64,000 bases of DNA, taken from positions 1 to 64,000 of the forward strand of contig NZ_ASGZ01000064.1 in the NCBI RefSeq assembly GCF_000495475.1, read 5' to 3'. Source of the stretch: Candidatus Halobonum tyrrellensis G22 (GTDB taxonomy: Archaea; Halobacteriota; Halobacteria; Halobacteriales; Haloferacaceae). The position numbers and the translations under genes were made by a program. A model generated the notes under the pieces. It saw only the letters and a program-made list of their open reading frames with translations, ran no database searches and was not told where the DNA came from. This document shows, piece by piece, positions 1 to 64,000 of the stretch (the first letter of the stretch is position 1; every line of letters starts with the position of its first letter).

Positions 1-669
1 GTCGGCGTCGAGCACCCGGTCGAGCGCGTCGGGGTGGCCGTCGACGCGCGCGCGCGCCGCCTCGGGGTGGGCCGCGAACCGCTCGGCGCCCGCGACCGCG
101 ACCCGGCCGCCCGCGCGGGTCACCCGCTCTATCACCCCCGCGAGGAGCGGGTGGGTACGCTCGACCGTCGAGTCGTCGAGGTCGGAGACGACGACACCCA
201 CGGTCAGGTCGCCCAGCCCCGCGGGGTCGGCGGTCGCCGCGGCCGCCCGTTCGGAGAGCGCCTCGACCGCCGCCGCGCCGCGGTCGGTACACGCCTCGGT
301 CCCGCCGGCGTCCTGGATGGTGAGTTCGCGCACGGGGAGCCCCCGGTCGTCGACCGCCGCGGCCACGTCGCGGCTGCGCACCTTCTCACAGCCCAGGCCG
401 ACCACGAGCGTCCCGGCGACGTTGGGGTTGGAGGCGACGCCGACCAGCGCGCGCTTCGTCTGGTCGCTGTCGGCGCCCAACTGCCCGCAGCCGTGGTCGT
501 GGGGCGCGGCGACCGCGTCGGGCGAGCGGTCGGCGATGCCCTCGGCGACGGTGTGCGAGCAGATGACCGACGGGAGCACCAGCACCCGGTTGCGCACGCC
601 CAGCCGACCGTCCGGCCGGCGGTAGCCGTCGAACGTCCGCTCGCCGCGTTCCGCGCGCTCCGCGCTCAC
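1..669 (-). CDS. UxaA/GarD-family sugar-acid dehydratase, large subunit (partial, C-terminus outside window)
   Basis: This reading frame is open for 223 codons from a GTG at 669-667 to the window edge, so the C-terminal part is missing. The family dehydrates aldonates or aldarates such as altronate and galactarate with an iron centre. Family marks seen are GYRRPDGRLGVRN (residues 15-27), HDHGCGQ (57-63, Cys61), NPNV and GLGCE (91-95, Cys94). The GTG overlaps the stop of the upstream small subunit as GTGA, so translation is probably coupled. Unlike the paralogue further upstream, this copy keeps both conserved cysteines and is the likelier catalytic chain. The exact substrate (altronate, galactarate or another) cannot be read from sequence. 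Confidence 0.85.
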   Translation of the reverse strand, partial: MSAERAERGERTFDGYRRPDGRLGVRNRVLVLPSVICSHTVAEGIADRSPDAVAAPHDHGCGQLGADSDQTKRALVGVASNPNVAGTLVVGLGCEKVRSRDVAAAVDDRGLPVRELTIQDAGGTEACTDRGAAAVEALSERAAAATADPAGLGDLTVGVVVSDLDDSTVERTHPLLAGVIERVTRAGGRVAVAGAERFAAHPEAARARVDGHPDALDRVLDAD

Positions 670-1022
670 CGCTGGGCCTCCGTCCCGCTCGACTCGTTCC
701 CGTTCGCTCCGTCCCCGTTCGCCGTTGCGGCCGCCACGTCGCCCCGGCCGCGCGCGCTCTCGCAGTTGTGGGTGTGGACCCACTCGCCCGCGCCGACGTC
801 GCGGGTGACCCGGCCGATGGCCTCGCCGTACTTGTAGACGGTCGCACCCGCCGCGTGCGGTTCGAGCGCGAACTTGTGGCCGAACGGCACCTCCTCCGCG
901 AGCGTGACCGTCCGGCCGTCGTAGTCGAGTTCGGTGCCCGCGGGGGCGTCTTCGAGCGCGGTCGCGACGGTGTCGTCGGCGTCGAGGACCAGGCCGACGC
1001 CGCCGACCACGACGCCCTTCAC
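666..1022 (-). CDS. UxaA/GarD-family small subunit (SAF domain)
   Basis: This 118-residue protein matches the N-terminal SAF domain of altronate/galactarate dehydratases, here encoded separately. The N-terminal stretch (VLDADDTVATAL, residues 12-23) and the central VPFGHKFAL (45-53) followed by YKYGEAIGRV are typical: the GHK/GEAIG pair forms the substrate pocket in this family. The C-terminal 25 residues are low-complexity and acidic. The start is a GTG at 1022-1020 that overlaps the TGA of the upstream gene (GTGA), and its own TGA overlaps the next GTG in the same way. It presumably assembles with one or both large subunits on either side in the cytoplasm. Confidence 0.88.
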   Translation of the reverse strand: MKGVVVGGVGLVLDADDTVATALEDAPAGTELDYDGRTVTLAEEVPFGHKFALEPHAAGATVYKYGEAIGRVTRDVGAGEWVHTHNCESARGRGDVAAATANGDGANGNESSGTEAQR

Positions 1023-2221
1023 GCGCCCTCACCCTCGTTCGCCGCGAGTTCGTTCGGCTGAACCTCGGTGATGGCGAACTCCTCCATCCGGCGGCGCTCC
1101 GCGCCGGTCCGCCGCCCGTCGGCGACCGCGAGCAGTTCGTCGTACACCCGCGCGCCCGCCTCGCGGACCGACTCCTCGCCCTCGACGACGGTGCCCGCGT
1201 TCACGTCCATGTTGTCGGTCATCCGCTCGTACGTCTCGGGGTTGCCCGTCACCTTGAGCACCGGCGCGATGGGGTTGCCGGTCGTGCTCCCCCGGCCCGT
1301 GGTGAACGCGACCAGTTGCGCGCCGCCCGCCACCTTCCCGACGACGCTCTCGACGTCGTAGCCCGCAGTGTCCATCAGGACCAGCCCGCCCCCCACGGGG
1401 AGGGGTTCGGCGTAGTCGACCATCCCCCGAATCGGGGTGGTGCCGCCCTTCGAGATGGCGCCGAGGCTCTTCTCCTCGATGGTGGTGAGCCCGCCCTCCT
1501 GGTTACCGGGCGAGGGCTGGGCGCCCCGGAGGTCGACCCCCATCAGGTCCGCGGTCGCCTCGCGCTCTTCGACCCGGTCGAGCAGGCGCTCGCGGGTCTC
1601 CGCGTCGGCGCACCGCTCCGCGAGGACGTGTTCGGCGCCGATGAACTCGGGCGTCTCGCTGAAACTGGCGGTGCCGCCCGCCGCGACCAGTCGGTCGCAC
1701 GCCTCGCCGACCGCCGGGTTGGCCGCGATGCCCGAGGTGGCGTCGCTGCCGCCGCACTCGACGCCGACGACGAGTTCGCCCGCGTCGGCGGTCTCGCGGC
1801 GCGCCTCGTCGGCGGCCGCCTTCAGGCCCGCGAGACGCTCCGCCCCGCGGTCGAGCGCCGCCCGCGTCCCGCCGGCGTCGCGGACCGACAGCGTCTCGAC
1901 CGGCTTTCCGGTCTCGGCCACCCGGTCGGCCACCTCGTCGGCCGTCACGTCCTCGGTGCCGAACTCGACGACGAGGGCGGCGCCGACGTTCGGGTTGCGC
2001 CCCACGCCCGCGAGGACGCGCCGCGTCTGTTCGCGCGCCGGGTCGGGCTGGGTCGTCCCCATCTGGTGGGGGGTGGCCCGCGCCCACGCGCCCGCGTCGT
2101 CGGCGAGTCCGCGTGCGACGCTCGACGCCGCCACCGACGCCGGGAGGACGGCGACGTGGTTGCGGACGCCGACCCGGCCGTCCGCCCGCCGGTAGCCCGT
2201 GAACTCGTGGCTCGTATCCAT
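1019..2221 (-). CDS. UxaA/GarD-family large subunit, cysteine-poor paralogue
   Basis: This 400-residue protein covers the whole large domain of the UxaA/GarD dehydratase family: GYRRADGRVGVRN near the N-terminus, NPNV at 77-80, ECGGSD at 155-160 and the later GGLTTIEEKSLGAISKGG region. It is the first gene of a three-gene minus-strand operon with the SAF subunit and a second large subunit. At the positions where the downstream paralogue has GCGQ and GLGCE, this copy has MGTTQ (54-58) and EFGTE (86-90), so two conserved cysteines are gone while the later ECGG cysteine stays. It may be a structural partner or have a changed metal site. Fold assignment is firm; substrate is unknown. Confidence 0.88.
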   Translation of the reverse strand: MDTSHEFTGYRRADGRVGVRNHVAVLPASVAASSVARGLADDAGAWARATPHQMGTTQPDPAREQTRRVLAGVGRNPNVGAALVVEFGTEDVTADEVADRVAETGKPVETLSVRDAGGTRAALDRGAERLAGLKAAADEARRETADAGELVVGVECGGSDATSGIAANPAVGEACDRLVAAGGTASFSETPEFIGAEHVLAERCADAETRERLLDRVEEREATADLMGVDLRGAQPSPGNQEGGLTTIEEKSLGAISKGGTTPIRGMVDYAEPLPVGGGLVLMDTAGYDVESVVGKVAGGAQLVAFTTGRGSTTGNPIAPVLKVTGNPETYERMTDNMDVNAGTVVEGEESVREAGARVYDELLAVADGRRTGAERRRMEEFAITEVQPNELAANEGEGA

Positions 2222-2358
2222 CTACCGAGCGGTTCGGTAGCGCGGGTCATAGGCGTTTCGTCGGCGCCGTCCGCGGTCGGCCGCTCCGTCGTGTGACGGC
2301 CGTTCCGTCGCGGTCGGCCGACGGACTCTTCTCCGTCTCCCGTCGAGTTCCGTGTGCG

Positions 2359-2601
2359 ATGACCCGACAGTTCACCGACGACGACCGCGGAAAGGACGTT
2401 CTGACCGCCGAGGGCGACCGGATCGGGACCGTGCGCGACGTCGACGGCGACCGGGCGACCGTCGACCGGGACGACGACGCGGCGCTCCCCGAGAAACTTC
2501 GCGAGATGCTCGGGTGGGACGACCACGCGTCGAACGAACTCCACGGCGACCACGTCGAGGAGGGAACCGCCGACGACCTCCGCCTCAAGTCGAACTGGTA
2601 G
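2359..2601 (+). CDS. small haloarchaeal PRC-barrel-like protein
   Basis: This 80-residue acidic protein starts at the ATG beginning MTRQFTDDDRGKDV; a longer frame exists upstream, but its extra residues do not look like a haloarchaeal protein. The segment DVLTAEGDRIGTVRDVDGDRA resembles a PRC-barrel beta-strand pattern (set a value, then a glycine turn, then a second strand), seen in many small halophilic stress or surface-independent proteins. There is no signal peptide or membrane segment. It is divergent from the UxaA cluster and sits just before a ThuA-like gene. The precise function is unknown. Confidence 0.7.
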   Translation: MTRQFTDDDRGKDVLTAEGDRIGTVRDVDGDRATVDRDDDAALPEKLREMLGWDDHASNELHGDHVEEGTADDLRLKSNW

Positions 2602-2660
2602 CCCGGCCGCACGACCCGCGCGCCGAAACGTTCTTTCTTCCGTCCGCCGAGAGCCGAGTC

Positions 2661-3314
2661 GTGTCTCCACCCACCGCGCTCGTGCTCGGCGAAACCCGCT
2701 TCCCGTTTCACGACCTCGACGACCTCGGCCCGGCGCTGGAGGCGGCGCTCGGCGACGCGGCCGACGCGACGCTCACCACCGACAAGGACGCGCTGACCGA
2801 CCTCTCGGGGTACGACCTCGTGATAGACTACACCACCGACAGCACGCTCACCGACGACCAGCGGGAGGGACTGCTCGGCTTCGTCGCCGACGGCGGCGGC
2901 TACCTCGGCGTTCACTCCGCGTCCGACCTCACCAGCCTCGCCGACGGCGACGGCGGACTCGACCACCGCGACGACCCGTTCCCCGAACTCCGCGACCTCG
3001 TGGGGGGTCACTTCACGGGCCACCCCGAGCAGTCGACGTTCGGCGTCGACGTCGTCGACGACCACCCGGTGACCGAGGGGGTCGACGACTTCGAGGTGTA
3101 CGACGAACCGTACGAGGTCGACGTGGACGACGACGTTCGGGTGCTCGCGCGGATGGACCACCCGGACCTGCCCGACCACCCCGTCGTCTGGGTGAAGCCG
3201 TACGGCGACGGCCGGGTGTGTTACGCCTCGCTCGGCCACACCGAAGACGCGTTCGAGACCGACTCCTACCGGCGGCTCCTGCGGAACGCCGTCGGCTGGG
3301 TCGCCGGCGCCTGA
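2661..3314 (+). CDS. ThuA-like domain protein (first copy)
   Basis: This 217-residue protein starts at a GTG (VSPPTALVLGETRFPFHD). It has a class I glutamine-amidotransferase-like fold of the ThuA type: YDLVIDYTT, then GGGYLGVHSASDL (the turn after the central strand), then HFTGHPEQ and DHPVTEGVDDFEVYDEPY, the usual ThuA signature near the C-terminus. ThuA proteins are linked to disaccharide oxidation and use in bacteria, often beside Gfo/Idh oxidoreductases; two Gfo/Idh genes lie elsewhere in this window. A second, only distantly similar ThuA protein is at 18928. The reaction is not established. Confidence 0.85.
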   Translation: MSPPTALVLGETRFPFHDLDDLGPALEAALGDAADATLTTDKDALTDLSGYDLVIDYTTDSTLTDDQREGLLGFVADGGGYLGVHSASDLTSLADGDGGLDHRDDPFPELRDLVGGHFTGHPEQSTFGVDVVDDHPVTEGVDDFEVYDEPYEVDVDDDVRVLARMDHPDLPDHPVVWVKPYGDGRVCYASLGHTEDAFETDSYRRLLRNAVGWVAGA

Positions 3315-3388
3315 GCCGTCGGCGCGAGTCCGCACCCGGGGGTCCGCCCCCCGCTCTCGGGGTCTCGACGCCGCGGACTGTCCCGAGG

Positions 3389-3394
3389 TTTATC
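3389..3394 (+). promoter_or_regulatory. TATA-like box for the small membrane protein
   Basis: TTTATC lies 23 nt before the ATG at 3418, the spacing expected for a leaderless archaeal transcript. Confidence 0.6.
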
Positions 3395-3417
3395 CTGCCC
3401 GCCCGCGTTCTCGGGGT

Positions 3418-3744
3418 ATGGACTCGACCTCGACCGGCGTCCGGGCGACCGACCTGTCCGTGTTCGTGTTCGTGCTGGCGGCGATGCTGTCGGGAACGTG
3501 GCTCGCCGACCAGTTCGGGCCGGGGTGGACGCCGACGTACCTCGCCGTGACCGCGGCCGTCGCGGTCGGGTGGACCGTCTACCACCGCTACCGCATCGCC
3601 CCCCACTTCCGCCCGGACGACGACGCCGACGGCGACGACCCGCGCCCGGACGCGGCGGGTCGAGCGGGCGGGTCGCCCCCGTCGGACGCGTCCGACGCCG
3701 ACCCCCGCCGCGGGCGGGAGACGGAGTCGGGGAGTAGCGAGTAG
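3418..3744 (+). CDS. small membrane protein, function unknown
   Basis: This 108-residue protein has two predicted membrane segments, about residues 13-30 (LSVFVFVLAAMLSGTWLA) and 40-54 (TYLAVTAAVAVGWTV). It ends in a long hydrophilic tail rich in Asp, Pro, Gly and Ser that is probably cytoplasmic and disordered. A TATA-like box sits at leaderless distance. It is convergent with the F420-type oxidoreductase that follows. I do not recognise a family beyond a general resemblance to small haloarchaeal two-helix membrane proteins. Confidence 0.75.
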   Translation: MDSTSTGVRATDLSVFVFVLAAMLSGTWLADQFGPGWTPTYLAVTAAVAVGWTVYHRYRIAPHFRPDDDADGDDPRPDAAGRAGGSPPSDASDADPRRGRETESGSSE

Positions 3745-3811
3745 CGGTCGACGAGTAGGACGCCGGGTGAGACCGACCGCGAACCGGACGGACCGGGGAG
3801 CGGTCGGGCGG

Positions 3812-4894
3812 CTACTCGTCCGCGAAGTAGGGGATGATGGTCTCCTCGTAGTGGCGCACCGTCTCCTCGAAGTCGCCGACCGGGATCACGACGAGGTTGT
3901 CGACGCCCGCGTCGCGGAACGCCTCGACCCGTTCTATCGCGCGCTCGGGGTCGCCCGAGACGCTGATGGCGTCGACCGCCTCGTCGGGGATGCGTTCGGC
4001 GGCCGCCTCCAACTCGCTCAACTGGTCGTCGTCGAACGCCATCTGCCACATGACCGGCGTCTCCTCGGCCACCTCCTCGTACCCCATCTCGGCGAGCAGC
4101 GGCGGCCGGAGCGCGAGGTTGGTCCGGTTGCGCGCGATGGACGCCTCGCGGGCGGCGTCGCCGTCGTCGGCGACGGTGGTGGGGACCATCACCGCGCAAT
4201 CGAGGTCGGCGGGGTCGCGTCCGCGGTCTTCGGCCACGTTCAGGACGTGTTGGAGGTCCCGCTCGTACACCTCCGGGGAGTACACCCACGGGAACCAGCC
4301 GTCCGCGACCGCGCCGGTCAGCCCGCGCATGCTCCGGCCGTAGCCGCCGACCCACAGCGGCGGCCGGGGCTCCTGGACGGGCTTCAACCCGAGGTGGGCG
4401 TCGTCGAGTTCGAAGTACTCGCCCGCGAACGACAGCGGGTCGGCCGCCGTCGACGCCCACAGCCCGTCGACCACCGACACCGCCTCGCGGAACCGGGTGT
4501 ACGGGTCGTCCCAGTCGATGTCGCGGATGGGCGCGAAGTTGAACGCCTCGCCCGCGCCGATACCCAGGCCCGCGCGGCCGTCGGTCATCCGGTCGAGCGT
4601 CGCGGTGACGTGCGCGAGTTCGCTCGGGTGACGCCGCACCGAGTCGCTCACGCCGGGCATCAGCAGCGCCTCGTCGGTCCGCTGTGCGATCGCACCCAGC
4701 ACCGAGAACGCCTCCCAGGCGGGTTCGGTGAGGTACTCCTCGGAGTCGGTCGGGTGGAACAGGTGGTCGGGGACGGTGATGGTGTCGAACCCCGCCCGCT
4801 CCGCGCGGACCGCGTGGTCGACCGCCGCCCCGACGTCGCCGTACGTGGCCACTTGACAGCCGAACGTCAGCCCCTCCGCGCGCGTGTCGGTCAT
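3812..4894 (-). CDS. LLM-class F420-dependent oxidoreductase (copy 1)
   Basis: This 360-residue protein has the luciferase-like monooxygenase TIM barrel: GFDTITVPDHLFHPT (residues 35-49), then the RHPSELAHVTATLDRMTDGRAGLGIGAG block that binds the flavin or deazaflavin, and PPLWVGGYGRSM before the C-terminal half. In archaea such proteins usually use coenzyme F420 as hydride carrier; the window also encodes an F420:NADP reductase. Neighbours on the same strand are the GH4 enzyme and the uronate-dehydrogenase-like protein, so a sugar or sugar-acid substrate is plausible but not shown. A CTATTTA box lies upstream on the minus strand at about 4919-4925. Confidence 0.85.
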   Translation of the reverse strand: MTDTRAEGLTFGCQVATYGDVGAAVDHAVRAERAGFDTITVPDHLFHPTDSEEYLTEPAWEAFSVLGAIAQRTDEALLMPGVSDSVRRHPSELAHVTATLDRMTDGRAGLGIGAGEAFNFAPIRDIDWDDPYTRFREAVSVVDGLWASTAADPLSFAGEYFELDDAHLGLKPVQEPRPPLWVGGYGRSMRGLTGAVADGWFPWVYSPEVYERDLQHVLNVAEDRGRDPADLDCAVMVPTTVADDGDAAREASIARNRTNLALRPPLLAEMGYEEVAEETPVMWQMAFDDDQLSELEAAAERIPDEAVDAISVSGDPERAIERVEAFRDAGVDNLVVIPVGDFEETVRHYEETIIPYFADE

Positions 4895-4949
4895 CGTCCG
4901 CCGTCTCGACCGCCCGGAGTAAATAGCTACCCGCGTCCCGCGGGGGCGT

Positions 4950-6386
4950 CTACCCCTGGAGGACGTTCGCGTCGAGGTCGTAGTCGCCGAAGTAGTCGCG
5001 TTCGGTCTCGACCAGTTCGGCGAACAGTTCGCGCGCCTCGTCGCGCTGGATCGTCACCAGCGGTTCCGCGAGGAACGCCTGAAACGCCAGGTCGAGGTCG
5101 CCCGTGAAGCCCGCCTCGATGAGCGTCTCCTGGTTGGTGACGTGTCGGTCGACCAGCGTGCGGACCTGCTCGGGGAGGTCGCCCGCAGACAGCGGCGTCA
5201 CGCCGCTACCGGTGAGCATGGCGTTCGTCTCGACGACCGCGCCCTCCGGGAGGTTCGCGACCTGGCCCTCGTTGGGGTAGTTGAGGTGGGTGACGAACGG
5301 CTCCTCGCCGAGGAGTGCACGCATGATATCGACCGCCTCCTCGCCCGAGTCGTGGAACTCGAACTCCTCGTCGCCCGAGAGGTACTCCTCCATCTCGTCG
5401 GGACCCTCGTCGTCGCCGACGCGCGCGGAACTCGGCGTGAGTCGGATCCCCCACCGCTGGACCTCCTCGGGTTCGTCGATGTCGAGGTACCAGGGGACGA
5501 ACTCGGCGAGGTGGCGGTCGCCCGCCGCGCCCAAGAGCCCGAACCGGTCGTAGAAGTCGAACGCGATCTGTTGGTTGTTGACCCAGTAGGACTCGCCGTC
5601 CATGTCGCCCGGTTCGAACCCCGGGAGGGGTTTCCGGCGTTCGAGTTCCTCGTCGAGGTACTCGAAGAGGTCGTGGTCGCGCCAGTGCGCCTCGTCGACG
5701 AACGTGAAGTGGTTGATCCCCTTGACCTGGACCTCGACGTCGTCGCGGCTCACGTCGTCGGCGCCGTCGACGTACCGCTCGGCCATCTCCGCGAACAGTT
5801 CCTGCGTCTTGAACACCTCGTGACACAGGCCGATCGCGTTGATGTCGGGGTACTCCTCGTAGAGCGCCCGGGTGCACACCGTCATCGGGTTGGTGTAGTT
5901 GATCACCCACGCGTCGGGACACCGCTCGCGGACGGTCGCCGCGATGTCGCGGTACTGCGGAATCGCGCGGAGCGCCCGCACCGCCCCGCCGGGACCGACG
6001 GTGTCGGCGACGGGCTGGTAGATGCCGTACTCCTCGGGGAGGTCGATGTCGTGTGCGAACGTCTCCTCGGGGGGGTCTTGGGTCGAACAGACGACGAAGT
6101 CGGCGCCCTCCAGGGCGTCGCCCATCTCCTCGTACGCCTCGAACGTCCAGTCGCCGACCGCCTCGTCGCGGTCGGTCACCTGGTTGCCCAACTCGGCGTT
6201 ACGCGCCGCCGCGTCGTGGTCCACGTCGTACAGCGCCACCTCGCCCGCCAGATCCGGACACTGCGCGAGGTCGTTGATCAGCGTGTGCGCCCACCCCTGA
6301 CTGCCGCCGCCGACGTACCCCAACTTCACCGTCCGGGTCCGACCCGTCGGCTCTCGCTCCTGCTCGTGCTCCGTGAGCTGATACAT
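4950..6386 (-). CDS. GH4 glycosidase, probable alpha-galacturonidase (CHEV motif)
   Basis: This 478-residue protein is a family 4 glycoside hydrolase, which cleaves glycosides by NAD+- and Mn2+-dependent oxidation and elimination. The NAD-binding start is KLGYVGGGSQGWAH (21-34), followed by INYTNPM (162-168), CHEV (188-191) and GINHFTF (223-229), where Cys188 and His226 should hold the metal. The CHEV variant is described as the mark of alpha-galacturonidases within GH4, fitting a pectin locus where it would release galacturonate from short oligogalacturonides. It has no signal peptide and is therefore cytoplasmic. It is downstream of the uronate-dehydrogenase-like gene on the same strand, across a 170-bp gap. 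Confidence 0.9.
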   Translation of the reverse strand: MYQLTEHEQEREPTGRTRTVKLGYVGGGSQGWAHTLINDLAQCPDLAGEVALYDVDHDAAARNAELGNQVTDRDEAVGDWTFEAYEEMGDALEGADFVVCSTQDPPEETFAHDIDLPEEYGIYQPVADTVGPGGAVRALRAIPQYRDIAATVRERCPDAWVINYTNPMTVCTRALYEEYPDINAIGLCHEVFKTQELFAEMAERYVDGADDVSRDDVEVQVKGINHFTFVDEAHWRDHDLFEYLDEELERRKPLPGFEPGDMDGESYWVNNQQIAFDFYDRFGLLGAAGDRHLAEFVPWYLDIDEPEEVQRWGIRLTPSSARVGDDEGPDEMEEYLSGDEEFEFHDSGEEAVDIMRALLGEEPFVTHLNYPNEGQVANLPEGAVVETNAMLTGSGVTPLSAGDLPEQVRTLVDRHVTNQETLIEAGFTGDLDLAFQAFLAEPLVTIQRDEARELFAELVETERDYFGDYDLDANVLQG

Positions 6387-6502
6387 GTGGTGCGTGCTAC
6401 CGAAGCGGGCGACAAATAGCTGCTGTTGTCGGTCGGGTTCGCCGGTCCGCGCCGCGCCGGGCGGGCGGGTCGAACCCCACCGGGGCGCGTGCGTCGCGGC
6501 TT

Positions 6503-6530
6503 CGGACGCCGGCGCTCGGACGCCGGCGCT
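6503..6530. repeat. perfect 14-bp tandem repeat (two copies)
   Basis: CGGACGCCGGCGCT is present twice back to back in the gap between the GH4 gene and the uronate-dehydrogenase-like gene. It may be a replication-slippage product; no function is evident. Confidence 0.9.
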
Positions 6531-6557
6531 ACCGCGTCCGACGACGCGGACGCACGC

Positions 6558-7409
6558 TCACGCCTCCTCGGGCGGGGCGTCCCACTCCGCGCCGTCGTCC
6601 TGCGGCGAGTAGCCCAGCCGCGCGCGGGCGTGTTCGAGGTCGTACCACCGGGTCCGGTTGTCGCTGACGCCCGAGAAGATGCCGAACTCCACGTCGTCGT
6701 CGTCGAGACAGCAGTCGACCAGGTGCGCGAAGTCGCGCCGGGACTGCCACATCGCCTTCATCCGCGCGACCCACTCGTCGTACTCGTCGCTGTCGCGTTC
6801 GAACTCCCCCTCCTCGACCCGCTGTTCGGCGTCGCCGTACGGGTGGTCGTACTCCGGGCCGTTGACCGTACAGATCCGGAGCGCGTAGAACCGCGTCGGG
6901 AACGCCTCCGCCTCGACGTAGTAGCGGCCGAGGTCCTCGCCGAAGCTCTTGGAGGCGCCGTAGTAGGAGTCCGGCCGGACCGGGTCGGTGTGGTCGAGCA
7001 CCAGGTCGCTCTCCGCCGAGTAGAGCTCCGGTGCGAACTCCTCCTCGTACAGCCCCATCACGTGGTTGGTCGACCCGAACACGAACGACTCCACCTCGTT
7101 TTCGCGTGCGGCTTCGAGCGCGTTGTACATCCCGACGACGTTGGGCTCGAACACGTCGCTCCACGACCCGCTCGCGTGGGGGTACGCCGCGAGGTGGACG
7201 ATGGCGTCGCGGCCCTCGGCGGCCGCCGTCAGCGCCTCCTTGTCGGCGACGTCGCCCACGACGGTGTCGTAGCCGCCGTACGGGTGGTCGTCGTCGCGGT
7301 CCGAGCGGTTGTAGTAGGTGAACTCGTACTCCTCGCGGTCGTGGAGGTGGTCGATGATCGCGGTGCCGCAGCGTCCGTACGCGCCCGTCACCAGCACGTC
7401 AGTGGCCAT
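6558..7409 (-). CDS. udh: NAD-dependent SDR, probable uronate dehydrogenase
   Basis: This 283-residue extended short-chain dehydrogenase begins VLVTGAYGRCG (Rossmann glycine motif, residues 5-15), has DAIVHLAAYPH, GSTNHVMGLY and the catalytic pair in YYGASK. The SxNHxxGxY block is typical of uronate dehydrogenases, which oxidise galacturonate or glucuronate to the aldarolactone; the same subfamily includes the unusual NAD-dependent glucose-6-phosphate dehydrogenase of haloarchaea, the main alternative. Its place upstream of a CHEV-type GH4 enzyme and near aldarate dehydratase candidates favours galacturonate. Cytoplasmic. Confidence 0.72.
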   Translation of the reverse strand: MATDVLVTGAYGRCGTAIIDHLHDREEYEFTYYNRSDRDDDHPYGGYDTVVGDVADKEALTAAAEGRDAIVHLAAYPHASGSWSDVFEPNVVGMYNALEAARENEVESFVFGSTNHVMGLYEEEFAPELYSAESDLVLDHTDPVRPDSYYGASKSFGEDLGRYYVEAEAFPTRFYALRICTVNGPEYDHPYGDAEQRVEEGEFERDSDEYDEWVARMKAMWQSRRDFAHLVDCCLDDDDVEFGIFSGVSDNRTRWYDLEHARARLGYSPQDDGAEWDAPPEEA

Positions 7410-7504
7410 ACGGGCAACGCGGCGACCAGCGGTAAAACGGTTCCGTCCGCGCCCGTCGGGTTCGACGGTCGCTCGGGGCGCACTCGGGCGGTTCGGGCGC
7501 CCTC

Positions 7505-7975
7505 TCAGCGCGTGGCGACGGTCACGAACCCGTCGAAGTCGAGCACGACCTGCTGGGCGGTGTCGCCGAACAGCGCCTTCCCGGTGGGCGAGCGCTTCCG
7601 CCCGGTGACGTACACGTGGTCACAGTCCCGCTCGGCGGCGGCGTCGAGGATGGCGTCGGCGGGGTCGCCGTCGGTCACGACGCTCATCGTCTCGTAGTCG
7701 ACGTCGCCGTCCACCTCGGCGAACGCCTCCTCGGCCGCGTCGGCCACGAACCGCGAGACCACGTCGCGCGCCTCGCTCGCGTCGAACGACCCCCCCATCG
7801 CGTCGCTCATCGACTGGAGCGTCTCGGCGTTCTGTTCTACCTCGTCACGCGTCACCCACGCCAGCAGGACCAGCGGGCGGCCGGTGCCCGCGGCCGTCCG
7901 CCCCGCCTCGCGGAGCAGTCGCTCGTTCGCGTCGTCGGAGTCGTCGTCGTCGATAGCCACCAGTGCGGGTTGCAT
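7505..7975 (-). CDS. universal stress protein (UspA family)
   Basis: This 156-residue single-domain Usp protein starts PALVAIDDDDSDDAN, has the middle segment GDPADAILDAAAERDCDHVYVTGRKRSP and ends with a GxxxxxVV-type turn (FGDTAQQVVLDFDGFVTVATR), where nucleotide-binding Usp proteins normally carry G-2x-G-9x-G-S/T. That ATP motif is only partly kept (GRKRSPTGKALFGD). It is monocistronic with its own promoter and probably not part of the sugar pathway. Confidence 0.85.
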   Translation of the reverse strand: MQPALVAIDDDDSDDANERLLREAGRTAAGTGRPLVLLAWVTRDEVEQNAETLQSMSDAMGGSFDASEARDVVSRFVADAAEEAFAEVDGDVDYETMSVVTDGDPADAILDAAAERDCDHVYVTGRKRSPTGKALFGDTAQQVVLDFDGFVTVATR

Positions 7976-7998
7976 ACCGGGCGATGGTGGCTCTCGTA

Positions 7999-8006
7999 GA
8001 TAAAAG
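7999..8006 (-). promoter_or_regulatory. TATA-like box of the universal stress gene
   Basis: On the minus strand the sequence reads CTTTTATC, ending 23 nt before the ATG at 7975. Confidence 0.6.
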
Positions 8007-8081
8007 TACGGCGGACCGCGGGGGCGCGGACGGACCGCGGCAGGGGACGACCGACGCCCGGGCCGCCGTCGCCGCCGACAC

Positions 8082-9218
8082 TCAGCCGTCGGCGCGGTAG
8101 CGCTCGACCGCCTCCTCGTCCACCTCGACCCCGATACCGGGGTCGGTCGGCACGGTCACCTCGCCGCCGCTCGGGTCGATGGGCGACGCCAGTATCTCCT
8201 CGCGCAGCGGGTTGTCGCTCCGGTCGAACTCGACCAGCATCGGCTCGGGCACGTGCCGGACGTGGGGGTAGTCGTCGACGCTCGCGGCGAACTGGACCGC
8301 CGCCGCCAGCCCGACCGCGCTGTTCCAGACGTGCGGGCGGACGGCGACGTTCTCGGTGGTCGCCATGTCGGCGATCCGCCGCGCCTCCGAGAGGCCGCCG
8401 CAGCGGCCGAGGTTGGGCTGGACCACGTCGACCGTCCGGTCGTCGATCAGCCGCTTGAACGCGAACCGGCCGTAGTGGGCCTCCCCCGCCGCGATCGGCA
8501 CGTCGGTCCGCGACTTCACCTCGCGGTAGCCCGAGTAGTTCTCCGGCGGCACCGGCTCCTCCACCCACGCGACGTCGAACTCCTCCAGCGCCTTGATCGT
8601 CTCGATCGCCTGCCGCGGCCGGTAGTTGCCGTTGATGTCGACCATCAGCCGGCCGTCGTCGCCGAGGGTCTCCCGGGCGATCCGGGCGCGGCGCACGTCC
8701 TCGTCGGTCCCGCTGCCGATCTTGATCTTGACCGCGTCGAACCCCTCGTCGACGGCCGCTCGGACCTGTTCGGCGGCGTCGTCCTCCCCCTCGGTGAAGT
8801 ACATCGTGGAGGCGTACGCCGTCAGCGTCTCGCGGCGGCCGCCGCCGAGCAGGCGGTAGGCGGGTTCGCCGGCCTCCTTCCCGCGGAGGTCCCACAGCGC
8901 CACGTCGATGCCGCTGAGCGCGCTCTGGACGAATGCGCTCGCGCCGAAGTGGTACGGGTCGGTGTACGACTCGGCCGCCAGCCCCTCGGCGTCGAGCGGG
9001 TCCATCCCGACGACGGCGTCGCGGAAGAACTCGTCGACGACGGGCGCGACGACGCTGCCGGGCGCGAACGCCTCGCCCCACCCGACTTGCCCGTCGGCGG
9101 TCTCGACCCGGAGGAGGCTGGTGGAGCGCGACCGACCGAACCCGCGGGCGTCGCCCAGTCCCTCGCCCTCGGGGAGCGTGTGTGCGATCGGTATCACCTC
9201 GACGTCGGTTACTCGCAT
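8082..9218 (-). CDS. mandelate racemase/muconate lactonizing enzyme family dehydratase (copy 1)
   Basis: This 378-residue enolase-superfamily enzyme belongs to the mandelate-racemase subgroup. The base motif is K164-I-K166, the metal ligands are Asp194 (VDING), Glu220 (WVEEP) and Glu246 (AAGEAHYG), and His296 in RPHVW is the opposing base. Such enzymes dehydrate sugar acids (galactonate, glucarate, galactarate). In this position, close to the uronate-dehydrogenase-like gene and divergent from the pectate lyase, an aldarate or aldonate is the likely substrate. No signal peptide. A GCTATATC box precedes it at leaderless distance. Confidence 0.88.
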   Translation of the reverse strand: MRVTDVEVIPIAHTLPEGEGLGDARGFGRSRSTSLLRVETADGQVGWGEAFAPGSVVAPVVDEFFRDAVVGMDPLDAEGLAAESYTDPYHFGASAFVQSALSGIDVALWDLRGKEAGEPAYRLLGGGRRETLTAYASTMYFTEGEDDAAEQVRAAVDEGFDAVKIKIGSGTDEDVRRARIARETLGDDGRLMVDINGNYRPRQAIETIKALEEFDVAWVEEPVPPENYSGYREVKSRTDVPIAAGEAHYGRFAFKRLIDDRTVDVVQPNLGRCGGLSEARRIADMATTENVAVRPHVWNSAVGLAAAVQFAASVDDYPHVRHVPEPMLVEFDRSDNPLREEILASPIDPSGGEVTVPTDPGIGVEVDEEAVERYRADG

Positions 9219-9243
9219 GGCGGATCCGGCGGCGAGCGACGGG

Positions 9244-9249
9244 ATATAG
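9244..9249 (-). promoter_or_regulatory. TATA-like box for the first enolase-superfamily dehydratase
   Basis: Minus-strand GATATA/TATATC core within GCTATATCCC, about 26 nt before the start at 9218. Confidence 0.6.
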
Positions 9250-9316
9250 CTTGCGCTGCCCGTGTGCCGTCCGTGCGCCGTCCGCGCACTGTCCGCGCGC
9301 CGCCCGCGTCGACCCT

Positions 9317-9346
9317 CGCCGGGTGCCGTCGCTCCGCCACCCGGCG
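9317..9346. promoter_or_regulatory. 9-bp perfect inverted repeat in a divergent promoter region
   Basis: CGCCGGGTG (9317-9325) and CACCCGGCG (9338-9346) are exact reverse complements with a 12-nt loop. They lie between the dehydratase (minus) and the pectate lyase (plus). The element could be an operator or an RNA hairpin; GC-rich chance pairing cannot be excluded. Confidence 0.4.
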
Positions 9347-9379
9347 CTCGCGGACTCTACTCCTAAGTTTTATACTGAT

Positions 9380-9390
9380 TTACTATTATG
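9380..9390 (+). promoter_or_regulatory. AT-rich promoter element of the pectate lyase gene
   Basis: TTACTATTATG ends 17 nt before the ATG at 9408, with a further TTTATA at about 9369-9374. Similar xxxTATTAT elements precede the two beta-helix genes and the LLM gene at 22802. Confidence 0.5.
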
Positions 9391-9407
9391 ATTAGGCGGC
9401 GGTTTCG

Positions 9408-11072
9408 ATGAATCACGACAGACGCACGCTCTTACGAGCACTCGGAGCGGCGGGTATCGGCGCCGGCGCGTTCGCCGGGAACGCGGCCGCGGACGACGGC
9501 GGAACGGAGTCGGACGGCGGTGGACCAGGAGAGTCGGACGGCGGCGGAGCGAGCGAGTCCGGCGGCTCCGGAGCGGGGTCGTACTTCGACCCCAGCGACG
9601 GGTTCGCCGACGCCGCGCCGTGGCTCGACGACGACACGCCGGTGTACAGGGTGACGGAACCGACGCGGGAGGCGTTCGAGGAGGCGGTCAACCGGAGCGG
9701 TCCGCGGGTCGTCGTGTTCGAGACGAGCGGCACCGTCGACCTGGGCGCGGAGCGACTCACCATCGAGGAGGACGGACTCTACCTCGCGGGCCAGACGGCG
9801 CCCTCGCCGGGGGTCACGCTGATCCGCGGCGGGGTGTGGGTCGACGCGAACGACTGTCTCCTCCGGCACGTCCGGGTGCGCCCGGGCGACGCCGGCCAGG
9901 AGGAGGGGTGGATCCCCGACGGCATCCGGACCGCGGACGGCACCGAGAACAACGTGATCGACCACTGTTCGATCACGTGGGCGGTCGACGAGAACGGCTC
10001 GCCCGGCTACGACTCGGTGGACACCACCTACTCCAACTGCATCATGGCGGAGGGGCTGGCGGACTCGACCCACCCGAAGGGGACCCACTCGTACGGGACG
10101 CTCGTCGGCGACGGGTCGACCGGAGTCGCCCTGCTGGGGAACGTCTGGGCGCACAACATCGGGCGCAACCCCCGGCTGAAAGCCGAGACGGCCAGCGCCG
10201 TCGTGAACAACGTGATGTACCACTACGACGAGGCGACCAACGTCGACGACTCGACGGTGGCGAGCATCGTCGCCAACTCCTACCTCCGGGTCGACGACGG
10301 CGACTACAACATCGAGGGCGGCAGCGCCGAGGCGTACATCGCGGACAACGTCACCGACCCCGAGACGCCGATGGTCGGTCCCGACCTGATACAGGTCGAC
10401 GAGCCGCCGGTGTGGCCCGAGGGGCTTGAGCCGCTGTCGGCGGAGGCGGCCGAGGACCACGCGCTCGCGTACGCGGGCGCGCGGCCGGCCGACCGGACCG
10501 CCAACGACCGCCGGGTGATCAGCGACGTGCGGACGTTCGGCGGCGAGTGGATCGACAGCCAGGAGGCGGTCGGCGGCTACCCCGACCTCGCGGTCAACAC
10601 CCGCTCGCTGGACGTCCCCGAGTCGGGGCTCGCGGAGTGGCTCGAATCCCACGCGGTCCGGGTCGAGCAAGCGCAGGTGGAGTACTACCAGGTCGACTTC
10701 CTCGGGGGCGAGCCGATAGAGGAGTTGGGCGAGGACGGCCTGTACGCAGACCAGGACCGGCTGATGCGGTTCGCGCGCGGCACGCCCGCCGACGGCATCG
10801 TCGACCGCGGGTCGGCGTGGGCCAGCGCGGAGCTCCGGAACTGCCTCGACTACGGCCACATCGTCAGCCACGACGACGGCGCGTCGGCGCACGTCCACTT
10901 CACCGTCGCCGACGACTGCGAGGGGGTGGTCCTGTCGCTGGCTGTCCACTCCGCGCCCACCGACGAGTTCTCGGTGGACACCGTCGACCAGCAGGAACTC
11001 CTCTCCGCGACGACCGGCACGTACGGCCCGGGCGACCACTCGATCCGGGTCGACCTGCCGAGCGAGCACTGA
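9408..11072 (+). CDS. Tat-exported pectate lyase-like beta-helix protein
   Basis: This 554-residue protein begins with a twin-arginine signal (RRTLL at 5-9, then an Ala/Gly-rich hydrophobic stretch ending near residue 28). A Gly/Ser/Asp linker (about 30-62) leads to a pectate-lyase-type right-handed beta-helix (about 70-310): VVVFETSGTVDL, GVWVDANDCLLRHVRVRPGD, DGIRTADGTENNVIDHCSITWAVDE and IGRNPRLKAE. These are the spots for calcium-binding Asp and the catalytic Arg in family 1 type lyases. Residues about 425-554 form a separate domain that recurs at the end of the protein encoded at 38574. It should cut polygalacturonate outside the cell by beta-elimination. Confidence 0.88.
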   Translation: MNHDRRTLLRALGAAGIGAGAFAGNAAADDGGTESDGGGPGESDGGGASESGGSGAGSYFDPSDGFADAAPWLDDDTPVYRVTEPTREAFEEAVNRSGPRVVVFETSGTVDLGAERLTIEEDGLYLAGQTAPSPGVTLIRGGVWVDANDCLLRHVRVRPGDAGQEEGWIPDGIRTADGTENNVIDHCSITWAVDENGSPGYDSVDTTYSNCIMAEGLADSTHPKGTHSYGTLVGDGSTGVALLGNVWAHNIGRNPRLKAETASAVVNNVMYHYDEATNVDDSTVASIVANSYLRVDDGDYNIEGGSAEAYIADNVTDPETPMVGPDLIQVDEPPVWPEGLEPLSAEAAEDHALAYAGARPADRTANDRRVISDVRTFGGEWIDSQEAVGGYPDLAVNTRSLDVPESGLAEWLESHAVRVEQAQVEYYQVDFLGGEPIEELGEDGLYADQDRLMRFARGTPADGIVDRGSAWASAELRNCLDYGHIVSHDDGASAHVHFTVADDCEGVVLSLAVHSAPTDEFSVDTVDQQELLSATTGTYGPGDHSIRVDLPSEH

Positions 11073-11146
11073 CGCCGTCGCCCTCGGTGCCGGCCGGCGG
11101 CGTTTGAGGGAGCGAGGGTCCGCGGGTCGCCGCCCCCCGTTCGGAC

Positions 11147-12394
11147 CTACTCGCCGTCGTAGTGGAACTCCGTCCAGGGACCCTCCTCGAACGGGTAGTC
11201 GTCCACCACGTCGAGGTCCACCTCGATCCCGAGACCCGGCCCGTCGGGGACGGTCAGTCGGCCGTCTTCGACCGACGGCTCGCCGTCGAGGATGTCGAAC
11301 GCGAGGTCGAACGGGTACATCCCCGGGTCGGGGTCGTCGCCCGCATCGAGCACGGGGTCGTCCTCGAAGACGGGGTACTCCAGCAGCGAGACGTCGGGCG
11401 CGGCGGCGACCAGGTGGGCGTTCGCGAGCAGGCCCACCCACGTCCCGAAGTTGTGCGGGACGAACTCCACGTCGCGGCCGTCACAGAACTCGACCGCGGG
11501 GCGACAGCCCGTGTAGCCGTGGTGGTGACGCACGTCGCCCTGGAGGAAGTCGACCGCGCCCGTCTCGCCGAGTTCGACCAGCCCCTCGGGCGTGGGTTCG
11601 CTCTCGCCGCCCGCGAGCGGCGCGCCCGTCCCCGCGAGGTCGCGGTAGCCGTCGCGGTCGTCGGGCGCGACGGGTTCCTCCACCCAGTAGCAGCCGCGGT
11701 CGGCGGCGTGCGAGACGATGTCTCGAACCGTCTCGCGGTCGTAGCCGTCGCGGATCTTCCACCACGTGTGGACGTCGAGCATCACCTCCATCCCGTCGGT
11801 CGCCTCCGCGAGCAGGTCGACCGTCCGCTCGTCGCCGTCGGGACCGATGCCGGGGCGGTACTTGTAGCCGAAGAACCCCAGTTCTTCGAGGGTCTCTGCC
11901 TGCTCGGCGTACCCCTCCGGCTCCATGTACATCCCCGCGCTGGCGTACAGCGGCATCTCGCGGGTCGGCTCCGTGTCGTACTCCTCACAGAGGAGTTCGT
12001 AGATGGGCGCGCCCGCCTCCTTCCCGCGGAGGTCCCACAGCGCGACGTCGACCGCGGAGCGGGCCTCGGCGTGGAGCCGTTCGGGCAGGTTCAGGTCGCC
12101 GATCGGGTCGGCGGCGTCCGCCGGTTCGTCTATCGTCTCGCCTTCGAGCGCGTCGGCCACCTCGTCGTCGACCACGTCCGCGAACGTTCCCTGCGAGTCG
12201 CCCTCGAAGTACTCGCGCATGGCCGAACTGCTCGCGCCGGCGGTGGCGACGCCGCGGTCGCCGCCGGCCGTCTCGACGACCACGAGTACGACGTCCCGCT
12301 TCAACAGGCGTCTGACCCCGCCGTGGAACCGGCGCTCCTGGGGCGGGTCGATCGGCGACGAGAGCGCGTGACCGCTGACGTTCGTGATCCGCAT
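11147..12394 (-). CDS. mandelate racemase/muconate lactonizing enzyme family protein (copy 2)
   Basis: Starting at MRITNV gives 415 residues; an in-frame ATG nine codons upstream (12421) lies in what looks like promoter sequence. Enolase-superfamily metal ligands are Asp207 (LDVHTWW), Glu239 (WVEEP) and Glu264 (AGGESEP), with His314 in VPHNFG. In place of the usual KxK it has K178-Y-R180, so the first base is altered and the subgroup is uncertain. It is probably a sugar-acid dehydratase or epimerase acting on a product of pectin breakdown. It lies convergent with the pectate lyase. Confidence 0.85.
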   Translation of the reverse strand: MRITNVSGHALSSPIDPPQERRFHGGVRRLLKRDVVLVVVETAGGDRGVATAGASSSAMREYFEGDSQGTFADVVDDEVADALEGETIDEPADAADPIGDLNLPERLHAEARSAVDVALWDLRGKEAGAPIYELLCEEYDTEPTREMPLYASAGMYMEPEGYAEQAETLEELGFFGYKYRPGIGPDGDERTVDLLAEATDGMEVMLDVHTWWKIRDGYDRETVRDIVSHAADRGCYWVEEPVAPDDRDGYRDLAGTGAPLAGGESEPTPEGLVELGETGAVDFLQGDVRHHHGYTGCRPAVEFCDGRDVEFVPHNFGTWVGLLANAHLVAAAPDVSLLEYPVFEDDPVLDAGDDPDPGMYPFDLAFDILDGEPSVEDGRLTVPDGPGLGIEVDLDVVDDYPFEEGPWTEFHYDGE

Positions 12395-12484
12395 ACGCTC
12401 GGAGTTCCCCCCCAGGAGCATAAGTCCGGGGATGGGTCAGTTCGACGGCGTACGGGTCGGCCGGGGACGCGCGACCGGCCGAGC

Positions 12485-13537
12485 CTACGCGAACACGTCG
12501 TCGGCGAACGGGTACAGTTCCGAGAGGTCGACCCGCTCGTCCCGCCGGCCGGACTCGTAGGCGGCGAGCGTCACCAGCGCCGCCTTCAGCCCGTCGCGGG
12601 CGGTCGCCGGCGGCGCCTCGCCCGTCTCGACGGCGTCGAGGAACGCGGTCCCCTTGCTCAGCCGGCGCTCGTACCCCTGGTAGGGTCGGTGTTCGGTCCC
12701 CTCGTCGTCGATGACGAACCCGGTGCGGTCGTCCCACTCCTGCCCTTCGAGGTACACCGCGCCCTCCTCGTCCCAGATGTGGACGTGTTCGCGCGTGCGC
12801 GCGACGACGCCGGTGTCGGAGACGTTCGCGACGGCGCCCTCCTCGAACTGGATCGTGGTCGACGACTGCTTGTCGAACACCTCCTCGTCGTCGTGGAAGT
12901 CGACGTAGGCGTCGACGCGGGTCGGGGTCAGCCCCGTCGTCCAGAGGATGGCGTCGACGACGTGCGTGCCGACGTTGAGGAGGTGGCCGCCGCCCGAGAG
13001 TTCGGGGTCCATCCGCCAGTCGTCCATCGTCTCGTAGTACGACCGCCAGTCGTGGGTGATCTCGCCGGTGACGAACCGCGGCTCGCGGTCGCCCTCCGCC
13101 CACCGCTCGCGGGCGAGACCGTACGCGGGGTTGAGGTGGCGCTGGTAGCCCACCATGAACGTCCGGTCGCTCGCCTCCGCCTGCTGGGTGAGGTCGTACG
13201 CCTCGCGGGCGTCGGTCGCGAGCGGCTTCTCACACAGCACGTGCAACTCGCGGTCGAGCGCCGCCGTCGCCTGCTCGTAGTGGAGGCCGTTCGGCGTGGC
13301 GATGGCGACGGCGTCGAGCGGTGCCGCGTCGAGCATCGTCTCGTACGACTCGTAGCGCGACTCGGCGGGCACGCCGAGTTCCTCGCCCGCGGCCGCCAGC
13401 CCCTCGGGGTCGACGTCCGAGAGGGCGACGAGTTCCGACCCCGCGAGTTCGACGAACTGCCGGCCGAGCCTGATCCCGATGCTGCCGACCCCGACGAGAC
13501 CGACCGCGACGGTGGACGGGTCTGTCTGGTGTGTCAT
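12485..13537 (-). CDS. Gfo/Idh/MocA-family oxidoreductase (copy 1)
   Basis: Starting at MTHQTD (13537) gives 350 residues; the longer start at 13570 adds 11 residues that overlap the promoter. The N-terminal Rossmann motif is GLVGVGSIGIRLG, followed by the family mark HVLCEKPLA, in which Glu-Lys-Pro positions the nicotinamide. The block GYQRHLNP, DWRMDPELSGGGHLLNVGTHVVD gives the catalytic Asp/His region. A close paralogue is at 56938, sharing the same blocks. The substrate is probably a sugar or sugar derivative; members oxidise or isomerise sugars with NAD(P). Divergent from the aldo-keto reductase. Confidence 0.88.
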   Translation of the reverse strand: MTHQTDPSTVAVGLVGVGSIGIRLGRQFVELAGSELVALSDVDPEGLAAAGEELGVPAESRYESYETMLDAAPLDAVAIATPNGLHYEQATAALDRELHVLCEKPLATDAREAYDLTQQAEASDRTFMVGYQRHLNPAYGLARERWAEGDREPRFVTGEITHDWRSYYETMDDWRMDPELSGGGHLLNVGTHVVDAILWTTGLTPTRVDAYVDFHDDEEVFDKQSSTTIQFEEGAVANVSDTGVVARTREHVHIWDEEGAVYLEGQEWDDRTGFVIDDEGTEHRPYQGYERRLSKGTAFLDAVETGEAPPATARDGLKAALVTLAAYESGRRDERVDLSELYPFADDVFA

Positions 13538-13626
13538 GTGGCTGGCTGCGGCTACGGAGATCGGTCCCATAACTGTTGTCGTCGGCGAAACGGCCCCCGC
13601 GGCGTCGACGCGGCGCGCCCGCCGCG

Positions 13627-13632
13627 TTTATA
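13627..13632 (+). promoter_or_regulatory. TATA box of the aldo-keto reductase gene
   Basis: TTTATA lies 25 nt before the ATG at 13658, indicating a leaderless transcript. Confidence 0.7.
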
Positions 13633-13657
13633 CCCGGACTGCCCGACCGTCCACACG

Positions 13658-14491
13658 ATGGTCGACGACACGTTCGAGATCGGCGGCGAAGACGAGGTGC
13701 ACCGACTGGGATTCGGCGCGATGAGCCTCGCGGGGTCGGGGAACTTGGGCTGGACCGACGACGTGGAGGCGGCGAGACGCGTCGTCGAGCGCGCGGTCGA
13801 CTCGGGGGTGGACTTCGTCGACACCGCGGACATGTACGGCAACGGGTCGAGCGAACTCGTGGTCGGCGAGGCGGTGGACGCCTCGCGCGACGACCTGGTG
13901 GTCGCGACCAAGGGCGGCATCTGCAAACAGCCCGACGGCGACACCGTGCTCAACGGCTCGCCGGCGTACCTCAAGAACGCCGCGCTCCGGAGCCGCGTTC
14001 GGCTCCGGGTCGACGAGATAGACCTCTACCAGTACCACCGCCCCGACCCGCACGTCCCGTTCGTGGAGTCGGTGCGCGCGCTCGCGGAACTCCGGGACGA
14101 CGGGGTGGTCCGCCACGTCGGACTCAGCAACGTCACCGTCGACCAACTCGAAGCCGCGCGCGACGTGGTCGAGGTGGCGACCGTCCAAAACGAGTACAGC
14201 CTGACGAACCGCGACGACGAGGAACTGCTGGAGTACTGCGAGTCGAACGGGATCGGGTTCGTCCCCTACTCGCCGCTCGACAAGGCCGACCTCGACGCGC
14301 GCGCGGAGGCGCTCGACGAGGTGGCGGCGGCCCACGACGCCTCGCGCTACCAGGTCGCGCTCGCGTGGCTGCTCCACCGCTCGCCGGTGTTGCTCCCGAT
14401 CCCGGGGACGGCGAGCGTCGACCACCTCGAGGAGAACCTCGCGGCGGCCGACATCGACCTCTCGGACGACGAACTCGACCGGCTGGCGTAA
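13658..14491 (+). CDS. aldo-keto reductase
   Basis: This 277-residue protein carries the AKR tetrad: Asp55 and Tyr60 in DTADMYGNG, Lys85 in VVATKGG and His127 in YQYHRPDPHVP. HVGLSNVTVDQLE and VQNEYSLTNRDDEELLEYC form the later barrel strands, and PIPGTASVDHLEENL near the C-terminus binds the NADPH phosphate. The start is set by the TATA box at leaderless distance; a far longer frame runs upstream through the antisense strand of neighbouring genes and is an artefact. It probably reduces a keto sugar or aldehyde arising in uronate or rhamnose use. Confidence 0.9.
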   Translation: MVDDTFEIGGEDEVHRLGFGAMSLAGSGNLGWTDDVEAARRVVERAVDSGVDFVDTADMYGNGSSELVVGEAVDASRDDLVVATKGGICKQPDGDTVLNGSPAYLKNAALRSRVRLRVDEIDLYQYHRPDPHVPFVESVRALAELRDDGVVRHVGLSNVTVDQLEAARDVVEVATVQNEYSLTNRDDEELLEYCESNGIGFVPYSPLDKADLDARAEALDEVAAAHDASRYQVALAWLLHRSPVLLPIPGTASVDHLEENLAAADIDLSDDELDRLA

Positions 14492-14562
14492 CCCGTCGAC
14501 CCGGCACCCGCGTCGGCGGTCGCCCCCGTTTCGACGCGGTCGGCCCCCGCGAGGGACGAAGG

Positions 14563-14568
14563 TTTATG
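14563..14568 (+). promoter_or_regulatory. TATA-like box of the DapA-family gene
   Basis: TTTATG lies 23 nt before the ATG at 14592 and decides that start over the GTG at 14586. Confidence 0.6.
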
Positions 14569-14591
14569 CCGATACACATGGATCCGTGGGT

Positions 14592-15530
14592 ATGCCACTT
14601 TCCGACGACGGGGTGCGCGAGCACCTGCGCGGCGTCGCGGCCGGGCTCCTCACCCCCTTCGACGGGGATTCCGAGATCCAGCACGCGAAGATCCAGGAGA
14701 ACGCGGACGCGCTCTACGATTCGGGCATCGGGACGTTCCTCGCGGCGGCCAACATCAGCGAGTACCACTCGCTCTCCCGGGAGGAGCGCGTCGACGTGAC
14801 GGAGTCGGCGGTCGACACGCTCCCCTCGGACGCGTGCGTCCTCGCGGGTGTCGGCGGCAGCACCGCGGAGGCGCGCGAACTCATCCGCGCGTACGACCGG
14901 GTCGGCGTCGACGGCATGATGGTCATGCCGCCCGACCACTCGTACATCCACGAGGAGGGGCTGATCCGCTACTACGAGAAACTCGACGCGGCGACGGAGA
15001 CGCCGCTGGTGCCGTACGTCAAGGGGTTCGACCCCTCGGTGCGCTACCTGCGGAACCTGACGCACGTCGACGGCGTGGTCGGCATCAAGTACGCCATCGA
15101 GGACGCGGTGAAACTCGGCGCGGCCGTCCCCGGGTCGGCCGACGACGTGGTGTGGGTCGACGGTCTCGCCGAACCGTTCGCGCCGTCGTTCTGGGCCGAG
15201 GGCGCCGAGGGGTTCTCCGCGGGCGTGAGCAACTTCCGCCCCGAGGTGGGGCTGGCGCTGTTCGACGCGCTCTCGAACGAGGAGTGGGAACGCGCACGCG
15301 AGATCCGCAACGTCGCGCTCCCCTACCAGAACCTCCGGGAGGGAACCGGCGAGGGGAACACCATCGCCAACGCGATCAGCGTCCCCGTCGTGAAGAAGGG
15401 GCTCGAACTCGCGGGTCTCAACGGCGGTGCGGTGCGTGAACCGATCCAGGGGCTCTCGGAGGCGGACGAGCGGCGCGCCGAGGAACTGTACGACCAACTC
15501 GACGACGACATCGAGCGGGTCATCGGCTGA
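14592..15530 (+). CDS. DapA/DHDPS-family aldolase or dehydratase (possible 5-keto-4-deoxyglucarate dehydratase or 2-keto-3-deoxy acid aldolase)
   Basis: This 312-residue TIM-barrel lyase has the Schiff-base Lys166 in VVGIKYAIED, the barrel tyrosine around residue 142 (PLVPYVKG) and LLTPFDGD (19-26) at the first strand. The canonical GTTGE loop is replaced by AAANISEYHSLSREER, so the substrate pocket differs from true dihydrodipicolinate synthase. In a uronate locus the two best ideas are 5-keto-4-deoxyglucarate dehydratase, which gives 2-oxoglutarate semialdehyde, or a 2-keto-3-deoxy sugar-acid aldolase. It follows the aldo-keto reductase on the same strand but has its own promoter. Cytoplasmic. 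Confidence 0.85.
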   Translation: MPLSDDGVREHLRGVAAGLLTPFDGDSEIQHAKIQENADALYDSGIGTFLAAANISEYHSLSREERVDVTESAVDTLPSDACVLAGVGGSTAEARELIRAYDRVGVDGMMVMPPDHSYIHEEGLIRYYEKLDAATETPLVPYVKGFDPSVRYLRNLTHVDGVVGIKYAIEDAVKLGAAVPGSADDVVWVDGLAEPFAPSFWAEGAEGFSAGVSNFRPEVGLALFDALSNEEWERAREIRNVALPYQNLREGTGEGNTIANAISVPVVKKGLELAGLNGGAVREPIQGLSEADERRAEELYDQLDDDIERVIG

Positions 15531-15610
15531 ACCGGCTCCCGACTCCGGTACCGACTCGACGGGGTGGACGGACACGAACGCGGCGTCGGTCGCGCCGGGA
15601 CCGCACAACG

Positions 15611-15616
15611 CTTATT
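15611..15616 (+). promoter_or_regulatory. TATA-like box of the 660-residue orphan gene
   Basis: CTTATT lies 23 nt before the ATG at 15640, so the orphan gene has its own promoter. Confidence 0.6.
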
Positions 15617-15639
15617 GAGCGACGACCCGCCCAACGGGT

Positions 15640-17622
15640 ATGTTCGAGACGTTCGACGCGGAGGCGACAGCCGACGCCACGCACCCGCCCGCGTGGGCGC
15701 GGGAGCAACGCGACGTGTTCGACCTGCTGGCGGACGCCCGCGACCGCCTGCTCGACGACTACGTCGACGCCGACGGCACCCCGCTCTGGCCGCCGGACGA
15801 CCACGTCGGCGTCGACGGGTTCGACGACGTGATAGAGGGGTTCTACAACTGGCCGCTGGTGTACGCGATGGGCGGCGACCGGGCGTTCCTCGACGAGTCC
15901 CGCCGGGTGTACGAGGCCGCCTTGGAGCGCGGCGCCGACACGCCGACCCCGTTCGGCCACCCGATGGTGGTCGACGAGTTCGAGCAGTGCCGCGACTGGT
16001 TCCACCTCGGCGAGGGGAACCTCTACACGTACAACATGGGGCTCGCCGCGCCCGGCGACGAGGCGGTGCGCGAACGCGCCGAGCGGTTCGCGGGGCTGTA
16101 CTTCGGCGACCACCCCGCGGACAACTACGACGCCGACCGACGGCTGGTCCGCGGGCCGATGAACGGGAGTATGGGACCGGAGTTCTGCGACTTCTCGGCG
16201 TACGACCACCACCCGTACGGCGCGGAGTACCGCTGGGCGCGTCACGGCCTGCCGTGGCGCGACCTGGAGTTCGACGAGGCGGCGGACCTGCTCGACCCGG
16301 ACAACGAGGAACGGCTGTTCGAGGTGTTGAACGAGCGGTGTGCGGCGGGCGACATCCCGCTCAACCTCAACGTCACGAGCCTGATGACGAACGCGTACCT
16401 CCACACCGGCGACGACCGCTACCGCGAGTGGGTCACCGACTACCTGGCGGCGTGGCGCGAGCGGACCGCCGACAACGGCGGGCTGATACCCGACAACGTC
16501 GGCCGGTCGGGTGAGATCGGCGAGCACCTCGACGGCTCGTGGTTCGGCGGCTACTACGGCTGGTCGTGGGGCGGGTGGCACTACGTCGGCATCGGCCCGA
16601 CCGTCGCCGCCGAGAACGCCGTCCTCCTGGAGGGCGACCGCGAGTACCTGGAGTTCCCCCGGTCGCAACTCGACCGGCTGATCGACGCGGGTATCGAGGT
16701 GCCCGAAGACGACGTACACAGCACGCTGTACGTCCCCCACAAGTACGGCGCGCCCGGCGACTACCACTACGACGCGTCGGGGGGCGTCCTCACCGAGGAC
16801 GACGGCGAGGTGCTCCACCGGGACGGCTGGTACGAGTTCAAACCCCACCAGGACGACCCGTACGCGGTCCACCTCTGGTACGTCTCTCAGACGGAGGCGG
16901 ACCGCGAGCGGGTGCGCCGACTCCGCGACTGGGGGGCGCGCGACTGGAAGCGGGTCGACCCCCGCGCGTCGAACAAACACGGCGACGGCCACGAGTACGC
17001 CTGGCTGGCGTACCTCGACGGCGAGTTCCCCGACTACCCCGAGCGGATCCTCGACGCGACCCGCGAGCACGTCGGCGAGCGCCTCGACCTGATGGACGCC
17101 GAGGGCGGCGAGCCGACGACCGTCGACGAGGACTACCTCCGCGACCGCAACCCGGTGTTCCACAAGCCGCTGCTCCAGCTCACGATGGGGGCGCCCCAGC
17201 CCGTCTACTACGGCGGGCTGGTGATGGCGCAGGTCCGCCACTTCGACCCCGAGCGCGAGCGCCCTGGTCTCCCGCCGGGGGTGGCGGCGCTCGTCGAGGA
17301 CGTGTCGGCCGAGGGGGTGGAGCTGACGCTCGTCAACTGCGGCGGGCGCGACCGCGACCTGTTGGTCCAGGCGGGCGCGTACGGCGAACACCGGTTCGGG
17401 TCGGTCACCCTCGACGGCGGGCGGGCGACCGGCGGACCCGAGAGCGGCGGTGAGACCGGGAGCCGGACCGACAGAGGGGAGGGCGCGGACGCGCTCCGGG
17501 TCGTACTTCCCGCGGGGAGTCGGCTGTCGGTCCGCGCGGCGCTCGACCGGTTCGTCGACGACCCGACGTACGCGTTCCCCTGGGACCGAGCGGACGGACG
17601 GACGGCGGCGGACGGGGAGTGA
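15640..17622 (+). CDS. large intracellular protein of unknown family, probably acting on glycans
   Basis: I do not recognise a named family for this 660-residue protein. It has no signal peptide. The sequence is rich in Trp, Tyr, His and acidic residues in a helix-repeat rhythm suggestive of an alpha/alpha-toroid, as in many polysaccharide lyases and glycosidases: EGFYNWPLVYAMGG (about 67-80), CRDWFHLGEGNLYTYNMG (117-134), NGSMGPEF, DGSWFGGYYGWSWGGWHYVG (about 299-318), DGWYEFKPHQDDPYAVHLWY and HKPLLQLTMGAPQPVYYGG. The last 120 residues look like a small beta domain. Its place between a DapA-family enzyme and an IclR regulator, with GH105, GH78 and PL22 genes nearby, suggests a new glycan-active enzyme. 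Confidence 0.8.
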   Translation: MFETFDAEATADATHPPAWAREQRDVFDLLADARDRLLDDYVDADGTPLWPPDDHVGVDGFDDVIEGFYNWPLVYAMGGDRAFLDESRRVYEAALERGADTPTPFGHPMVVDEFEQCRDWFHLGEGNLYTYNMGLAAPGDEAVRERAERFAGLYFGDHPADNYDADRRLVRGPMNGSMGPEFCDFSAYDHHPYGAEYRWARHGLPWRDLEFDEAADLLDPDNEERLFEVLNERCAAGDIPLNLNVTSLMTNAYLHTGDDRYREWVTDYLAAWRERTADNGGLIPDNVGRSGEIGEHLDGSWFGGYYGWSWGGWHYVGIGPTVAAENAVLLEGDREYLEFPRSQLDRLIDAGIEVPEDDVHSTLYVPHKYGAPGDYHYDASGGVLTEDDGEVLHRDGWYEFKPHQDDPYAVHLWYVSQTEADRERVRRLRDWGARDWKRVDPRASNKHGDGHEYAWLAYLDGEFPDYPERILDATREHVGERLDLMDAEGGEPTTVDEDYLRDRNPVFHKPLLQLTMGAPQPVYYGGLVMAQVRHFDPERERPGLPPGVAALVEDVSAEGVELTLVNCGGRDRDLLVQAGAYGEHRFGSVTLDGGRATGGPESGGETGSRTDRGEGADALRVVLPAGSRLSVRAALDRFVDDPTYAFPWDRADGRTAADGE

Positions 17623-17673
17623 GGAGGGGAGAGCGACCGCCGGGGCCGACCGGATCGGTCCGCCCCGACCGGG

Positions 17674-18450
17674 TCAGTCGGCCGAGAACTTGGTGTTGAG
17701 TTCGATCACGTTCGCGGCCCGGCGCACCTGGTCCGCGAGTTCGCCGTGGAGTCGGTCGTCGGTGAACCGGCTGGTCGGGCCGGAGACGCTGACCGCGCCC
17801 AGCACCGTCTCGTCGTTCTTGACCGGCGCGGCGACGCAGCGGAGCCCGTCGATGTTCTCCTCGTTGTCGATGCCGTAGCCGCGCTCGCGGATCTCGTCGA
17901 GTTCCTCCCGGAGCGCCTCGGCGCTCGTGATCGTCTTCGCGGTCAACGGCTCGAACTCGCAGTCGTCGATGATCCGGTCGCGCTTCTCGGCGGGGAGGTG
18001 GGTGAGGATGGTCTTCCCGAGCGACGTGGAGTACATCGGCTGGTGGGTGCCGACCCGCGATGCGGTCTCGACCGCCCGGGCGCCGCGGGCCTTGTAGAGG
18101 TACGACACGCGGCCGTACTCCTCGATGCCGAACTGGGCTATCTCCTCGGTCTCGGTCGCGAGCGCCTCCACCTCCTCCGCTATCACGTCGTAGTTGCCGA
18201 TCTGGGTGCGGACGTGCTCGGCCATGTCGAGGATGCGGAGGCTGAGTCGGTACCCCTCCTCGGTCGGAACGACCATCTCCTCGTCGACGAGCGTCCGGAG
18301 GTGGCTGTGGACGGTGCTCTTCGAGTAGCCGAGTTCGTCCGCGATCCCCGTCAGCGTCATCTTCTCGTCCCGCTGGAGCAGGTCCACGATCGAGAAGGCG
18401 ATCTGAACGCCCCTGATCCGCCGTCCGGGTCCGTCGGGTTGCGTGTCCAT
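17674..18450 (-). CDS. IclR-family transcriptional regulator 1
   Basis: This 258-residue protein starts at the ATG of MDTQPDGPG, 25 nt from a CTTAACTC box; longer frames upstream run through the promoter. A winged helix-turn-helix occupies about residues 15-80 (MTLTGIADELGYSKSTVHSHLRTL) and the IclR effector domain about 95-255, with STSLGKTILTHLP, GLRCVAAPVKN and AVSVSGPTSRF as usual landmarks. It probably senses a sugar acid. Three copies of a GTTCCC-N5-GGGAAC type inverted repeat lie in its upstream region, one directly against its own promoter, which suggests autoregulation and control of the divergent ThuA gene. Confidence 0.92.
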   Translation of the reverse strand: MDTQPDGPGRRIRGVQIAFSIVDLLQRDEKMTLTGIADELGYSKSTVHSHLRTLVDEEMVVPTEEGYRLSLRILDMAEHVRTQIGNYDVIAEEVEALATETEEIAQFGIEEYGRVSYLYKARGARAVETASRVGTHQPMYSTSLGKTILTHLPAEKRDRIIDDCEFEPLTAKTITSAEALREELDEIRERGYGIDNEENIDGLRCVAAPVKNDETVLGAVSVSGPTSRFTDDRLHGELADQVRRAANVIELNTKFSAD

Positions 18451-18474
18451 ACAGCGATCCCTGTCCCGCACCGA

Positions 18475-18482
18475 CTTAACTC
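18475..18482 (-). promoter_or_regulatory. TATA-like box of IclR regulator 1
   Basis: On the minus strand GAGTTAAG, 24 nt before the start at 18450. The 12-mer CGACTTAACTCT (18472-18483) is identical to that upstream of the rhamnonate-dehydratase-like gene at 35148-35159. Confidence 0.6.
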
Positions 18483-18483
18483 T

Positions 18484-18500
18484 GTTCCCGCTACGGGAAC
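18484..18500. promoter_or_regulatory. candidate IclR-1 operator, perfect GTTCCC-N5-GGGAAC
   Basis: GTTCCC-GCTAC-GGGAAC, a perfect 6-bp inverted repeat, begins one base beyond the TATA-like box of IclR 1, where bound protein would block or recruit basal factors. The same arms and spacing recur at 58227-58243. Confidence 0.65.
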
Positions 18501-18625
18501 GTGAGATCGGCGGATATCCGGCGATACGGGGCGTCGCCGTCCGCGGTCCGTCGGCCGGAGCGCCACTGATCGCCGGACGGCCGGCGGAACCGCCGACACC
18601 GAACCCGCGACGGCCGGCGAAACTC

Positions 18626-18642
18626 GTTCTCGGCACGGGAAC
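18626..18642. promoter_or_regulatory. candidate IclR-1 operator, one mismatch
   Basis: GTTCTC-GGCAC-GGGAAC has the same arms and spacing as 18484-18500 with one arm mismatch. It lies mid-way in the divergent region between IclR 1 and the ThuA gene. Confidence 0.5.
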
Positions 18643-18833
18643 GTCCGTCGCCGCCGGCCGCGCGAATACTGCCGGAACTCGCCGGTCGGTCGGCGCGTCC
18701 GTCCGGAGACTGACACGCGTATCGGTGTCATTCTGGGTCCGGGACCGGGTGGTGTCACGTCCGGCCTGGCACCCCCTCGGGCGCGCCCGGCGGTTCGGAC
18801 CCCGTGCGGCGCGGACCGACGGCCGTCGGACGA

Positions 18834-18850
18834 ATTCCCCTCAGGGGAAC
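18834..18850. promoter_or_regulatory. candidate IclR-1 operator, one mismatch
   Basis: ATTCCC-CTCAG-GGGAAC lies about 50 nt upstream of the TTTATG box of the ThuA gene, so regulator 1 could control that gene. The rest of the 477-bp gap 18451-18927 holds no credible gene. Confidence 0.5.
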
Positions 18851-18898
18851 GTCGGGGTGCGGCCCGACGGGGCGAGCGCTCGGGGGCCGACGCTAGGG

Positions 18899-18904
18899 TT
18901 TATG
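18899..18904 (+). promoter_or_regulatory. TATA-like box of the second ThuA gene
   Basis: TTTATG lies 23 nt before the ATG at 18928. Confidence 0.6.
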
Positions 18905-18927
18905 CCGGCCCGAGAGGTGGATCGCGT

Positions 18928-19650
18928 ATGACGATACGGGTCACCGTCTGGAACGAGAACGTCCACGAACGCGAGGAGCCGTCGGTCGCCGAGCGCTACC
19001 CCGACGGCATCCACGGCGCCGTCGCCGACGCCGTCCGGGGGGAGAACCGTGAGGTGCGGACCGCGACGCTCGACCAACCGGACCACGGACTGGGCGGGGG
19101 GACGCTCACGGAGACCGACGTTCTGGTGTGGTGGTCCCACTGCGCGAACGACGAGGTGAGCGACGAGGTGGCCGACCGCGTGGTCGACCGGGTCCACGAG
19201 GGGATGGGGTTCGTCCCGCTCCACTCGGGGAAGAACTCCAAGCCGTTCAAACGCCTGATGGGGACGACGTGTGACATCAAGTACCGCCACGGCGGCGAAC
19301 GCGAACGGGTCTGGGTCGCCGACCCCGGCCACCCCATCGCGGACGGTCTCGACGAGCAGTTCGAGATCCCGAACACGGAGACGTACGGCGAACCGTACGA
19401 CGTGCCCGAACCCGACCGGACCGTCCTCGTCTCGTGGTTCGAGGGCGGCGAGGTGTTCCGGTCGGGCATCTGCTACCGGCGGGGTCGGGGCCGCATCTTC
19501 GCGTTCCGCCCGGGCCACGAGGAGTACCCCATCTTCCACCAGGAGGAGGTCAGACGCGTGGTCGACAACGCGGTGGCGTGGGCGGCACCCACCGAGGGGG
19601 CGTCCGCGCGGTACGGCGAGACCGACCCGCTCGAACCCACGGGGGAGTGA
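18928..19650 (+). CDS. ThuA-family protein (second copy)
   Basis: This 240-residue protein is a clear ThuA member: IRVTVWNENVHERE at the N-terminus, DVLVWWSHCANDEVSD (about 68-83), GMGFVPLHSGKNSKPFKRLMGT, HPIADGLDEQFEIPNTETYGEPYDVPEPD and the C-terminal GRGRIFAFRPGHEEYPIFHQEEVRRVV. In bacteria ThuA works with the Gfo/Idh enzyme ThuB in oxidative disaccharide use. The next gene, a CBM9-like protein, overlaps its stop codon as GTGA, so the two are co-translated. Upstream candidate IclR-1 operators suggest control by the divergent regulator. No signal peptide. Confidence 0.93.
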   Translation: MTIRVTVWNENVHEREEPSVAERYPDGIHGAVADAVRGENREVRTATLDQPDHGLGGGTLTETDVLVWWSHCANDEVSDEVADRVVDRVHEGMGFVPLHSGKNSKPFKRLMGTTCDIKYRHGGERERVWVADPGHPIADGLDEQFEIPNTETYGEPYDVPEPDRTVLVSWFEGGEVFRSGICYRRGRGRIFAFRPGHEEYPIFHQEEVRRVVDNAVAWAAPTEGASARYGETDPLEPTGE

Positions 19651-20318
19651 GCGTGGCGACGTACGAAGTCCGGCACGCGGAGGGACCGATACCGCTGTCG
19701 GGCGACGCCGCGGACGACGCGTGGCTGCGCGCGAACGCCGCCCACCTCGACCAGTTCTCGTGGGGGGAGTCGGGTCCCGACACCGCGGTCCGGGCGCTCC
19801 ACGACGGCGAGGCGCTCTACCTCCAGTTTCTGGCCGACGACGACCGGATCCACGCCGACGTGACGGAGTTGAACGGCCCGACGTTCGAGGACAGTTCCGT
19901 CGAGTTCTTCGCCACCCCCGGCCCGGCCGGCGGGACGCGCTACCTCAACTTCGAGGCGAACTGCTGTGGCACGTTCAAACTCGGCTGGCAGGAGCCGCGG
20001 TGGCGCGAGCGCGGGGTCGGCCGCGACCTCGTCCCCCCGGGACTCGCCGACGAGATAACCGTCGAGACCTCCGAGCCGGGACCGACGCGCGACCCTCGCC
20101 CCGACGACGACGGCTGGTGGCTCGCGGCGCGGATCCCCGAGTCGACGCTCCGGTCGCTGACGGGCCGCGAGGTGACGGTCGGGTCGGGCGCGGTCTGGCG
20201 GGGCAACTTCTACCGGAGCGGCGTCCCCGACGAGCGGAAGGCGACGTGGAGTCCGCTCCCGCTGTCGACGCCGGAGTACCACTCGCCGGAGTTCTTCGGG
20301 TGGGTCGAGTTCGAGTAG
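19647..20318 (+). CDS. stand-alone CBM9-like carbohydrate-binding protein, cytoplasmic
   Basis: This 223-residue protein starts at a GTG overlapping the ThuA stop (another in-frame GTG lies two codons on). It matches the CBM9-like beta-sandwich: IPLSGDAADDAWLRANAAHLD at the front, then AVRALHDGEALYLQFLADDDRIHADV, SSVEFFATPG, YLNFEANCCGTFKLGWQE and the C-terminal GAVWRGNFYRSG...SPLPLSTPEYHSPEFFGWVEFE. Members are usually fused to secreted xylanases or found as free proteins of unknown role. Here there is no export signal, which is odd for a polysaccharide-binding module, and the tight link to ThuA suggests a joint intracellular job. Confidence 0.82.
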   Translation: MSVATYEVRHAEGPIPLSGDAADDAWLRANAAHLDQFSWGESGPDTAVRALHDGEALYLQFLADDDRIHADVTELNGPTFEDSSVEFFATPGPAGGTRYLNFEANCCGTFKLGWQEPRWRERGVGRDLVPPGLADEITVETSEPGPTRDPRPDDDGWWLAARIPESTLRSLTGREVTVGSGAVWRGNFYRSGVPDERKATWSPLPLSTPEYHSPEFFGWVEFE

Positions 20319-20331
20319 GGCGGGCCGACCC

Positions 20332-21000
20332 TCAGACGAACTTGACGCCCACGTGTTCGAGGTCGTCGGTGTAGCGGGCGACGTTGATGACCAGCGGCGT
20401 GAGCGACTCCACCTCGGCGGCGTTCGCGAGCGGGCCGGCGTCGACCGCACCCAGTCCCTCGACACCCTCGGCCAGGTCGGCAACCCGCGCCTTCGCGTCG
20501 TCGTCGTCGCCGACGAGGGGCGTGTCGAGGTCGAACTCCTCGTCGAGGTCGGTGAGGCGGTCGGCCGAGAGGTTGGTGAACGCCGCGACCACCGGCACCC
20601 CCTCGGGCGCCGCGTCCGCGACGAGTGCCGCGACGCTGCCCGCCGACGGCGGGTGGTAGTGGAGGCCGTCGCCGTCGCCCTGCATCCCGACGGCGGGGCT
20701 GACGAGGACCGCGTCGTCGCCGACGGCGTCGCCGACCGAGTCGACGGTGTCCTCGGCGTGGTACGGCGGGACCGAGAGGATCACCACGTCCGCGCCCTCG
20801 ACGGCCGTCTCGTTGTCCGCGCCCTCGATGGAGCGGTCGATGCCGCGGTCCGCGAGCGTCTCCTCGTACGCCGCCGCCGCGTCGGCCGCCTTCTCCGCGG
20901 TCCGCGACCCGACGACGAGTTCGTGGTCGGTGTCGCGGCCGAACCGGAGCGTCAGTCCCTCGCCGATGTCGCCCGTTCCGCCCACGAGTGCGATCTGCAT
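20332..21000 (-). CDS. npdG: F420H2:NADP oxidoreductase (NPDG-type)
   Basis: This 222-residue protein begins MQIALVGGTGDIGEGL, the glycine-rich NADP-binding motif of F420-dependent NADP reductases. GSRTAEKAADAA follows (Ser/Arg contact the 2'-phosphate), then ADVVILSVPPYHAEDTV, LVSPAVGMQGDGDG, and the C-terminal GPLANAAEVESLTPLVINVARY that closes the F420 site. It exchanges hydride between F420H2 and NADP in the cytoplasm. The longer frame up to 21162 runs past the promoter and is not used. It is convergent with the CBM9-like gene and divergent from the sulfatase. Three LLM-class enzymes in the window could use its F420H2. Confidence 0.93.
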   Translation of the reverse strand: MQIALVGGTGDIGEGLTLRFGRDTDHELVVGSRTAEKAADAAAAYEETLADRGIDRSIEGADNETAVEGADVVILSVPPYHAEDTVDSVGDAVGDDAVLVSPAVGMQGDGDGLHYHPPSAGSVAALVADAAPEGVPVVAAFTNLSADRLTDLDEEFDLDTPLVGDDDDAKARVADLAEGVEGLGAVDAGPLANAAEVESLTPLVINVARYTDDLEHVGVKFV

Positions 21001-21090
21001 ACGTGACCCTCCGTCGTGCGGAACAAACCGGTTTCGGTCGCCCCCGGCCGCCGCGCGGATGCCCGACGGTAGCGGCGACCGGCTACCGGC

Positions 21091-21156
21091 CGGCGACGAC
21101 GGCGACGACGGTAACGACGGCGACGGCGCCGACGACAGCGACGACGGCGACGAACG
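21091..21156. repeat. degenerate GACGGC/GACGAC simple repeat
   Basis: About 65 bp of imperfect 6-bp units made of GACGGC and GACGAC lie in the divergent gap between the F420 reductase and the sulfatase. It would read as Asp/Gly-rich protein in one frame and is probably non-coding simple-sequence DNA. Confidence 0.7.
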
Positions 21157-21194
21157 CCGCACAGTTAACTACCGCGCGGTCGAACCGGCCCGCA

Positions 21195-22640
21195 ATGTCC
21201 TCCCGGCGGCCGAACGTCCTGTTCGTGATGACCGACCAGCAGCGGTTCGACACGGTCGGCGCGCTGGGGTACGACCACGTCGACACGCCCAACCTCGACC
21301 GTCTGGTCGACCGCGGGGTCGCCTGCACGAACGCGTACAGTAGCGCGCCGGTCTGCGTGCCCGCGCGACACAACGTCCGGACGGGCTGTGACCCGACCAC
21401 GACCGGCTACCTCGGCAACGACAAGCGCCCCGCCGACCACCTCGAAGACGCCCACGGGCCGTTCCTCGCGCGCGCGATGTGCGAGCGGGGTTACCGGACG
21501 TTCGGGGTCGGGAAGTTCCACGCCCACCCCGACGGCATCGACCTGGGGTACGACCGGCGGCTGACCGGCGACGACTACGCGGCGTACGCCGAGTCGGTCG
21601 GCGTCGACCCGTCGGCCGACACCGGCCGGCTGGCGGCGACGAACTTCCTGCCGCAGTCGTCCGGGATCCCGCCCGAACACCGCCGGATGGCGTGGATCGC
21701 CGACGAGACCGAGGCGGAACTCCGACGGGAGGACGACCGCCCGTTCTTCGGGCTGGTCTCCTTCTCGAAACCCCACCCCGCGTGGAACCCCTCGCCGCCG
21801 TTCGACGACTACTACGACCCCGACGACGCGCCCGACCCGATACGCGGCGAGCGGACGGTCGACCACGCCGACGAGAAGGTGCCCGCCCAGAACCACCACT
21901 TCTGGAAGGCGCGCGACGACGACACGGGCCTCCACACGACGCGGGTGGCGCGCGCACACTACTACGGGCTGGTGACCCAACTCGACCGCGAGGTGGGACG
22001 CGTCCTCGACGCCGTCGAGGCGCGCGACGACGCCGCGAACACGCTGGTCTGTTTCTTCTCCGACCACGGCGAACTCCTCGGCGACCACCGCGGCTGGGGG
22101 AAGACATCGTTCTTCGAGCAGTCGACGCGCGTCCCGTTCCTCCTGAGTTGGCCCGCCGAACTGGAGGCGGGTCGCCGCTACGACGGCCTCGTCTCGCTGA
22201 CCGACCTGTTCGGGATAGCGACGACCGCCGCCGGAGCGGGGGAACTCCGCGACGGGGCGGACCTGCTCGGCGCGCTGACCGGGACGGCACCGCCGCGCGA
22301 GCGGCTGGTCGGCTGTCACGAGACGCCCCGCGAGACGGACGCGTTCTCCATCCCGCACAACGCCACGGCGATGGTCCGCGAGGACGACTGGAAGTACGTC
22401 TACGCGGTCGACGGCGGCCGCGAGCAGCTGTTCGACCTCGGCTCGGACCCCCGCGAGACGGCCGACCTCTCGGCCGACCGGCCGGCGGTCGTCGACCGAC
22501 TCCGGGGGGCGCTGGTCGAGCATCTCCGCGGGAGCGCGGCGGCGCGTCTCCTCGACGGCGACGGCCTCCTGTCGACTCCCTACGAACGGATCGACATGGG
22601 CCGGTACCACCCCGAGACGTACGGGCCGTTCGCCGAGTGA
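21195..22640 (+). CDS. arylsulfatase-type sulfatase
   Basis: This 481-residue protein is a formylglycine-type sulfatase. The N-terminal NVLFVMTDQQRFDT provides metal-binding Asp, and the modification motif C54-V-P-A-R58 (CVPARHNVRTG) would carry the active-site formylglycine. FGVGKFHAHP, FFSDHGELLGDHRGWGKTSFFEQSTRVPFLLSWP and the C-terminal EDDWKYVYAVDGGREQLFDLGSDPRE are standard landmarks. The start at 21195 gives the usual short N-terminus; longer frames cross the simple repeat. No signal peptide, so it would act on imported sulfated sugars. It suggests that the substrate range includes sulfated polysaccharide. Confidence 0.93.
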   Translation: MSSRRPNVLFVMTDQQRFDTVGALGYDHVDTPNLDRLVDRGVACTNAYSSAPVCVPARHNVRTGCDPTTTGYLGNDKRPADHLEDAHGPFLARAMCERGYRTFGVGKFHAHPDGIDLGYDRRLTGDDYAAYAESVGVDPSADTGRLAATNFLPQSSGIPPEHRRMAWIADETEAELRREDDRPFFGLVSFSKPHPAWNPSPPFDDYYDPDDAPDPIRGERTVDHADEKVPAQNHHFWKARDDDTGLHTTRVARAHYYGLVTQLDREVGRVLDAVEARDDAANTLVCFFSDHGELLGDHRGWGKTSFFEQSTRVPFLLSWPAELEAGRRYDGLVSLTDLFGIATTAAGAGELRDGADLLGALTGTAPPRERLVGCHETPRETDAFSIPHNATAMVREDDWKYVYAVDGGREQLFDLGSDPRETADLSADRPAVVDRLRGALVEHLRGSAAARLLDGDGLLSTPYERIDMGRYHPETYGPFAE

Positions 22641-22760
22641 CGGCGGGACGGGCGCAGTGAACGCGGAGAGGCGAGCGGACGCGGTGACGTGGACGCAGGA
22701 GCGAATGCAGTGACGGCGACGCGCGAGCGGATCCGGCGACGTGCGGGGCGAAGGATGACG

Positions 22761-22770
22761 AACTATTATG
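22761..22770 (+). promoter_or_regulatory. AACTATTATG promoter-like element
   Basis: AACTATTATG ends 31 nt before the LLM gene ATG at 22802 and resembles the element of the pectate lyase gene at 9380. Confidence 0.45.
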
Positions 22771-22801
22771 TACTCGCTCCACCGAGGCGACAGCGTACGC
22801 A

Positions 22802-23788
22802 ATGAAGTTCGGAATCTTCCCCATCGAAGGGGGCGACACCTGGGAGGGCGTGGTCGAACAGTGTCAAGTGGCCGAGAACGTCGGCTTCGAGACCTGCTGG
22901 GTCAACGACCACCAGGCGACCGAGGGGGACAACTACTGGCCGTCGCCGCTGACGAGACTCACCAGCATCGCGACGGGCACCGAGGAGCTCGAACTCGTCA
23001 CGTCGGTCCTGATCCTCCCGCTGTACCACCCGCTCCACGTGGCACAGCGCGCGGCGATGCTCGACAACATCTCCGACGGGCGGCTCACCCTCGGCGTGGG
23101 GCTGGGCTACGTCGAAAAGGAGTTCGGGGCGTTCGGCGTCCCGATGGACGAACGCGCCGGCCGGCTGATCGAGGGGATCCAGTTCATCGACGAGTTCCTC
23201 TCCTCGGAGGAGCCCATCTCGTACGACTGCCCGTTCTTCGAGGTGGAAGACTGGCAGCCGCTCCCGCAGACCATCCAGAAGCCGCGGCCGCCGCTGTGGA
23301 TCGGCGGGTGGGGGGACAAACAGCTCTCCCGCTCCGTGAAGTTCTCCGACGCGTGGGTGCCGGGCGTCGTCGCCGACTTGGAGGCGGTGGAGGTCCGTAA
23401 GGAGAAACAGCGCGACATGGTCGAAGACAGCGACCAGAACTGGGACGAGATGGACCACCCGCTGATGCGCGAGGCGGTCATCGCCGAGACGGAGGAGGAG
23501 GTCATGGAGCGCAAGGAGTACGTCCACCGGACGTACCTCGACGAGTACGGCGGCGAGTTCTCCCACCCGCTGATGACAGCCGACTCCGTCGAGGACTTCG
23601 AGGAACTCGCGGACGACCGGTTCGTCTACGGCACGCCCGAGCAGGTGGTCGAACAGATCGAGGACATGCGAGACCGGTTCGCGCTCGACCAGTTGACCCT
23701 GCGGTTCCACCACTCGGGGATGCCCAAGGAGATGGTCGAAGACCAGATCCGGCTGTTCGGCGACGAGGTCATCCCGGAGTTCAACTGA
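22802..23788 (+). CDS. LLM-class F420-dependent oxidoreductase (copy 2)
   Basis: This 328-residue luciferase-like TIM barrel starts MKFGIFPIEGGDTWEGV. Landmarks are GFETCWVNDHQATEGDNYWPSP, the YHPLHVAQRAAMLDNISDGRLTLGVGLGYVEKEFGAFGVPM block and RPPLWIGGWGDKQLSRSV, followed by YGTPEQVVEQIEDM near the C-terminus. It is about the usual length for F420-dependent family members. It stands alone between the sulfatase (same strand) and the shikimate dehydrogenase (opposite strand). The substrate is unknown. Confidence 0.87.
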   Translation: MKFGIFPIEGGDTWEGVVEQCQVAENVGFETCWVNDHQATEGDNYWPSPLTRLTSIATGTEELELVTSVLILPLYHPLHVAQRAAMLDNISDGRLTLGVGLGYVEKEFGAFGVPMDERAGRLIEGIQFIDEFLSSEEPISYDCPFFEVEDWQPLPQTIQKPRPPLWIGGWGDKQLSRSVKFSDAWVPGVVADLEAVEVRKEKQRDMVEDSDQNWDEMDHPLMREAVIAETEEEVMERKEYVHRTYLDEYGGEFSHPLMTADSVEDFEELADDRFVYGTPEQVVEQIEDMRDRFALDQLTLRFHHSGMPKEMVEDQIRLFGDEVIPEFN

Positions 23789-23892
23789 GCGGCCGCCGCG
23801 CTCGCCGTTTTCGGGCGCGACGCGGTCGAGACCGGCCGACGGACCCGAGTCGGGCGGCGCTTCCGACCCCGGCCGGGGGTCGGATCGCGGTG

Positions 23893-24699
23893 TTACTCGG
23901 CGAGACGCTCGCGGAGCGCGTCGTCCATCGCCTCGACGGGCGCGTCGACGCCCGTCCACGTCTCGAACGCCTCGACGCCCTGAAAGAGCAGCATCCACGC
24001 GCCGTCGATGGTCTCGGCGCCGGCGTCGGCGGCGTCACGGAGGAATCGCGTTTCGAGCGGCGTGTACACCGCGTCGAACGCCACCTGGTCGGCGTGCCAC
24101 GCGTCGGCGGGCGCGACCGACTCGTCGGACTCCAGCCCGACGCTGGTGGCGTTGGCGACCACGTCCGCGTCGGCCATCAGGTCGGGCAGGTCGTCGAGTC
24201 CGTGCCCGCTCGCGCCGGGCACGTCGTCGGCCAGGGCGTGCGCCTTCGACTCGGTGCGGTTGGCGACCGCCACCTCGGCGCCCGCCTCCTCGAACCCGAA
24301 CGCGAGCGCGCGGGCGGCCCCGCCCGCACCGACGACGACGGTCCGCGCGCCGTCGAGGCTCACGTCGTGGTGGTCGAACGCGCGGACCGCCCCCGAGAGG
24401 TCGTAGTTGTGGCCGGTCGGCGGGTCGGTTGCGAAGTCGACGGTGTTGACCGCGCCGACGCGGCGCGCCCGGTCGTCGGGTTCGGAGAACTCCAGGGCGT
24501 CGCCCTTGAACGGGAGCGTGACGGTCAGGCCGTCGACTCCGAGCGCCTCGGCGCCGGCGAACGCCTCCCCGATCCGGTCGGGGTCGGCCTCGAAGGTGAC
24601 GAACGCGGCGTCGATCCCTCGTTCCTCGAAGGCGGCCTCGTGCATCGGCGGCGACAGCGAGTGCTCGACGGGGTTCCCGATGATGCCGTAGACGTCCAT
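23893..24699 (-). CDS. aroE: shikimate dehydrogenase
   Basis: This 268-residue protein starts MDVYGIIGNPVEHSLSPPMH, the shikimate-binding Ser-x-Ser-Pro motif. TVTLPFKGD carries the catalytic lysine, GAVNTVDF binds substrate, TVVVGAGGAARA binds NADP and NATSVGLESDES and GAWMLLFQGVEAFETWTG complete the family pattern. It reduces 3-dehydroshikimate to shikimate in aromatic amino acid synthesis. It is a housekeeping-type gene placed among catabolic genes; a quinate/shikimate catabolic version is possible but nothing around it supports that. The longer frame to 24804 crosses the divergent promoter of the GH105 gene. Confidence 0.95.
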   Translation of the reverse strand: MDVYGIIGNPVEHSLSPPMHEAAFEERGIDAAFVTFEADPDRIGEAFAGAEALGVDGLTVTLPFKGDALEFSEPDDRARRVGAVNTVDFATDPPTGHNYDLSGAVRAFDHHDVSLDGARTVVVGAGGAARALAFGFEEAGAEVAVANRTESKAHALADDVPGASGHGLDDLPDLMADADVVANATSVGLESDESVAPADAWHADQVAFDAVYTPLETRFLRDAADAGAETIDGAWMLLFQGVEAFETWTGVDAPVEAMDDALRERLAE

Positions 24700-24807
24700 A
24701 CCGGTACCCGTTCGCGGGCAGGGGCAAAACGACTTCGGTGCGCCGGACTCCCGCGGCGACGCTCGGGGGAGAAACCGGCCGCCGGAACTCCGGTCGGGGG
24801 ACATACG

Positions 24808-24814
24808 CTTATCA
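24808..24814 (+). promoter_or_regulatory. TATA-like box of the GH105 gene
   Basis: CTTATCA lies 23 nt before the ATG at 24838. Confidence 0.6.
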
Positions 24815-24837
24815 CCCCGTCGGCCACAGGATCGGGT

Positions 24838-25887
24838 ATGGTCGAACAGCGATCACTCGCGGAGTTGCTGCCGACGGTCGCCGACTACACGCTCGAACTC
24901 GACTTCGAGGAGTTCATCCAGGGCGAGCGGCCGATGGTGTTGCGCGGCCTGCTGGCGACGGACGACGACGACCACACGGCGGTCGCCGAGCGGTACGTCG
25001 ACCGGGCGGTCCGCTCGCAGTCGAGCAAGGGTCAGATGGCGTACGGCTCCATCGACGTCGTCCCCGAGTGGGACGAACACCGGGTGTTCCGCCCGGTGCC
25101 CGACGCGGGCGCTGTGGCGTACCTCGCGCTCGACGTGTACGAGGACGGCGGTCCCGACTTCTACCTCGACGCGTGCCGCCGGCAGTTCGAGTACTTCCAC
25201 GAGGACGCCCCCCGGACCGAGGACGGCGGCCTCTCGCACCACATCGACGGCGTCGAACTCTGGATCGACGCCATCTACATGATGTGTCCGTTCATGGCGC
25301 GGTACGGGCGGATCACGGACACCCCCGAGGCGATAGACGAGGCGCTCGACCAGATACTCGTCCACGCCGATCGGCTCCGTGACCCCCACTCGGACCTCTA
25401 CCGGCACATCTGGCGGGAGACGCCCAACAGCTTCCCCGACGGGTCGCTGTGGCTCCGGGGCAACGGCTGGTTCGCGGCGGGCCTTCTCGACACCCTCCGG
25501 TACGTCCCCGACGACCACCCCGACCGCGACCGGGTGGAGGAGCTCCTCGTCGACCACCTCGAGAGCATGGCGGGCTACCAGGACCGCAGCGGTTTCTGGC
25601 ACCACCTGATCGACGACCCGAGCATGTACCTCGAAACCTCCGGCACGCTCCAGTACGCGTACGCGTTCGCCGAGGCGGTCGAGCGGGACCTCCTCGACGA
25701 CGACTACCTCGAACACGCCGAACGCGCCGTCGGCGCCGCCAAGACCGTCGTCACCGACGACGGCGCGGTCCAGCGGAACGCCGCGATGCCCGGCGGTCCC
25801 GAGGCGCCACAGGCGGTCAACCTCTACGGACAGGGCTGGTTCCTGATCGCGGGGACCCGGCTCCTCGACTCTGACGTCGACGCCTGA
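24838..25887 (+). CDS. GH105 unsaturated rhamnogalacturonyl/uronyl hydrolase
   Basis: This 349-residue alpha/alpha-barrel enzyme matches the YteR/GH105 family, which removes the 4,5-unsaturated uronic acid left by pectate, rhamnogalacturonan or ulvan lyases through hydration of the double bond. The catalytic aspartate is probably Asp144 in LWIDAIYMMCPFMARYG; HHIDGVELW, WRETPNSFPDGSLWLRGNGWFAAG and YLETSGTLQYAYAFAEAV are typical later helices. No signal peptide, so it works inside on imported oligomers. It has its own promoter and is followed by a long decayed stretch. Confidence 0.9.
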   Translation: MVEQRSLAELLPTVADYTLELDFEEFIQGERPMVLRGLLATDDDDHTAVAERYVDRAVRSQSSKGQMAYGSIDVVPEWDEHRVFRPVPDAGAVAYLALDVYEDGGPDFYLDACRRQFEYFHEDAPRTEDGGLSHHIDGVELWIDAIYMMCPFMARYGRITDTPEAIDEALDQILVHADRLRDPHSDLYRHIWRETPNSFPDGSLWLRGNGWFAAGLLDTLRYVPDDHPDRDRVEELLVDHLESMAGYQDRSGFWHHLIDDPSMYLETSGTLQYAYAFAEAVERDLLDDDYLEHAERAVGAAKTVVTDDGAVQRNAAMPGGPEAPQAVNLYGQGWFLIAGTRLLDSDVDA

Positions 25888-25926
25888 GGGCGCGATAGCG
25901 GTCGAACCCGAGGTTCGCCCGGACGG

Positions 25927-25974
25927 GTCGAACGGACCCGGTTCCGCGAGGGACGTGGAGTCGAACGGACCCGG
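25927..25974. repeat. 15-bp direct repeat, two copies 33 bp apart
   Basis: GTCGAACGGACCCGG occurs at 25927-25941 and 25960-25974 in non-coding DNA just after the GH105 gene. It could be a scar of a rearrangement in the decayed region; no mobile element is visible. Confidence 0.75.
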
Positions 25975-26074
25975 ACTCCGGGACGCGACCCGATGCTAGT
26001 GTTCCGGAGTGACGACGCGGACGCCGACGCGCTCTGACGGTCCGAGACGACCGGCGAGCGGCCTCCGCCGGGGA

Positions 26075-26180
26075 GCACGTCCACCGCTGGTTCGCGCCGC
26101 CGCCGTCGGACCACTGCACCACGTTCGCGCCGTCGGCCGTCGAGGCGCCGTCGACGAAGCGTCCGGGGCTGGCAGCGACC
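26075..26180 (-). pseudogene. remnant of a ricin-B-lectin/CBM13 domain
   Basis: On the minus strand one frame reads SPGRFVDGASTADGANVVQW followed by SDGGGANQRWT, an almost perfect repeat of a beta-trefoil lectin (CBM13) with the QxW motif. An in-frame TGA lies about a dozen codons upstream, and downstream the frame loses all family resemblance. It is therefore a fragment of a former secreted glycan-active or glycan-binding protein. The surrounding 25888-26790 has no intact gene. Confidence 0.7.
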
Positions 26181-26199
26181 GGGCGCGAGTGTTCTCACG

Positions 26200-26632
26200 A
26201 CGTTGATGGGTTCGGCGACGTCACAGCGATCGGAGACGAGCGCGGCGGGCCGACGGTTCTACCGGGTCGGGTCGCGGACCACCACGTCCCGGTCGGACCG
26301 CCGTGCGATCCGCGCAGGTGGGTGTGGCCGATGGCGGACGCGAGGGGTTCGACGCTGCGCCCGCCGTCGAGTTCGACCCGGACGGGTTCGTGCCCGAGAC
26401 TCCGGTTCTCGTCGACGACGACGACCCGCGTCACGTCCCGTCGCTCGCCGCACGCGCCACAGACCGCTCGGACCACTGCGTCACGCCGTCGACCTCACCG
26501 GGGCCGTCGGCTCACTCGACGGACTCGGCGTCGGACTCGGACCGGAGGCGGGAGCCGAGAGGAACGTTCGGATTCGTCGTCGGAGACGGCGTCGGAGCCG
26601 TGTTCGGCGTCGGTCGCGCTCTCACCGTTCAT
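26200..26632 (-). pseudogene. possible broken gene with a zinc-ribbon-like fragment
   Basis: From an ATG at 26632 the minus strand reads an acidic haloarchaeal-looking start (MNGESATDAEHGSDAVSDDE) and then loses coding character. About 160 bp on, in another frame (26476 downward), comes VCGACGERRDVTRVVVVDEN followed by RSLGHEPVRVELDGG, which resembles a small zinc-ribbon protein with one CxxC pair. The frame then degenerates. Both may be pieces of decayed genes; neither is an intact CDS that I would defend. Confidence 0.35.
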
Positions 26633-26790
26633 AGCCGGAGGGAGACGCGGAACGGGCATGGACGCTCCGTCCGTACCGAGGGAGGGGGCGCTCCCATCTC
26701 GGCCGGCGCGGGCCGCCCGCGCCGCCGGCCCGCCCTCCCGGACGAGTCCGCCCGCGCCGAGCCGACGTATCGGGCGAGTAGTATACTACG

Positions 26791-29013
26791 CTATCTTACG
26801 TTACGTTCCTCCGACCGGTCGTCGAGGAGTTGGACCGGGTGGCGGCTCTCGCGGTCGAGCAGGTGGTCGAGTTGGTCGAGACACGACGTCCCGCTGGCGA
26901 CGACGGTCCGGTCTTCGGTGTCGTCGGCCGTGAACTGCGCCGCGAGTTCCTCGCCCGCGGCCACGCTCACCTCGTAGTAGTCGCGCTTGTAGCCGAAACT
27001 CCCCGCCATCCCGCAACACTCCACGTCGGAGGTGGCCACGTCGAACCCGCGGCGTTCGAGCACCGCCGTCGTGTACGCGTCCCCGCCGAGCGTGCGTTGC
27101 TGGCAGTGGCCGTGGTAGGCGACGCGCTCGCCCGCCCCCTCCGCGAGCGCGTCGGCGCTCGCGCCGTTCTCCAGTAAGCCGTACACGTACTCCAGCACCT
27201 CGTAGCTGTTCGCGCGCAGGCGGTCGTGCCTCTCCGCGGGCAGCAGTCGCTCGTACTCGCGTTCGAACAGCGCGTGGTCGCTGGGTTCGATGACCACCAC
27301 CTCCCGCCCGTCGTCGACGTGCGGGAGGAGCGCGTCCGTGACGCGTTCGGCGTGGTCGCGCGCCGTCGCGATCATCCCCTGTGAGAGCGGCGCCCGACCG
27401 CTCGACGGTGCCGGCGGCACCACCACGTCGACGCCGAGCGCTTCGAGCACTCTCACCGCCGCCTTCCCGCGTTCGACCTGGACGTGGTTGGTGTACAGGT
27501 CGGGGTACAGCACCGCGCGCCGGACGGGGTCGTCGACGGTCGCGTCGCGGTCGGCGAACCACTCCACGAGCGTCTCGCGCTCGAAGGAGGGGAGCTCCCG
27601 CCGGGGGTCGATGCCGAGCACCCGGTCCATCGCCCGGCGGGCGAGTCCCGTGTCGGCGACCCAGTTCGACAGCGGCGCGGTCGCGCTCCCCAGTTTCGCG
27701 ACCGTCTCGAAGTTGCCGAAGAACCGCTTGCCGAGCGGCGGCGACCCGCCGTCGTCGTCCTCCCGGCCCTCCGCGTCGGGGGTCAGCCCGTCGACGAGGA
27801 AGTCGAACCGCTCCCCGTCCGACCGGTTGATCCGGTCGCGGACCACCGTGTTGATCCACGGGATGTCGATCCCCACCGGACAGGCGTTCACACACCGAGT
27901 GCAGCCGGTACAGAGGTCGTTGAACTCCGCGGCGGTGTCGAGTCCCTCGATGCCCGTCTCCCACCCGGTGGCGATGCCGCCCGAGTACGTCTCGCCGCCG
28001 AACGCGTGCCCACCGACCTCCTGGAAGTTGGCACACGAGTTCGAACACGCCGAACACCGGATGCAGTAGAGCGTCTCCTTCAACTCCTCGTCGTCGCGCA
28101 TCGCCATCCGACCGTTGTCGATGAGGACCAGGTGGAACTCGCGGTCCGCGTCGAGTTCCGACAGCGGCGTCTCGTCGTCGGCGAAGTCGACCGTCGGCGT
28201 CCCCACCGGCGGGGTCAGAAGCGAGACGTACGACGTGATGTCCTGTCCGGTCCCGGAGCGGCCGATGAGTTCGACGAAGGGGCGGAGGTCCTCGACGCTG
28301 GGGACCACCTTCTCGACGCCCGCGACGGCGATCTGAGTGTCCGTCCCCGCGACCGTCTTGCGCGCGTTGCCCTCGCTGGTCACGAGCGCGAGCGTCCCCG
28401 TGTCGGCCGTGATGAAGTTCGCGCCGGTCATCCCCACCTCGGCGTCGTCGACCAACTCGCCGAGGTGGTCGCGGGCGAACCGGGTCAACTCCTCGGCGGT
28501 CTCTAAGGGTTCCTCGGGGTCGAACCGTTCGTTGAACAGGTCGGCGATCGCCTCCCGCGACTTGTGGATCGCGGGGGCGACGATGTGGGAGGGCGCCTCG
28601 TCGGCCACCTGCAGAACCCACTCGCCGAGGTCGGTCTCGACCACGTCGACGCCGTCGGCTTCAAGCGCGTCGTTCACCTCTATCTCCTCGGAGGTCATCG
28701 ACTTGCTCTTCGCCACCCGGGAGGCGCCGCGGTCGGCGACCACCTCCCGGACGTACCGGTTGGCGTCGTCGGCGTCGTCGGCGACGTACACGGTGCCGCC
28801 GTTCGACTCGATGGTCGTCCGCAACTGGTCGACCAGCGCGGGGAGGCGCTCGATGGCGTCCTCCTTTATCGTGCGCGCCTCCGTCTTCAACTGCTCGTAG
28901 TCGGGGAGCCGCGCCGTCGACTCGTAGCGTCCCCGGTTGAACCCCCGGGTGTTCACGCCGACCGCCTCGCCCTCGCTCGACATGATCTCGCGGAGTTCGG
29001 CCGCGTCGGTCAT
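26791..29013 (-). CDS. lutB: LutB-type L-lactate oxidation iron-sulfur protein fused to a CCG domain (LutBA-like)
   Basis: This 740-residue protein starts MTDAAELREI. Residues 1-300 are a LUD domain (GMTGANFITADTGTLALVTSEGN). Two [4Fe-4S] motifs follow, CIRCSACSNSC (317-327) and CTGCTRCVNACP (368-379). Residues about 495-740 form a LutA/GlpC-like CCG domain with HGHC637, ECC667G and SC711. In bacteria LutA, LutB and LutC together oxidise L-lactate to pyruvate; here A-like and B-like parts are fused. Only one full CCG motif is visible; the first half of the CCG region has lost its cysteines. Its ATG overlaps the stop of lutC (ATGA). L-lactate from the rhamnose route next door is a sensible substrate. 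Confidence 0.88.
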   Translation of the reverse strand: MTDAAELREIMSSEGEAVGVNTRGFNRGRYESTARLPDYEQLKTEARTIKEDAIERLPALVDQLRTTIESNGGTVYVADDADDANRYVREVVADRGASRVAKSKSMTSEEIEVNDALEADGVDVVETDLGEWVLQVADEAPSHIVAPAIHKSREAIADLFNERFDPEEPLETAEELTRFARDHLGELVDDAEVGMTGANFITADTGTLALVTSEGNARKTVAGTDTQIAVAGVEKVVPSVEDLRPFVELIGRSGTGQDITSYVSLLTPPVGTPTVDFADDETPLSELDADREFHLVLIDNGRMAMRDDEELKETLYCIRCSACSNSCANFQEVGGHAFGGETYSGGIATGWETGIEGLDTAAEFNDLCTGCTRCVNACPVGIDIPWINTVVRDRINRSDGERFDFLVDGLTPDAEGREDDDGGSPPLGKRFFGNFETVAKLGSATAPLSNWVADTGLARRAMDRVLGIDPRRELPSFERETLVEWFADRDATVDDPVRRAVLYPDLYTNHVQVERGKAAVRVLEALGVDVVVPPAPSSGRAPLSQGMIATARDHAERVTDALLPHVDDGREVVVIEPSDHALFEREYERLLPAERHDRLRANSYEVLEYVYGLLENGASADALAEGAGERVAYHGHCQQRTLGGDAYTTAVLERRGFDVATSDVECCGMAGSFGYKRDYYEVSVAAGEELAAQFTADDTEDRTVVASGTSCLDQLDHLLDRESRHPVQLLDDRSEERNVR

Positions 29014-29603
29014 CGGTCGTCGCCTCCGCGCTCCGTGCCGGATTCGTCCCCCGTCGTCTCGTCGCTCCCGTCTCCTGCTCGCTCCGCTCCCCCGTCTCCT
29101 CGTTCGACGAGGACCACGCGAACGTCGCTCGGGCCGTGCGCCCCGCGGACGAGCGCGCCCATGTCGGCGGTCGCGCTCGGCCCGGTGGCGACGATGGCGC
29201 TCAACCCGTCGGCGCGGATGGTCTCGCCGAACCGGTCGAACGCCGCCTCCATCCCCGGCAGTACGTCCCGGGCGTCGACGACCGCGACGTGTCTGTCGAC
29301 GTAGAGGCTCACGAGTTCCGTCCCGTCCGCGGCCGACGGGATCACGACCGAACCGTAGTCGGCGACGGCGAACGCGCCGGTCGTCACTCCGGTGTGGGCC
29401 GCCTTCAGTTCGGCTGGCGTCGGGTCGACCGTCACGTCGGTTCCGGCGAGCGAGACGCCCGCGCCGTCGAGCGACACGCCGACCGCCGGGCTTCCGAGGT
29501 GGGGGGCGAGCGCCTCGTCGAACCCCTCGGGGGGCGTGCGCTCGACCGGAACGTCGAGCGACCCGAGCGACGAGACGAGCGTCTCCACCGGCGTTGCGGA
29601 CAT
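29010..29603 (-). CDS. lutC: LutC-type LUD-domain protein
   Basis: This 197-residue protein starts at MSATPVETLV; the longer frame to 29717 crosses the promoter. LUD landmarks are AAHTGVTTGAFAVADYGSVVIPSAADGTELVSLYVDRHVAVVDARDVLPGME and IVATGPSATADMGALVRGAHGPSDVRVVLVE, the final motif of LutC proteins. The C-terminal 30 residues are low-complexity and acidic. The stop overlaps the lutB start as ATGA, so they form an operon for L-lactate oxidation at the inner face of the membrane or in the cytoplasm. Confidence 0.88.
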   Translation of the reverse strand: MSATPVETLVSSLGSLDVPVERTPPEGFDEALAPHLGSPAVGVSLDGAGVSLAGTDVTVDPTPAELKAAHTGVTTGAFAVADYGSVVIPSAADGTELVSLYVDRHVAVVDARDVLPGMEAAFDRFGETIRADGLSAIVATGPSATADMGALVRGAHGPSDVRVVLVERGDGGAERAGDGSDETTGDESGTERGGDDR

Positions 29604-29741
29604 GGACTCCCCTACCGGACGGGGCGGCATGTACGTTACGGATACACACGCAGCCGACCGGTCGGTCGACCCGACCGACGGCCGCCCCGGTCGGCGGTCG
29701 CCCGCGCCCGCGTGCACGTGCGCGGTCCTCGTCCTCGGGCG

Positions 29742-30614
29742 CTACGCCACGCCGACGTGTTCGCGGAACGACCGCCCGAGGAGCCACTCGCGGTCGGCCG
29801 CCGACAGCGTCTCGACGTGCCGGAGCCAGTGGCGCGCCTCGCCGTACGTCGCCACGTCGCTGACGTTGGGGTAGTCCGACCCCCAGACGACGCGCTCGCG
29901 GCCGAACTGTTCGAGGAACCACCGGACGTGGTCGTGCATGTCGGCGTACGGGAACCCCTCCTCCGACCGGTGGACCACCTCGGAGACCTTGACCGCGGCG
30001 TTGTCGTACGCCGCGACGTCTTCGAACCGCGCGAGCGTCCCCTCGTCGAGCGGCACCCCGGGACCGGCGTGCGCGAAGTGGTCGAACAGGTACGTCAACT
30101 CGGGGTACGCGTCGAGGAGGTCGAGCGCCTGGTCGAGTTGGCGGTGGTCACAGAGTATCTGGACGGCCGCGTCCGTCTCGACGGCGGCGTCCCAGAACTC
30201 CGTCTCCTCGACGGCGTCGCGGAGCCACGTCACGCCCGGGTCGAACGTCTCCCACATCCGGTCGTACGGACAGGCGGCGCCGAGGCGGACGCCGACGACG
30301 CCGTCGACCGCCATGCACTCGCGGAGGCGGTCGGCCGCGCCGTCGGCGAACGGGTCGACCATCACGACTCCGTACAGCCGGTCGCTCGACTCGACCGCCT
30401 CCAGCGTGTAGCTGTTGTCCCGCCAGTCGCAGATGGGGTAGCCGACGACCACCGCCTCGTCGACCCCGTTGCGGTCCATGTCGCCCAGCAGGCGGTCGGC
30501 CGTGTACACCGCGGACACGTCGAACCCGTCGACGGCGGCGGCGATAGCCCCGTTGACCCACGGGCGGTCCGGACTCGGCGGTCCCCACGCGTGTGTGTGT
30601 GTATCGAGCACCAT
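29742..30614 (-). CDS. amidohydrolase-2 family protein, possible sugar-acid lactonase
   Basis: Starting at MVLDTHTHAWG gives 290 residues; the 38 extra upstream residues of the longer frame lie across the divergent promoter. The DTHTHAW start gives the first metal ligands of the PF04909 amidohydrolase barrel. Later ones are LYGVVMVDPF, QILCDHRQLDQALDL, YLFDHFAHAG, NAAVKVSEVVHR and RVVWGSDYPNV (final Asp). Family members hydrolyse lactones such as L-rhamnono- or galactaro-lactones. Beside rhamnose mutarotase, an FAH hydrolase and a rhamnonate-dehydratase-like gene, L-rhamnonolactonase is the best guess. A GCTTTAGT box lies about 30 nt upstream. Confidence 0.82.
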   Translation of the reverse strand: MVLDTHTHAWGPPSPDRPWVNGAIAAAVDGFDVSAVYTADRLLGDMDRNGVDEAVVVGYPICDWRDNSYTLEAVESSDRLYGVVMVDPFADGAADRLRECMAVDGVVGVRLGAACPYDRMWETFDPGVTWLRDAVEETEFWDAAVETDAAVQILCDHRQLDQALDLLDAYPELTYLFDHFAHAGPGVPLDEGTLARFEDVAAYDNAAVKVSEVVHRSEEGFPYADMHDHVRWFLEQFGRERVVWGSDYPNVSDVATYGEARHWLRHVETLSAADREWLLGRSFREHVGVA

Positions 30615-30696
30615 CGCTCCCACCGAGGGGTGAGCGGCTACTAAAGCTTGCCCGGCCGCGAGTAGAACTAAGCCGGCCCGCGCCGAACGGTCGGCG

Positions 30697-31005
30697 ATGG
30701 CTCGGATAGCGTTCCACCTGGAGATCACGGACGGACAGCGCGAGGCGTACCGCGACGAACACGAGAGCGTCCCCGAGGCGCTCGAAGCCGCGTATCTCGA
30801 CTCGGGTGCGGGGCTGGAGACCTACTCGGTGTTCGAGTCCGACGGCCACGTCTTCGGGTTCATGGAGGTCGACGACCCCGAGCGGATCCGCGAGGTGATG
30901 GCGGAGAGCGACGCGCAAGCCGAGTGGGACGAGGTGATGGACCCGATCCTCGAACCGGTCGACGGCGACAACCAGTGGATGGACGAGGTGTACCGGATGG
31001 TCTGA
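30697..31005 (+). CDS. rhaM: L-rhamnose mutarotase
   Basis: This 102-residue ferredoxin-fold protein has the family pattern: RIAFHLEITDGQREAYRDEHESVPEALEA at the front (with the catalytic His in AFHL), LETYSVFESDGHVFGFMEVDD in the middle and WDEVMDPILEP near the end. It interconverts alpha and beta anomers of L-rhamnose, supplying the form taken by the dehydrogenase. It is divergent from the amidohydrolase across 82 bp and convergent with the FAH-family gene. Its presence is the strongest single sign that free L-rhamnose is metabolised here. Confidence 0.88.
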   Translation: MARIAFHLEITDGQREAYRDEHESVPEALEAAYLDSGAGLETYSVFESDGHVFGFMEVDDPERIREVMAESDAQAEWDEVMDPILEPVDGDNQWMDEVYRMV

Positions 31006-31067
31006 GCGGGGAGCTGCGGCGGAGGGAGCGAGGGCCGGGTCGGCGTGTTCGGCGACCCGCGAGTGCG

Positions 31068-31916
31068 CTACTCGTCTTCGGCGACGACCGGGTTCGAGAG
31101 CGTGCCGATACCCTCGATCTCGATCTCCACCTCGTCGCCCGGTTCGAGCAGTTCCGGCGGGTCGCTGAACACGCCGACGCCGCCGGGCGTCCCCGTCGAG
31201 ATGACGTCGCCCGGCCGGAGCGTGGTGAACCCGCTGATGTACTCGACGACCTCCTCGACGCCGAAGATGAACTCCTCGGTGTTCGAGTCCTGTCGGGTCT
31301 CGCCGTTGACCCGGCACGCCACGTCGAGGTTCCCGGGGTCGAGATACTCGTCGGGGACGAGCGTCGGACCCATCGGCGCGAACGTGTCGTAGCTCTTCCC
31401 GCGGAAGTACTGCCCGTCGTCGAACTGGGCGTCGCGGCCGCTCACGTCGTTGACGCCCGTGTAGCCCGCGACGTACTCGCGGGCCTCGTCGGCCGAGACG
31501 TCCTTGGCGGTCCGACCGATCACGATCCCCAACTCCACCTCGTAGTCGACCTCCTCCAGTTCGGCGGGGTGGACGATCGGGTCCTCGGGGTTGGTGACCG
31601 ATGTGCTCGCCTTCGAGAACAGCAGCGGGCTGTCGGGGATCTCCTCGTCCTGTTCTTCGGCGTGGTCGTGGTAGTTAAGACCCACGCAGACGATCTTGCT
31701 CGGCCGCGGAACCGGCGCGAGCAGGCGCGCCTCCTCGGTCGGGACCGTGCGTGCGCCCGCCGCCTCGACGGCGTCCTCGACGACGCGGAGGAAGCCGGGG
31801 CTGGACAGTTGTTCGTACGAGACCTCCTCGCGGAGGCCGGCGAGCGAGACGACTTCGTCGTCGCGGCGGACGCCCCACTCGGGTGCGCCGCCAGTGGTGT
31901 ACCGAACCAGTTGCAT
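31068..31916 (-). CDS. fumarylacetoacetate hydrolase family protein, probable 2,4-diketo-3-deoxy-L-rhamnonate hydrolase
   Basis: This 282-residue protein starts MQLVRYTTGG. It has the FAH fold landmarks: KIVCVGLNYHDHAEE (74-88), the metal-binding Glu126 and Glu128 in DYEVELG, GYTGVNDVSGRDAQ, RGKSYDTFAPMGP and GDVISTGTPGGVG. FAH-family enzymes cleave C-C bonds of diketo acids. In haloarchaeal and bacterial diketo-hydrolase routes one such enzyme splits 2,4-diketo-3-deoxy-L-rhamnonate to pyruvate and L-lactate. The surrounding mutarotase, rhamnonate-dehydratase-like and Lut genes fit that role well. The long upstream frame covers the IclR gene in antisense phase and is not real. Confidence 0.85.
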   Translation of the reverse strand: MQLVRYTTGGAPEWGVRRDDEVVSLAGLREEVSYEQLSSPGFLRVVEDAVEAAGARTVPTEEARLLAPVPRPSKIVCVGLNYHDHAEEQDEEIPDSPLLFSKASTSVTNPEDPIVHPAELEEVDYEVELGIVIGRTAKDVSADEAREYVAGYTGVNDVSGRDAQFDDGQYFRGKSYDTFAPMGPTLVPDEYLDPGNLDVACRVNGETRQDSNTEEFIFGVEEVVEYISGFTTLRPGDVISTGTPGGVGVFSDPPELLEPGDEVEIEIEGIGTLSNPVVAEDE

Positions 31917-32011
31917 GGTGTCTCCCCATGCTACTGCCGGGGTGGTAACTGTTGTGTTCCGCCCCACCGCCGCGGCGCCCGGGGTCCGGCCCGCGGCGGG
32001 CGCCGCACCGC

Positions 32012-32764
32012 TCACGAGTAGGTGAGGTTGACCTCGATCACGTTCGAGGTCCGGAGGACGAGTTCGGGAATCTCCTCGGTGAAGCGGTGCTCGCGCATCC
32101 GGCTCTCGGGTCCCGAGACGCTCACGGCGGCGATGGCGCGCCCGTCGTCGTCGGTGATCGGCGCGGCGACACACCGCATCCCCTTCACCCGCTCGGCGTC
32201 GTCGTAGGCGTACCCGCGCTCGCGGACCGCGTCGAGTTCCTCGAACAGGTCGTCGCGGTCGGTGATCGTGTTCTCGGTCACCGGCGGGAGACCGTGGCGG
32301 TCGACGATCGCATCCACCTCCTCGCGCGGGCGGTGGGCCATGATCGACTTGCCGAGCGCCGCGGTCTGGAGCGGCACCCGCATGCCCGCGTGGGTGTCGA
32401 GTTGGACGGCGTCGTCGCCGCGCGCCTTGTAGAGGAACACGCCAAGACCGTGTTCCTCGATCATCAGGTTGGCGTGCTCGCCGGTCTGGTCGGCCAAGTC
32501 GTCGACCTCCGGCCGCGCGATCCGGAACGGCTTGGTGCGCGCGCGCGCCTGTTCGCCGAGTTGGAGGAAGCGCGTCCCCACGTGGTACTCCCCACCCTCC
32601 TTGACGAGGTACTCCTCGGCTTCGAGCGTGCGGAGGTAGTCGTGGACGGTGCTGGTCGGTCGGTCCAACCGTTCGGCCACCTCCGAGACGCCCGCCCCGT
32701 CGAGTTCCCGAAGCGTCTCGACCACCTCGAACGAGACTTTCGCCGCGTTGATCGGGCCTGGCAT
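32012..32764 (-). CDS. IclR-family transcriptional regulator 2 (rhamnose-type)
   Basis: This 250-residue protein starts at MPGPINAAKVSFEVVETL; the M four codons upstream is less likely because the shorter start gives the usual N-terminus. The wHTH is at about 10-70 (GVSEVAERLDRPTSTVHDYLRTLEAEEYLVKEG) and the effector domain at about 85-245 (TAALGKSIMAHRP, GMRCVAAPITDDDG, AVSVSGPESRM). It sits in the rhamnose module. TCCGA-N5-TCGGA lies at 32799-32813 just upstream of its start and three more times in the 35104-35820 divergent promoter, pointing to autoregulation and control of the module. Confidence 0.93.
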   Translation of the reverse strand: MPGPINAAKVSFEVVETLRELDGAGVSEVAERLDRPTSTVHDYLRTLEAEEYLVKEGGEYHVGTRFLQLGEQARARTKPFRIARPEVDDLADQTGEHANLMIEEHGLGVFLYKARGDDAVQLDTHAGMRVPLQTAALGKSIMAHRPREEVDAIVDRHGLPPVTENTITDRDDLFEELDAVRERGYAYDDAERVKGMRCVAAPITDDDGRAIAAVSVSGPESRMREHRFTEEIPELVLRTSNVIEVNLTYS

Positions 32765-32798
32765 ACCCGCCCCCACGTGTTGCCGGAAGAAAAGCGTT

Positions 32799-32813
32799 TC
32801 CGATATAGTCGGA
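32799..32813. promoter_or_regulatory. candidate IclR-2 operator TCCGA-N5-TCGGA (autoregulatory)
   Basis: TCCGA-TATAG-TCGGA is a perfect 5-bp inverted repeat about 35 nt before the IclR 2 start, overlapping an ACTATATC promoter-like stretch. The same arms and spacing recur three times at 35227-35606. Confidence 0.65.
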
Positions 32814-32858
32814 TTCCCGCCCGAACACCGTCGATCCGCCCCACGACCGGCGGTCCGC

Positions 32859-33896
32859 TCACGCGAACTGCGGCATCACCTCGTCGGCGAACAGTTCCAT
32901 CCCCTCGAAACCGGGGAAGTCGACGAACCAGCCTTGGAACTTGGTGACGCCCGCGTCGACCCGACGTTCGATGGCCTCGGCGCACTCCTCGGGCGTCCCC
33001 ATCACGAAGTACTCGCGGGCGTCCGCTTCCGTCCGAATGGGCGCTTGGTCCTGGTACTCCTCCTCGAACTGGATCGGGAGCATCAGGTCCAAGAGACGGT
33101 CGAGTTCCGCCTCGTCGCGCGTACAGATCACGTGGCCGTCCCACGAGTACTCGATGTCGTCGGGGTCGCGCCCCACGGTCTCGCAGTGCTCCTCGATCAC
33201 GCCGATCTTCCGCCTCAGGGTCTCGACGTCGCCGTTGAACACGTCGGTGTTCCACACGTCGGCGTGTTTGGCGACGAGTTTGAGCGTCACCTCCTCGCCC
33301 TGCCCGCCCACCAGGATCGGCGGGTGGGGATCCTGTACGGGCGCGGGCGCGCACGCGGCGTCCTCGATCCGGTAGCGGTCGCCGTCGAAACTCGCGCCGT
33401 CGGGACCCGCCTCCCACATCCGCTTCATCAGGCGGATCGACTCGTCGAGTCGCATCAACCGCTCGAACCCGTCGCGGTACTCCCAGCCGTACGCCTCGTA
33501 CTCGGGTTCGTGCCAGCCCGCGCCCAAGCCGAGTTCGAGTCGGCCCTCGGAGACCACGTCGAGCGTCGCGGCCATCTTCGCGACCAGCGCGGGGTTGCGG
33601 TAGTCGTTACACAGCACGAGCGACCCGAGGTTGATGTCGTCGGTGAACCCCGCCATCGCCGACAGCAGGGTCCAACACTCGTACTCCGCGCGGTCGCGAC
33701 CGAGCATCAGGTGGTCGGGCGCCCACGCCGCGTCGAAGCCGAGTTCCTCCGCCTTCTCGATGCCCGCCCGCGTCGTCTCCCAGTCGAGCGCCTCGTACTC
33801 GGGGGTGTCGCGGTGGACCGGTTCGTCGTCGCCCTCGTCGGGTGCGCCCGCGAAGACGGGCACGTTGTACTCGAAGCTGATCTCTGATTCGCTCAT
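32859..33896 (-). CDS. LLM-class F420-dependent oxidoreductase (copy 3)
   Basis: This 345-residue luciferase-like protein starts MSESEISFEYNVPVFAG. Landmarks are GFDAAWAPDHLML, NLGSLVLCNDYRNPALVAKMAATLDVVSEGRLELGLGAGWHEPEYEAYGW (flavin or F420 block) and PPILVGGQGEEVTLKLVAKHADVWN. It follows the rhamnonate-dehydratase-like gene with one intervening base and so belongs to the same transcript. That makes it the best placed of the three LLM enzymes for a role in rhamnose or sugar-acid metabolism, for example an F420-linked oxidation. The reaction is unknown. Confidence 0.87.
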   Translation of the reverse strand: MSESEISFEYNVPVFAGAPDEGDDEPVHRDTPEYEALDWETTRAGIEKAEELGFDAAWAPDHLMLGRDRAEYECWTLLSAMAGFTDDINLGSLVLCNDYRNPALVAKMAATLDVVSEGRLELGLGAGWHEPEYEAYGWEYRDGFERLMRLDESIRLMKRMWEAGPDGASFDGDRYRIEDAACAPAPVQDPHPPILVGGQGEEVTLKLVAKHADVWNTDVFNGDVETLRRKIGVIEEHCETVGRDPDDIEYSWDGHVICTRDEAELDRLLDLMLPIQFEEEYQDQAPIRTEADAREYFVMGTPEECAEAIERRVDAGVTKFQGWFVDFPGFEGMELFADEVMPQFA

Positions 33897-33897
33897 C

Positions 33898-35103
33898 TTA
33901 CTCGTGTGCGAAGTGGTCGAGCGCCTCGCGGTTGAGTTCCGAACTCAGCCCCACGCCGTCGGGGAGTTGGATGACCCCGTCTTCGGCGTTCGGCGGGTTC
34001 GCGTAGATGGCGTCGGCGTACGTCGACTCCTTCTCCTCGCGTTGCTCGGTGTACCACTCGGGGATCGGGAAGTACTCCGCCATCGGCGCGTTGGTCGACC
34101 CCGCGATGAAGTGGAGGTGCGGGTTCGTCCCCGAGTGGGGGACCACCGGCACGTCGTGCGTGCTCGCGAGCGCGTCGATCTTCAGGAGTTCGGTCAGGCC
34201 GCCACAGCGGTGGACGTCGGGTTGGAGGATGTCCACGGCGTCGCGTTCGAGCAGGTCCTCGTGGCCCCACCGGGTGAACTCGTGTTCCCCGCCCGAGATG
34301 GGCATCGGCGCCGCCTCCCGCACCGCGGCGTAGCCGTCGATGTCGTCGGGGATGACCGGCTCCTCGACCCACTCCATGTCGTACGGCTCCAGCCTGTCGA
34401 GCATCTTCTTGGCGTACCGGACGGTCCACCCCATGTACGCGTCGCCCGCGATCCCGATCTCGTCGCCCACCGCGTCGCGGACGGTCTTTACGATCTCCTC
34501 GTTCTCCTTCATCCCCCGCCGGCCCGCCTCGGGACCGTGGCGGAACCGGAGCTTCATCGTCTCGAACCCGGCGTCGGCGTACTCCTGCGCCTCCCGCTCT
34601 AACGTCTCCGTGTCGACGGGGTGGAGGTTGCTCGCGTACGCGGGGATCTCGTCTTTCGTGGGACCGCCGAGGAGTTCGTACACCGGCTTGCCGGCTTCCT
34701 TGCCCGCGATGTCCCACAGCGCGCAGTCGACCGCACTGATCGCTTCGATGGCCGCGCCCTTCCGGCCGAACGGGATGGTCGCGCGGTACATGATGTCCCA
34801 GAGGCGTTCGCGCTCCTGGGGGTCCTCGCCGACGACGAGTTTCGAGAGCGTCTCGTCGACGATGGTGGCGATGGCGCCGGTCGCCCAGTTGCCGTGGCCC
34901 ACGCCCGTAACTCCGGCGTCGGTCTCGACTTCGACGACCACGTCACCCACCGGGCCCATCCACTTCCGGCGGGCCTGCTCGTTGTCGCCGTCGGCGTTGT
35001 TGTACTCGTCGTACTGGCTCATCACGGTGACGAGCGGGAACTCGACGAACTCGCCCCACGACTCGGTGCTCACTTCGGTTGCGGATATGTCGGTGATCTC
35101 CAT
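33898..35103 (-). CDS. enolase-superfamily dehydratase, probable L-rhamnonate dehydratase
   Basis: This 401-residue protein starts MEITDISATEV. The strand-2 motif is MKLRFRHGP (183-191), the form seen in L-rhamnonate dehydratases rather than a plain KxK. Metal ligands are Asp221 (AGDAYMGW), Glu247 (WVEEP) and Glu273 (SGGEHEF), and His323 is in VVPHSGTNPH. Length matches the rhamnonate dehydratases (about 400). It would turn L-rhamnonate into 2-keto-3-deoxy-L-rhamnonate. It is first in an operon with the LLM gene and has a GAGTTAAG box at 35151-35158. Three candidate IclR-2 operators lie in the divergent region. Confidence 0.87.
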   Translation of the reverse strand: MEITDISATEVSTESWGEFVEFPLVTVMSQYDEYNNADGDNEQARRKWMGPVGDVVVEVETDAGVTGVGHGNWATGAIATIVDETLSKLVVGEDPQERERLWDIMYRATIPFGRKGAAIEAISAVDCALWDIAGKEAGKPVYELLGGPTKDEIPAYASNLHPVDTETLEREAQEYADAGFETMKLRFRHGPEAGRRGMKENEEIVKTVRDAVGDEIGIAGDAYMGWTVRYAKKMLDRLEPYDMEWVEEPVIPDDIDGYAAVREAAPMPISGGEHEFTRWGHEDLLERDAVDILQPDVHRCGGLTELLKIDALASTHDVPVVPHSGTNPHLHFIAGSTNAPMAEYFPIPEWYTEQREEKESTYADAIYANPPNAEDGVIQLPDGVGLSSELNREALDHFAHE

Positions 35104-35150
35104 CGTGTCTCGGGTCGAACCCCGTTGGTCACGAAAGCGGCGAACAGCGA

Positions 35151-35158
35151 CTTAACTC
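35151..35158 (-). promoter_or_regulatory. TATA-like box of the rhamnonate-dehydratase-like operon
   Basis: Minus-strand GAGTTAAG, 47 nt before the start, implying a short leader. The 12-mer around it is identical to the one at the IclR 1 promoter. Confidence 0.5.
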
Positions 35159-35226
35159 TTTGTAGATGATGGACTCCCGAGATACTCGACGACCGCACGG
35201 CGGCCGCGTCGGGGCGGGTCGAATCT

Positions 35227-35241
35227 TCCGACATGCTCGGA
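35227..35241. promoter_or_regulatory. candidate IclR-2 operator TCCGA-N5-TCGGA
   Basis: TCCGA-CATGC-TCGGA, perfect arms, about 70 nt beyond the TATA-like box of the rhamnonate-dehydratase operon. Confidence 0.6.
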
Positions 35242-35395
35242 GCGATCCGTTCGCCGAAGCGAAATTCGAGCGCCCGTTCCGGCCCCACACCCGCCCTCGC
35301 GGCCGGGAACCGGCGAAGAACCGCACGTCAGCCTCGTCCGCCCCGCAGTCGCGGCTGTCGACGGCCCGGAGCGGCCTCGGCCCGCTCTCACACCG

Positions 35396-35410
35396 TCCGA
35401 CAGAGTCGGA
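35396..35410. promoter_or_regulatory. candidate IclR-2 operator TCCGA-N5-TCGGA
   Basis: TCCGA-CAGAG-TCGGA, perfect arms, in the middle of the divergent region. Confidence 0.6.
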
Positions 35411-35591
35411 AACCCGACTCGAACGCCTCGTCCACCCCGATACCCGTCGATCTGAAGTCCAGACTCCCGGTCGCGGGGATTACGGTGGTACGCGTGTAAT
35501 CCGCAGCATTTGCCGGTTCGACCCGGCGTGAGCGTGGATGTATGGCTCTTTGGGCCGATCCGGCCGACGGCGGACCCCCTGTCCAGATCGG

Positions 35592-35606
35592 TCCGACATC
35601 GTCGGA
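35592..35606. promoter_or_regulatory. candidate IclR-2 operator TCCGA-N5-TCGGA
   Basis: TCCGA-CATCG-TCGGA, perfect arms, about 150 nt upstream of the TATA-like box of the MDR dehydrogenase gene. Confidence 0.6.
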
Positions 35607-35820
35607 TAATCGTCCGGCAGTGCCGTCCGGTCGTTCTCCGCGTCGCTCCGCGGCCGGACTGCGACTCGAGATCGGATCTGCGCACGCCCGACGGACGACG
35701 GATCGACCGAGTTAGCCCCGGAAATGCCGGAGTTCGGCAGGTCTGGCTTACTCCCAAGATTATTAACCACCGGTTCCGTACGGAGGGTGAGACGGCTTGC
35801 GGAGAGCCTCCCAGAAACCC

Positions 35821-36855
35821 ATGAAAGCAATCGTTCAGACCGGACCCCGCTCCGTCGAGACGCAGGAACGGGCGGTGCCGACCCCGGCGACGGATGAGGT
35901 GCTCGTGAAAGTCCACACGGCCGGGCTATGCGGAAGCGACGCCCACGCGTACAAGTACGACGGCGGCTACGAGTGGATCCAGATACCCCGCGTCGTCGGC
36001 CACGAGTACTCGGGCGAGGTGGTCGACGTCGGCGCGGACGTCGAGGGGTTCACCGAGGGCGACAAAGTCATCGAGGAGCCCATCCACCACTGCGGCCGCT
36101 GCTTCCAGTGTAAGAACGGCCAGCCCAACGTGTGTCAGAACTTCTCGATCACGGGGATGCACCGCGACGGCGCGTACGCGGAGTTCGTCGCGGTCGGCGC
36201 CGACCACCTCCACGCCGTCCCCGACGGGGTGCCGCTCCACCAGGCGGCGATCACCGAACCGACCAGCATCGCCACCCGCGCGGTGCTCACCCGGTCGGGA
36301 ACGAACCCCGGCGACAACGTCCTCGTCGAGGGGCCCGGTCCGATCGGCGTGCTCGTCGCCGCCGTCGCGGACTCGCTGGGGGCGAACGTCGTGGTGTCGG
36401 GACTCGACCGCGACGCGGAGTACCGCCTCCCGCTGGTCGAGGACCTCGGTATCGAGACGGTCAACGCGGCGGTCGAGGGGGCCATCGCCGACCGCGCGGA
36501 GTCGATGACCGACGGTATCGGCTTCGACGTGGTGTTCGACTCGACGGGCCACCACTCGGGCATCTCGACGGGGATCGACTACGTGCGGAAGGGCGGGGAG
36601 ATCGTCGTCGTCGGCATCCCCAACCAGGCGAGCGAGGCGGACCTCGCGCCGGTCGTCCGCGGCGAGGTGGACGTCAACGGCTCGTACGGGTCGACGTGGA
36701 CCAACTTCGAGCAGGCGCTCCGGCTGATGGAGCGCGGGGAGATAGCCGTCGACCGGATCGTCGACACCTCCTACAGCGTCGACGACCCCACCGCGGCGTT
36801 CGACGCGTTCCTCGACTCGCGGACCTGCAAGCCCGTCTTCCAGTTCGACGGGTGA
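35821..36855 (+). CDS. zinc-dependent MDR dehydrogenase (possible 2-keto-3-deoxy-L-rhamnonate dehydrogenase)
   Basis: This 344-residue medium-chain dehydrogenase has catalytic zinc ligands Cys37 (AGLCGSD) and His61-Glu62 (GHEYSG). Structural zinc cysteines are 91, 94, 97 and 105. The cofactor motif is VEGPGPIGVLVAAVADSLG. DSTGHHSG and GGEIVVVGIPNQ complete the pattern. It is divergent from the rhamnonate-dehydratase-like gene and shares its regulatory region with three candidate IclR-2 sites. After dehydration, oxidation of 2-keto-3-deoxy-L-rhamnonate is the next step of the diketo-hydrolase route, and this gene is the best local candidate. A sugar or polyol dehydrogenase is the alternative. 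Confidence 0.85.
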   Translation: MKAIVQTGPRSVETQERAVPTPATDEVLVKVHTAGLCGSDAHAYKYDGGYEWIQIPRVVGHEYSGEVVDVGADVEGFTEGDKVIEEPIHHCGRCFQCKNGQPNVCQNFSITGMHRDGAYAEFVAVGADHLHAVPDGVPLHQAAITEPTSIATRAVLTRSGTNPGDNVLVEGPGPIGVLVAAVADSLGANVVVSGLDRDAEYRLPLVEDLGIETVNAAVEGAIADRAESMTDGIGFDVVFDSTGHHSGISTGIDYVRKGGEIVVVGIPNQASEADLAPVVRGEVDVNGSYGSTWTNFEQALRLMERGEIAVDRIVDTSYSVDDPTAAFDAFLDSRTCKPVFQFDG

Positions 36856-36918
36856 GCCGGCCGGTCGGCCCGCCCGGAACGCGAGTTCCGCGCCGCTGAT
36901 CCATCTATACTATTACAT

Positions 36919-36928
36919 AATTATTATA
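36919..36928 (+). promoter_or_regulatory. AATTATTATA promoter element of beta-helix gene 1
   Basis: AATTATTATA ends 26 nt before the ATG at 36955. The second beta-helix gene has AATTATTATG at the identical distance. Confidence 0.65.
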
Positions 36929-36954
36929 GTGCCTCTTTCTGACGATACTGATGT

Positions 36955-38481
36955 ATGGCCGACAGTGACAGCCGCAGCCGGCGGGACGTACAGGCGGACG
37001 AAGCGAGCGCCGAGAGGACGTGGTCGGGCGACGTCGACGCGAACGGTCACGCGCTCGGGAACCTCGGGGCGGTCGAGGTCGACCGGGTGTACACGGCCGC
37101 CCGCGAGGCGGACGTGGTGGTGTGGAAGGACGACGACGGCACGTTCTACGCGGACGGCCGCGACGGCCCGGTCGCCGAGGGCGAGCGCGTGCTCCCCGTC
37201 GCGCAGGCGGCGGTCGACAGCCTCTCGGAGGGGCGGAGCTCGGCCGAGAAAGTACTCGTCGCCTCGCCCGGCGAGGTGACCGCGGCGGACGAACCGCTCG
37301 ACCTGCCGAGCTACACGACGCTCGACGCGCCGGTCACGCTCACCGGCACCGAGGGGGCGCCGCTCGTCGTGCAGGCGACCGGCGCCGAACACGTGACCGT
37401 CGAGTCGCTCTCCGTCGAGGGACCCGCCGGCGGGATGCGCTTTACGAGCTGTTCGAACCTCCGGATCGGCGACGTGAACCTGGTCGGCGTGACCGGCGAC
37501 GGCATCCGGATCGACGGCCGCGGGGACGCCCCGCGGACGACCGACGTACAGATCGACCAGGTGTACGTCGAGGGGAACGGCCACCACGGCGTCGAGACGT
37601 ACGGCGTCGACCGGATCCAGATCGACCAGGTGATCGGGGTCGACCCGGCGAGCTGTGTCGTCCTGCTCAACGACACGACCGACGCCACGGTCAACAGCGT
37701 CGTCGGGCGGGAGCCGGGCGTCCCGCCGGGCTACGCGACGTTCCGCGTGGCCAACGGCGCCCACGACGTGACCGTCGGGGAGGTGGTGAGCCGGGGCGGC
37801 GCCCGCGGTATCTTCGGCGTCTCGGAGTGTTACGACGTGACCATCGGCGAGGTGAACGTCGTCGGCGCGCGGGACCAGGGGATCTTGATCCAGAACTGCC
37901 AGAACTTCACCGTTGAGGGCGGCGTCGTCAAGAACACCGACGCCGACGCGGTCCGCGTCGACTCCCGGAACGACGGCGAGCAGATCCCCGCGGAGGGCGT
38001 CTCGATCAGCAACCTCCGCGTGGTCGACGACCGCGACGACCCCGCCCAGACGTGGGCCATCCTCGAAACCGGGCCCGCCTGTAACCACAACCGGTTCGTG
38101 AACAACGACGTCCGCGGCGGCGGCACCGACGGGCTGATCGGCGTCTTCTCGAACTCGACGGTCGTCCGCGGCAACGTCGGCGGCGGCTTCGCCGACGGGA
38201 CGACGACGCTGACGACGGGCGCGTCGCCGGCCGCCCGCGTCGAGGGGATATCCGAGTTCGACGACCGCACCATCCCCGGTAGCGTCGACGAACTGGAGGA
38301 GTTCGAGCAGTCGGCGTTCGAGACGCGCGCGGAGCCGACGGACGCGCCCGACGCGAGTTACGCCTGGGAGACGTTCTACGAGTGGGACGCCGACGCGGGC
38401 GCGTGGGACCTCGTCTTCGAGTGGCGGGTCGACCCCGGCACCGACCTCGAACTCGACTACGTGGTCGACAAGGTTCGCTGA
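36955..38481 (+). CDS. right-handed beta-helix protein without export signal (tandem paralogue 1)
   Basis: This 508-residue protein is a near copy of residues about 60-545 of the next gene product, sharing long blocks such as WSGDVDANGH, GYATFRVANG, EVVSRGGARGIFGVSECYDV and NHNRFVNND. Repeated short strands (VTIGEVNVVGA, NFTVEGGVVKN) indicate a parallel beta-helix, the fold of polysaccharide lyases and GH28 enzymes. Its start MADSDSRS aligns with MPPSDSRE of the paralogue, but the Tat segment between is missing, and an in-frame TGA at 36949-36951 rules out a longer start. It also ends before the paralogue's C-terminal domain. It should stay inside the cell unless exported otherwise. Confidence 0.85.
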   Translation: MADSDSRSRRDVQADEASAERTWSGDVDANGHALGNLGAVEVDRVYTAAREADVVVWKDDDGTFYADGRDGPVAEGERVLPVAQAAVDSLSEGRSSAEKVLVASPGEVTAADEPLDLPSYTTLDAPVTLTGTEGAPLVVQATGAEHVTVESLSVEGPAGGMRFTSCSNLRIGDVNLVGVTGDGIRIDGRGDAPRTTDVQIDQVYVEGNGHHGVETYGVDRIQIDQVIGVDPASCVVLLNDTTDATVNSVVGREPGVPPGYATFRVANGAHDVTVGEVVSRGGARGIFGVSECYDVTIGEVNVVGARDQGILIQNCQNFTVEGGVVKNTDADAVRVDSRNDGEQIPAEGVSISNLRVVDDRDDPAQTWAILETGPACNHNRFVNNDVRGGGTDGLIGVFSNSTVVRGNVGGGFADGTTTLTTGASPAARVEGISEFDDRTIPGSVDELEEFEQSAFETRAEPTDAPDASYAWETFYEWDADAGAWDLVFEWRVDPGTDLELDYVVDKVR

Positions 38482-38537
38482 GCGGGCGCGGCCGGTCGGC
38501 CCGTCGTCGCGTTCGGTCGGCCGGCTCCCACCTACAC

Positions 38538-38547
38538 AATTATTATG
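38538..38547 (+). promoter_or_regulatory. AATTATTATG promoter element of beta-helix gene 2
   Basis: AATTATTATG ends 26 nt before the ATG at 38574, matching the element of the paralogue at 36919. Confidence 0.65.
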
Positions 38548-38573
38548 TATATTCGCTCGAAGAGTACAGGAGC

Positions 38574-40631
38574 ATGCCACCAAGCGACAGCCGCGAGCCG
38601 CGGAGCGGACGCGACGGCGACGACCGGTCGGGACTCACGCGCCGGTCGACGCTGGCGTTGCTCGGCGCCGCCGGGTTAGCGAGCGGGCGAGTGTCCGGCG
38701 CGCCCGGGACCGCCGAGGCGAACGGGACCACGACCGACGACGGCGCGACCGGGAACGTCGAGACGACGTGGAGCGGCGACGTCGACGCGAACGGTCACGA
38801 CCTGTGGGACCTCGGCGCCGTCGAGGCGGACCGCGTGTACGCGTCCGCACGGGACGCCGACGTAGTGGTCTGGAGCGACGTCGAGGGGACGTTCTACGCT
38901 GACGGCCGGGACGGCCCGGTCGCCAGCGGCTCAGACCCCATCGCCGTGATCCAGGCGGCGGTCGACAGCCTCTCGGAGGGGCGGACCTCGAACGAGCGGG
39001 TGCTGGTCGCCTCGCCCGCGACGGTCGGGCAGGACGCCGACTTCCCGATTCAGCTCCCGAGTTACACGACGCTCGACGTACCCGCGGGCATCCACGTCGA
39101 GGGGGAACCCGACGAGGAGAGCGCGGTGGTGGTCCGGGCGACGGACGCCGACTCGGTCGAGCTACCCAGCCTCACCGTCACCGGCTACCCCAACTTCTGC
39201 GTGTGGATCCAGAGCTGTTCGAACGTCCGCCTCGGCGACGTCTCGATCCGACACGCCGAGGACGCGCTGTCGAACACCGTAGTCAGGATCGACGACTTCG
39301 GCGAGACCGGGCGGACGACCGACGTGCAGGTCGACCAAGTGTACGTCGAGGAGGGCGGCCACCACGCGTTCGAGACGTACGGCGTCGACCGGATCCAAGT
39401 CGACCAGGTGACCGGCGTCAACCCCGACGGCTGTGTCGTCCTGCTCAACGACACGACCGACGCGACGGTCAACAGCGTCGTCGGGCGCGAACCCGGGGTT
39501 CCCGCGGGCTACGCGACGTTCCGCGTGGCCAACGGCACACACGACGTGACGGTCGGCGAGGTGGTGAGCCGGGGCGGCGCCCGCGGTATCTTCGGCGTCT
39601 CGGAGTGTTACGACGTGACCATCGGCGAGGTGAACGTCGTCGGCGCCGAGAACGGCGTTCTCGTCCAGAACTGCCGGAACTTCGCCATCGAGGGCGGCGT
39701 CGTCAAGAACTCCGGCGGCGACGGCGTCCGGGTCGACACGCGCGACGACGGCGAGCAGATCCCCGCGGAGGGCGTCTCGATCAGCAACCTCCGCGTGACC
39801 GACGACCGCGAGGAGCCACAGCAGGCGTACGGCATCCGCGAGACCGGCCCCCGCACGAACCACAACCGGTTCGTGAACAACGACCTCCGCGGCGCGGGGA
39901 CGGAAGCCGCCCTCGCGGTGTTCGCCGACTCGACGGTCGTCCGCGACAACGTCGGCGCGGGCGTCGCCGACGGGAGCGTGACGCTCCGCCCCGGTCGGTC
40001 GCCCGCCGCGCGGGTCGCGGGCGTGAGCGACCTGCCGGGGGTCTCGCCGGAGGTCCGCGCGGAACCCGTCGACGCGCCCGACGCGAACTACGCGTGGGAC
40101 CACTACTTCGCGTGGGACGGCGACGCGGGCGCGTGGGACCTCCACTTCGAGTGGCGGACCGACCCCGGCGCGCCGGTCGAGGTGTCGTACGTCGTCGACC
40201 GGAGCGACGCGGGCGCGCCCGGGACGCTGGAGGTGCCCGCGCGGTTCTACCAGGTGGACTTCGTGGCGGGCGAACCCATCGAGGAACTCGGCGAGGAGGG
40301 GCTGTACGCCGAGCAGGACCGGCTGATGCGGTTCGCGTTCGGGTCGGTCGAGGAGGGCATCACGGAGAAGGACACCGCGTGGCCGAGCGCGGAACTACGG
40401 GACTGTCTCGACTACGGTCACATCCGCGAACACGACGACGGCACCGCCTCGGTCACGTTCACCGTCGCCGACGACTGCGAGGAGGTGACGCTCTCGCTCG
40501 CCACCTACTCGCTGCCCGGCGAGGAGTTCTCGGCGGACACCGCCGACGAACAGGAACTCCTCGGGGCGACGACCGAGACGTACGGACCGGGCGAGCACAC
40601 CATCTCCCTCGACCTGCCGAGCGGGGAGTGA
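38574..40631 (+). CDS. Tat-exported beta-helix protein with shared C-terminal domain (tandem paralogue 2)
   Basis: This 685-residue protein starts MPPSDSREPR and has a twin-arginine signal (LTRRSTLALLGAAGLASG, about 21-38). An acidic linker leads to a right-handed beta-helix (about 60-530) nearly identical in blocks to the upstream paralogue, then a domain (about 557-685, FYQVDFVAGEPIEELGEEGL to the end) that also closes the pectate lyase at 9408. Two cysteines in LRDCLDYGHI and VADDCEEV are common to both copies of that domain. The exact polysaccharide is unknown; the locus suggests pectin or rhamnogalacturonan. No catalytic motif is clear to me. Confidence 0.88.
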   Translation: MPPSDSREPRSGRDGDDRSGLTRRSTLALLGAAGLASGRVSGAPGTAEANGTTTDDGATGNVETTWSGDVDANGHDLWDLGAVEADRVYASARDADVVVWSDVEGTFYADGRDGPVASGSDPIAVIQAAVDSLSEGRTSNERVLVASPATVGQDADFPIQLPSYTTLDVPAGIHVEGEPDEESAVVVRATDADSVELPSLTVTGYPNFCVWIQSCSNVRLGDVSIRHAEDALSNTVVRIDDFGETGRTTDVQVDQVYVEEGGHHAFETYGVDRIQVDQVTGVNPDGCVVLLNDTTDATVNSVVGREPGVPAGYATFRVANGTHDVTVGEVVSRGGARGIFGVSECYDVTIGEVNVVGAENGVLVQNCRNFAIEGGVVKNSGGDGVRVDTRDDGEQIPAEGVSISNLRVTDDREEPQQAYGIRETGPRTNHNRFVNNDLRGAGTEAALAVFADSTVVRDNVGAGVADGSVTLRPGRSPAARVAGVSDLPGVSPEVRAEPVDAPDANYAWDHYFAWDGDAGAWDLHFEWRTDPGAPVEVSYVVDRSDAGAPGTLEVPARFYQVDFVAGEPIEELGEEGLYAEQDRLMRFAFGSVEEGITEKDTAWPSAELRDCLDYGHIREHDDGTASVTFTVADDCEEVTLSLATYSLPGEEFSADTADEQELLGATTETYGPGEHTISLDLPSGE

Positions 40632-40716
40632 GCCGCGCCGGGGGTCACGGTTCGACCCTGCCGGCCGCCGGTCGCGCGGACCCGCCGGAGTGCGGGACCC
40701 CTCGGGGCCGCCGGGG

Positions 40717-41907
40717 TCAGTCGAGTTCGTCGGCGCGCGGAAGCGCGTCGAGGTCCGCGGGCACGTCGACGAGGTAGACGTCGCTCCCGTCGCCGCCGCG
40801 GGCACTGTCGAAGACGACGGTCGACCCGTCGGGACTCAGCCGCGAGTGGGGGTGGGCGTCGTCGTCACCCGCCCACCCGTGGCCGGCGAGTTTCCGGGGA
40901 GTGTCGTACGCGTTCTCGCTCTCGTCCCACGCCCACAGCAGGAGGTACGGTACGCCGCGGTCGACGTACGTGCCGTCGCCGACGACCAACTCGCGGGTGT
41001 TGCTGTGGAAGTGGGTGTAGATGTCCGGCGCGGGCGCCTCCCGGCGGTCGGTGTCGTCGTACCGCACCTGCCCGAAGAACGCGTCCGGGTCGTCGCGGGT
41101 GCCGCGCCAGCCGTGGTAGCCGACGGTCTCGCCGTCGGCCAGCCAGTACTCGTGGCCGACCGCCTCGTCCGGCCCGGTCGGGCGGACGCGCCACGTCTCG
41201 TCGGTCGAGAGATCGAGCGCCCACACCCGGTCCACCTGCTCCCACGGTCCCTCCTCGCAGTAGGTGACGAGGTCGGGTCGGGTCGGCGAGGCGTTGACGT
41301 GGTTGAGCCACCGGTCGTCGTCGACGTGGACGGTCGGGTCGCCGCCGTCGGTCGGCACCGACACCACCTGCGAGTGGGGGCCGGCCGCCATCCGGCGTTC
41401 GATCCAGTCCTCGCGGTCGCCGTCGCCGCGGTCGACCCCGAGTTCCGCGTCGGTCGCCGACAGCGCGGTCACGACCCGGTCGCCGTCGGCGGTCGCCGCG
41501 AGGTGGCTCCCGCCGTAGCCGTCGGGGAGGTCGTACAGCGCGGTCACCGTCAGCGTCTCCAGGTCGACCGAGCAGAGGCGGTCGTCGTGCCAGACGTACG
41601 CGACCGGCTCGGAGGCGCACCGCGTCACGCCCGAGACGCGGCCGGGGAGGTCGGTCACCTGCGTGAGCGTCCCCGTCCGGAGGTCGGCCGAGTGGAGGTC
41701 GAGCGTCCCGTCGCCGCGGTCCGACAGGAACAGCAGCCGTCGGCCGCCGTCGTACCAGCCCGGTTCGGTGAAGTAGAGGTGGCTGTCCTCCCCGGGACCG
41801 GCGGTGAGACGCGTCACGCGCGCTCCCGTCTCGGGGTCGTCGTACCGCTCGGACTCGGACGGCCGCTCGCGCCCGGCGTCGGGTCCCTGCTGGGTCTCGG
41901 GGGGCAT
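40717..41907 (-). CDS. oligogalacturonate lyase family protein, PL22-like (copy 1)
   Basis: This 396-residue beta-propeller protein matches the oligogalacturonate-lyase family: HLYFTEPGWYDGGRRLLFLSDR (a WD40-like blade and metal region), NHVNASPTRPDLVTYCEEGPW, VGHEYWLADGETVGYHGW and HPHSRLSPDGSTVVFDS. The histidines in these blocks are the metal and catalytic positions. Such enzymes split unsaturated di- and trigalacturonides in the cytoplasm, after pectate lyase. No signal peptide. A paralogue lies at 55557. Convergent with the second beta-helix gene. Confidence 0.9.
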   Translation of the reverse strand: MPPETQQGPDAGRERPSESERYDDPETGARVTRLTAGPGEDSHLYFTEPGWYDGGRRLLFLSDRGDGTLDLHSADLRTGTLTQVTDLPGRVSGVTRCASEPVAYVWHDDRLCSVDLETLTVTALYDLPDGYGGSHLAATADGDRVVTALSATDAELGVDRGDGDREDWIERRMAAGPHSQVVSVPTDGGDPTVHVDDDRWLNHVNASPTRPDLVTYCEEGPWEQVDRVWALDLSTDETWRVRPTGPDEAVGHEYWLADGETVGYHGWRGTRDDPDAFFGQVRYDDTDRREAPAPDIYTHFHSNTRELVVGDGTYVDRGVPYLLLWAWDESENAYDTPRKLAGHGWAGDDDAHPHSRLSPDGSTVVFDSARGGDGSDVYLVDVPADLDALPRADELD

Positions 41908-42009
41908 CTACCGTCCCATCCGCGAGCGAGCGGAAAAAGCGCTCGCCCCGCGCGCGGCGCTCCCCGACACGTAGCAACACTTGTGAGGGAGGAGCGTCTC
42001 GGCGTACCC

Positions 42010-42234
42010 ATGGCCGACGTGTCGTTCGTGGACGTGCTGTGCGACTTCCGGAGACACCTCCGCTACCTCTTCATGATCTCCGTGCTCTCCATCGTGGTCC
42101 TCCTCGCGTCGCTCGTGTACGTCGACCCCGGGTCGGGCGGGTACGTCCTCGCGGTCGTCCAACTCGTCTCGTTCGGCGTCGTCCTCGTCCTGTCGGGCGG
42201 CGGGATGGTCGTCTGCGGGCGGCGGGCGGAGTAG
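42010..42234 (+). CDS. small two-helix membrane protein
   Basis: This 74-residue protein has two hydrophobic segments, about residues 20-37 (FMISVLSIVVLLASLVYV) and 44-66 (GYVLAVVQLVSFGVVLVLSGGGM). It starts MADVSFVDVLCDFRRHLRYL and ends CGRRAE. It directly precedes the ABC importer operon on the same strand but is separated by 78 bp with a promoter. I know no family for it. Confidence 0.6.
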   Translation: MADVSFVDVLCDFRRHLRYLFMISVLSIVVLLASLVYVDPGSGGYVLAVVQLVSFGVVLVLSGGGMVVCGRRAE

Positions 42235-42274
42235 GTCAACCCCGACGATCGTTCCCCTAATAAAGGATACAATA

Positions 42275-42283
42275 GGTATATAC
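42275..42283 (+). promoter_or_regulatory. TATA-like box of the ABC importer receptor gene
   Basis: GGTATATAC ends 29 nt before the ATG at 42313. A GTGTAC-rich palindromic stretch (GTGTACGTGTACACC, 42287-42301) lies between the two. Confidence 0.6.
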
Positions 42284-42312
42284 GTGTGTACGTGTACACC
42301 CAGGTAGCGGCA

Positions 42313-44175
42313 ATGAGTGACAGTAACAGGTACTGGAACCGACGAGCGTTCGTCGGGGCCGGAGCAGGCGGCTTGGCGACGATACTGGCGGGTTGCGCGT
42401 CCGTGAGCAACGGCGACGACTCGTCGGGAGAACAGTCCACGATGGGCGGCGGGTCCGACTCGACGGGCACGACCGGGACGGGGTCGGAGGACGGCGGGAG
42501 CGACGGTGGCTCGCTGGTCGAACCCCGGTTCGACTTCGTCGGCGGTCGTACCCCGACCGACGTCCAGATGAACCCGTGGAACCTCGCGAACTTCGGACAC
42601 ACCTACCACATCTACTGGACGACCCCGATCGCGTCGGCGTACGCCGACGGGACCATCGCGTCGGACTACCTCGAGGACATGACCGCCGACGGGAACGAAC
42701 TCGCCTTGACGTTCCCGGACGGCTGGACGTTCTGGAACGGCCGCGACCTCACGGCCGAGGACTTCTACGTCCAGATGGAGATCGAACGCTTCCAGGACCC
42801 CGAGGCGTCGCAGTTCGAGAGCGTCGAACTCACCGACGACAGCACGGTGACGCTCACGTTCAAGGCCGACGTCACGCCCAACCTGATGAAGGCGGCGATG
42901 GTCGGTAAGTACCAGATCACCCCGCGGTGGATCTACAACGACTACCTCACCCGGTACCAGGAGGCGTCCGGGTCGGAGGACCGCTCCGCGGTCACGGAGG
43001 AACTCCTCCAGATGACCGTCCCCGTCGAGCAGTTCGTCGACGAGGGGCTGGGTAACGGGCTCTACCAGATCGACAGCTTCGGGTCGGCCGAGACGCTCGC
43101 CTCGAAGTACGAGGACCACCCGTACGCCGACCGGACGAACGTCCCCGAGACGCGGATCATCCCGGTGGGCGACAACACCGAGTCGCTGGCGACCAACAAC
43201 GAACTCGACCGGGTGTCGTGGATCCGCGAGCGGCAACGCCAGCAGTACCCCGAGGACCTCCAGAACCAACAGCAGATCAAGTGGTTCCGGACCCAGAAGT
43301 TCATCCTCAACTGGACCAACCCCCACCTCGCCAACCGCTCGGTGCGGCGGGCGATCATCTCGGCGATCGACCTCCCGTCGATCACCGCGGCCGCACGGCG
43401 CTACATCGCCGAGCCGACGCAGGTCCAGACCGGACTCCGGTCGTCGATCCACGACCAGTACCTCGGGAGCGACTTCGTCGACCAACTCATCGACTACCCC
43501 GTCGAGACGGACACGGAGACGGCCGCGAGCTACATGGAGCAGGCGGGCTACTCCCAGCAGAACGGCACCTGGACCAGCCCCGACGGCGAGACGGTCAGCC
43601 TCGACATCCTGACGCGGACGCAGACCGGCCAGGCCCAGCCCACGCAGGTGATGAGCGACCAGTTGAACACGTTCGGCATCGAGACGAACGTGAACGCTGT
43701 GGGCGAGAACTACTACACCAAACTCCAGGAGTGGGACTTCGACATGGGGTGGGTGTGGCACGTCGCCCGCGCGCTGTGGCACCCGGTCGCGTACTTCTCG
43801 AACGACTTCTACGGCGTCAAGGCCGACGACGTCGGGTCGGACGGTCCGGGACCGACGGGCGTCCCCGACACGGTCACCATCCCCGAGGAGGTCGGTGCGA
43901 AGGAGGTGTCCGGGTCGGGCGTCGAGTTCAACCCCGCGGAGCTGATGAACGAACTCCCCTCCTCGACCTCCCAAGACCAGGTCGTCGAGCGCACCCGGAC
44001 GCTCTCGCAGTGGTTCAACTACGACCTCCCGGCGATCGTCTACATGCAGGAGAACACGGGCTACGCGGGCGACTCGGCCCACTTCACCTTCCCCGGCGAC
44101 GACAAGAAACTCGACACCAACTACCCCGGCCGCGTCGCGTGGATGAAGGGGTGGATCTCGGGTCAGACCGAGTAG
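42313..44175 (+). CDS. ABC importer substrate-binding Tat-lipoprotein (Opp/Dpp type)
   Basis: This 620-residue protein starts MSDSNRYWNRRAFVGAG, a twin-arginine signal, and has the lipobox LAGC so it should be anchored by a lipid at the cell surface. A Gly/Ser/Thr/Asp linker is followed by an SBP_bac_5 domain (ELALTFPDGWTFWNGRDLTAEDF, then SVRRAIISAIDLPSITAAARRYI). The family binds peptides or, in several archaea and bacteria, oligosaccharides. It opens an operon for two permeases and two ATPases. In this pectin context oligogalacturonides or rhamnose-containing oligomers are likely cargo, but peptides cannot be excluded. Confidence 0.92.
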   Translation: MSDSNRYWNRRAFVGAGAGGLATILAGCASVSNGDDSSGEQSTMGGGSDSTGTTGTGSEDGGSDGGSLVEPRFDFVGGRTPTDVQMNPWNLANFGHTYHIYWTTPIASAYADGTIASDYLEDMTADGNELALTFPDGWTFWNGRDLTAEDFYVQMEIERFQDPEASQFESVELTDDSTVTLTFKADVTPNLMKAAMVGKYQITPRWIYNDYLTRYQEASGSEDRSAVTEELLQMTVPVEQFVDEGLGNGLYQIDSFGSAETLASKYEDHPYADRTNVPETRIIPVGDNTESLATNNELDRVSWIRERQRQQYPEDLQNQQQIKWFRTQKFILNWTNPHLANRSVRRAIISAIDLPSITAAARRYIAEPTQVQTGLRSSIHDQYLGSDFVDQLIDYPVETDTETAASYMEQAGYSQQNGTWTSPDGETVSLDILTRTQTGQAQPTQVMSDQLNTFGIETNVNAVGENYYTKLQEWDFDMGWVWHVARALWHPVAYFSNDFYGVKADDVGSDGPGPTGVPDTVTIPEEVGAKEVSGSGVEFNPAELMNELPSSTSQDQVVERTRTLSQWFNYDLPAIVYMQENTGYAGDSAHFTFPGDDKKLDTNYPGRVAWMKGWISGQTE

Positions 44176-44236
44176 TCGCACGGCCGCGACTCACCGATGA
44201 TTTTTAGTACGAACTGAGGATACTACACCAAAAACA

Positions 44237-45256
44237 ATGTCAACGAACTACGCCACGAAACGGGTCGGACAGGCCGTGTTCACGTTCTTCGTCACGGTTT
44301 CGCTGTCGTTCTTCCTCTACCAGGCGATGCCCGGTGGGCCCGTCGAGGCACTCAAGAACATGATCCTCTCTCAGCAGTCGACCAGCGCCGGGACGGTCGA
44401 CCTCGAACGGATCAACCGGCTGGTCAACCTCTACACCAACCTCGAACCCGACGCGCCGCTGTACGTCCAGTACTTCCAGTACTGGGCGAGCCTCCTGTTC
44501 GAACAGGACCTCGGCCGCTCCATCTACCAGAACGAGGACGTGACCGCGCTCATCTTCCAGCGGGTGCCGTGGTCGATGTTCATCAGCGTCTACGCGCTCG
44601 TGATCGGCTACGCCGGGAGCATCTTCATCGGCGCGCTGATGGCGTTCAAGGAGAAGTCGCGGTTCGACTCCGTCTCGTCGGTGCTGATGATCGTCCTCAA
44701 CTCGATCCCGTACTACATCGTCGGCGTCGTCCTGATCCTGTTCGTCGCGATCCGCTGGGGATGGTTCCCCTACGGCGGGCGAGCGGCGTCGTCGCTCACC
44801 CCCGGGTTCTCCCCCGAGTACCTCTGGAGCATCGCCTACCACGCCGCACTGCCCGTCTTCTCGATGAGCATCCTGGGGTTGGGCGGCGCGCTCACGATGC
44901 GTGGTAACTCAGTGCGCGTCCTCGGCGAGGACTACCTCCGGGTCGCCGAACTCCGCGGACTGCGCAGTTCGCGGATCGCCACCCAGTACGTCGGCCGGAA
45001 CGCGATCCTCCCGATGTACACCCAGTTCATGATCGGCATCGCGGGCGTGCTCAGCAGTTCGGTCATCGTCGAACAGATATTCTCCTACCCCGGCGTGGGG
45101 CTGCTGTTGTACCAGGCGATCCAGGTGCGCGACTACCCGCTGTTGATGGGCGGGCTGATCATCTTCACCACCGTGACGATCGTCGGCATCCTCGTCGCCG
45201 ACCTGACGTACGGGTTCATCGACCCGCGGATCTCCGCCGGAGGTGACGACGCATGA
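44237..45256 (+). CDS. ABC importer permease, DppB/OppB type
   Basis: This 339-residue integral membrane protein has an N-terminal membrane segment (AVFTFFVTVSLSFFLYQAMPGGP) and five more in the BPD_transp_1 domain. The cytoplasmic EAA-type loop is about AELRGLRSSRIATQYVGRNAILP. The end IVGILVADLTYGFIDPRI is characteristic of DppB. A separate AT-rich box (ATTTTTAGTA, about 44200) precedes it, so an internal promoter is possible. Its TGA overlaps the ATG of the next permease as ATGA. Confidence 0.92.
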   Translation: MSTNYATKRVGQAVFTFFVTVSLSFFLYQAMPGGPVEALKNMILSQQSTSAGTVDLERINRLVNLYTNLEPDAPLYVQYFQYWASLLFEQDLGRSIYQNEDVTALIFQRVPWSMFISVYALVIGYAGSIFIGALMAFKEKSRFDSVSSVLMIVLNSIPYYIVGVVLILFVAIRWGWFPYGGRAASSLTPGFSPEYLWSIAYHAALPVFSMSILGLGGALTMRGNSVRVLGEDYLRVAELRGLRSSRIATQYVGRNAILPMYTQFMIGIAGVLSSSVIVEQIFSYPGVGLLLYQAIQVRDYPLLMGGLIIFTTVTIVGILVADLTYGFIDPRISAGGDDA

Positions 45257-46254
45257 GCAACCGAACTACCGACGACCCCGTCGACCTCGAGGAACTGTTC
45301 GACACCGACGTCGACCACGAACCGACTCCCCGGCGCGTGCAGTTGAAGCGGAGCTTCGACCTGTACGTCGCCGCGCCCGCTCGCGTCGCCATCCACGACT
45401 GGCGCGCGCTGGTCGGGATGTTGATCGTCGGCGCGTTCCTGCTCGTCGGCACCGTCGGCGTGTGGCTGGTCGAACAGCCGATCAGCGGTGACGCGCCGAT
45501 CCTCGTCCAACCGTTCCAAGACCTCAGCTACATCCTCGGGACGGACACGCTCGGGCGGCCGATCGGCGCGCAGTTGATCCACGCCACGCCCGGGATGCTC
45601 AAGATGATCTTCGCTGGTGCGGTCGTGAGCATCGGCCTCGCCGCCCTCGTCGGCGTCCTCTCGGGGTTCATGCGCGGCAACATCGTCGACACCGTCCTGA
45701 TGGCGGTGACCGACGTGATCATCACGATCCCGGGGCTGCCGCTCGTGATCGTCCTGATCGCGATCTTCCAGCCCGAGAGCCCGTACGTCGTCGGCGTCCT
45801 CCTCGGACTGGACAACTGGCCCGGTCTCGCACGCACGGTCCGCTCGCAGGTGCTGTCGATCCGCGAGGACTCGTACGTCGAGGCGTCGCAGATCATGGGG
45901 CTCCCGACGAGCACCATCCTGCGGCGCGACATCATCGGTCAACTCATGCCGTACATCACGGTCAACTCCGCGCTCGCCTCCCGCCGGATCATCTTCGAGT
46001 CGGTGGGGCTGTACTTCCTCGGGATCCTCCCGTTCACCAGCTTCAACTGGGGCGTCCTGATGAACCTCGCCTACCAGGGCGGCGCGCTCACCGACCCGCA
46101 ACTGCTCCACTGGCTCGTGTTCCCCATGCTCACGATCATCCTGATGGCGTTCGGTCTGGTACTGCTCTCACAGGGGATGGACAGCGTGTTCAACGTCCGC
46201 CTGCGGGCGCGGCACGCGACCACCACCGGCGACGAAGCGACGGGGGAGGAGTGA
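45253..46254 (+). CDS. ABC importer permease, DppC/OppC type
   Basis: This 333-residue permease has an acidic cytoplasmic N-terminus (about 45 residues), a first membrane segment (ALVGMLIVGAFLLVGTVGVW) and the DppC landmark ILGTDTLGRPIGAQLIHAT. The coupling loop is SYVEASQIMGLPTSTILRRDIIGQ. It pairs with the DppB-type gene (4-nt ATGA overlap) and is followed after one base by the first ATPase gene. Confidence 0.92.
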   Translation: MSNRTTDDPVDLEELFDTDVDHEPTPRRVQLKRSFDLYVAAPARVAIHDWRALVGMLIVGAFLLVGTVGVWLVEQPISGDAPILVQPFQDLSYILGTDTLGRPIGAQLIHATPGMLKMIFAGAVVSIGLAALVGVLSGFMRGNIVDTVLMAVTDVIITIPGLPLVIVLIAIFQPESPYVVGVLLGLDNWPGLARTVRSQVLSIREDSYVEASQIMGLPTSTILRRDIIGQLMPYITVNSALASRRIIFESVGLYFLGILPFTSFNWGVLMNLAYQGGALTDPQLLHWLVFPMLTIILMAFGLVLLSQGMDSVFNVRLRARHATTTGDEATGEE

Positions 46255-46255
46255 G

Positions 46256-47351
46256 ATGTCCGGAGACGCCCGCCGGTCGGTCGGCGCCGCCCCGGACGCC
46301 GCGGACGCCCCGAACGACCGCCGCGATACGGTGTTCGAGGTCCGCGGCCTCGACGTCGCCTTCGAGATGAGCCGCGGCCGCTCGCGGGTGGTCCGCGACG
46401 CCGACATCGACATCTACCGCGAGGAGACGCTCGGAATCGTCGGCGAGTCGGGGTCGGGCAAGTCGATGCTCGCCTCCTCGCTGCTCAACGCCGTGGTCGA
46501 ACCCGGCGTCACGACGGGCGACGTGACCTACTACCCGCCCGACGGGGGCGACCCGGTGTCGGTGCTCGACCTCTCGGAGTCGGAGCTGAACCGGTTCCGC
46601 TGGGAGGAGGTCGCGATGGTGTTCCAGGGGGCGATGTCGTCGTTCAACCCCGTCACCAAGGTGAGGACCCACTTCCGCGAGACGCTCCAGGACCACGAGC
46701 GCAACATCCCCGCGGGGATGGACCGCGCGCGCGACCTCTTGGAGAGTCTGTACCTCGACCCCGACCGGGTGCTCGACTCGTACCCGCACGAACTGTCGGG
46801 CGGGATGAAACAGCGCGCGCTCATCGCGCTGTCGCTGATCCTCGAACCCGAGGTGCTGGTGATGGACGAGCCGACGGCCGCGCTCGACTTACTGATGCAG
46901 CGCTCCATCGTCTCGCTGCTGCGCGAACTGCAGGCGGAGTACGACCTGACGCTCGTGTTCATCACGCACGACCTCCCGCTCTTGACCAAACTCGCCGACC
47001 GCATCACCGTCATGTACGCGTTCAACATGATCGAGACGGGCAGCACCGACGAGATACTGTACAACGCCTCCCACCCGTACACGCGGGCGCTGCTGGCGGC
47101 GACGCCCGACCTCAACGTTGCGGTCGACGAGATGCACGCCATCGAGGGGAGCAAACCCGACCCCGTCGAGTCGATCCGGGGCTGTTCGTACCACCCGCGG
47201 TGTCCGCTCGCGGACGACGACTGTCGGTCGGAGGAGCCGTCGATGTTCACCGTCGAGTCGGGCCACGAGGTCGCCTGCTACCACTACGAGCAGGCGGCGG
47301 AGGCGATCCCGCTCCGCGGCGACGCGAACAGCGGTCGGGGAGGTGGGACGG

Positions 47352-47359
<8 letters not shown>
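46256..47359 (+). CDS. ABC importer ATP-binding protein, DppD/OppD type
   Basis: This 367-residue ATPase has Walker A GESGSGKS (63-70), Q-loop FQGAMSSFNP, signature LSGGMKQRA, Walker B VLVMDEPTAALD and the His switch FITHDLP. The C-terminal oligopeptide-transporter extension carries GCSYHPRCPLADDDC, a cysteine cluster typical of these ATPases that may hold an iron-sulfur cluster. It is the DppD member of the pair and overlaps the next gene by 8 nt. Confidence 0.94.
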
Positions 47360-48473
<1,114 letters not shown>

Positions 48474-48579
48474 CGCTCTCCCGCCGGTCCCCGCTCCTCC
48501 AACACGTCGGGGTCCCCGCCCGGCGCTTCGCTCCGCGCGGCACGGTACAACTATGTGGGATCGACACGACCGGTCGATC

Positions 48580-48840
48580 ATGGCAGTCACGAACGAGTCA
48601 CAGCAGGACGAGTCACCGCGGGGCGGGTCGCGCGCCGAGAGCGGGGGCGGGCCGTCGCTCCTCCCGAAGAGTCGACTGTTCTGGGGTGCGGTCGGGTTCG
48701 GACTCCTCTTGATCCTCCTCGGGATGTTCCTGATCACCGGACCGATGGCGGCGATCGTGGGCGTCTGGGGCATCTCGCTCATCGGCGCCGCGGTCGTCGG
48801 ATTCGCGCTGTTTCAGGTGTGGTACCGAATGGGCACGTGA
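48580..48840 (+). CDS. small two-helix membrane protein
   Basis: Starting at MAVTNES gives 86 residues; an in-frame ATG nine codons upstream sits in the likely promoter (TACAACTATG, 48545-48554). After a hydrophilic 40-residue head, two membrane segments follow: FWGAVGFGLLLILLGMFLITG and AAIVGVWGISLIGAAVVGFALF. No family is recognised. It separates the importer operon from the SDR gene. Confidence 0.65.
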   Translation: MAVTNESQQDESPRGGSRAESGGGPSLLPKSRLFWGAVGFGLLLILLGMFLITGPMAAIVGVWGISLIGAAVVGFALFQVWYRMGT

Positions 48841-48928
48841 GTCGGTCCGGGCGGCCGGACCGACCGGAGGGGCGCGGGCGGTCGATTCGCGCCCCCGGCG
48901 GGACTTTCGTGACGCGCGAGGGCCGGCC

Positions 48929-49732
48929 GTGACCGCGGGGTCGGCGACGTACGAGTTCACCGACCGGGTCGCGGTCGTCACCGGCGGGAGTTCGGGTATC
49001 GGTCGGGCGGTCGCGCGCCGCTTCGGCGAGGCGGGCGCACACGTCGTGGTCGCGGACGTGCGCGAGCGACCGCGGGACGCGGACCGCCCCACCCACGAGG
49101 CGATACGCGACGCCGGCGGCTCCGCCGACTACGTCGACTGCGACGTCTCCGACCCCGCCGAGGTGGAGTCGGTCGTCGAGGCGGCCCGCGAGTACGGCGG
49201 CGTCGACGTGATGGTGAACAACGCGGGCGTCTACCGGCACGCGCCGCTGGTCGAGGCGGGCGTGGACGCGTTCGACCGCCTGTACGCGGTCAACGTCCGC
49301 GGCGCGTTCGCCGGCTGTCGGGCGGCCGCACGCGACATGCTCGACCGCGGGGAGCCGGGCTGTATCGTCAACACCGCCTCGATCAGTTCGCGGTACGCGC
49401 AGGTCGGCCACGCGGCGTACGACGCGAGCAAGGGCGCGATAGCGATGCTCACCAGGGTCGCGGCGCTCGAACTCGCGGGGTCGGAGATCCGGGTCAACGC
49501 CGTCGCGCCCGGGCGGGTCGACACCCGACTCGGCGACGGCGACGACGCCGACGCGTCGGCACCCGAGTCGGTCGAGGGGTGGGACGCCCCCGAGTTCACC
49601 AAGGACGTCCCGATGGGGCGGGCGGCCGACCCCGAGGAGGTCGCGGGAAGCTACCTCTTTCTCGCCTGCGAGGATGCCTCGTACGTCACGGGTCACCTGC
49701 TGTACGTCGACGGCGGCTACGCGGTCCTCTGA
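48929..49732 (+). CDS. short-chain dehydrogenase, possible L-rhamnose 1-dehydrogenase
   Basis: This 267-residue classical SDR starts at GTG. It has TGGSSGIG (18-25), Asp43 at the end of the second strand (suggesting NAD rather than NADP), NNAG (97-100), catalytic Ser153, Tyr164 and Lys168 (YDASK) and the C-terminal GHLLYVDGGYAV. It oxidises a sugar or alcohol. Given the mutarotase, lactonase and rhamnonate-dehydratase candidates about 14-18 kb upstream, L-rhamnose dehydrogenase is attractive; 2-keto-3-deoxy acid dehydrogenase is another option. It is followed convergently by the GH28-like gene. Confidence 0.85.
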   Translation: MTAGSATYEFTDRVAVVTGGSSGIGRAVARRFGEAGAHVVVADVRERPRDADRPTHEAIRDAGGSADYVDCDVSDPAEVESVVEAAREYGGVDVMVNNAGVYRHAPLVEAGVDAFDRLYAVNVRGAFAGCRAAARDMLDRGEPGCIVNTASISSRYAQVGHAAYDASKGAIAMLTRVAALELAGSEIRVNAVAPGRVDTRLGDGDDADASAPESVEGWDAPEFTKDVPMGRAADPEEVAGSYLFLACEDASYVTGHLLYVDGGYAVL

Positions 49733-49789
49733 GTCGGACGCCGGCGCGTGACCGTCCCGACGCTCGTCCGCCGTCGGGCCGCCGGACGC

Positions 49790-51463
49790 TCACTCCCGTT
49801 CGCCCGCGTCGCCCGACGGGTTCGACCCCCGCGGCGGGAGGTTCCCCCGCGTCGTGAACCCGTGTTCCCCCTCGATACCGACCGCCGCCTCCGCGAGGTC
49901 GTTGTTCGCGAACAGCCGGTCGTCGTCGGTGTCGGAGACGGCGAGGAACGCCCCCGTCCCGGGGCGGGCGCGGCCGTTCCGGACCGTCGCGCCCGTCGTC
50001 GCCCGGAGCGCGACCGCGGGGTCGGGGTCCCCTCCCGTGTCGTCGCCGGACGCACGAGCGTGCGCGCCGCGGCCCTCGAACCCGTCGACCACGACACCGT
50101 CGACGCCGACACAGCGGAGCCCCTCCGCGTAGTACGGTTCGGGCGCGTCGCCCCACTCGACGGTCAGGTCGCGGACCGCGAGGTCAGAGACGTTCTCGCA
50201 GTGGAGCGCGGGGATGTCGCGCTCCCACACCGGCGGGACGACGCTCGTCGGCTGGAGGTCGAAGTTGCCGCCGACCGCGTCGGCGTGGGGACTCGACCCC
50301 ACCCGGAGGCGGACGCCGTCGAGGCGCACGTCGCGCACGTCGGCCGTCTCGTGGGCGTAGACGACGCCGCCGTTGTCGGCGTCGGCGACGACGTCCGAAA
50401 AGTGCACGCCGCTGACCGACCCCAGGTCGGTGCCCTCGTCGCGCGGGACGGACGTGACGTAGACCGGTTCGGCCTTCCCCCACCACGGACCCGGGCGGAG
50501 GCGCGTCTCCACCGTGATGTCCGAAAAGCGGACGTTCTCGACGGACCCCTCGTCGCGGTGTTGGACGCCGAGTCCCCGGTTGGACGAGCGGACGACGCAG
50601 TTCGACACCAAGAGATCGGAGACGTCGCCGGCCGTCTCCGACCCCACCTTGACCGCGCAGGCGCTCGACGAGAGGACGCAGTTGGTGACGACGACCCCTC
50701 GGGTGGGCCGGTCGACGCCCGCGCGGGCGCCGACGGTCACCGAGTCGTCACACGAGTAGATACGGCAGTCGGCTATCCGGACGTCCTCCGAGTTCATCAC
50801 CGAGACGCCGTCGCAGTTGGGCACGCGCATGTGGTTGTCGACGGTGACGCCCCGAACCGCGGCGCCGTCGCAGTCGTCGAGCGCGACGGTCCAGGCGGGC
50901 ATGTCGCGGAGGGTCACGTCCGCGACGAGGACGTTCTCGCAGCCGTCGAACAGCAGCATCGGTCCCGGGCGGAACGCACCCTTGGCGACGGGCCACTCGT
51001 CCGTCCCGGCCGAGCGGTCGAGGTAGTCGTCGCCCTGCCGCGCGCGGTGTGGGCCGTTCGAGACCAGCGGGTGGGCGTCGCTCTCGGCGGAGTGGCCCCG
51101 GATGGGGTCGTCCATGTCGAGGAAGTCGGCGCTCCGGCCGTCGATACACCCGCGGCCGACCACCGCCACGTCGGCGCAGTCGTCCGCGAGGAGGAACGGC
51201 GGCTCCCCCTCCGGACCCGGTCGGTCGTCGGTGTACTCGGCGGGGTCGCGCGCGGCGTACACCGTCGCGCCCGCCGCCAGCCGGAGCGTCACGTGGTCGC
51301 GGAGGCGGACGGTGCCGGTCTCGTACTCGCCGGCCGGGACGGTCACGGTGCCGCCGCCCGCGTCGGCGACGGCGTCGACCGCGGCCCGGAACGCGTCGGT
51401 GTCGGTCGGAGCCGCGGGGTCGGTGTAGTCGGTGACGGCGACGCTCTCCGTCGGCGGTGACAT
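49790..51463 (-). CDS. GH28-like polygalacturonase family protein, cytoplasmic
   Basis: Starting at MSPPTESVAVTDYTDP gives 557 residues; the longer frame to 51622 crosses the divergent promoter. The N-terminus is PTDTDAFRAAVDAVADAGGGTVTVPAGEYETG, the beta-helix start of GH28. NCDGVSVMNSEDVRIADCRI and CDDSVTVG match the catalytic NTD and DD blocks, keeping three aspartates. The usual GHG and RIK motifs are not visible (SSACAVKVGSE and NRGLGVQHRDE stand there), so cleavage specificity or mechanism may differ. No signal peptide. It probably acts on imported oligogalacturonides or rhamnogalacturonides. Confidence 0.87.
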   Translation of the reverse strand: MSPPTESVAVTDYTDPAAPTDTDAFRAAVDAVADAGGGTVTVPAGEYETGTVRLRDHVTLRLAAGATVYAARDPAEYTDDRPGPEGEPPFLLADDCADVAVVGRGCIDGRSADFLDMDDPIRGHSAESDAHPLVSNGPHRARQGDDYLDRSAGTDEWPVAKGAFRPGPMLLFDGCENVLVADVTLRDMPAWTVALDDCDGAAVRGVTVDNHMRVPNCDGVSVMNSEDVRIADCRIYSCDDSVTVGARAGVDRPTRGVVVTNCVLSSSACAVKVGSETAGDVSDLLVSNCVVRSSNRGLGVQHRDEGSVENVRFSDITVETRLRPGPWWGKAEPVYVTSVPRDEGTDLGSVSGVHFSDVVADADNGGVVYAHETADVRDVRLDGVRLRVGSSPHADAVGGNFDLQPTSVVPPVWERDIPALHCENVSDLAVRDLTVEWGDAPEPYYAEGLRCVGVDGVVVDGFEGRGAHARASGDDTGGDPDPAVALRATTGATVRNGRARPGTGAFLAVSDTDDDRLFANNDLAEAAVGIEGEHGFTTRGNLPPRGSNPSGDAGERE

Positions 51464-51636
51464 ACGCGGAGCGTCGACCGCGCCGCCGTTAGCTGTTCCG
51501 GTCGGGGTCGTCCGCCACGGCGGGCGACGAGCCGGTACGGCGAAGGGTCGGCGGGCGACCGCCGCCGCCGCAGCGAGCGGTCCGCGTCGGAGATGAGCAC
51601 GCTTTAGCCCCGGGACACCCACGCACGGATATCCAC

Positions 51637-54444
51637 ATGAGCGACCAGCTACGGCCCGCCCGTCTACGGACCGAGTTCGCCGAGAACCCCCCGGGTATCG
51701 ACGCCCGGACGCCGGACCTGCGGTGGCGGGTCGACGCCGACCGGCGCGGCGCGCGACAGACCGGTTTCCGCCTCCTCGTCGCGTCGACGCCCGAGACGCT
51801 CGCGGCCGACGAGGGCGACGTGTGGGCCGTCGAACGGCGGGGGTCCCGGCCCGCCGTCGAGTACGACGGACCCGCGCTGGAGTCCGAGGCGACGTACCAC
51901 TGGAAGGTCCGGGTCCGCGACGAGGCGGGCGAGTGGGGACCGTGGAGCGACCCCGCCCGGTGGGGAACGGGACCGCTCGACGCCGACGACTGGGAGGCGG
52001 CGTGGATACGCCGCTCCGGGGAGAACGCGTTCGAGCGCGGCCAGTTCAGCTACTTCCGCCGGTCGTTCGACCTGCCGGGCGCCGACGCGAACGTCGGTAC
52101 GGACGGCGACGCCGAACGCGAGGTGGTGCGCGCGCGGGCGTTCGTCTCCGCGAGCCACCAGTACACGCTGTCGGTCAACGGCGAGACGGTCGACCGCGGG
52201 CAGGCGTTCGACTACCCCGACTCCCAGTACTACCGGACCGTCGAGGTGGGCGACGCGCTCCGAGCGGGCGAGAACGTCGTCGGCGCACTCCACACGTGGA
52301 ACGGCGAGGGGCAGGGCCGTCCCGCCGCGGAGCCGGGGTTCCTCCTCCGGCTGGTCGTGGAGTTCGCCGACGGGAGCCGACGGGTCGTCACCACCGACGA
52401 CTCGTGGCGGGTCCGCGAGGGACCGTGGCTCGACGCGCCGCTCCGGAACGACGAGATAGCCGAACCCGTCGAGCGCATCGACGGCCGGCGCGTCCCGCAC
52501 GGGTGGGACGAACCCGGGTTCGACGCCGACGCCGACGACGGCGAGTGGGCCGACGCCGCGGCGGTGGGGACTCACCCGACCGAGCCGTGGGAGCGACTGG
52601 TCGCGCAGGTCCGCGACGTCGACCGGCGGGCGGTCGACCCCGAGTCGGTCACCCGGCTGGATTCGCCCGACGCGGACGGCGACGTGTACGTGGTCGACTT
52701 CGGCCGGGTGTACGCGGGCGTCCCGGTCGTCCGGTTCGCGTCGGGAACCGACGGCCACCGCGTCCGGATGCGCGCGGGCTACCGGCTGGACGACGACGGC
52801 GACGTCGACCCGACCGAGGGCACCCAGTGGACCGACATGCGCTACGCGTACGTCCAGCCCGACGGCGCGAGCGAGTTCCGCCCGTTCAACTACCTCGGGT
52901 TCCGCTACCTCCGGGTCGAGGCGCCGGGGGAGGAACTGAGCGAGGAGCAGGTGGGGCTAGTCGCGTCGCACAACGCGGTCCCCGACGAGCGGGCGGCGAC
53001 GTTCGAGTCGAGCGACCCCGGCGTCGACGACGTGTTCGAACTCGCGCGCCACTCCGCGCTGTACGGCTCCCAAGAGCAGTTCGTCGACACGCCGACCCGC
53101 GAGAAGGGGCAGTTCCTCGCCGACTCGCTCAACGTCTCGCGGGTCACGACGCGCGCGTTCGGCGAGCGCCGGCTGAGCCGCGCGTCGGTTCGCGAGTTCG
53201 TCGAGTCGCACTACCGCTACTGGGCGAGCGAGGGACGGCTGAACGCGGTCTACCCGAACGGCGACGGCAAGCGGGACATCCCCGACTTCACCGTCTCCTT
53301 CCCCGAGTGGGTGTGGCAGTACTACCGGACCGCCGACGACCCCGCGACGCTCGTCGCCGCCTACCCCGTGGTGCGGGCGATCGCCGACTACGTCGTCAGA
53401 CACGTCGACCCCGAGACGGGGCTGGTCACGCGGCTGTCGGGCGGGGAGGGCGGCCCCTACGAGGAGGGTATCGTCGACTGGCCGGCCGAGATGCGCTACG
53501 GCTACGACCGCGAGTGGCCCGCGCGAACGACGGTCAACTTCCTGAGCGCGAACGCGCTCCGACGCGCGGCCGACGTGGCGGCCGAACTCGGCCAGCCCGA
53601 GGCGGAGCGGGCGTACTACCGCGACGCCGCCGACGGGATCGACGCCGCCATCGACGACCGACTGCGCGACGGCGAGCGGTACGTCGACGGCGCCGACGCC
53701 GCGGGAGCGAGCGACCACGCCTCCCAGCACGCCAACGCGCTGGCGCTCGCGCTCGGGCACGCTCCCGACGCCGCGGCCGACGCCGTCGCCGACCGGGTGG
53801 TCGAAGACGGGATGGCGATGGGCCCGATGATGGTGCCGTGGCTGCTCCGCGCGCTCGACGCCGCCGACCGGCCGGCGGCGATGGTCGACCTGCTGACCGA
53901 CCCGACCCACGACGGCTGGGCGGACATCCTCGCGGAGGGCGGGACGTTCACGTGGGAGACGTGGGCGGCGCGCGACCCCGACCTGCCGGACGACGAGCGG
54001 CACAACCGCAGCGAGTCGCACGCGATGGGGGCGACGGTGCTCGTGTCGATACAGCGCACGCTCCTCGGGGTGAGCGTCGCGGAGTCGGGCGGCGCGCGCG
54101 TGCGGGTCGCCCCGCCCGCCGAGGGGCTCGAAACCGCGTCCGGCACCGTCCCGACCGAGCGCGGGCCGGTGTCGGTCGCGTGGGAGCGCGCCGACGGGGC
54201 GTTCGAACTCGACGTCTCGGTGCCGGTGAACGCGGCGGCGACCGTCTCGCTGCCCCCCGCCGACGGCGCCGCGGTGACGGTGAACGGCGAGACCGTAGAC
54301 CCCGGCGCCGACTCGGCCGCCGGTAGCTCCGACGACGACGGTGCCCGGTCGCTCCCCGAGGGCGTCGACGCGGTCGGGTCGAGCGACGGACGCGCCGAGG
54401 TCGAGGTCGGATCGGGCGAGTACGCGTTCGTCGCCCGCGAGTGA
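51637..54444 (+). CDS. GH78 alpha-L-rhamnosidase
   Basis: This 935-residue protein is a full GH78 enzyme. N-terminal beta domains begin RTEFAENPPGIDARTPDLRWRV; the jelly-roll part has ARAFVSASHQYTLSVNGETVDRGQAF. The (alpha/alpha)6 domain carries DTPTREKGQFLADS with the likely general acid Glu489 and TFTWETW with the likely general base Glu774. A C-terminal beta domain closes the protein. It releases terminal L-rhamnose from rhamnogalacturonan oligomers or glycosides, feeding the rhamnose route. No signal peptide, hence cytoplasmic. Divergent from the GH28-like gene with a CTTTAG box at about 51602-51607. Confidence 0.93.
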   Translation: MSDQLRPARLRTEFAENPPGIDARTPDLRWRVDADRRGARQTGFRLLVASTPETLAADEGDVWAVERRGSRPAVEYDGPALESEATYHWKVRVRDEAGEWGPWSDPARWGTGPLDADDWEAAWIRRSGENAFERGQFSYFRRSFDLPGADANVGTDGDAEREVVRARAFVSASHQYTLSVNGETVDRGQAFDYPDSQYYRTVEVGDALRAGENVVGALHTWNGEGQGRPAAEPGFLLRLVVEFADGSRRVVTTDDSWRVREGPWLDAPLRNDEIAEPVERIDGRRVPHGWDEPGFDADADDGEWADAAAVGTHPTEPWERLVAQVRDVDRRAVDPESVTRLDSPDADGDVYVVDFGRVYAGVPVVRFASGTDGHRVRMRAGYRLDDDGDVDPTEGTQWTDMRYAYVQPDGASEFRPFNYLGFRYLRVEAPGEELSEEQVGLVASHNAVPDERAATFESSDPGVDDVFELARHSALYGSQEQFVDTPTREKGQFLADSLNVSRVTTRAFGERRLSRASVREFVESHYRYWASEGRLNAVYPNGDGKRDIPDFTVSFPEWVWQYYRTADDPATLVAAYPVVRAIADYVVRHVDPETGLVTRLSGGEGGPYEEGIVDWPAEMRYGYDREWPARTTVNFLSANALRRAADVAAELGQPEAERAYYRDAADGIDAAIDDRLRDGERYVDGADAAGASDHASQHANALALALGHAPDAAADAVADRVVEDGMAMGPMMVPWLLRALDAADRPAAMVDLLTDPTHDGWADILAEGGTFTWETWAARDPDLPDDERHNRSESHAMGATVLVSIQRTLLGVSVAESGGARVRVAPPAEGLETASGTVPTERGPVSVAWERADGAFELDVSVPVNAAATVSLPPADGAAVTVNGETVDPGADSAAGSSDDDGARSLPEGVDAVGSSDGRAEVEVGSGEYAFVARE

Positions 54445-54451
54445 GCCGGGA

Positions 54452-55504
54452 TCAGTCGACCAGCGGGTCGAGTTCCGCGGCGACGTTCTCGGCCATCCGC
54501 GTCATCGCGTCGTCGCCCGGGTGGACGAGGTCGGTCGTGAGACCGGCGATGTCGGGGAGCACCTCCTGCCCTTCGAGCAGGTGGACGTTGTCGCGGTCCG
54601 CCTCGGCCACCACCTCGCGGAGCGCCCGCCGGTAGCGCTCACAGCGGTCCGGGTCGCCGCCCTCCGCGCGCACGTCGTCGGAACTCCGGTAGATGGTGAT
54701 GGGGACGACCGGGTCGTCGGGGTGGGCGTCGGCCACCGTCTCGACCAGGTACGCCGCCCGCTCGCGGAACGTCTCCACGTCGAACGTCCCGACCATGTTG
54801 ACCGACACCGCGAGCGTCGCCACGTCCCAGTCGTCGCGGGCGGCGACGTGGTCGGCCATCGCCTCGTCGCAGTAGGCGGTGCCACAGGAGCCGAGGTTGA
54901 CGAGGTCGGCGTCGAGCCGTCTGGCGGTCTGGCTCACGTACGTCAGGTGTTCGGCGGTGGCCGCCTCGCCTTCGGTGATCGAGGTGCCGTACGCGAGGTA
55001 CGTCCGGTCGGGGAGTTCCTCGGCGCGGGGCGGCCGCAGGTCGCCCGAGACGCCGTGGTAGTAGACGTGCCCGCCGCGGTGCTCGCCGGGGAGGCGGACC
55101 CGACAGACCCGCGGGTCGAACGCCAGCCCCTCGGTCTCCTCGGGGCGGAGGTCGCCGAGTTGTTCGGGGAACTCCAGCGTCACGGGCTCGGGGTCGGGAC
55201 CCACCTCGAACGTCCGGTAGCTCTCGATCGGACCCCAGAACACCCGCGCGGTCCCCGACTCAGCGCCGTTACACGCCCGCGTCGAGAGGCTGAGTTCGAC
55301 CGGGCCGTCGGGGACGAACCGGAGTTCGACCCCCGCGGGGTGGCACATCCGGTCTTGCCCGCCCTCGTTGAGGTCGGTCCGGACCGATTCGGGCACCCGC
55401 TGGAGGCGACGGCCCTCGTGGCCGTCGACCGCGCGGAGTTCGGCGGCGTTGTGGAACTCGATGCCGTCGCGCCGGACGGGGCCGGCGGTGTCGGTGTCGT
55501 CCAT
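54452..55504 (-). CDS. SGNH/GDSL-type carbohydrate esterase
   Basis: This 350-residue protein starts MDDTDTAGPVRRDG. Residues about 1-165 form a beta-rich N-terminal domain and the rest an SGNH hydrolase: YGTSITEGE with Ser175 as nucleophile, LGSCGTAYCD, SVNMVGTFD (Asn block) and the C-terminal DLVHPGDDAM with Asp/His. Two-domain SGNH enzymes are often acetylesterases. In this place it would deacetylate pectin-derived oligosaccharides inside the cell. It lies convergent with the rhamnosidase and just downstream of the second PL22-like gene. Confidence 0.85.
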   Translation of the reverse strand: MDDTDTAGPVRRDGIEFHNAAELRAVDGHEGRRLQRVPESVRTDLNEGGQDRMCHPAGVELRFVPDGPVELSLSTRACNGAESGTARVFWGPIESYRTFEVGPDPEPVTLEFPEQLGDLRPEETEGLAFDPRVCRVRLPGEHRGGHVYYHGVSGDLRPPRAEELPDRTYLAYGTSITEGEAATAEHLTYVSQTARRLDADLVNLGSCGTAYCDEAMADHVAARDDWDVATLAVSVNMVGTFDVETFRERAAYLVETVADAHPDDPVVPITIYRSSDDVRAEGGDPDRCERYRRALREVVAEADRDNVHLLEGQEVLPDIAGLTTDLVHPGDDAMTRMAENVAAELDPLVD

Positions 55505-55556
55505 GGCGACGCCTCGGCGCGGCGCGGCAAGTAGCCACCGGAGCCGGCGGTCCGAC

Positions 55557-56720
55557 TTACGCGTCGGGACCCCCGGGGTCGAACGGCGGGAGGTCGTCGA
55601 AGGCTGGCACGTCGACGAGGTAGACGTCGTTGTCGCCCGCGGGGTCGGCGTCGAAGACGACGGTCGAGCCGTCGGGCGAGAACCGCGAGTGGGGGTGGGG
55701 ACTCTCGGGGTCCCACGCGTGGGTGGCGAGTTTTCGCGGGTCGCGGTAGCCGCCGTCGCCGTCGGCGTCGTACAACAGCAGGTGCTGGGTGCCGGTGTCG
55801 CCGTCGCAGACGAACCGCGAGCGGTCGTTGGCATGACAGTGTGTCTCGCGGACCGGGATGGGCGTCTCGCGTCTGTCGGTGTCGTCGTAGCGGACGGTTC
55901 CGAAGAACCGTTCGCCCGACTCGCGGCTCCCCCGCCAGCCGTGGTAGCCGACGTGTTCGCCGTCGCGGAGCCAGAACTCGTGGCCGACCGCCTCGTCGTC
56001 GTCCGTCTCGCGGAGGCGGTACGACTCGCCCGTCTCCAGGTTCAGGACGTGCATCCGGTTGTCGACGTGGTCCCACGGCCCCTCGTGACAGAACGTCAGG
56101 AGGTCGGGCCGGGTCGGCGAGGCGTTGACGTGGCTGATCCACCGCCCCTCCTCGTGGACGAGTTCGGGGTCGCCCCCCTCGACGGGGACGACGAACACCG
56201 CACAGTGGGGGCGGCGCTCGCGGGTCGCCTCGAACCCGTCGACGTCCGTCCGCTCCGTCGCCTTGATCAGGAGGCGCTCGTCGTCCGCGAGGACGTCGTC
56301 GACCGCGAGCGCGTAGCCGTCGCGGTAGTCGGGCGGTAGCCCCGTCACGTCGCGTACGGACAGGCGGTCGAGGTGGACCGCGACCACGCGGTCGCCGTGG
56401 GTGACGTACACCTCGTTCCGGGCGGGGTTGACCCGCGTCGACCCGTACACTTGCTCGGGGAGGTCTGTCACCTGCGTCAGGGTGTCCGTCTCCAAGTCCA
56501 GCGAGAACAGGTTGCGCCGGCCCTCGCGGCGCGACCGCAGGAGGAGGCGGCGGCCGTCGTCGTACCAGCCGTCGGTGGTGAAGTAGAGGTGGTGGTCGGC
56601 CGCCCCCGGCTGGTCGGTCAGCCGGCGGACGCGCGCGCCGGTGTTCGGGTCGACGTACGAACTCGTCTCGGCCGGCCACTTGACGCCGGCTCTCGGTCCC
56701 TGGCGTAGCTCCGCGGACAT
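55557..56720 (-). CDS. oligogalacturonate lyase family protein, PL22-like (copy 2)
   Basis: This 387-residue paralogue of the protein at 40717 starts MSAELRQGPRAGVKWP; longer frames cross the TATA box. Shared blocks are HHLYFTTDGWYDDGRRLLLRS, SHVNASPTRPDLLTFCHEGPW, VGHEFWLRDGEHVGYHGWRGS and HPHSRFSPDGSTVVFDADPAG. The N-terminal KWPAETSSYVDPNTGARVRRLT is closer to classical oligogalacturonate lyases than copy 1. It should cut unsaturated digalacturonate to 4-deoxy-keto uronates in the cytoplasm. It probably shares a transcript with the SGNH esterase downstream. Confidence 0.91.
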   Translation of the reverse strand: MSAELRQGPRAGVKWPAETSSYVDPNTGARVRRLTDQPGAADHHLYFTTDGWYDDGRRLLLRSRREGRRNLFSLDLETDTLTQVTDLPEQVYGSTRVNPARNEVYVTHGDRVVAVHLDRLSVRDVTGLPPDYRDGYALAVDDVLADDERLLIKATERTDVDGFEATRERRPHCAVFVVPVEGGDPELVHEEGRWISHVNASPTRPDLLTFCHEGPWDHVDNRMHVLNLETGESYRLRETDDDEAVGHEFWLRDGEHVGYHGWRGSRESGERFFGTVRYDDTDRRETPIPVRETHCHANDRSRFVCDGDTGTQHLLLYDADGDGGYRDPRKLATHAWDPESPHPHSRFSPDGSTVVFDADPAGDNDVYLVDVPAFDDLPPFDPGGPDA

Positions 56721-56743
56721 ACCTCCCGCGTCGGCGGGCGGTC

Positions 56744-56750
56744 GTATAAG
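56744..56750 (-). promoter_or_regulatory. TATA box of the second PL22-like gene
   Basis: Minus-strand CTTATAC, 23 nt before the ATG at 56720. Confidence 0.65.
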
Positions 56751-56937
56751 CGTTCGCGCGCCGGCACGGCGGCACGGGGGAGTAGGCGGGACACGGCGGC
56801 GCGTCGACCCGGGTCGGCGCACGCGGGCACGCGAGGCGCGCGGCACGCGTCGTCGACGGTCCGCGGCGGCGCTCGACCGCTCTCGGCGGGCGCCGATGGG
56901 AAACGCTAACTGTCGTCCAGCCGGCGGTCGAGGGGAG

Positions 56938-57939
56938 ATGCTCACAACCGGCCTCATCGGACTCGGGGGGATCGGGTCCAACCTCGCCGCCGAGGTCCGA
57001 ACGCACCCCGACGCCCGACTGGACGCCGTCGTCGACGTGAACGAGGAGTCGCTCGCGCGCGCGACCGACGAGTTCGGTCTCGACGAGTCGGCGTGTTACA
57101 CCGACGAGACGGCGATGTACGACGAGCGCGACCTCGACGCGGTCGTGATCGCGACGCCGCCGGCGTTCCACTACGACCAGATCCTCGACGCGTTCGACCG
57201 CGGGCTACACGTGCTGTGTGAGAAGCCGGTGGTCGTCGACACGGCGGAGGCGCGTGCGGTCGCCGAGCGCGCGGCCGACGAGCCGACGGTGCTGATGGCG
57301 GGCTACCAGCGCCACCTCAACCCGGGGTTCGTGGCCGGGCGCGAGCGGTGGGCCGAGGGCGACCGCGAGCCGACGTTCCTCACGGGCGAACTCACGCAGG
57401 ACTGGCGTCACCACTTCGAGGCGGGGACGAACTGGCGGCTCGACCCGGAGGTGGGCGGCGGCGGCCACCTGTTCAGCGTCGGCACGCACGTCGTCGAGTC
57501 GGTGCTGTGGATGACGGGACTGACGCCCGCGTCGGTCGAAGCGGAGATGGAGTTCTACGCCGACACGGACCGGATCGACACCCGCTCGGCGCTGAACGTC
57601 CGCTTCGAGAACGGGACGGTGGCCAGCCTCGCCGACTCGGCGGTCTGTCCCGTCACGCGCGAACACATCCACGTCTGGGACGACGCGGGCGCGGTCTACC
57701 TCGACGGGAAGGACTGGGAGCGGCGGACGCTGACGCTCGTCGACGCCGACGGGTCGGAGTCGACGCCCGACCTCGCGTACGACGAGGCGCCGACGAAGGT
57801 GGAGGCGTTCGTCGAGTCGGTCCGTACCGGTTCGGCCCCCCCGGCGACCGCCGAGGACGCCCTCCGGGTGACGGCGCTTTTAGACGCCGCCTACGAGTCC
57901 GCGCGAACGGGCGAACGAGTCCCCGTGACCGGTCTCTGA
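56938..57939 (+). CDS. Gfo/Idh/MocA-family oxidoreductase (copy 2)
   Basis: This 333-residue protein starts MLTTGLIGLGGIGSNLA, the Rossmann motif. HVLCEKPVVVD is the EKP block, and GYQRHLNPGFVAGRERWAEGD, DWRHHFEAGTNWRLDPEVGGGGHLFSVGTHVVESVLW are shared almost word for word with copy 1 at 12485. Both keep the catalytic histidine region GTHVV. The two probably oxidise related sugars, possibly working with ThuA. A CGCTAAC box lies about 30 nt upstream. The region after it contains several IclR-1-type repeats. Confidence 0.88.
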   Translation: MLTTGLIGLGGIGSNLAAEVRTHPDARLDAVVDVNEESLARATDEFGLDESACYTDETAMYDERDLDAVVIATPPAFHYDQILDAFDRGLHVLCEKPVVVDTAEARAVAERAADEPTVLMAGYQRHLNPGFVAGRERWAEGDREPTFLTGELTQDWRHHFEAGTNWRLDPEVGGGGHLFSVGTHVVESVLWMTGLTPASVEAEMEFYADTDRIDTRSALNVRFENGTVASLADSAVCPVTREHIHVWDDAGAVYLDGKDWERRTLTLVDADGSESTPDLAYDEAPTKVEAFVESVRTGSAPPATAEDALRVTALLDAAYESARTGERVPVTGL

Positions 57940-57969
57940 GCTGACTCCCCGCCGACTCCGCTATCGACC

Positions 57970-57986
57970 GTTTCGCTAAAGGGAAC
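57970..57986. promoter_or_regulatory. weak IclR-1-type repeat
   Basis: GTTTCG-CTAAA-GGGAAC has one intact arm and two mismatches in the other relative to GTTCCC-N5-GGGAAC. Confidence 0.35.
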
Positions 57987-57998
57987 AAATGAGCGATC

Positions 57999-58016
57999 GT
58001 TCTCCGGAAAGAGAAC
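57999..58016. promoter_or_regulatory. variant inverted repeat GTTCTC-N6-GAGAAC
   Basis: GTTCTC-CGGAAA-GAGAAC has perfect arms and a 6-nt spacer, related to but not identical with the GTTCCC motif. Confidence 0.45.
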
Positions 58017-58112
58017 TGCCGTTCTGTGTCTCTCACCCTCATACTAGCGCACAAACGAAGGGATATTGTCCTTAGATCGTGCGACAACCGTCTTTCGGTG
58101 GTAAAACAGTTA

Positions 58113-58129
58113 GTTCCCGTAGAGCGAAC
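58113..58129. promoter_or_regulatory. candidate IclR-1 operator, one mismatch
   Basis: GTTCCC-GTAGA-GCGAAC, same spacing, one mismatch in the second arm. Confidence 0.5.
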
Positions 58130-58226
58130 TTACCTGTGCGGTATGTATCTATTTCGTCCGGTATCATCGGCGGAAAGGCTACATACGCGGAGCGACGACG
58201 GGTCGCGGTCGGCATCGGGAGAATGC

Positions 58227-58243
58227 GTTCCCGATATGGGAAC
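58227..58243. promoter_or_regulatory. candidate IclR-1 operator, perfect GTTCCC-N5-GGGAAC
   Basis: GTTCCC-GATAT-GGGAAC has the same perfect arms and spacing as the site against the IclR 1 promoter, 40 kb away. Confidence 0.6.
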
Positions 58244-58581
58244 GACAGATCGAGCTCGTCGCGGGCGTCATTGTCGAGTCGCGAGCCCGTCCCGGTTACC
58301 GAGACGGCACCGCTCACCGCGCCGGCGCCGCAGATGGGGCGCCCGAGCGTGAAAACACCTCGTAGTACAGCCCCCGTTCTGGACCGTCTACCGCGGGGAC
58401 CGTTCCGGTCGTCCGGTGAGAGGGATTGGGCGACGCTCGATTACGCACGTACGACTGTAACTGAATCACGACTCCGAAAACGACGTTCGGCGGCGCAGGC
58501 GCACGGGTATCCCGTACGACGTGGGTGGGCGGGGGAGGCACGCACCTTTTAGCCCTCCCTCCGTCGAACTGTGGTCGAACC

Positions 58582-59616
58582 ATGGGCGACGAGACGGCGG
58601 GCGAACCCCGGACGACGGACGCACCGTACCACGATACCCGGCGGACGCGGGCGTACGACGGACAGACGGGGGCGGCGCTCGCCGCGTGGCGCGAGCGGTT
58701 CCGGGGGGACCTCCGGGGAGTACTCGGCCACGACGTGGTCCGCGAGCGGGCGGTCGCCGACCCGGCGCCCGAACGGGTCGGCGAGGGGTCGCACGAGGGC
58801 CACCGCCGACAGGAGTGGACGCTCGCGACCGAGGCGGGGTTCCGGGTTCCGTTCTCGCTGCTCCTCCCCACGGCCGGCGACCCGCCGTACCCCGTCGCGC
58901 TCGCACTCCACGGCCACACCGACCTCGGTCGGCGGCTGGCGGTCGGCGAGGTGCCGGACGACCGGCGGGCGGAACTGGTCGGCCGCGAGCGCCGGGACTT
59001 GGCGGTCCAGGCGGTCGAACGGGGGTACGCCGCGCTCGCGCCCGACATGCGGGGGTTCGGCGACCTCGCCGACCCCGCGGCCGACACCGACGGCCGGGCG
59101 TGTACGCGACTCCAGAAGACCGCGCAGGTGTACGGCCGGTCGCTGGTCGGCGACCGAGTGTGGGACGTCCTCCGCCTCCTCGACTGGGTCGAGGGGCGGT
59201 CCGAACTCGACGCCGACCGGGTCGCCGCCGTCGGCCACTCGGGGGGCGGCGCGGTCGCGCTGTTCGCGGCGGCGCTCGACGAACGGCTCTCGCCGGTCGC
59301 GCCGAACGCCTACGTCTGTACGTTCCGCGACTCCATCCTCGCGGTCGACCACTGCGCGTGCAACTACGTCCCCGGCGTCGCCCGCCTCGGCGAGATGTGG
59401 GACCTCGCGGGGTTGGTCGCCCCCCGCCCGCTGGTGGTCTCGACCGGGGCGGACGACCCCATCTTCCCGGTCGGGGGGACGCGCCGGGCGTTCGACCGCC
59501 TCCGGGAGATCTACGCCGCTGCCGGCGCCGAAGACCGGTGTCACCTCCACGTCGGCGACGGCGGCCACCGCTTCTACCCGGCGGGCGTCTGGCCGTTCGT
59601 CGACGCCCACCGCTGA
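58582..59616 (+). CDS. alpha/beta hydrolase, dienelactone-hydrolase/acetyl-esterase type
   Basis: This 344-residue protein starts MGDETAGEPRTT at 27 nt from a CTTTTAGC box. The hydrolase domain covers about residues 100-344: YPVALALHGHTDLG (oxyanion region), ALAPDMRGFGD, nucleophile Ser220 in GHSGGG, STGADDPIFP (Asp) and VGDGGHRFYPAG (His). The N-terminal 90 residues are helical and lead into FRVPFSLLLPT. It resembles cytoplasmic esterases that remove acetyl groups from sugars. With several IclR-1-type repeats upstream it is probably part of the same regulon. Confidence 0.82.
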   Translation: MGDETAGEPRTTDAPYHDTRRTRAYDGQTGAALAAWRERFRGDLRGVLGHDVVRERAVADPAPERVGEGSHEGHRRQEWTLATEAGFRVPFSLLLPTAGDPPYPVALALHGHTDLGRRLAVGEVPDDRRAELVGRERRDLAVQAVERGYAALAPDMRGFGDLADPAADTDGRACTRLQKTAQVYGRSLVGDRVWDVLRLLDWVEGRSELDADRVAAVGHSGGGAVALFAAALDERLSPVAPNAYVCTFRDSILAVDHCACNYVPGVARLGEMWDLAGLVAPRPLVVSTGADDPIFPVGGTRRAFDRLREIYAAAGAEDRCHLHVGDGGHRFYPAGVWPFVDAHR

Positions 59617-59883
59617 CCCCCGTCGTGGCTCGGGCTGGCGTTCTCCACCCTCGGGTTCGCGTCGCCCGGGTCGTTCGGCCGACGCGCGGCGGCGCTTCGA
59701 CGGCACCGTTCGGACCGCGGGCGTCGGAACGACCCCCACCGCCGAAGCGGCGGTTCGGCCCGAAGAGCGGCGGGGAGTGAGTCGGGTAGAGGGCCGGACC
59801 GACGCCAGGAGAATATGTCGAGCGAATAACGCCGAGTCGGATAGATAACTACTCTGTCTGGAGATACCCGGCGGGCGGGCGAG

Positions 59884-60927
59884 TTACGCGTCGATCCGGA
59901 CCATCACCTTCACCGCCTCGCGTTCGTCCATCGCCTCGTACCCCTCGGGGACGCCGTCGAGGTCGACCGTCTTCGTGAATATCGGTGACGGGTCGAGCGT
60001 CCCCTGGAGTACGTCGGCCATCAGGTCGTCGACGTACGCGCGGACCGGCGCGACGCCGCCCTCCAGCGATACGTTCTTGCCGAACATCGTCCCCAGGAAC
60101 CCGGTGGTCTCGACGCCCGCGGGTACGCCGACGTAGCCGACGGTGCCGCCGGGGCGGGCGACGTCGGCGGCGGTCCCCATCGACGACTCCGCGCCCACGC
60201 ACTCGAGGACGTGGTTCGCGCCGCCGTGGGTGAGATCGCGCGCCTCCTCGGCCGCCTCGTCGCCGCGGGCCGAGACCACGTCAGTCGCGCCGAACTCGCG
60301 GGCGATGTCGAGGCGGTCCTCGTGGTGGCCCATGGCGATCACCCGCTCGGCACCGAGGCGGTTGGCTGCGAGCACGCCACAGAGACCGACGGCGCCGTCG
60401 CCGACGACCACCGCGGTGTCGCCCGGGCCGACGCCGGCGCTGACGGCGGCGTGGTGGCCGGTCGACAGCACGTCCGTCAGCGGGAGGAGCGATTCGAGGA
60501 CGTCCTCGTCGTCGGCGTACCGGTCCGGGACGCGGACGAGCGTCCCGTCGGCGTGGGGTGTGCGGATCCGCTCCCCTTGCGCGCCGCTCTCGTCGCCGCC
60601 CCACCCGCCGCCGTTCACGCAGGAGGTGTGGAGCCCCTTCCGGCAGAACTCGCAGTGCCCGCAACTGATCGAGAAGGGGGCGAGCACGCGGTCGCCGGGT
60701 TCGACCGAGCGAACGTCGTCGCCGACCTCTTCGACGATCCCCATCGGTTCGTGGCCGACGGGTGCGCCCTCCTCGTAGTCGGTCTCGCCCCGGTAGAACC
60801 AGAGGTCGGACCCGCAGATCGCGGTGTGGGTGACCCTGACAACCGCGTCGGTCGACTCCTCGATCTCGGGGTCGGGGAGCGATTCGATTCGCACGTCGCC
60901 CGGACCGCGGTAGACTGCGGCTTGCAT
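59884..60927 (-). CDS. zinc-dependent MDR dehydrogenase (copy 2)
   Basis: This 347-residue protein has catalytic zinc ligands Cys38 (AICGSD) and His59-Glu60 (GHEPMG). Structural zinc cysteines are 89, 92, 95 and 103, the cofactor motif VVGDGAVGLCGVLAA and GGANHVLECVGAE. It belongs to the alcohol/sorbitol dehydrogenase group and may act on sugars or alcohols. The DNA before it (60928-61074) contains an unusual A/T tract and a TTCTATTTTG box. It is transcribed in the same direction as the cyclase-family gene upstream. Substrate unknown. Confidence 0.88.
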   Translation of the reverse strand: MQAAVYRGPGDVRIESLPDPEIEESTDAVVRVTHTAICGSDLWFYRGETDYEEGAPVGHEPMGIVEEVGDDVRSVEPGDRVLAPFSISCGHCEFCRKGLHTSCVNGGGWGGDESGAQGERIRTPHADGTLVRVPDRYADDEDVLESLLPLTDVLSTGHHAAVSAGVGPGDTAVVVGDGAVGLCGVLAANRLGAERVIAMGHHEDRLDIAREFGATDVVSARGDEAAEEARDLTHGGANHVLECVGAESSMGTAADVARPGGTVGYVGVPAGVETTGFLGTMFGKNVSLEGGVAPVRAYVDDLMADVLQGTLDPSPIFTKTVDLDGVPEGYEAMDEREAVKVMVRIDA

Positions 60928-61056
60928 GGTCGAACGCGTGAGACTGGGTCCGCGCGACGGATGAGTGTGCACCTACCGGCAACCGTCAGCGCCCCGCCCG
61001 CCCCGCCGTCGTACCCTCCCCGGAGAGAAGTACCAAAATAGAACTATGTGTGCCGA

Positions 61057-61072
61057 TACGATTTTTTTTATT
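61057..61072. other. A/T tract in GC-rich DNA
   Basis: GATTTTTTTTATTG is a run of T on the plus strand (A on the minus strand) between the cyclase-family stop and the MDR dehydrogenase start. It may bend DNA or assist promoter opening; orientation argues against a terminator for the minus-strand gene that ends there. Confidence 0.4.
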
Positions 61073-61074
61073 GT

Positions 61075-61716
61075 CTACTCGTAGCGCGCGACCGCCCTGA
61101 CCGGCGCGCCGTCGCCGCCCGCGAGGTTCAGCGGGAACGCGAGGAACTCGAACCGGTCGGGCAGTCCCGCGAGACCGGTGAGGTTCTCGAATATCAGCCG
61201 GTCGTCGCCCAACAGCGCGTGGTGGGCGGGGACGCCCGCGGGTTCGTCCGGCGGCGCGTCGTCCGTCGGCGTCGGGTCGACGTTGAGCGCGTCGACGGCG
61301 ACGTCGTACCCCCGGTCGGCGCAGAACGCCGCCGCGTCGGCCGTCAGGTACGGGTGGTCGACGTACCGGTCCTCGCCCCAGTGGTCGTCCCACCCCGTCT
61401 GGACGACCAGCAGGTCGGCGTCGACGGCCGGGAGCGCGTCCGCCCCGATGGGCGCGCGGGGGGCGCGTCCCCGGCAGTCGACCCGGACCGCGTCGCGGAC
61501 GAACCGGTCGACGCCGAGGGCGTCGACGTCCCGACCGTCGGGTTCGGTGTGACTCGGCGCGTCGACGTGCGTACCCGTGTGGCTCCCGCACGCGACGGCC
61601 GACACGCGGTAGCCGTCCGCCTCGTGGGTCGCGTGGGGGTCGACGCGCACCTCGGGGTCGCCGGGGAACACCGGCATGCCCGACTCGACTGCGTGCGTGA
61701 GGTCGCGGTGGTTCAC
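61075..61716 (-). CDS. cyclase-family metal-dependent hydrolase
   Basis: Starting at the GTG of VNHRDLTHAVESGMPVFPGD gives 213 residues; an in-frame GTG eight codons upstream (61740) is possible. The family motif HxGTHxDAP appears as SHTGTHVDAPSH, with His46, His50 and Asp52 as metal ligands. LTHAVESGMPVFPGDP is the usual cyclase start, and LLVVQTGWDDHW and PAHHALLGDDRLIFENL are typical later blocks. Members hydrolyse formylkynurenine, isatin or cyclic amides and lactones. Its proximity to codA/codB may point to nitrogen-compound use rather than sugar. Not resolved. Confidence 0.85.
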   Translation of the reverse strand: MNHRDLTHAVESGMPVFPGDPEVRVDPHATHEADGYRVSAVACGSHTGTHVDAPSHTEPDGRDVDALGVDRFVRDAVRVDCRGRAPRAPIGADALPAVDADLLVVQTGWDDHWGEDRYVDHPYLTADAAAFCADRGYDVAVDALNVDPTPTDDAPPDEPAGVPAHHALLGDDRLIFENLTGLAGLPDRFEFLAFPLNLAGGDGAPVRAVARYE

Positions 61717-62054
61717 GGTCGTACCTCCGCGAGCGGACACAAAACCGCTGTGCCGACCCCGCTCCGACGACGGGTCACCGACCGCCCGTCCCGAACTCCC
61801 GTGGGATTCGCCTCGCCATCGCCGCCGGTTCCGCTCCGTTCCGACTGCTCGGGGGTGGATCCGACCGATCGCGAACCGAACCGGGGGCGGAATCTGACGT
61901 TTACGCGTATGTACACCCCGAGCGGATCGGTAACCCCTACCCAGTCCTATTACAGATATACCGGTGTAACGGGTGGGGGCCGGTCACCGACGGGAGTGGT
62001 CGCGGCCGGCGGTCGGGAGACTCCCGGCGGTGCGCCGTGGGCGACGGCCCGGCG
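61717..62054. other. 338-bp intergenic region without a gene
   Basis: It lies between two minus-strand genes. It contains a GGTTTTGTG box close to the cyclase-family start and an AT-rich stretch (61940-61970) with TTACA...TGTAA arms. No coding frame is credible. Confidence 0.6.
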
Positions 62055-63344
62055 TCAGCGCCCGTAGTCGACCGACCGCGCCTCCCCGTCGCGGTACACC
62101 TCCGTCTCCGCCGGCCGGGTCCGCGCCACCGCCTCGCCGCGGTGGAGCACGAGCGTCCGCGGCGCGCGCGTCCGCAGGGCGTCGAACGGCGTCGGCGCGT
62201 CGTAGACGACGAGCGACCCCTCCGCGCCCTCGGTGAGCCCGTAGTCGTCGTCGTCCACCCCGAACACCGCCGCGTTGGCGTCGGTCAGCATCTCCCACAG
62301 CGTCGGCACGTCGCCGTGGCCGCTCATGTGCGCGTAGTGGAGCAGGATGAACGCCGCGTCGAGTTGGTCGGCGACGCCGTAGTGGTACCACGGGTCGAGC
62401 ACCGAGTCGTGGCCGACGCCGACGGTCACCCCCGCCTCGCGGAGTTCGTCGACGCGGGTGTGTCCGCGCCGGCGCGGGTAGTCGTCGTACCGCCCCTGGA
62501 GGACGATGTTGTCCGGCGGGTTGGTGACGACGGAGACGCCGGCCTCCGCGAGCAGCGAGCACACCTTCCGCGCGTACGCGTTGGGGTACGAGTGCATCGC
62601 GGTGGCGTGGCTCGCGGTGACGCGGTCGCCGATCCCCCGCTTGAGAGCCTCGCTCGCGAGCGTCTCGGTGAACCGCGACCCGGGGTCGTCGGTCTCGTCG
62701 ATGTGCAGGTCGACCGGCAGGCCGTGGCGTTCGGCGGCGTCCATCGCCACCTCGACGGCGGCGACGCCGTCCTCTCGGGTGTGTTCGTTGTGCGGGATGC
62801 CCCCGACCACGTCGACGCCCATCCCGACCGCCTCGCGGAACAGGTCCTCGTGGCTCTCGTCGGTGAGGAGGCCGTCCTGGGGGAACGCGACCACTTGGAG
62901 GTCGACTACGTCGGCCACCTCCTCGCGGAGTTCACACAGCGCCTCCACCCCGGTCAGGCTGGTCTCGGTCGTGTCGGCGTGCGTCCTGACGCGCGTGACG
63001 CCGTGGCTCACCAGCCACTGTATCGTCCGCGTCGCGCGCTCCTTCACCCCCTCCTTCGTCAGCGACTCCTTGCGGTCGGCCCAGATATCGATCCCCTCCG
63101 CGAGCGTCCCCGACTCGTTCCAGCGGGGGTCGCCCGCGGTCCCCGTCGCGTCGAGGTGGATGTGCGGTTCGGTGAGGCTCGGCGTCACCAGTCGACCCCC
63201 GGCGTCGTACCGGCGGTCGGCGGCGACGGCCGCCGGGTCGCTCTCCCCCGCGTCGCGGACCGCCTCGACCCGCCCCTCGGCTACCTCCACGTCCACGCGC
63301 CGGCCGTCGAGCGTGCGGGCGTCCCGCAGCAAGTACTCTCCCAT
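62055..63344 (-). CDS. codA: cytosine deaminase (amidohydrolase)
   Basis: This 429-residue protein starts MGEYLLRDARTLDGRRVDVE. Metal ligands are His61 and His63 in EPHIHLDAT; VDLHIDETDDPGSRF, TASHATAMHSYPN and GVGHDSVLDPWYHYG supply the other catalytic residues (the cytosine-deaminase HIDE and HDSV-DPWY pattern). It converts cytosine to uracil with ammonia release. The permease gene of the NCS1 family is divergent and 106 bp away, the classical codB/codA pair. The link to pectin use is not evident. Confidence 0.93.
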   Translation of the reverse strand: MGEYLLRDARTLDGRRVDVEVAEGRVEAVRDAGESDPAAVAADRRYDAGGRLVTPSLTEPHIHLDATGTAGDPRWNESGTLAEGIDIWADRKESLTKEGVKERATRTIQWLVSHGVTRVRTHADTTETSLTGVEALCELREEVADVVDLQVVAFPQDGLLTDESHEDLFREAVGMGVDVVGGIPHNEHTREDGVAAVEVAMDAAERHGLPVDLHIDETDDPGSRFTETLASEALKRGIGDRVTASHATAMHSYPNAYARKVCSLLAEAGVSVVTNPPDNIVLQGRYDDYPRRRGHTRVDELREAGVTVGVGHDSVLDPWYHYGVADQLDAAFILLHYAHMSGHGDVPTLWEMLTDANAAVFGVDDDDYGLTEGAEGSLVVYDAPTPFDALRTRAPRTLVLHRGEAVARTRPAETEVYRDGEARSVDYGR

Positions 63345-63450
63345 GCAGGCAGAGTCGCGGCCCGGGTGAAAACCCTGCCGTCCGCCGGCCGAGTTGACGC
63401 TTCCGATATTCTTATGCTCCGAGCTGCGGGCATCCGCACGTCACCAGAGA

Positions 63451-64000
63451 ATGTCGTCACAAACGTCCTCGGAACGGTTGAAACGGTTCGTGTTCGGGCG
63501 TTCGGAACTCGACGACCCCGACTGGCCGGTCGACCACGTCCCCGAGAGCGAGCGGCGGGGGCTGTGGAGCATCTCGGCGGTGCTGTTGGGGTTCGTCTTC
63601 TTCGCCGGCACCATCTACGCCGGCGCGGAGGTTGGCACCGCCGTCGGGTTCGGGCGGATGCTCGGCGCGATGGGGGTTGGGTACGCCATCCTCGGTGCGT
63701 ACGTGGCGACCCTCTGTGCGATCGGCGCGAAGGCCGGACTGACGACGGTACTGCTCTCGCGGTACACGTTCGGCCGCCTCGGCGCGAAGTGGGCGGACCT
63801 CCTCCTCGGCGGGACGCAGGTGGGCTGGTTCGCGGCGACCATCCCGATGGTCGCCGAACCGACGGCGCGCTTCTTCGGTGTCGACACGCCGACGTGGGTG
63901 GCCGCGCTGATCCTCGCGTGGGGCGTGCTCCACCTCGCGACGGCGTACGTCGGCTACGATGGGATGGAACTGCTCTCGAAGGTGGCGGTTCCCGCGCTCG
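63451..64000 (+). CDS. codB: NCS1-family cytosine/purine permease (partial, C-terminus outside window)
   Basis: This reading frame runs 183 codons from the ATG at 63451 to the window edge. After a 40-residue hydrophilic N-terminus, membrane segments start at LWSISAVLLGFVFFAGTIYAGAEVG (about 39-63), then AMGVGYAILGAYVATLCAIGAKAG, LLLGGTQVGWFAATIP and VAALILAWGVLHLATAYVG. The early PVDHVPESERRGLWS is typical of NCS1 transporters. Divergent from cytosine deaminase, so cytosine is the likely substrate. A TTCTTATG box lies at about 63408-63415. Confidence 0.85.
   Translation, partial: MSSQTSSERLKRFVFGRSELDDPDWPVDHVPESERRGLWSISAVLLGFVFFAGTIYAGAEVGTAVGFGRMLGAMGVGYAILGAYVATLCAIGAKAGLTTVLLSRYTFGRLGAKWADLLLGGTQVGWFAATIPMVAEPTARFFGVDTPTWVAALILAWGVLHLATAYVGYDGMELLSKVAVPAL

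Follow-up and report, generated by a model that had tools for sequence, protein, structure and literature searches.

The window analysed here is a stretch of 64,000 nucleotides from the haloarchaeon Candidatus Halobonum tyrrellensis G22 (assembly GCF_000495475.1, contig NZ_ASGZ01000064.1, positions 1 to 64,000 of the forward strand). Two exported beta-helix proteins encoded in it have closely similar C-terminal segments. Positions 10680-11072 correspond to residues 425-554 and the stop codon of a 554-residue reading frame (9408-11072), and the partner segment is residues 557-685 of a 685-residue protein (38574-40631). The two segments are identical at 88 of 127 residues (69%, E 7e-66); for the rest of the two proteins there is no real alignment, the next segment in the whole-protein comparison having E 0.22. 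An earlier sequence-only reading had described homologous ends on two proteins with unrelated helix domains, and both descriptions hold. Its coordinates are right and the motifs it quoted (YYQVDF/FYQVDF, GEPIEELGE, LYAxQDRLMRF, CLDYGHI and VADDCE) are all found in the segments. The pectate lyase matches NCBIfam PelZ (NF041900) over residues 88-272 (E 2.2e-67, with 227.7 bits against a curated cut-off of 840), and the second protein gives weak Beta_helix and GH28 profile matches only.

The second protein has an adjoining paralogue which is 65% identical to its helix and serves as a natural control (Table 1). The paralogue hides no signal peptide, since its frame opens just one codon before the ATG. 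The tandem arrangement, 36955-38481 followed by 38574-40631, suggests cytoplasmic and exported versions of one beta-helix protein.

Table 1. Features of the window that carry, or serve as controls for, the shared C-terminal module
Feature	Positions	Strand	Basis
PelZ-like pectate lyase with module, 554 aa	9408..11072	+	ORF; NCBIfam NF041900 PelZ
Tat-type signal peptide region, DRRTLLRALGAAG...AAAD, without lipobox	9408..9494	+	pattern scan and reading
Module copy 1; profile core 10686-11060	10680..11069	+	69% identity to copy 2; 33 genomic copies
Copy 1 Cys-Cys span, codons 10842-10844 and 10917-10919, presumed disulfide	10842..10919	+	codons checked; all-or-none pairing
Natural control: adjoining paralogue without signal peptide or module	36955..38481	+	identity; frame check
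Exported beta-helix protein with module, 685 aa	38574..40631	+	translation; weak Beta_helix/GH28 profile matches
Tat-type signal region, LTRRSTLALLGAAGLASG, without lipobox	38574..38702	+	pattern scan and reading
Module copy 2, predicted beta-sandwich, pLDDT 83.8, pTM 0.79	40242..40628	+	alignment and model
Copy 2 Cys-Cys span, codons 40404-40406 and 40476-40478	40404..40478	+	codons checked; all-or-none pairing

The segment, below called the module, is about 125 residues long. Whether it is an integral part of an already named domain was checked, and no Pfam or NCBIfam family is significant over it when single modules and sets of 32 and 24 members are scanned, the matches being scattered and sub-threshold. 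SLH (PF00395) is absent from the Pfam matches of the 32 and 24 members at E <= 10, as is Dockerin type I (PF00404) from their matches, and Cohesin (PF00963) stays below its cut-off (best E 0.045 in one of the 32 and 0.11 in two of the 24). The two cysteines, whose recurrence had been pointed out before, have their codons in both window copies. In 84 aligned module rows they occur together in 61, are both missing from 23 and never occur singly (the rows come from 18 genomes, a MAG record and an IMG/VR contig, with the same gene present twice for L061/L143 and L062/L155). Such all-or-none occurrence points to a disulfide.

An AlphaFold2 model built from six sequences is a beta-sandwich with two short helices (pLDDT 83.8, pTM 0.79). 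Its best matches in the PDB are generic Ig-like folds with Z no higher than 6.3; among the matches listed there is no specific relative, and among the 50 listed no cohesin. A PDB sequence search with a first module alignment returned one chain at E 0.0044, taken as a chance match in view of its domain E of 1.5, and a search with a second alignment returned none. The segment is a new, unnamed domain that is portable; its predicted structure makes it an Ig-like beta-sandwich, in most copies with one presumed disulfide.

The genome (3.68 Mb in 72 contigs, 99.6% complete) holds 33 copies of the module at E <= 9e-17 in a single-sequence search, and a profile search recovers the same 33, so the similarity of the two window segments is not due to chance. 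Twenty-four copies lie within 70 residues of the C-terminus, six are near the N-terminus and three are internal. The glycosidases among the carriers, as named by Pfam, are GH15, two GH3, two GH2, GH43, GH10 and an arabinofuranosidase-type enzyme (sub-threshold). PhoD, a 5′-nucleotidase, a phytase-like protein, S9 and M14 peptidases and an InhA-like MAM protein also occur, and further carriers have copper-binding (sub-threshold), VWA, FG-GAP (three proteins), NosD/beta-helix, DUF7282 and 3-keto-disaccharide hydrolase domains. In one carrier the module follows a choice-of-anchor I domain (E 7.2e-114). The carriers differ in substrate and share export, which makes export their common factor. That the domain is portable, as had been supposed, is borne out by the number of copies in one genome, their occurrence at either end or internally, and a clean insertion into the arabinofuranosidase-type enzyme. 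Its assignment to secreted polysaccharide enzymes was right as to secretion (30 of 33) and too narrow as to the enzymes, given the PhoD, 5′-nucleotidase, M14, copper-binding, VWA, FG-GAP and NosD-type carriers. Two module genes are degenerate, L048:5554-8430 without its 5′ part and L056:1806-3191 with a truncated module (both on minus strands); module copies are thus also lost. The carrier L059 looks frame-broken in its FG-GAP part.

The known means of retaining exported proteins at the haloarchaeal surface are a lipid, a membrane tail and an archaeosortase-processed tail. Of the 30 own carriers with an export signal, 22 are of Tat type by a pattern scan, and reading adds three more (L043, L044 and L059) and five of Sec type. 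The three carriers lacking a signal all lack a 5′ end: L048 is 5′-truncated, L050 lies at a contig end and L056 is a broken copy. None of the 22 Tat-scored carriers has a lipobox, compared with 14 of 17 module-less Tat-pattern proteins from the same stretches (Fisher 4.5e-8, in stretches that were chosen around modules). The three module-less proteins lacking a lipobox look like false positives of the pattern, one being a membrane protein and two cytoplasmic-looking. Thirteen Tat-pattern proteins, five with a lipobox (one of them common to the module-stretch set), come from an independent, module-free sample of 0.8 Mb. Four of the other eight look really exported; one of these four has a PGF tail and one a dockerin, and at least two Tat-pattern proteins in the sample have neither a lipobox nor a visible anchor. 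The partition between module and lipobox among proteins predicted to be Tat-exported is strong, though not complete.

Among the own carriers none ends in a hydrophobic tail (last 40 residues), and in the 22 that are Tat-scored no PGF motif of the PGF-CTERM kind (TIGR04126) occurs near the end. In two carriers from other genomes, L144 and L176, the module is followed by a membrane tail, so in those proteins it is not the sole anchor. The idea that the module replaces PGF-CTERM genome-wide was dropped, there being 11 PGF-CTERM proteins here and 1-16 in 29 relatives.

Some copies in unrelated genes are nearly identical in their DNA. The identity is 95% between the modules of the DUF7282 protein and the 5′-nucleotidase, 92% between those of GH15 and GH2 carriers, 90% between those of a GH2 carrier and the window's beta-helix protein and 89% between those of a GH3 carrier and a TTHB210-like protein. 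The flanks of the closest copies fall to background at once, except for about 30 bp upstream in the DUF7282/5′-nucleotidase pair. In the own genome these last two are separate proteins (L050 and L052), and in genome G050 a DUF7282-like region, a module and a 5′-nucleotidase-like region form, by eye, one chain (L154/L156). For the 16 closest pairs dN/dS is 0.08-0.34, which means that selection keeps the protein (the median over all pairs, at high divergence, is 0.60). Most own copies cluster in two groups, of 18 and of 10, on a tree of 81 modules, the second group also holding a module from another genus of the family. The nearest relatives of the two module halves differ in 23 of 32 copies, a hint of recombination among copies.

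In the arabinofuranosidase-type carrier L032 one loop contains the whole module, at a site occupied by about eight residues in seven relatives from other genomes (identity in the query region up to 75%). Its GH51-type relatives in other genomes are exported with neither module nor lipobox, so such enzymes work unanchored elsewhere. Another module seems to lie inside a protein that by eye is multicopper-oxidase-like (L159:1524-6290, genome G362), for which only one partial relative was found.

Of 392 genomes of the order, 38 (from 12 of 95 genera) have the module, as do 38 of 391 genomes of a class sample and five of 334 genomes of a phylum sample; these five, the own genome included, all belong to the window's order. 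The next highest copy numbers after the own genome are 10-12, in three congeneric genomes, and six, in a single genome. Full counts apply to 14 genomes; in the order and class samples, where up to 11 candidates per genome were scored, the copy numbers of rich genomes are lower bounds. A plasmid search located the module on one Halococcus plasmid. The sole match of a virus search, L122, is a module gene on IMG/VR contig UViG_3300010222_000170, classed as viral; it encodes a small exported protein with a Thr/Pro-rich linker and its module groups with Halococcus copies on the tree.

In six of 18 genomes a dockerin search finds genes for dockerin proteins immediately next to module genes. The domain that precedes the module in those carriers falls short of Pfam Cohesin (at best 22.8 bits against a cut-off of 24.1, E 1.1e-4, in one of 10 domains). 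Its model (pLDDT 89.7) nevertheless has a cohesin fold (Foldseek E 7.8e-9, probability 1.00; Z 15.3 and rmsd 2.3 over 127 residues against 6kge), and its top structural matches are cohesins, an Archaeoglobus cohesin among them. A profile search recovers this cohesin-fold domain from 134 of the order's 392 genomes, often beside dockerin genes, and haloarchaeal dockerins may dock rather than bind substrate. Three-cohesin proteins with dockerin neighbours are present in Halobacteriales. In a genome whose name is inferred to be Halomicroarcula rubra, a row of genes encodes a dockerin protein, two successive proteins each with two cohesins and a dockerin, and a protein with three cohesins and the module. 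The window's genome has no match to Pfam Dockerin_1 at E 0.001. The notion that it lacks a cohesin-dockerin system was dropped when a haloarchaeal dockerin profile found one pair, in overlapping genes on contig C68, L215:462-1379 (cohesin with a membrane tail) and L215:1300-4155 (cohesin-dockerin, Tat). This pair is without a module.

How dockerin-less cohesin proteins end was surveyed in 47 non-redundant cases: the module is the ending of 14 and a hydrophobic or PGF tail that of 25, while no protein has both and eight have neither. For the 40 with a dockerin gene within 600 bp the respective numbers are 13, 21, none and six. The survey leaves out duplicates, reading frames with an open end, cohesin proteins with a dockerin of their own and L168 (module, dockerin neighbour), whose divergent pre-module domain is below threshold; L161, scored as neither, is a frame-broken module protein. 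The 47 proteins are related and not a random draw, and some were fetched for carrying the module, so a Fisher value on these counts gives no fair probability, but the zero for both and a switch within one genus hold regardless of that choice. The switch concerns the three-cohesin scaffoldin of H. rubra, which is 82% identical to that of a second species of the genus up to residue 720. Thereafter H. rubra has the module (726-852) and the second species a CARDB-like stretch and an unrelated repeat; the adjoining cohesin-dockerin genes of the two are about 84% identical.

This repeat is common to four of the eight proteins with neither ending. It is tandem, with a PFPDGTxPxDIxTREEIA-like motif, at L241:2478-3359, L242:1873-3267, L243:1666-3480 and L259:2866-3432 (all on minus strands), and is perhaps a second unnamed anchor. 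By eye the motif looked SLH-like; Pfam and PDB searches yielded no convincing match for the repeat and gave that identification no support, and it was rejected.

The module is read here as interchangeable with other putative anchors on cohesin proteins. Anchoring is its best-supported function because it stands where related cohesin proteins have membrane tails. Further support comes from the lack of lipoboxes and membrane tails in the own carriers, the choice-of-anchor I carrier, the export common to carriers of differing substrate, the paralogue devoid of signal and module, the cohesin fold of the neighbouring domain and the low dN/dS of the closest copies. Most likely, and with reasonable probability, it keeps exported proteins on the surface of the haloarchaeal cell with no need of a membrane anchor, surface retention being what we infer from these observations. 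The suggestion in the sequence-only reading that it is a surface or anchoring domain is probable to that degree. The module would bind an envelope component non-covalently, for which the S-layer glycoprotein or a surface glycan are candidates. In several other haloarchaea it would be the C-terminal anchor of cohesin scaffoldins, holding dockerin proteins encoded by the next gene. In the window's genome it would have multiplied to 33 copies, presumably by duplication of little more than module DNA, and been joined directly to enzymes. With the module on the enzymes themselves, the cohesin-dockerin step would there be unnecessary. The six own copies of 33 near the N-terminus and the three that are internal count against an anchor, in that they are tolerated by this explanation but not predicted by it. 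Also against it are the membrane tails behind the module in L144 and L176, the GH51-type relatives that are exported with neither module nor lipobox, the seemingly unanchored Tat-pattern proteins of the independent sample, the non-random make-up of the 47 proteins, the generic fold matches of the module and the ordinary number of PGF-CTERM proteins. A wider proposal is more tentative: haloarchaea may have cellulosome-like systems with an exchangeable anchor (membrane tail, repeat or module), and in the window's lineage the module may have become mobile from gene to gene, and even into the catalytic region of an enzyme, displaying most non-lipidated Tat proteins without helix, lipid or sortase.

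A beta-sandwich carried by many enzymes of one genome, and belonging to cohesin-dockerin gene clusters in others, could alternatively be a docking domain which, dockerin-like, gathers exported enzymes onto a scaffold or each other and not onto the envelope; a GH51-type relative elsewhere even has, by eye, a C-terminal dockerin-like repeat pair. In the clusters, however, the module belongs to the cohesin protein, in the position of the membrane tail, rather than to the docked proteins. The own genome, whose one cohesin-dockerin pair lacks the module, yielded no scaffold with a matching partner, and docking is an unlikely explanation. It is quite unlikely that the module is a carbohydrate-binding module (CBM) keeping each enzyme on its polysaccharide substrate, for near-identical copies are on enzymes with different substrates (GH15/GH2, 92%; GH3/TTHB210-like, 89%, DNA), phosphatases, a nucleotidase, a peptidase and a copper protein are also carriers, and the Pfam matches of 56 members include no CBM family. 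What it would explain is a beta-sandwich placed behind the catalytic domains of many glycosidases and lyases. Were such a domain to bind the cell's own surface glycan, the explanation would merge with anchoring.

Occurrence on exported proteins only, at either end or internally, would also suit a domain without a ligand that aids folding, solubility or export passage of non-lipidated exported proteins. This leaves the alternation with membrane tails on cohesin proteins unexplained, and the GH51-type carrier has relatives that are exported although they lack the module, making such a role very unlikely. That the module is a selfish or neutral DNA segment inserting in frame into genes is highly improbable, despite the 33 copies, the DNA identity of up to 95% between unrelated genes with flanks at background, the insertion into an enzyme domain and the discordant halves in 23 of 32 copies. 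Genes with an intact 5′ end carry the module only behind an export signal (30 of 33), dN/dS is below 1 in the closest pairs, the cysteine pair is kept or lost as a unit and the same domain is kept in other families of the order. Retention at the cell surface is the reading preferred here.

If a common unnamed domain does stand in for the known anchors, it would change which haloarchaeal proteins count as cell-bound, and an anchor of this kind would be a convenient tag for displaying proteins on the surface at high salt. The module is also an example of a protein domain that has spread within a single archaeal genome and left nearly identical copies in unrelated genes. The cohesin evidence gives haloarchaeal dockerins likely partners, their binding being predicted from adjacent genes and a cohesin-fold model. 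In the available parts of two papers the dockerins of haloarchaeal enzymes are treated as substrate-binding (PMC10963439, PMC13260240), and in the text available of the former the word cohesin occurs 0 times. Dockerin and cohesin are described in ANME archaea by a paper which, in the part available, states that multi-cohesin scaffoldins had not been found in archaea by studies preceding its own description of them in ANME (PMC9012536). No haloarchaeon was enriched on pectin according to the accessible portion of another (PMC9726719), and what is available of PMC10301127 is general background. The open-licence literature yielded no paper on haloarchaeal scaffoldins or on the module, which is weak evidence of absence from print.

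In relation to known systems, the module differs from haloarchaeal lipoproteins in that the lipobox cysteine after the h-region is absent from the 22 Tat-scored carriers. Like CBMs it is a predicted beta-sandwich appended to glycosidases, but it is tied neither to a substrate nor to carbohydrate enzymes. Cohesin (PF00963) is a beta-sandwich of similar size that adjoins it in the same chain; the module, though, has three weak Pfam matches to it in 56 members, while its true cohesin neighbour matches cohesins at once in a fold search. With Dockerin type I (PF00404) it shares portability on haloarchaeal polysaccharide enzymes and other exported proteins, but dockerin is a short calcium-binding repeat pair and the module a predicted beta-sandwich on the cohesin partner. 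PGF-CTERM, processed by archaeosortase A, and other membrane tails terminate dockerin-less cohesin proteins just as the module does; in contrast to these the module is a folded domain of 125 residues which has no hydrophobic tail and can be N-terminal or internal. Bacterial anchoring scaffoldins have a cohesin-linker-SLH architecture. Though the SLH domain is helical and the module a predicted beta-sandwich without an SLH profile match in 56 members, the module resembles it in being C-terminal on cohesin proteins, behind Thr/Pro/Glu-rich linkers and beside dockerin genes, and in being also fused directly to exported enzymes.

Follow-up and report, generated by a model that had tools for sequence, protein, structure and literature searches.

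Four perfect TCCGA-N5-TCGGA palindromes in a 64,000-nucleotide stretch of DNA from the haloarchaeon Candidatus Halobonum tyrrellensis G22 (the window) are proposed to be operators of the IclR-family protein IclR-2, a probable orthologue of the rhamnose regulator RhcR. IclR-2 would repress its own gene through one of these sites and activate the divergent L-rhamnose genes rhcD and rhcE from upstream (Table 1), a reading to which the sequence, position and conservation of the sites give a probability of roughly 80%.

Table 1. Candidate operators and neighbouring genes of the rhamnose region (window coordinates).
Feature	Position	Strand	Placement or remark	Basis
Operator 1 (candidate)	32799..32813		IclR-2 promoter; minus-strand reading TCCGACTATATCGGA	Exact match; same core and place before orthologues
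AACGCTTTTCT	directly after operator 1	-	BRE/TATA-like; ATG ~35 bp beyond	
Operator 2 (candidate)	35227..35241		123 bp upstream of rhcD start codon	Exact match, sequence context
Operator 3 (candidate)	35396..35410		Middle of gap between divergent rhcD and rhcE	Exact match
Operator 4 (candidate)	35592..35606		214 bp upstream of rhcE start codon	Exact match, sequence context
Possible weak fifth site CCCGGAAATGCCGGA	35717..35731		One core mismatch; just upstream of rhcE TATA-like element	Weight-matrix scan, low score 8.5
rhcC, L-rhamnono-1,4-lactonase	29742..30617	-		71% identity to PGAP-named rhcC
L-rhamnose mutarotase	30697..31005	+		Pfam rhaM
rhcF, 2,4-diketo-3-deoxy-L-rhamnonate hydrolase	31068..31919	-	Start from alignment	80% identity to PGAP-named rhcF
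IclR-2, probable RhcR orthologue	32012..32764	-		Pfam IclR HTH and IclR_C; orthologues within annotated rhc loci
LLM-class oxidoreductase gene	32859..33896	-	Between rhcD and IclR-2	Pfam and NCBIfam; same neighbours in most rhc loci
rhcD, L-rhamnonate dehydratase	33898..35103	-		77% identity to PGAP-named rhcD; enolase-superfamily domains
rhcE, 2-keto-3-deoxy-L-rhamnonate dehydrogenase (MDR gene of the preliminary description)	35821..36855	+		80% identity to PGAP-named rhcE

An exact scan finds the palindrome four times in the window and nowhere else in it, in agreement with a preliminary description of this DNA, which had also noticed no copies inside genes; all four sites indeed lie between called genes. 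Dinucleotide shuffles of the window yield a mean of 0.37 sites and reached four in none of 100 trials. When the letters of the arms were permuted (n = 60), the mean was 0.3 and the best rival order gave three sites, four being reached only with the real arm, and the permuted arms gave no site at all in the 717-bp divergent gap between rhcD and rhcE (35104-35820). The real arms at other spacings are likewise absent from the window, except for two occurrences at N13. Measured against the rate in the remaining genome, the local cluster of four has a Poisson probability of about 1e-12.

Comparison across species reduces the motif to a 15-bp core, TCCG-N7-CGGA, which is located about 50-65 bp before the start codons of IclR-2 relatives in Halosimplex, Halogeometricum, Haloarcula, Natrialba, Natronococcus, Halomicrobium, Haloferax and other genera. 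Of the 28 homologues that are at least 60% identical, 27 have the core within about 80-90 bp upstream (the 28th, at locus L109, has a copy overlapping its start region), as compared with 8/34 at 50-60% and 0/79 below 50%. The spacing is strict: among these 141 homologues N7 occurs in 35, and every other spacing from 0 to 15 gives none or one. An orthologue set fetched later carries the core in 11 of 12 cases, at -52 to -55, the exception being L188. In the relatives, a BRE/TATA-like sequence of the form CGGAAAnnnTTTW comes directly after the core. In the window and 15 related loci taken together, intergenic DNA contains 44 sites at N7 versus 0-11 at other spacings, whereas coding DNA shows no excess (12 at N7 versus 6-25). 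Base 5 of the operator varies among orthologues, being mostly A or G, indicating that TCCGA is one variant of the arm; the arm given in the preliminary description is present in all four sites but is over-specified with respect to the cross-species core. In paralogues that lack the motif (the IclR genes of L066, L025, L116 and L131), the corresponding upstream position is occupied by other palindromes of equal length, for example TTTGG-N5-CCAAA and TTTAG-N5-CTAAA, which suggests a single operator frame that accommodates different half-sites.

Proteins encoded behind the motif share a recognition helix, P-T/K-S-T-V-H-D-H-L-R/Q-T-L, in which Asp42 is found in 36/36 motif-bearing proteins versus 8/105 other homologues. 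Position 42 aligns with Lys39 of TM0065 (1mkm), and through the 1mkm alignment and Table 5 of PMC8222616, positions 42 and 37 correspond to Arg52 and Arg47 of TtgV. TtgV Arg52 contacts DNA directly, Arg47 is critical for binding, and Asp-C is listed among the preferred contacts (PMC8222616). In a homologue tree built without the HTH columns, the motif maps to a single supported clade (42 rows), with a few losses, so that the match between helix and motif is largely one inherited event and not a replicated correlation. Independent contrasts of helix residue against motif yielded only two supported pairs and are underpowered.

Judged by their similarity to named proteins, the genes of the window are an rhc-type L-rhamnose cluster, which makes IclR-2 a probable orthologue of Haloferax RhcR. 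A LUD/LldH-type lactate dehydrogenase beside the rhc genes is 78% identical to the LUD protein of an rhc locus, and together with the rhc genes and the mutarotase it fits a route from L-rhamnose to pyruvate and L-lactate. Haloferax volcanii catabolises rhamnose to pyruvate and lactate (PMC8305020). IclR-2 scores above the cut-off for both Pfam models of its family (the IclR HTH and the IclR_C effector domain), and its gene sits between the LLM-class gene and rhcF, as in many relatives. The proteins compared with it were relatives that adjoin rhcD, rhcE, rhcF and the LLM gene, to which it is 73-79% identical. RhcR is described as an IclR-type activator of Haloferax volcanii L-rhamnose catabolism (Reinhardt et al. 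2019 as cited in PMC11519228). The region around the rhc genes also appears equipped for the use of pectin and rhamnogalacturonan, with two oligogalacturonate lyases, a GH28 protein and a GH78 rhamnosidase (window 40717-41907, 49790-51622, 51637-54444 and 55557-56846). The LLM-class gene is retained next to rhcD in almost every rhc locus, although the rhamnose pathway is not known to include a step for such an oxidoreductase.

An IclR-2 dimer would read one TCCG half-site per subunit across the 15-bp palindrome. Operator 1 reaches up to and into the BRE beside the IclR-2 TATA box; binding there should consequently block TFB/TBP and repress the regulator gene. With about 26 bp between the TATA-like run and the ATG, the IclR-2 transcript appears to be leaderless. 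Autoregulation had been predicted in the preliminary description, and this prediction is strongly supported by the position-conserved sites before orthologues and by the motif-linked recognition helix. In the divergent gap, TATA-like elements are found near 35151-35156 (rhcD) and 35760-35766 (rhcE), and the three gap sites lie upstream of both without overlapping either, an arrangement more in keeping with activation than with blocking of the promoters. From these sites, a dimer or tetramer with bound inducer would activate the L-rhamnose genes, possibly bridging sites. The distances of operators 2 and 4 from the start codons seem far for a classic upstream activating site, which counts against this half of the mechanism.

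The sites at rhcD and rhcE are only patchily conserved. Natronococcus (L103) has two sites before rhcE and Haloarcula marina (L109) two near-sites, the pairs lying at 120 and about 242 bp. Haloferax, several Haloarcula and Halosimplex lack exact sites at rhcD/rhcE, as do most of the other loci examined, rendering the activation half less certain. The earlier proposal that IclR-2 controls the rhamnonate-dehydratase and MDR genes therefore finds support in the three perfect sites here and in the paired sites of two other genera, but is not borne out by exact sites in most other species. Autorepression by overlap with the BRE, combined with upstream activation of rhcD and rhcE, is the likeliest mechanism, its activating part being inferred; sequence alone does not tell activation from repression.

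It could be argued that the palindromes do not serve a protein at all, and that they are hairpins, terminators, dispersed repeat elements or chance occurrences. The genome-wide counts appear to favour this: the 3.68-Mb genome has 14 copies of the exact 15-mer, with about 21 predicted from the shuffle rate of the window, and about seven of the 14 fall in coding DNA, as delimited by a rough gene caller using acidity and GC3. The comparison of coding with intergenic copies, which the preliminary description had named as a check, thus returned a background level, indicating that the 15-mer is not a genome-wide signal and that the four copies of the window are a local cluster. In addition, Haloferax gibbonsii has four TCCG-N7-CGGA sites in a gap of about 500 bp between convergent genes, one of them a mutarotase gene (L052:4374-4856), where it is hard to see a promoter role and hairpins could form. 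The fixed position before start codons in many genera, the strict spacing and the intergenic excess are hard to reconcile with such an origin, no gene ends within the divergent region here, and a search of that region for an RNA element gave no credible Rfam match; a non-protein explanation is consequently very improbable. As a genome-wide regulon marker, the exact 15-mer is ruled out by the same counts, and the looser core, with 163 copies, was rejected as too frequent for meaning. Limiting the core to AT-leaning centres leaves seven genomic copies, three of them on contig C55 (C55:31630-32309), where they occupy 680 bp just downstream of gcvT/gcvH-like glycine-cleavage genes with no rhamnose or sugar link seen. 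An intergenic copy of the 15-mer at C64:166849 is flanked by a gene for an ABC transporter ATPase and by another IclR gene that encodes a different type of helix. Within the window, TCCGGTATCATCGGC at 58157-58171 is an intergenic core with one mismatch and a good centre (weight-matrix score 13.9).

Many bacterial IclR proteins are repressors, and the overlap of the IclR-2 promoter site with its BRE would suit a plain repressor that acts on its own gene and on rhcD and rhcE through all four sites, to be released by a rhamnose intermediate. This is rather unlikely, given that the three sites of the divergent region do not overlap TATA-like elements and that PMC11519228 describes RhcR, XacR, GacR and MscR of haloarchaea as activators. 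A somewhat stronger, though still doubtful, alternative is that a whole IclR subfamily reads TCCG-N7-CGGA. A second IclR paralogue of this genome, encoded on contig C13 beside pentose-type genes, likewise has the core ahead of its gene (TCCGGCTCTACCGGA), and two further core sites lie in the DNA that separates an FAH-type gene from a gene for a dehydratase of the mandelate-racemase type. The core is shared, too, by paralogues of 50-60% identity from Halosimplex and Haladaptatus. The motif can therefore not be assigned to IclR-2 alone, and the "IclR-2 regulon" of the preliminary description holds locally but not beyond, considering this paralogue and the genome-wide background of the 15-mer. 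The C13 paralogue might also bind the four rhc sites, resulting in cross-talk between rhamnose and pentose catabolism, or might even be the main binder of the divergent region. Against this, the rhc sites adjoin the IclR-2 gene, whose orthologues retain the site, and A5/T11 is found in 4/4 rhc sites and 0/3 C13 sites of this genome; with four versus three sites, the suggestion that this pair separates the two sets is only a hint. A tentative extension, about as doubtful as the shared operator itself, is that IclR paralogues of haloarchaea retain a single 15-bp operator frame over their own BRE and diversify through helix residues 37, 42 and 45 together with half-site bases (TCCG versus TTTG- or GTTC-like), the rhamnose and pentose regulators here avoiding cross-talk only via bases 5 and 11 (A/T versus others). 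If so, the IclR family would offer a readable protein-DNA specificity code in archaea.

For RhcR-type regulators of haloarchaea, TCCG-N7-CGGA just before the BRE provides a precise and portable predicted operator. On this basis, autorepression and activation can be tested with Haloferax reporters, and rhamnose-inducible promoters might become easier to build. Like IclR-2, RhcR of Haloferax belongs to the IclR family, and relatives of IclR-2 with 73-74% identity occur in Haloferax species in the same rhc neighbourhood with the same core before the gene. The RhcR-type sites in Haloferax are of the form TCCGG-N6-GCGGA, whereas the arms here are TCCGA/TCGGA, and the divergent arrangement of rhcD and rhcE with three sites between them also differs from Haloferax. 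XacR, the IclR-type regulator of xylose and arabinose catabolism in Haloferax volcanii, reportedly activates catabolic genes and represses its own gene via a promoter palindrome. A similar layout is proposed here, with a palindrome at the regulator's own promoter that overlaps promoter elements and, in orthologues, precedes the start codon by about 50 bp; XacR differs from IclR-2 in its sugar and its target genes. Group 1 operators of bacterial IclR proteins follow GKTYCRYW3-4RYGRAMC with a tandem spacing of 18-22 bp (Suvorova and Gelfand, PMC8222616). The present sites resemble these in being odd-length palindromes with an RY-W3-RY-like centre and in their autoregulatory position near the gene. 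They depart from them in the outer half-site, which is TCCG in place of GKTYC/KTYC (two positions differ, the consensus T and C being C and G), and, at distances of 169 and 196 bp, successive sites in the divergent region lie well beyond the Group 1 tandem spacing. Boxes of the Group 2 consensus, TGRAACA-N1-2-TGTTYCA (PMC8222616), were not found in the sites. Very probably, then, the palindromes are genuine and conserved operators of an RhcR-type regulator, with a half-site unlike both published bacterial consensus types. They would extend the IclR operator types catalogued so far in bacteria to an archaeal clade in which a distinct half-site goes together with a recognition helix to match.
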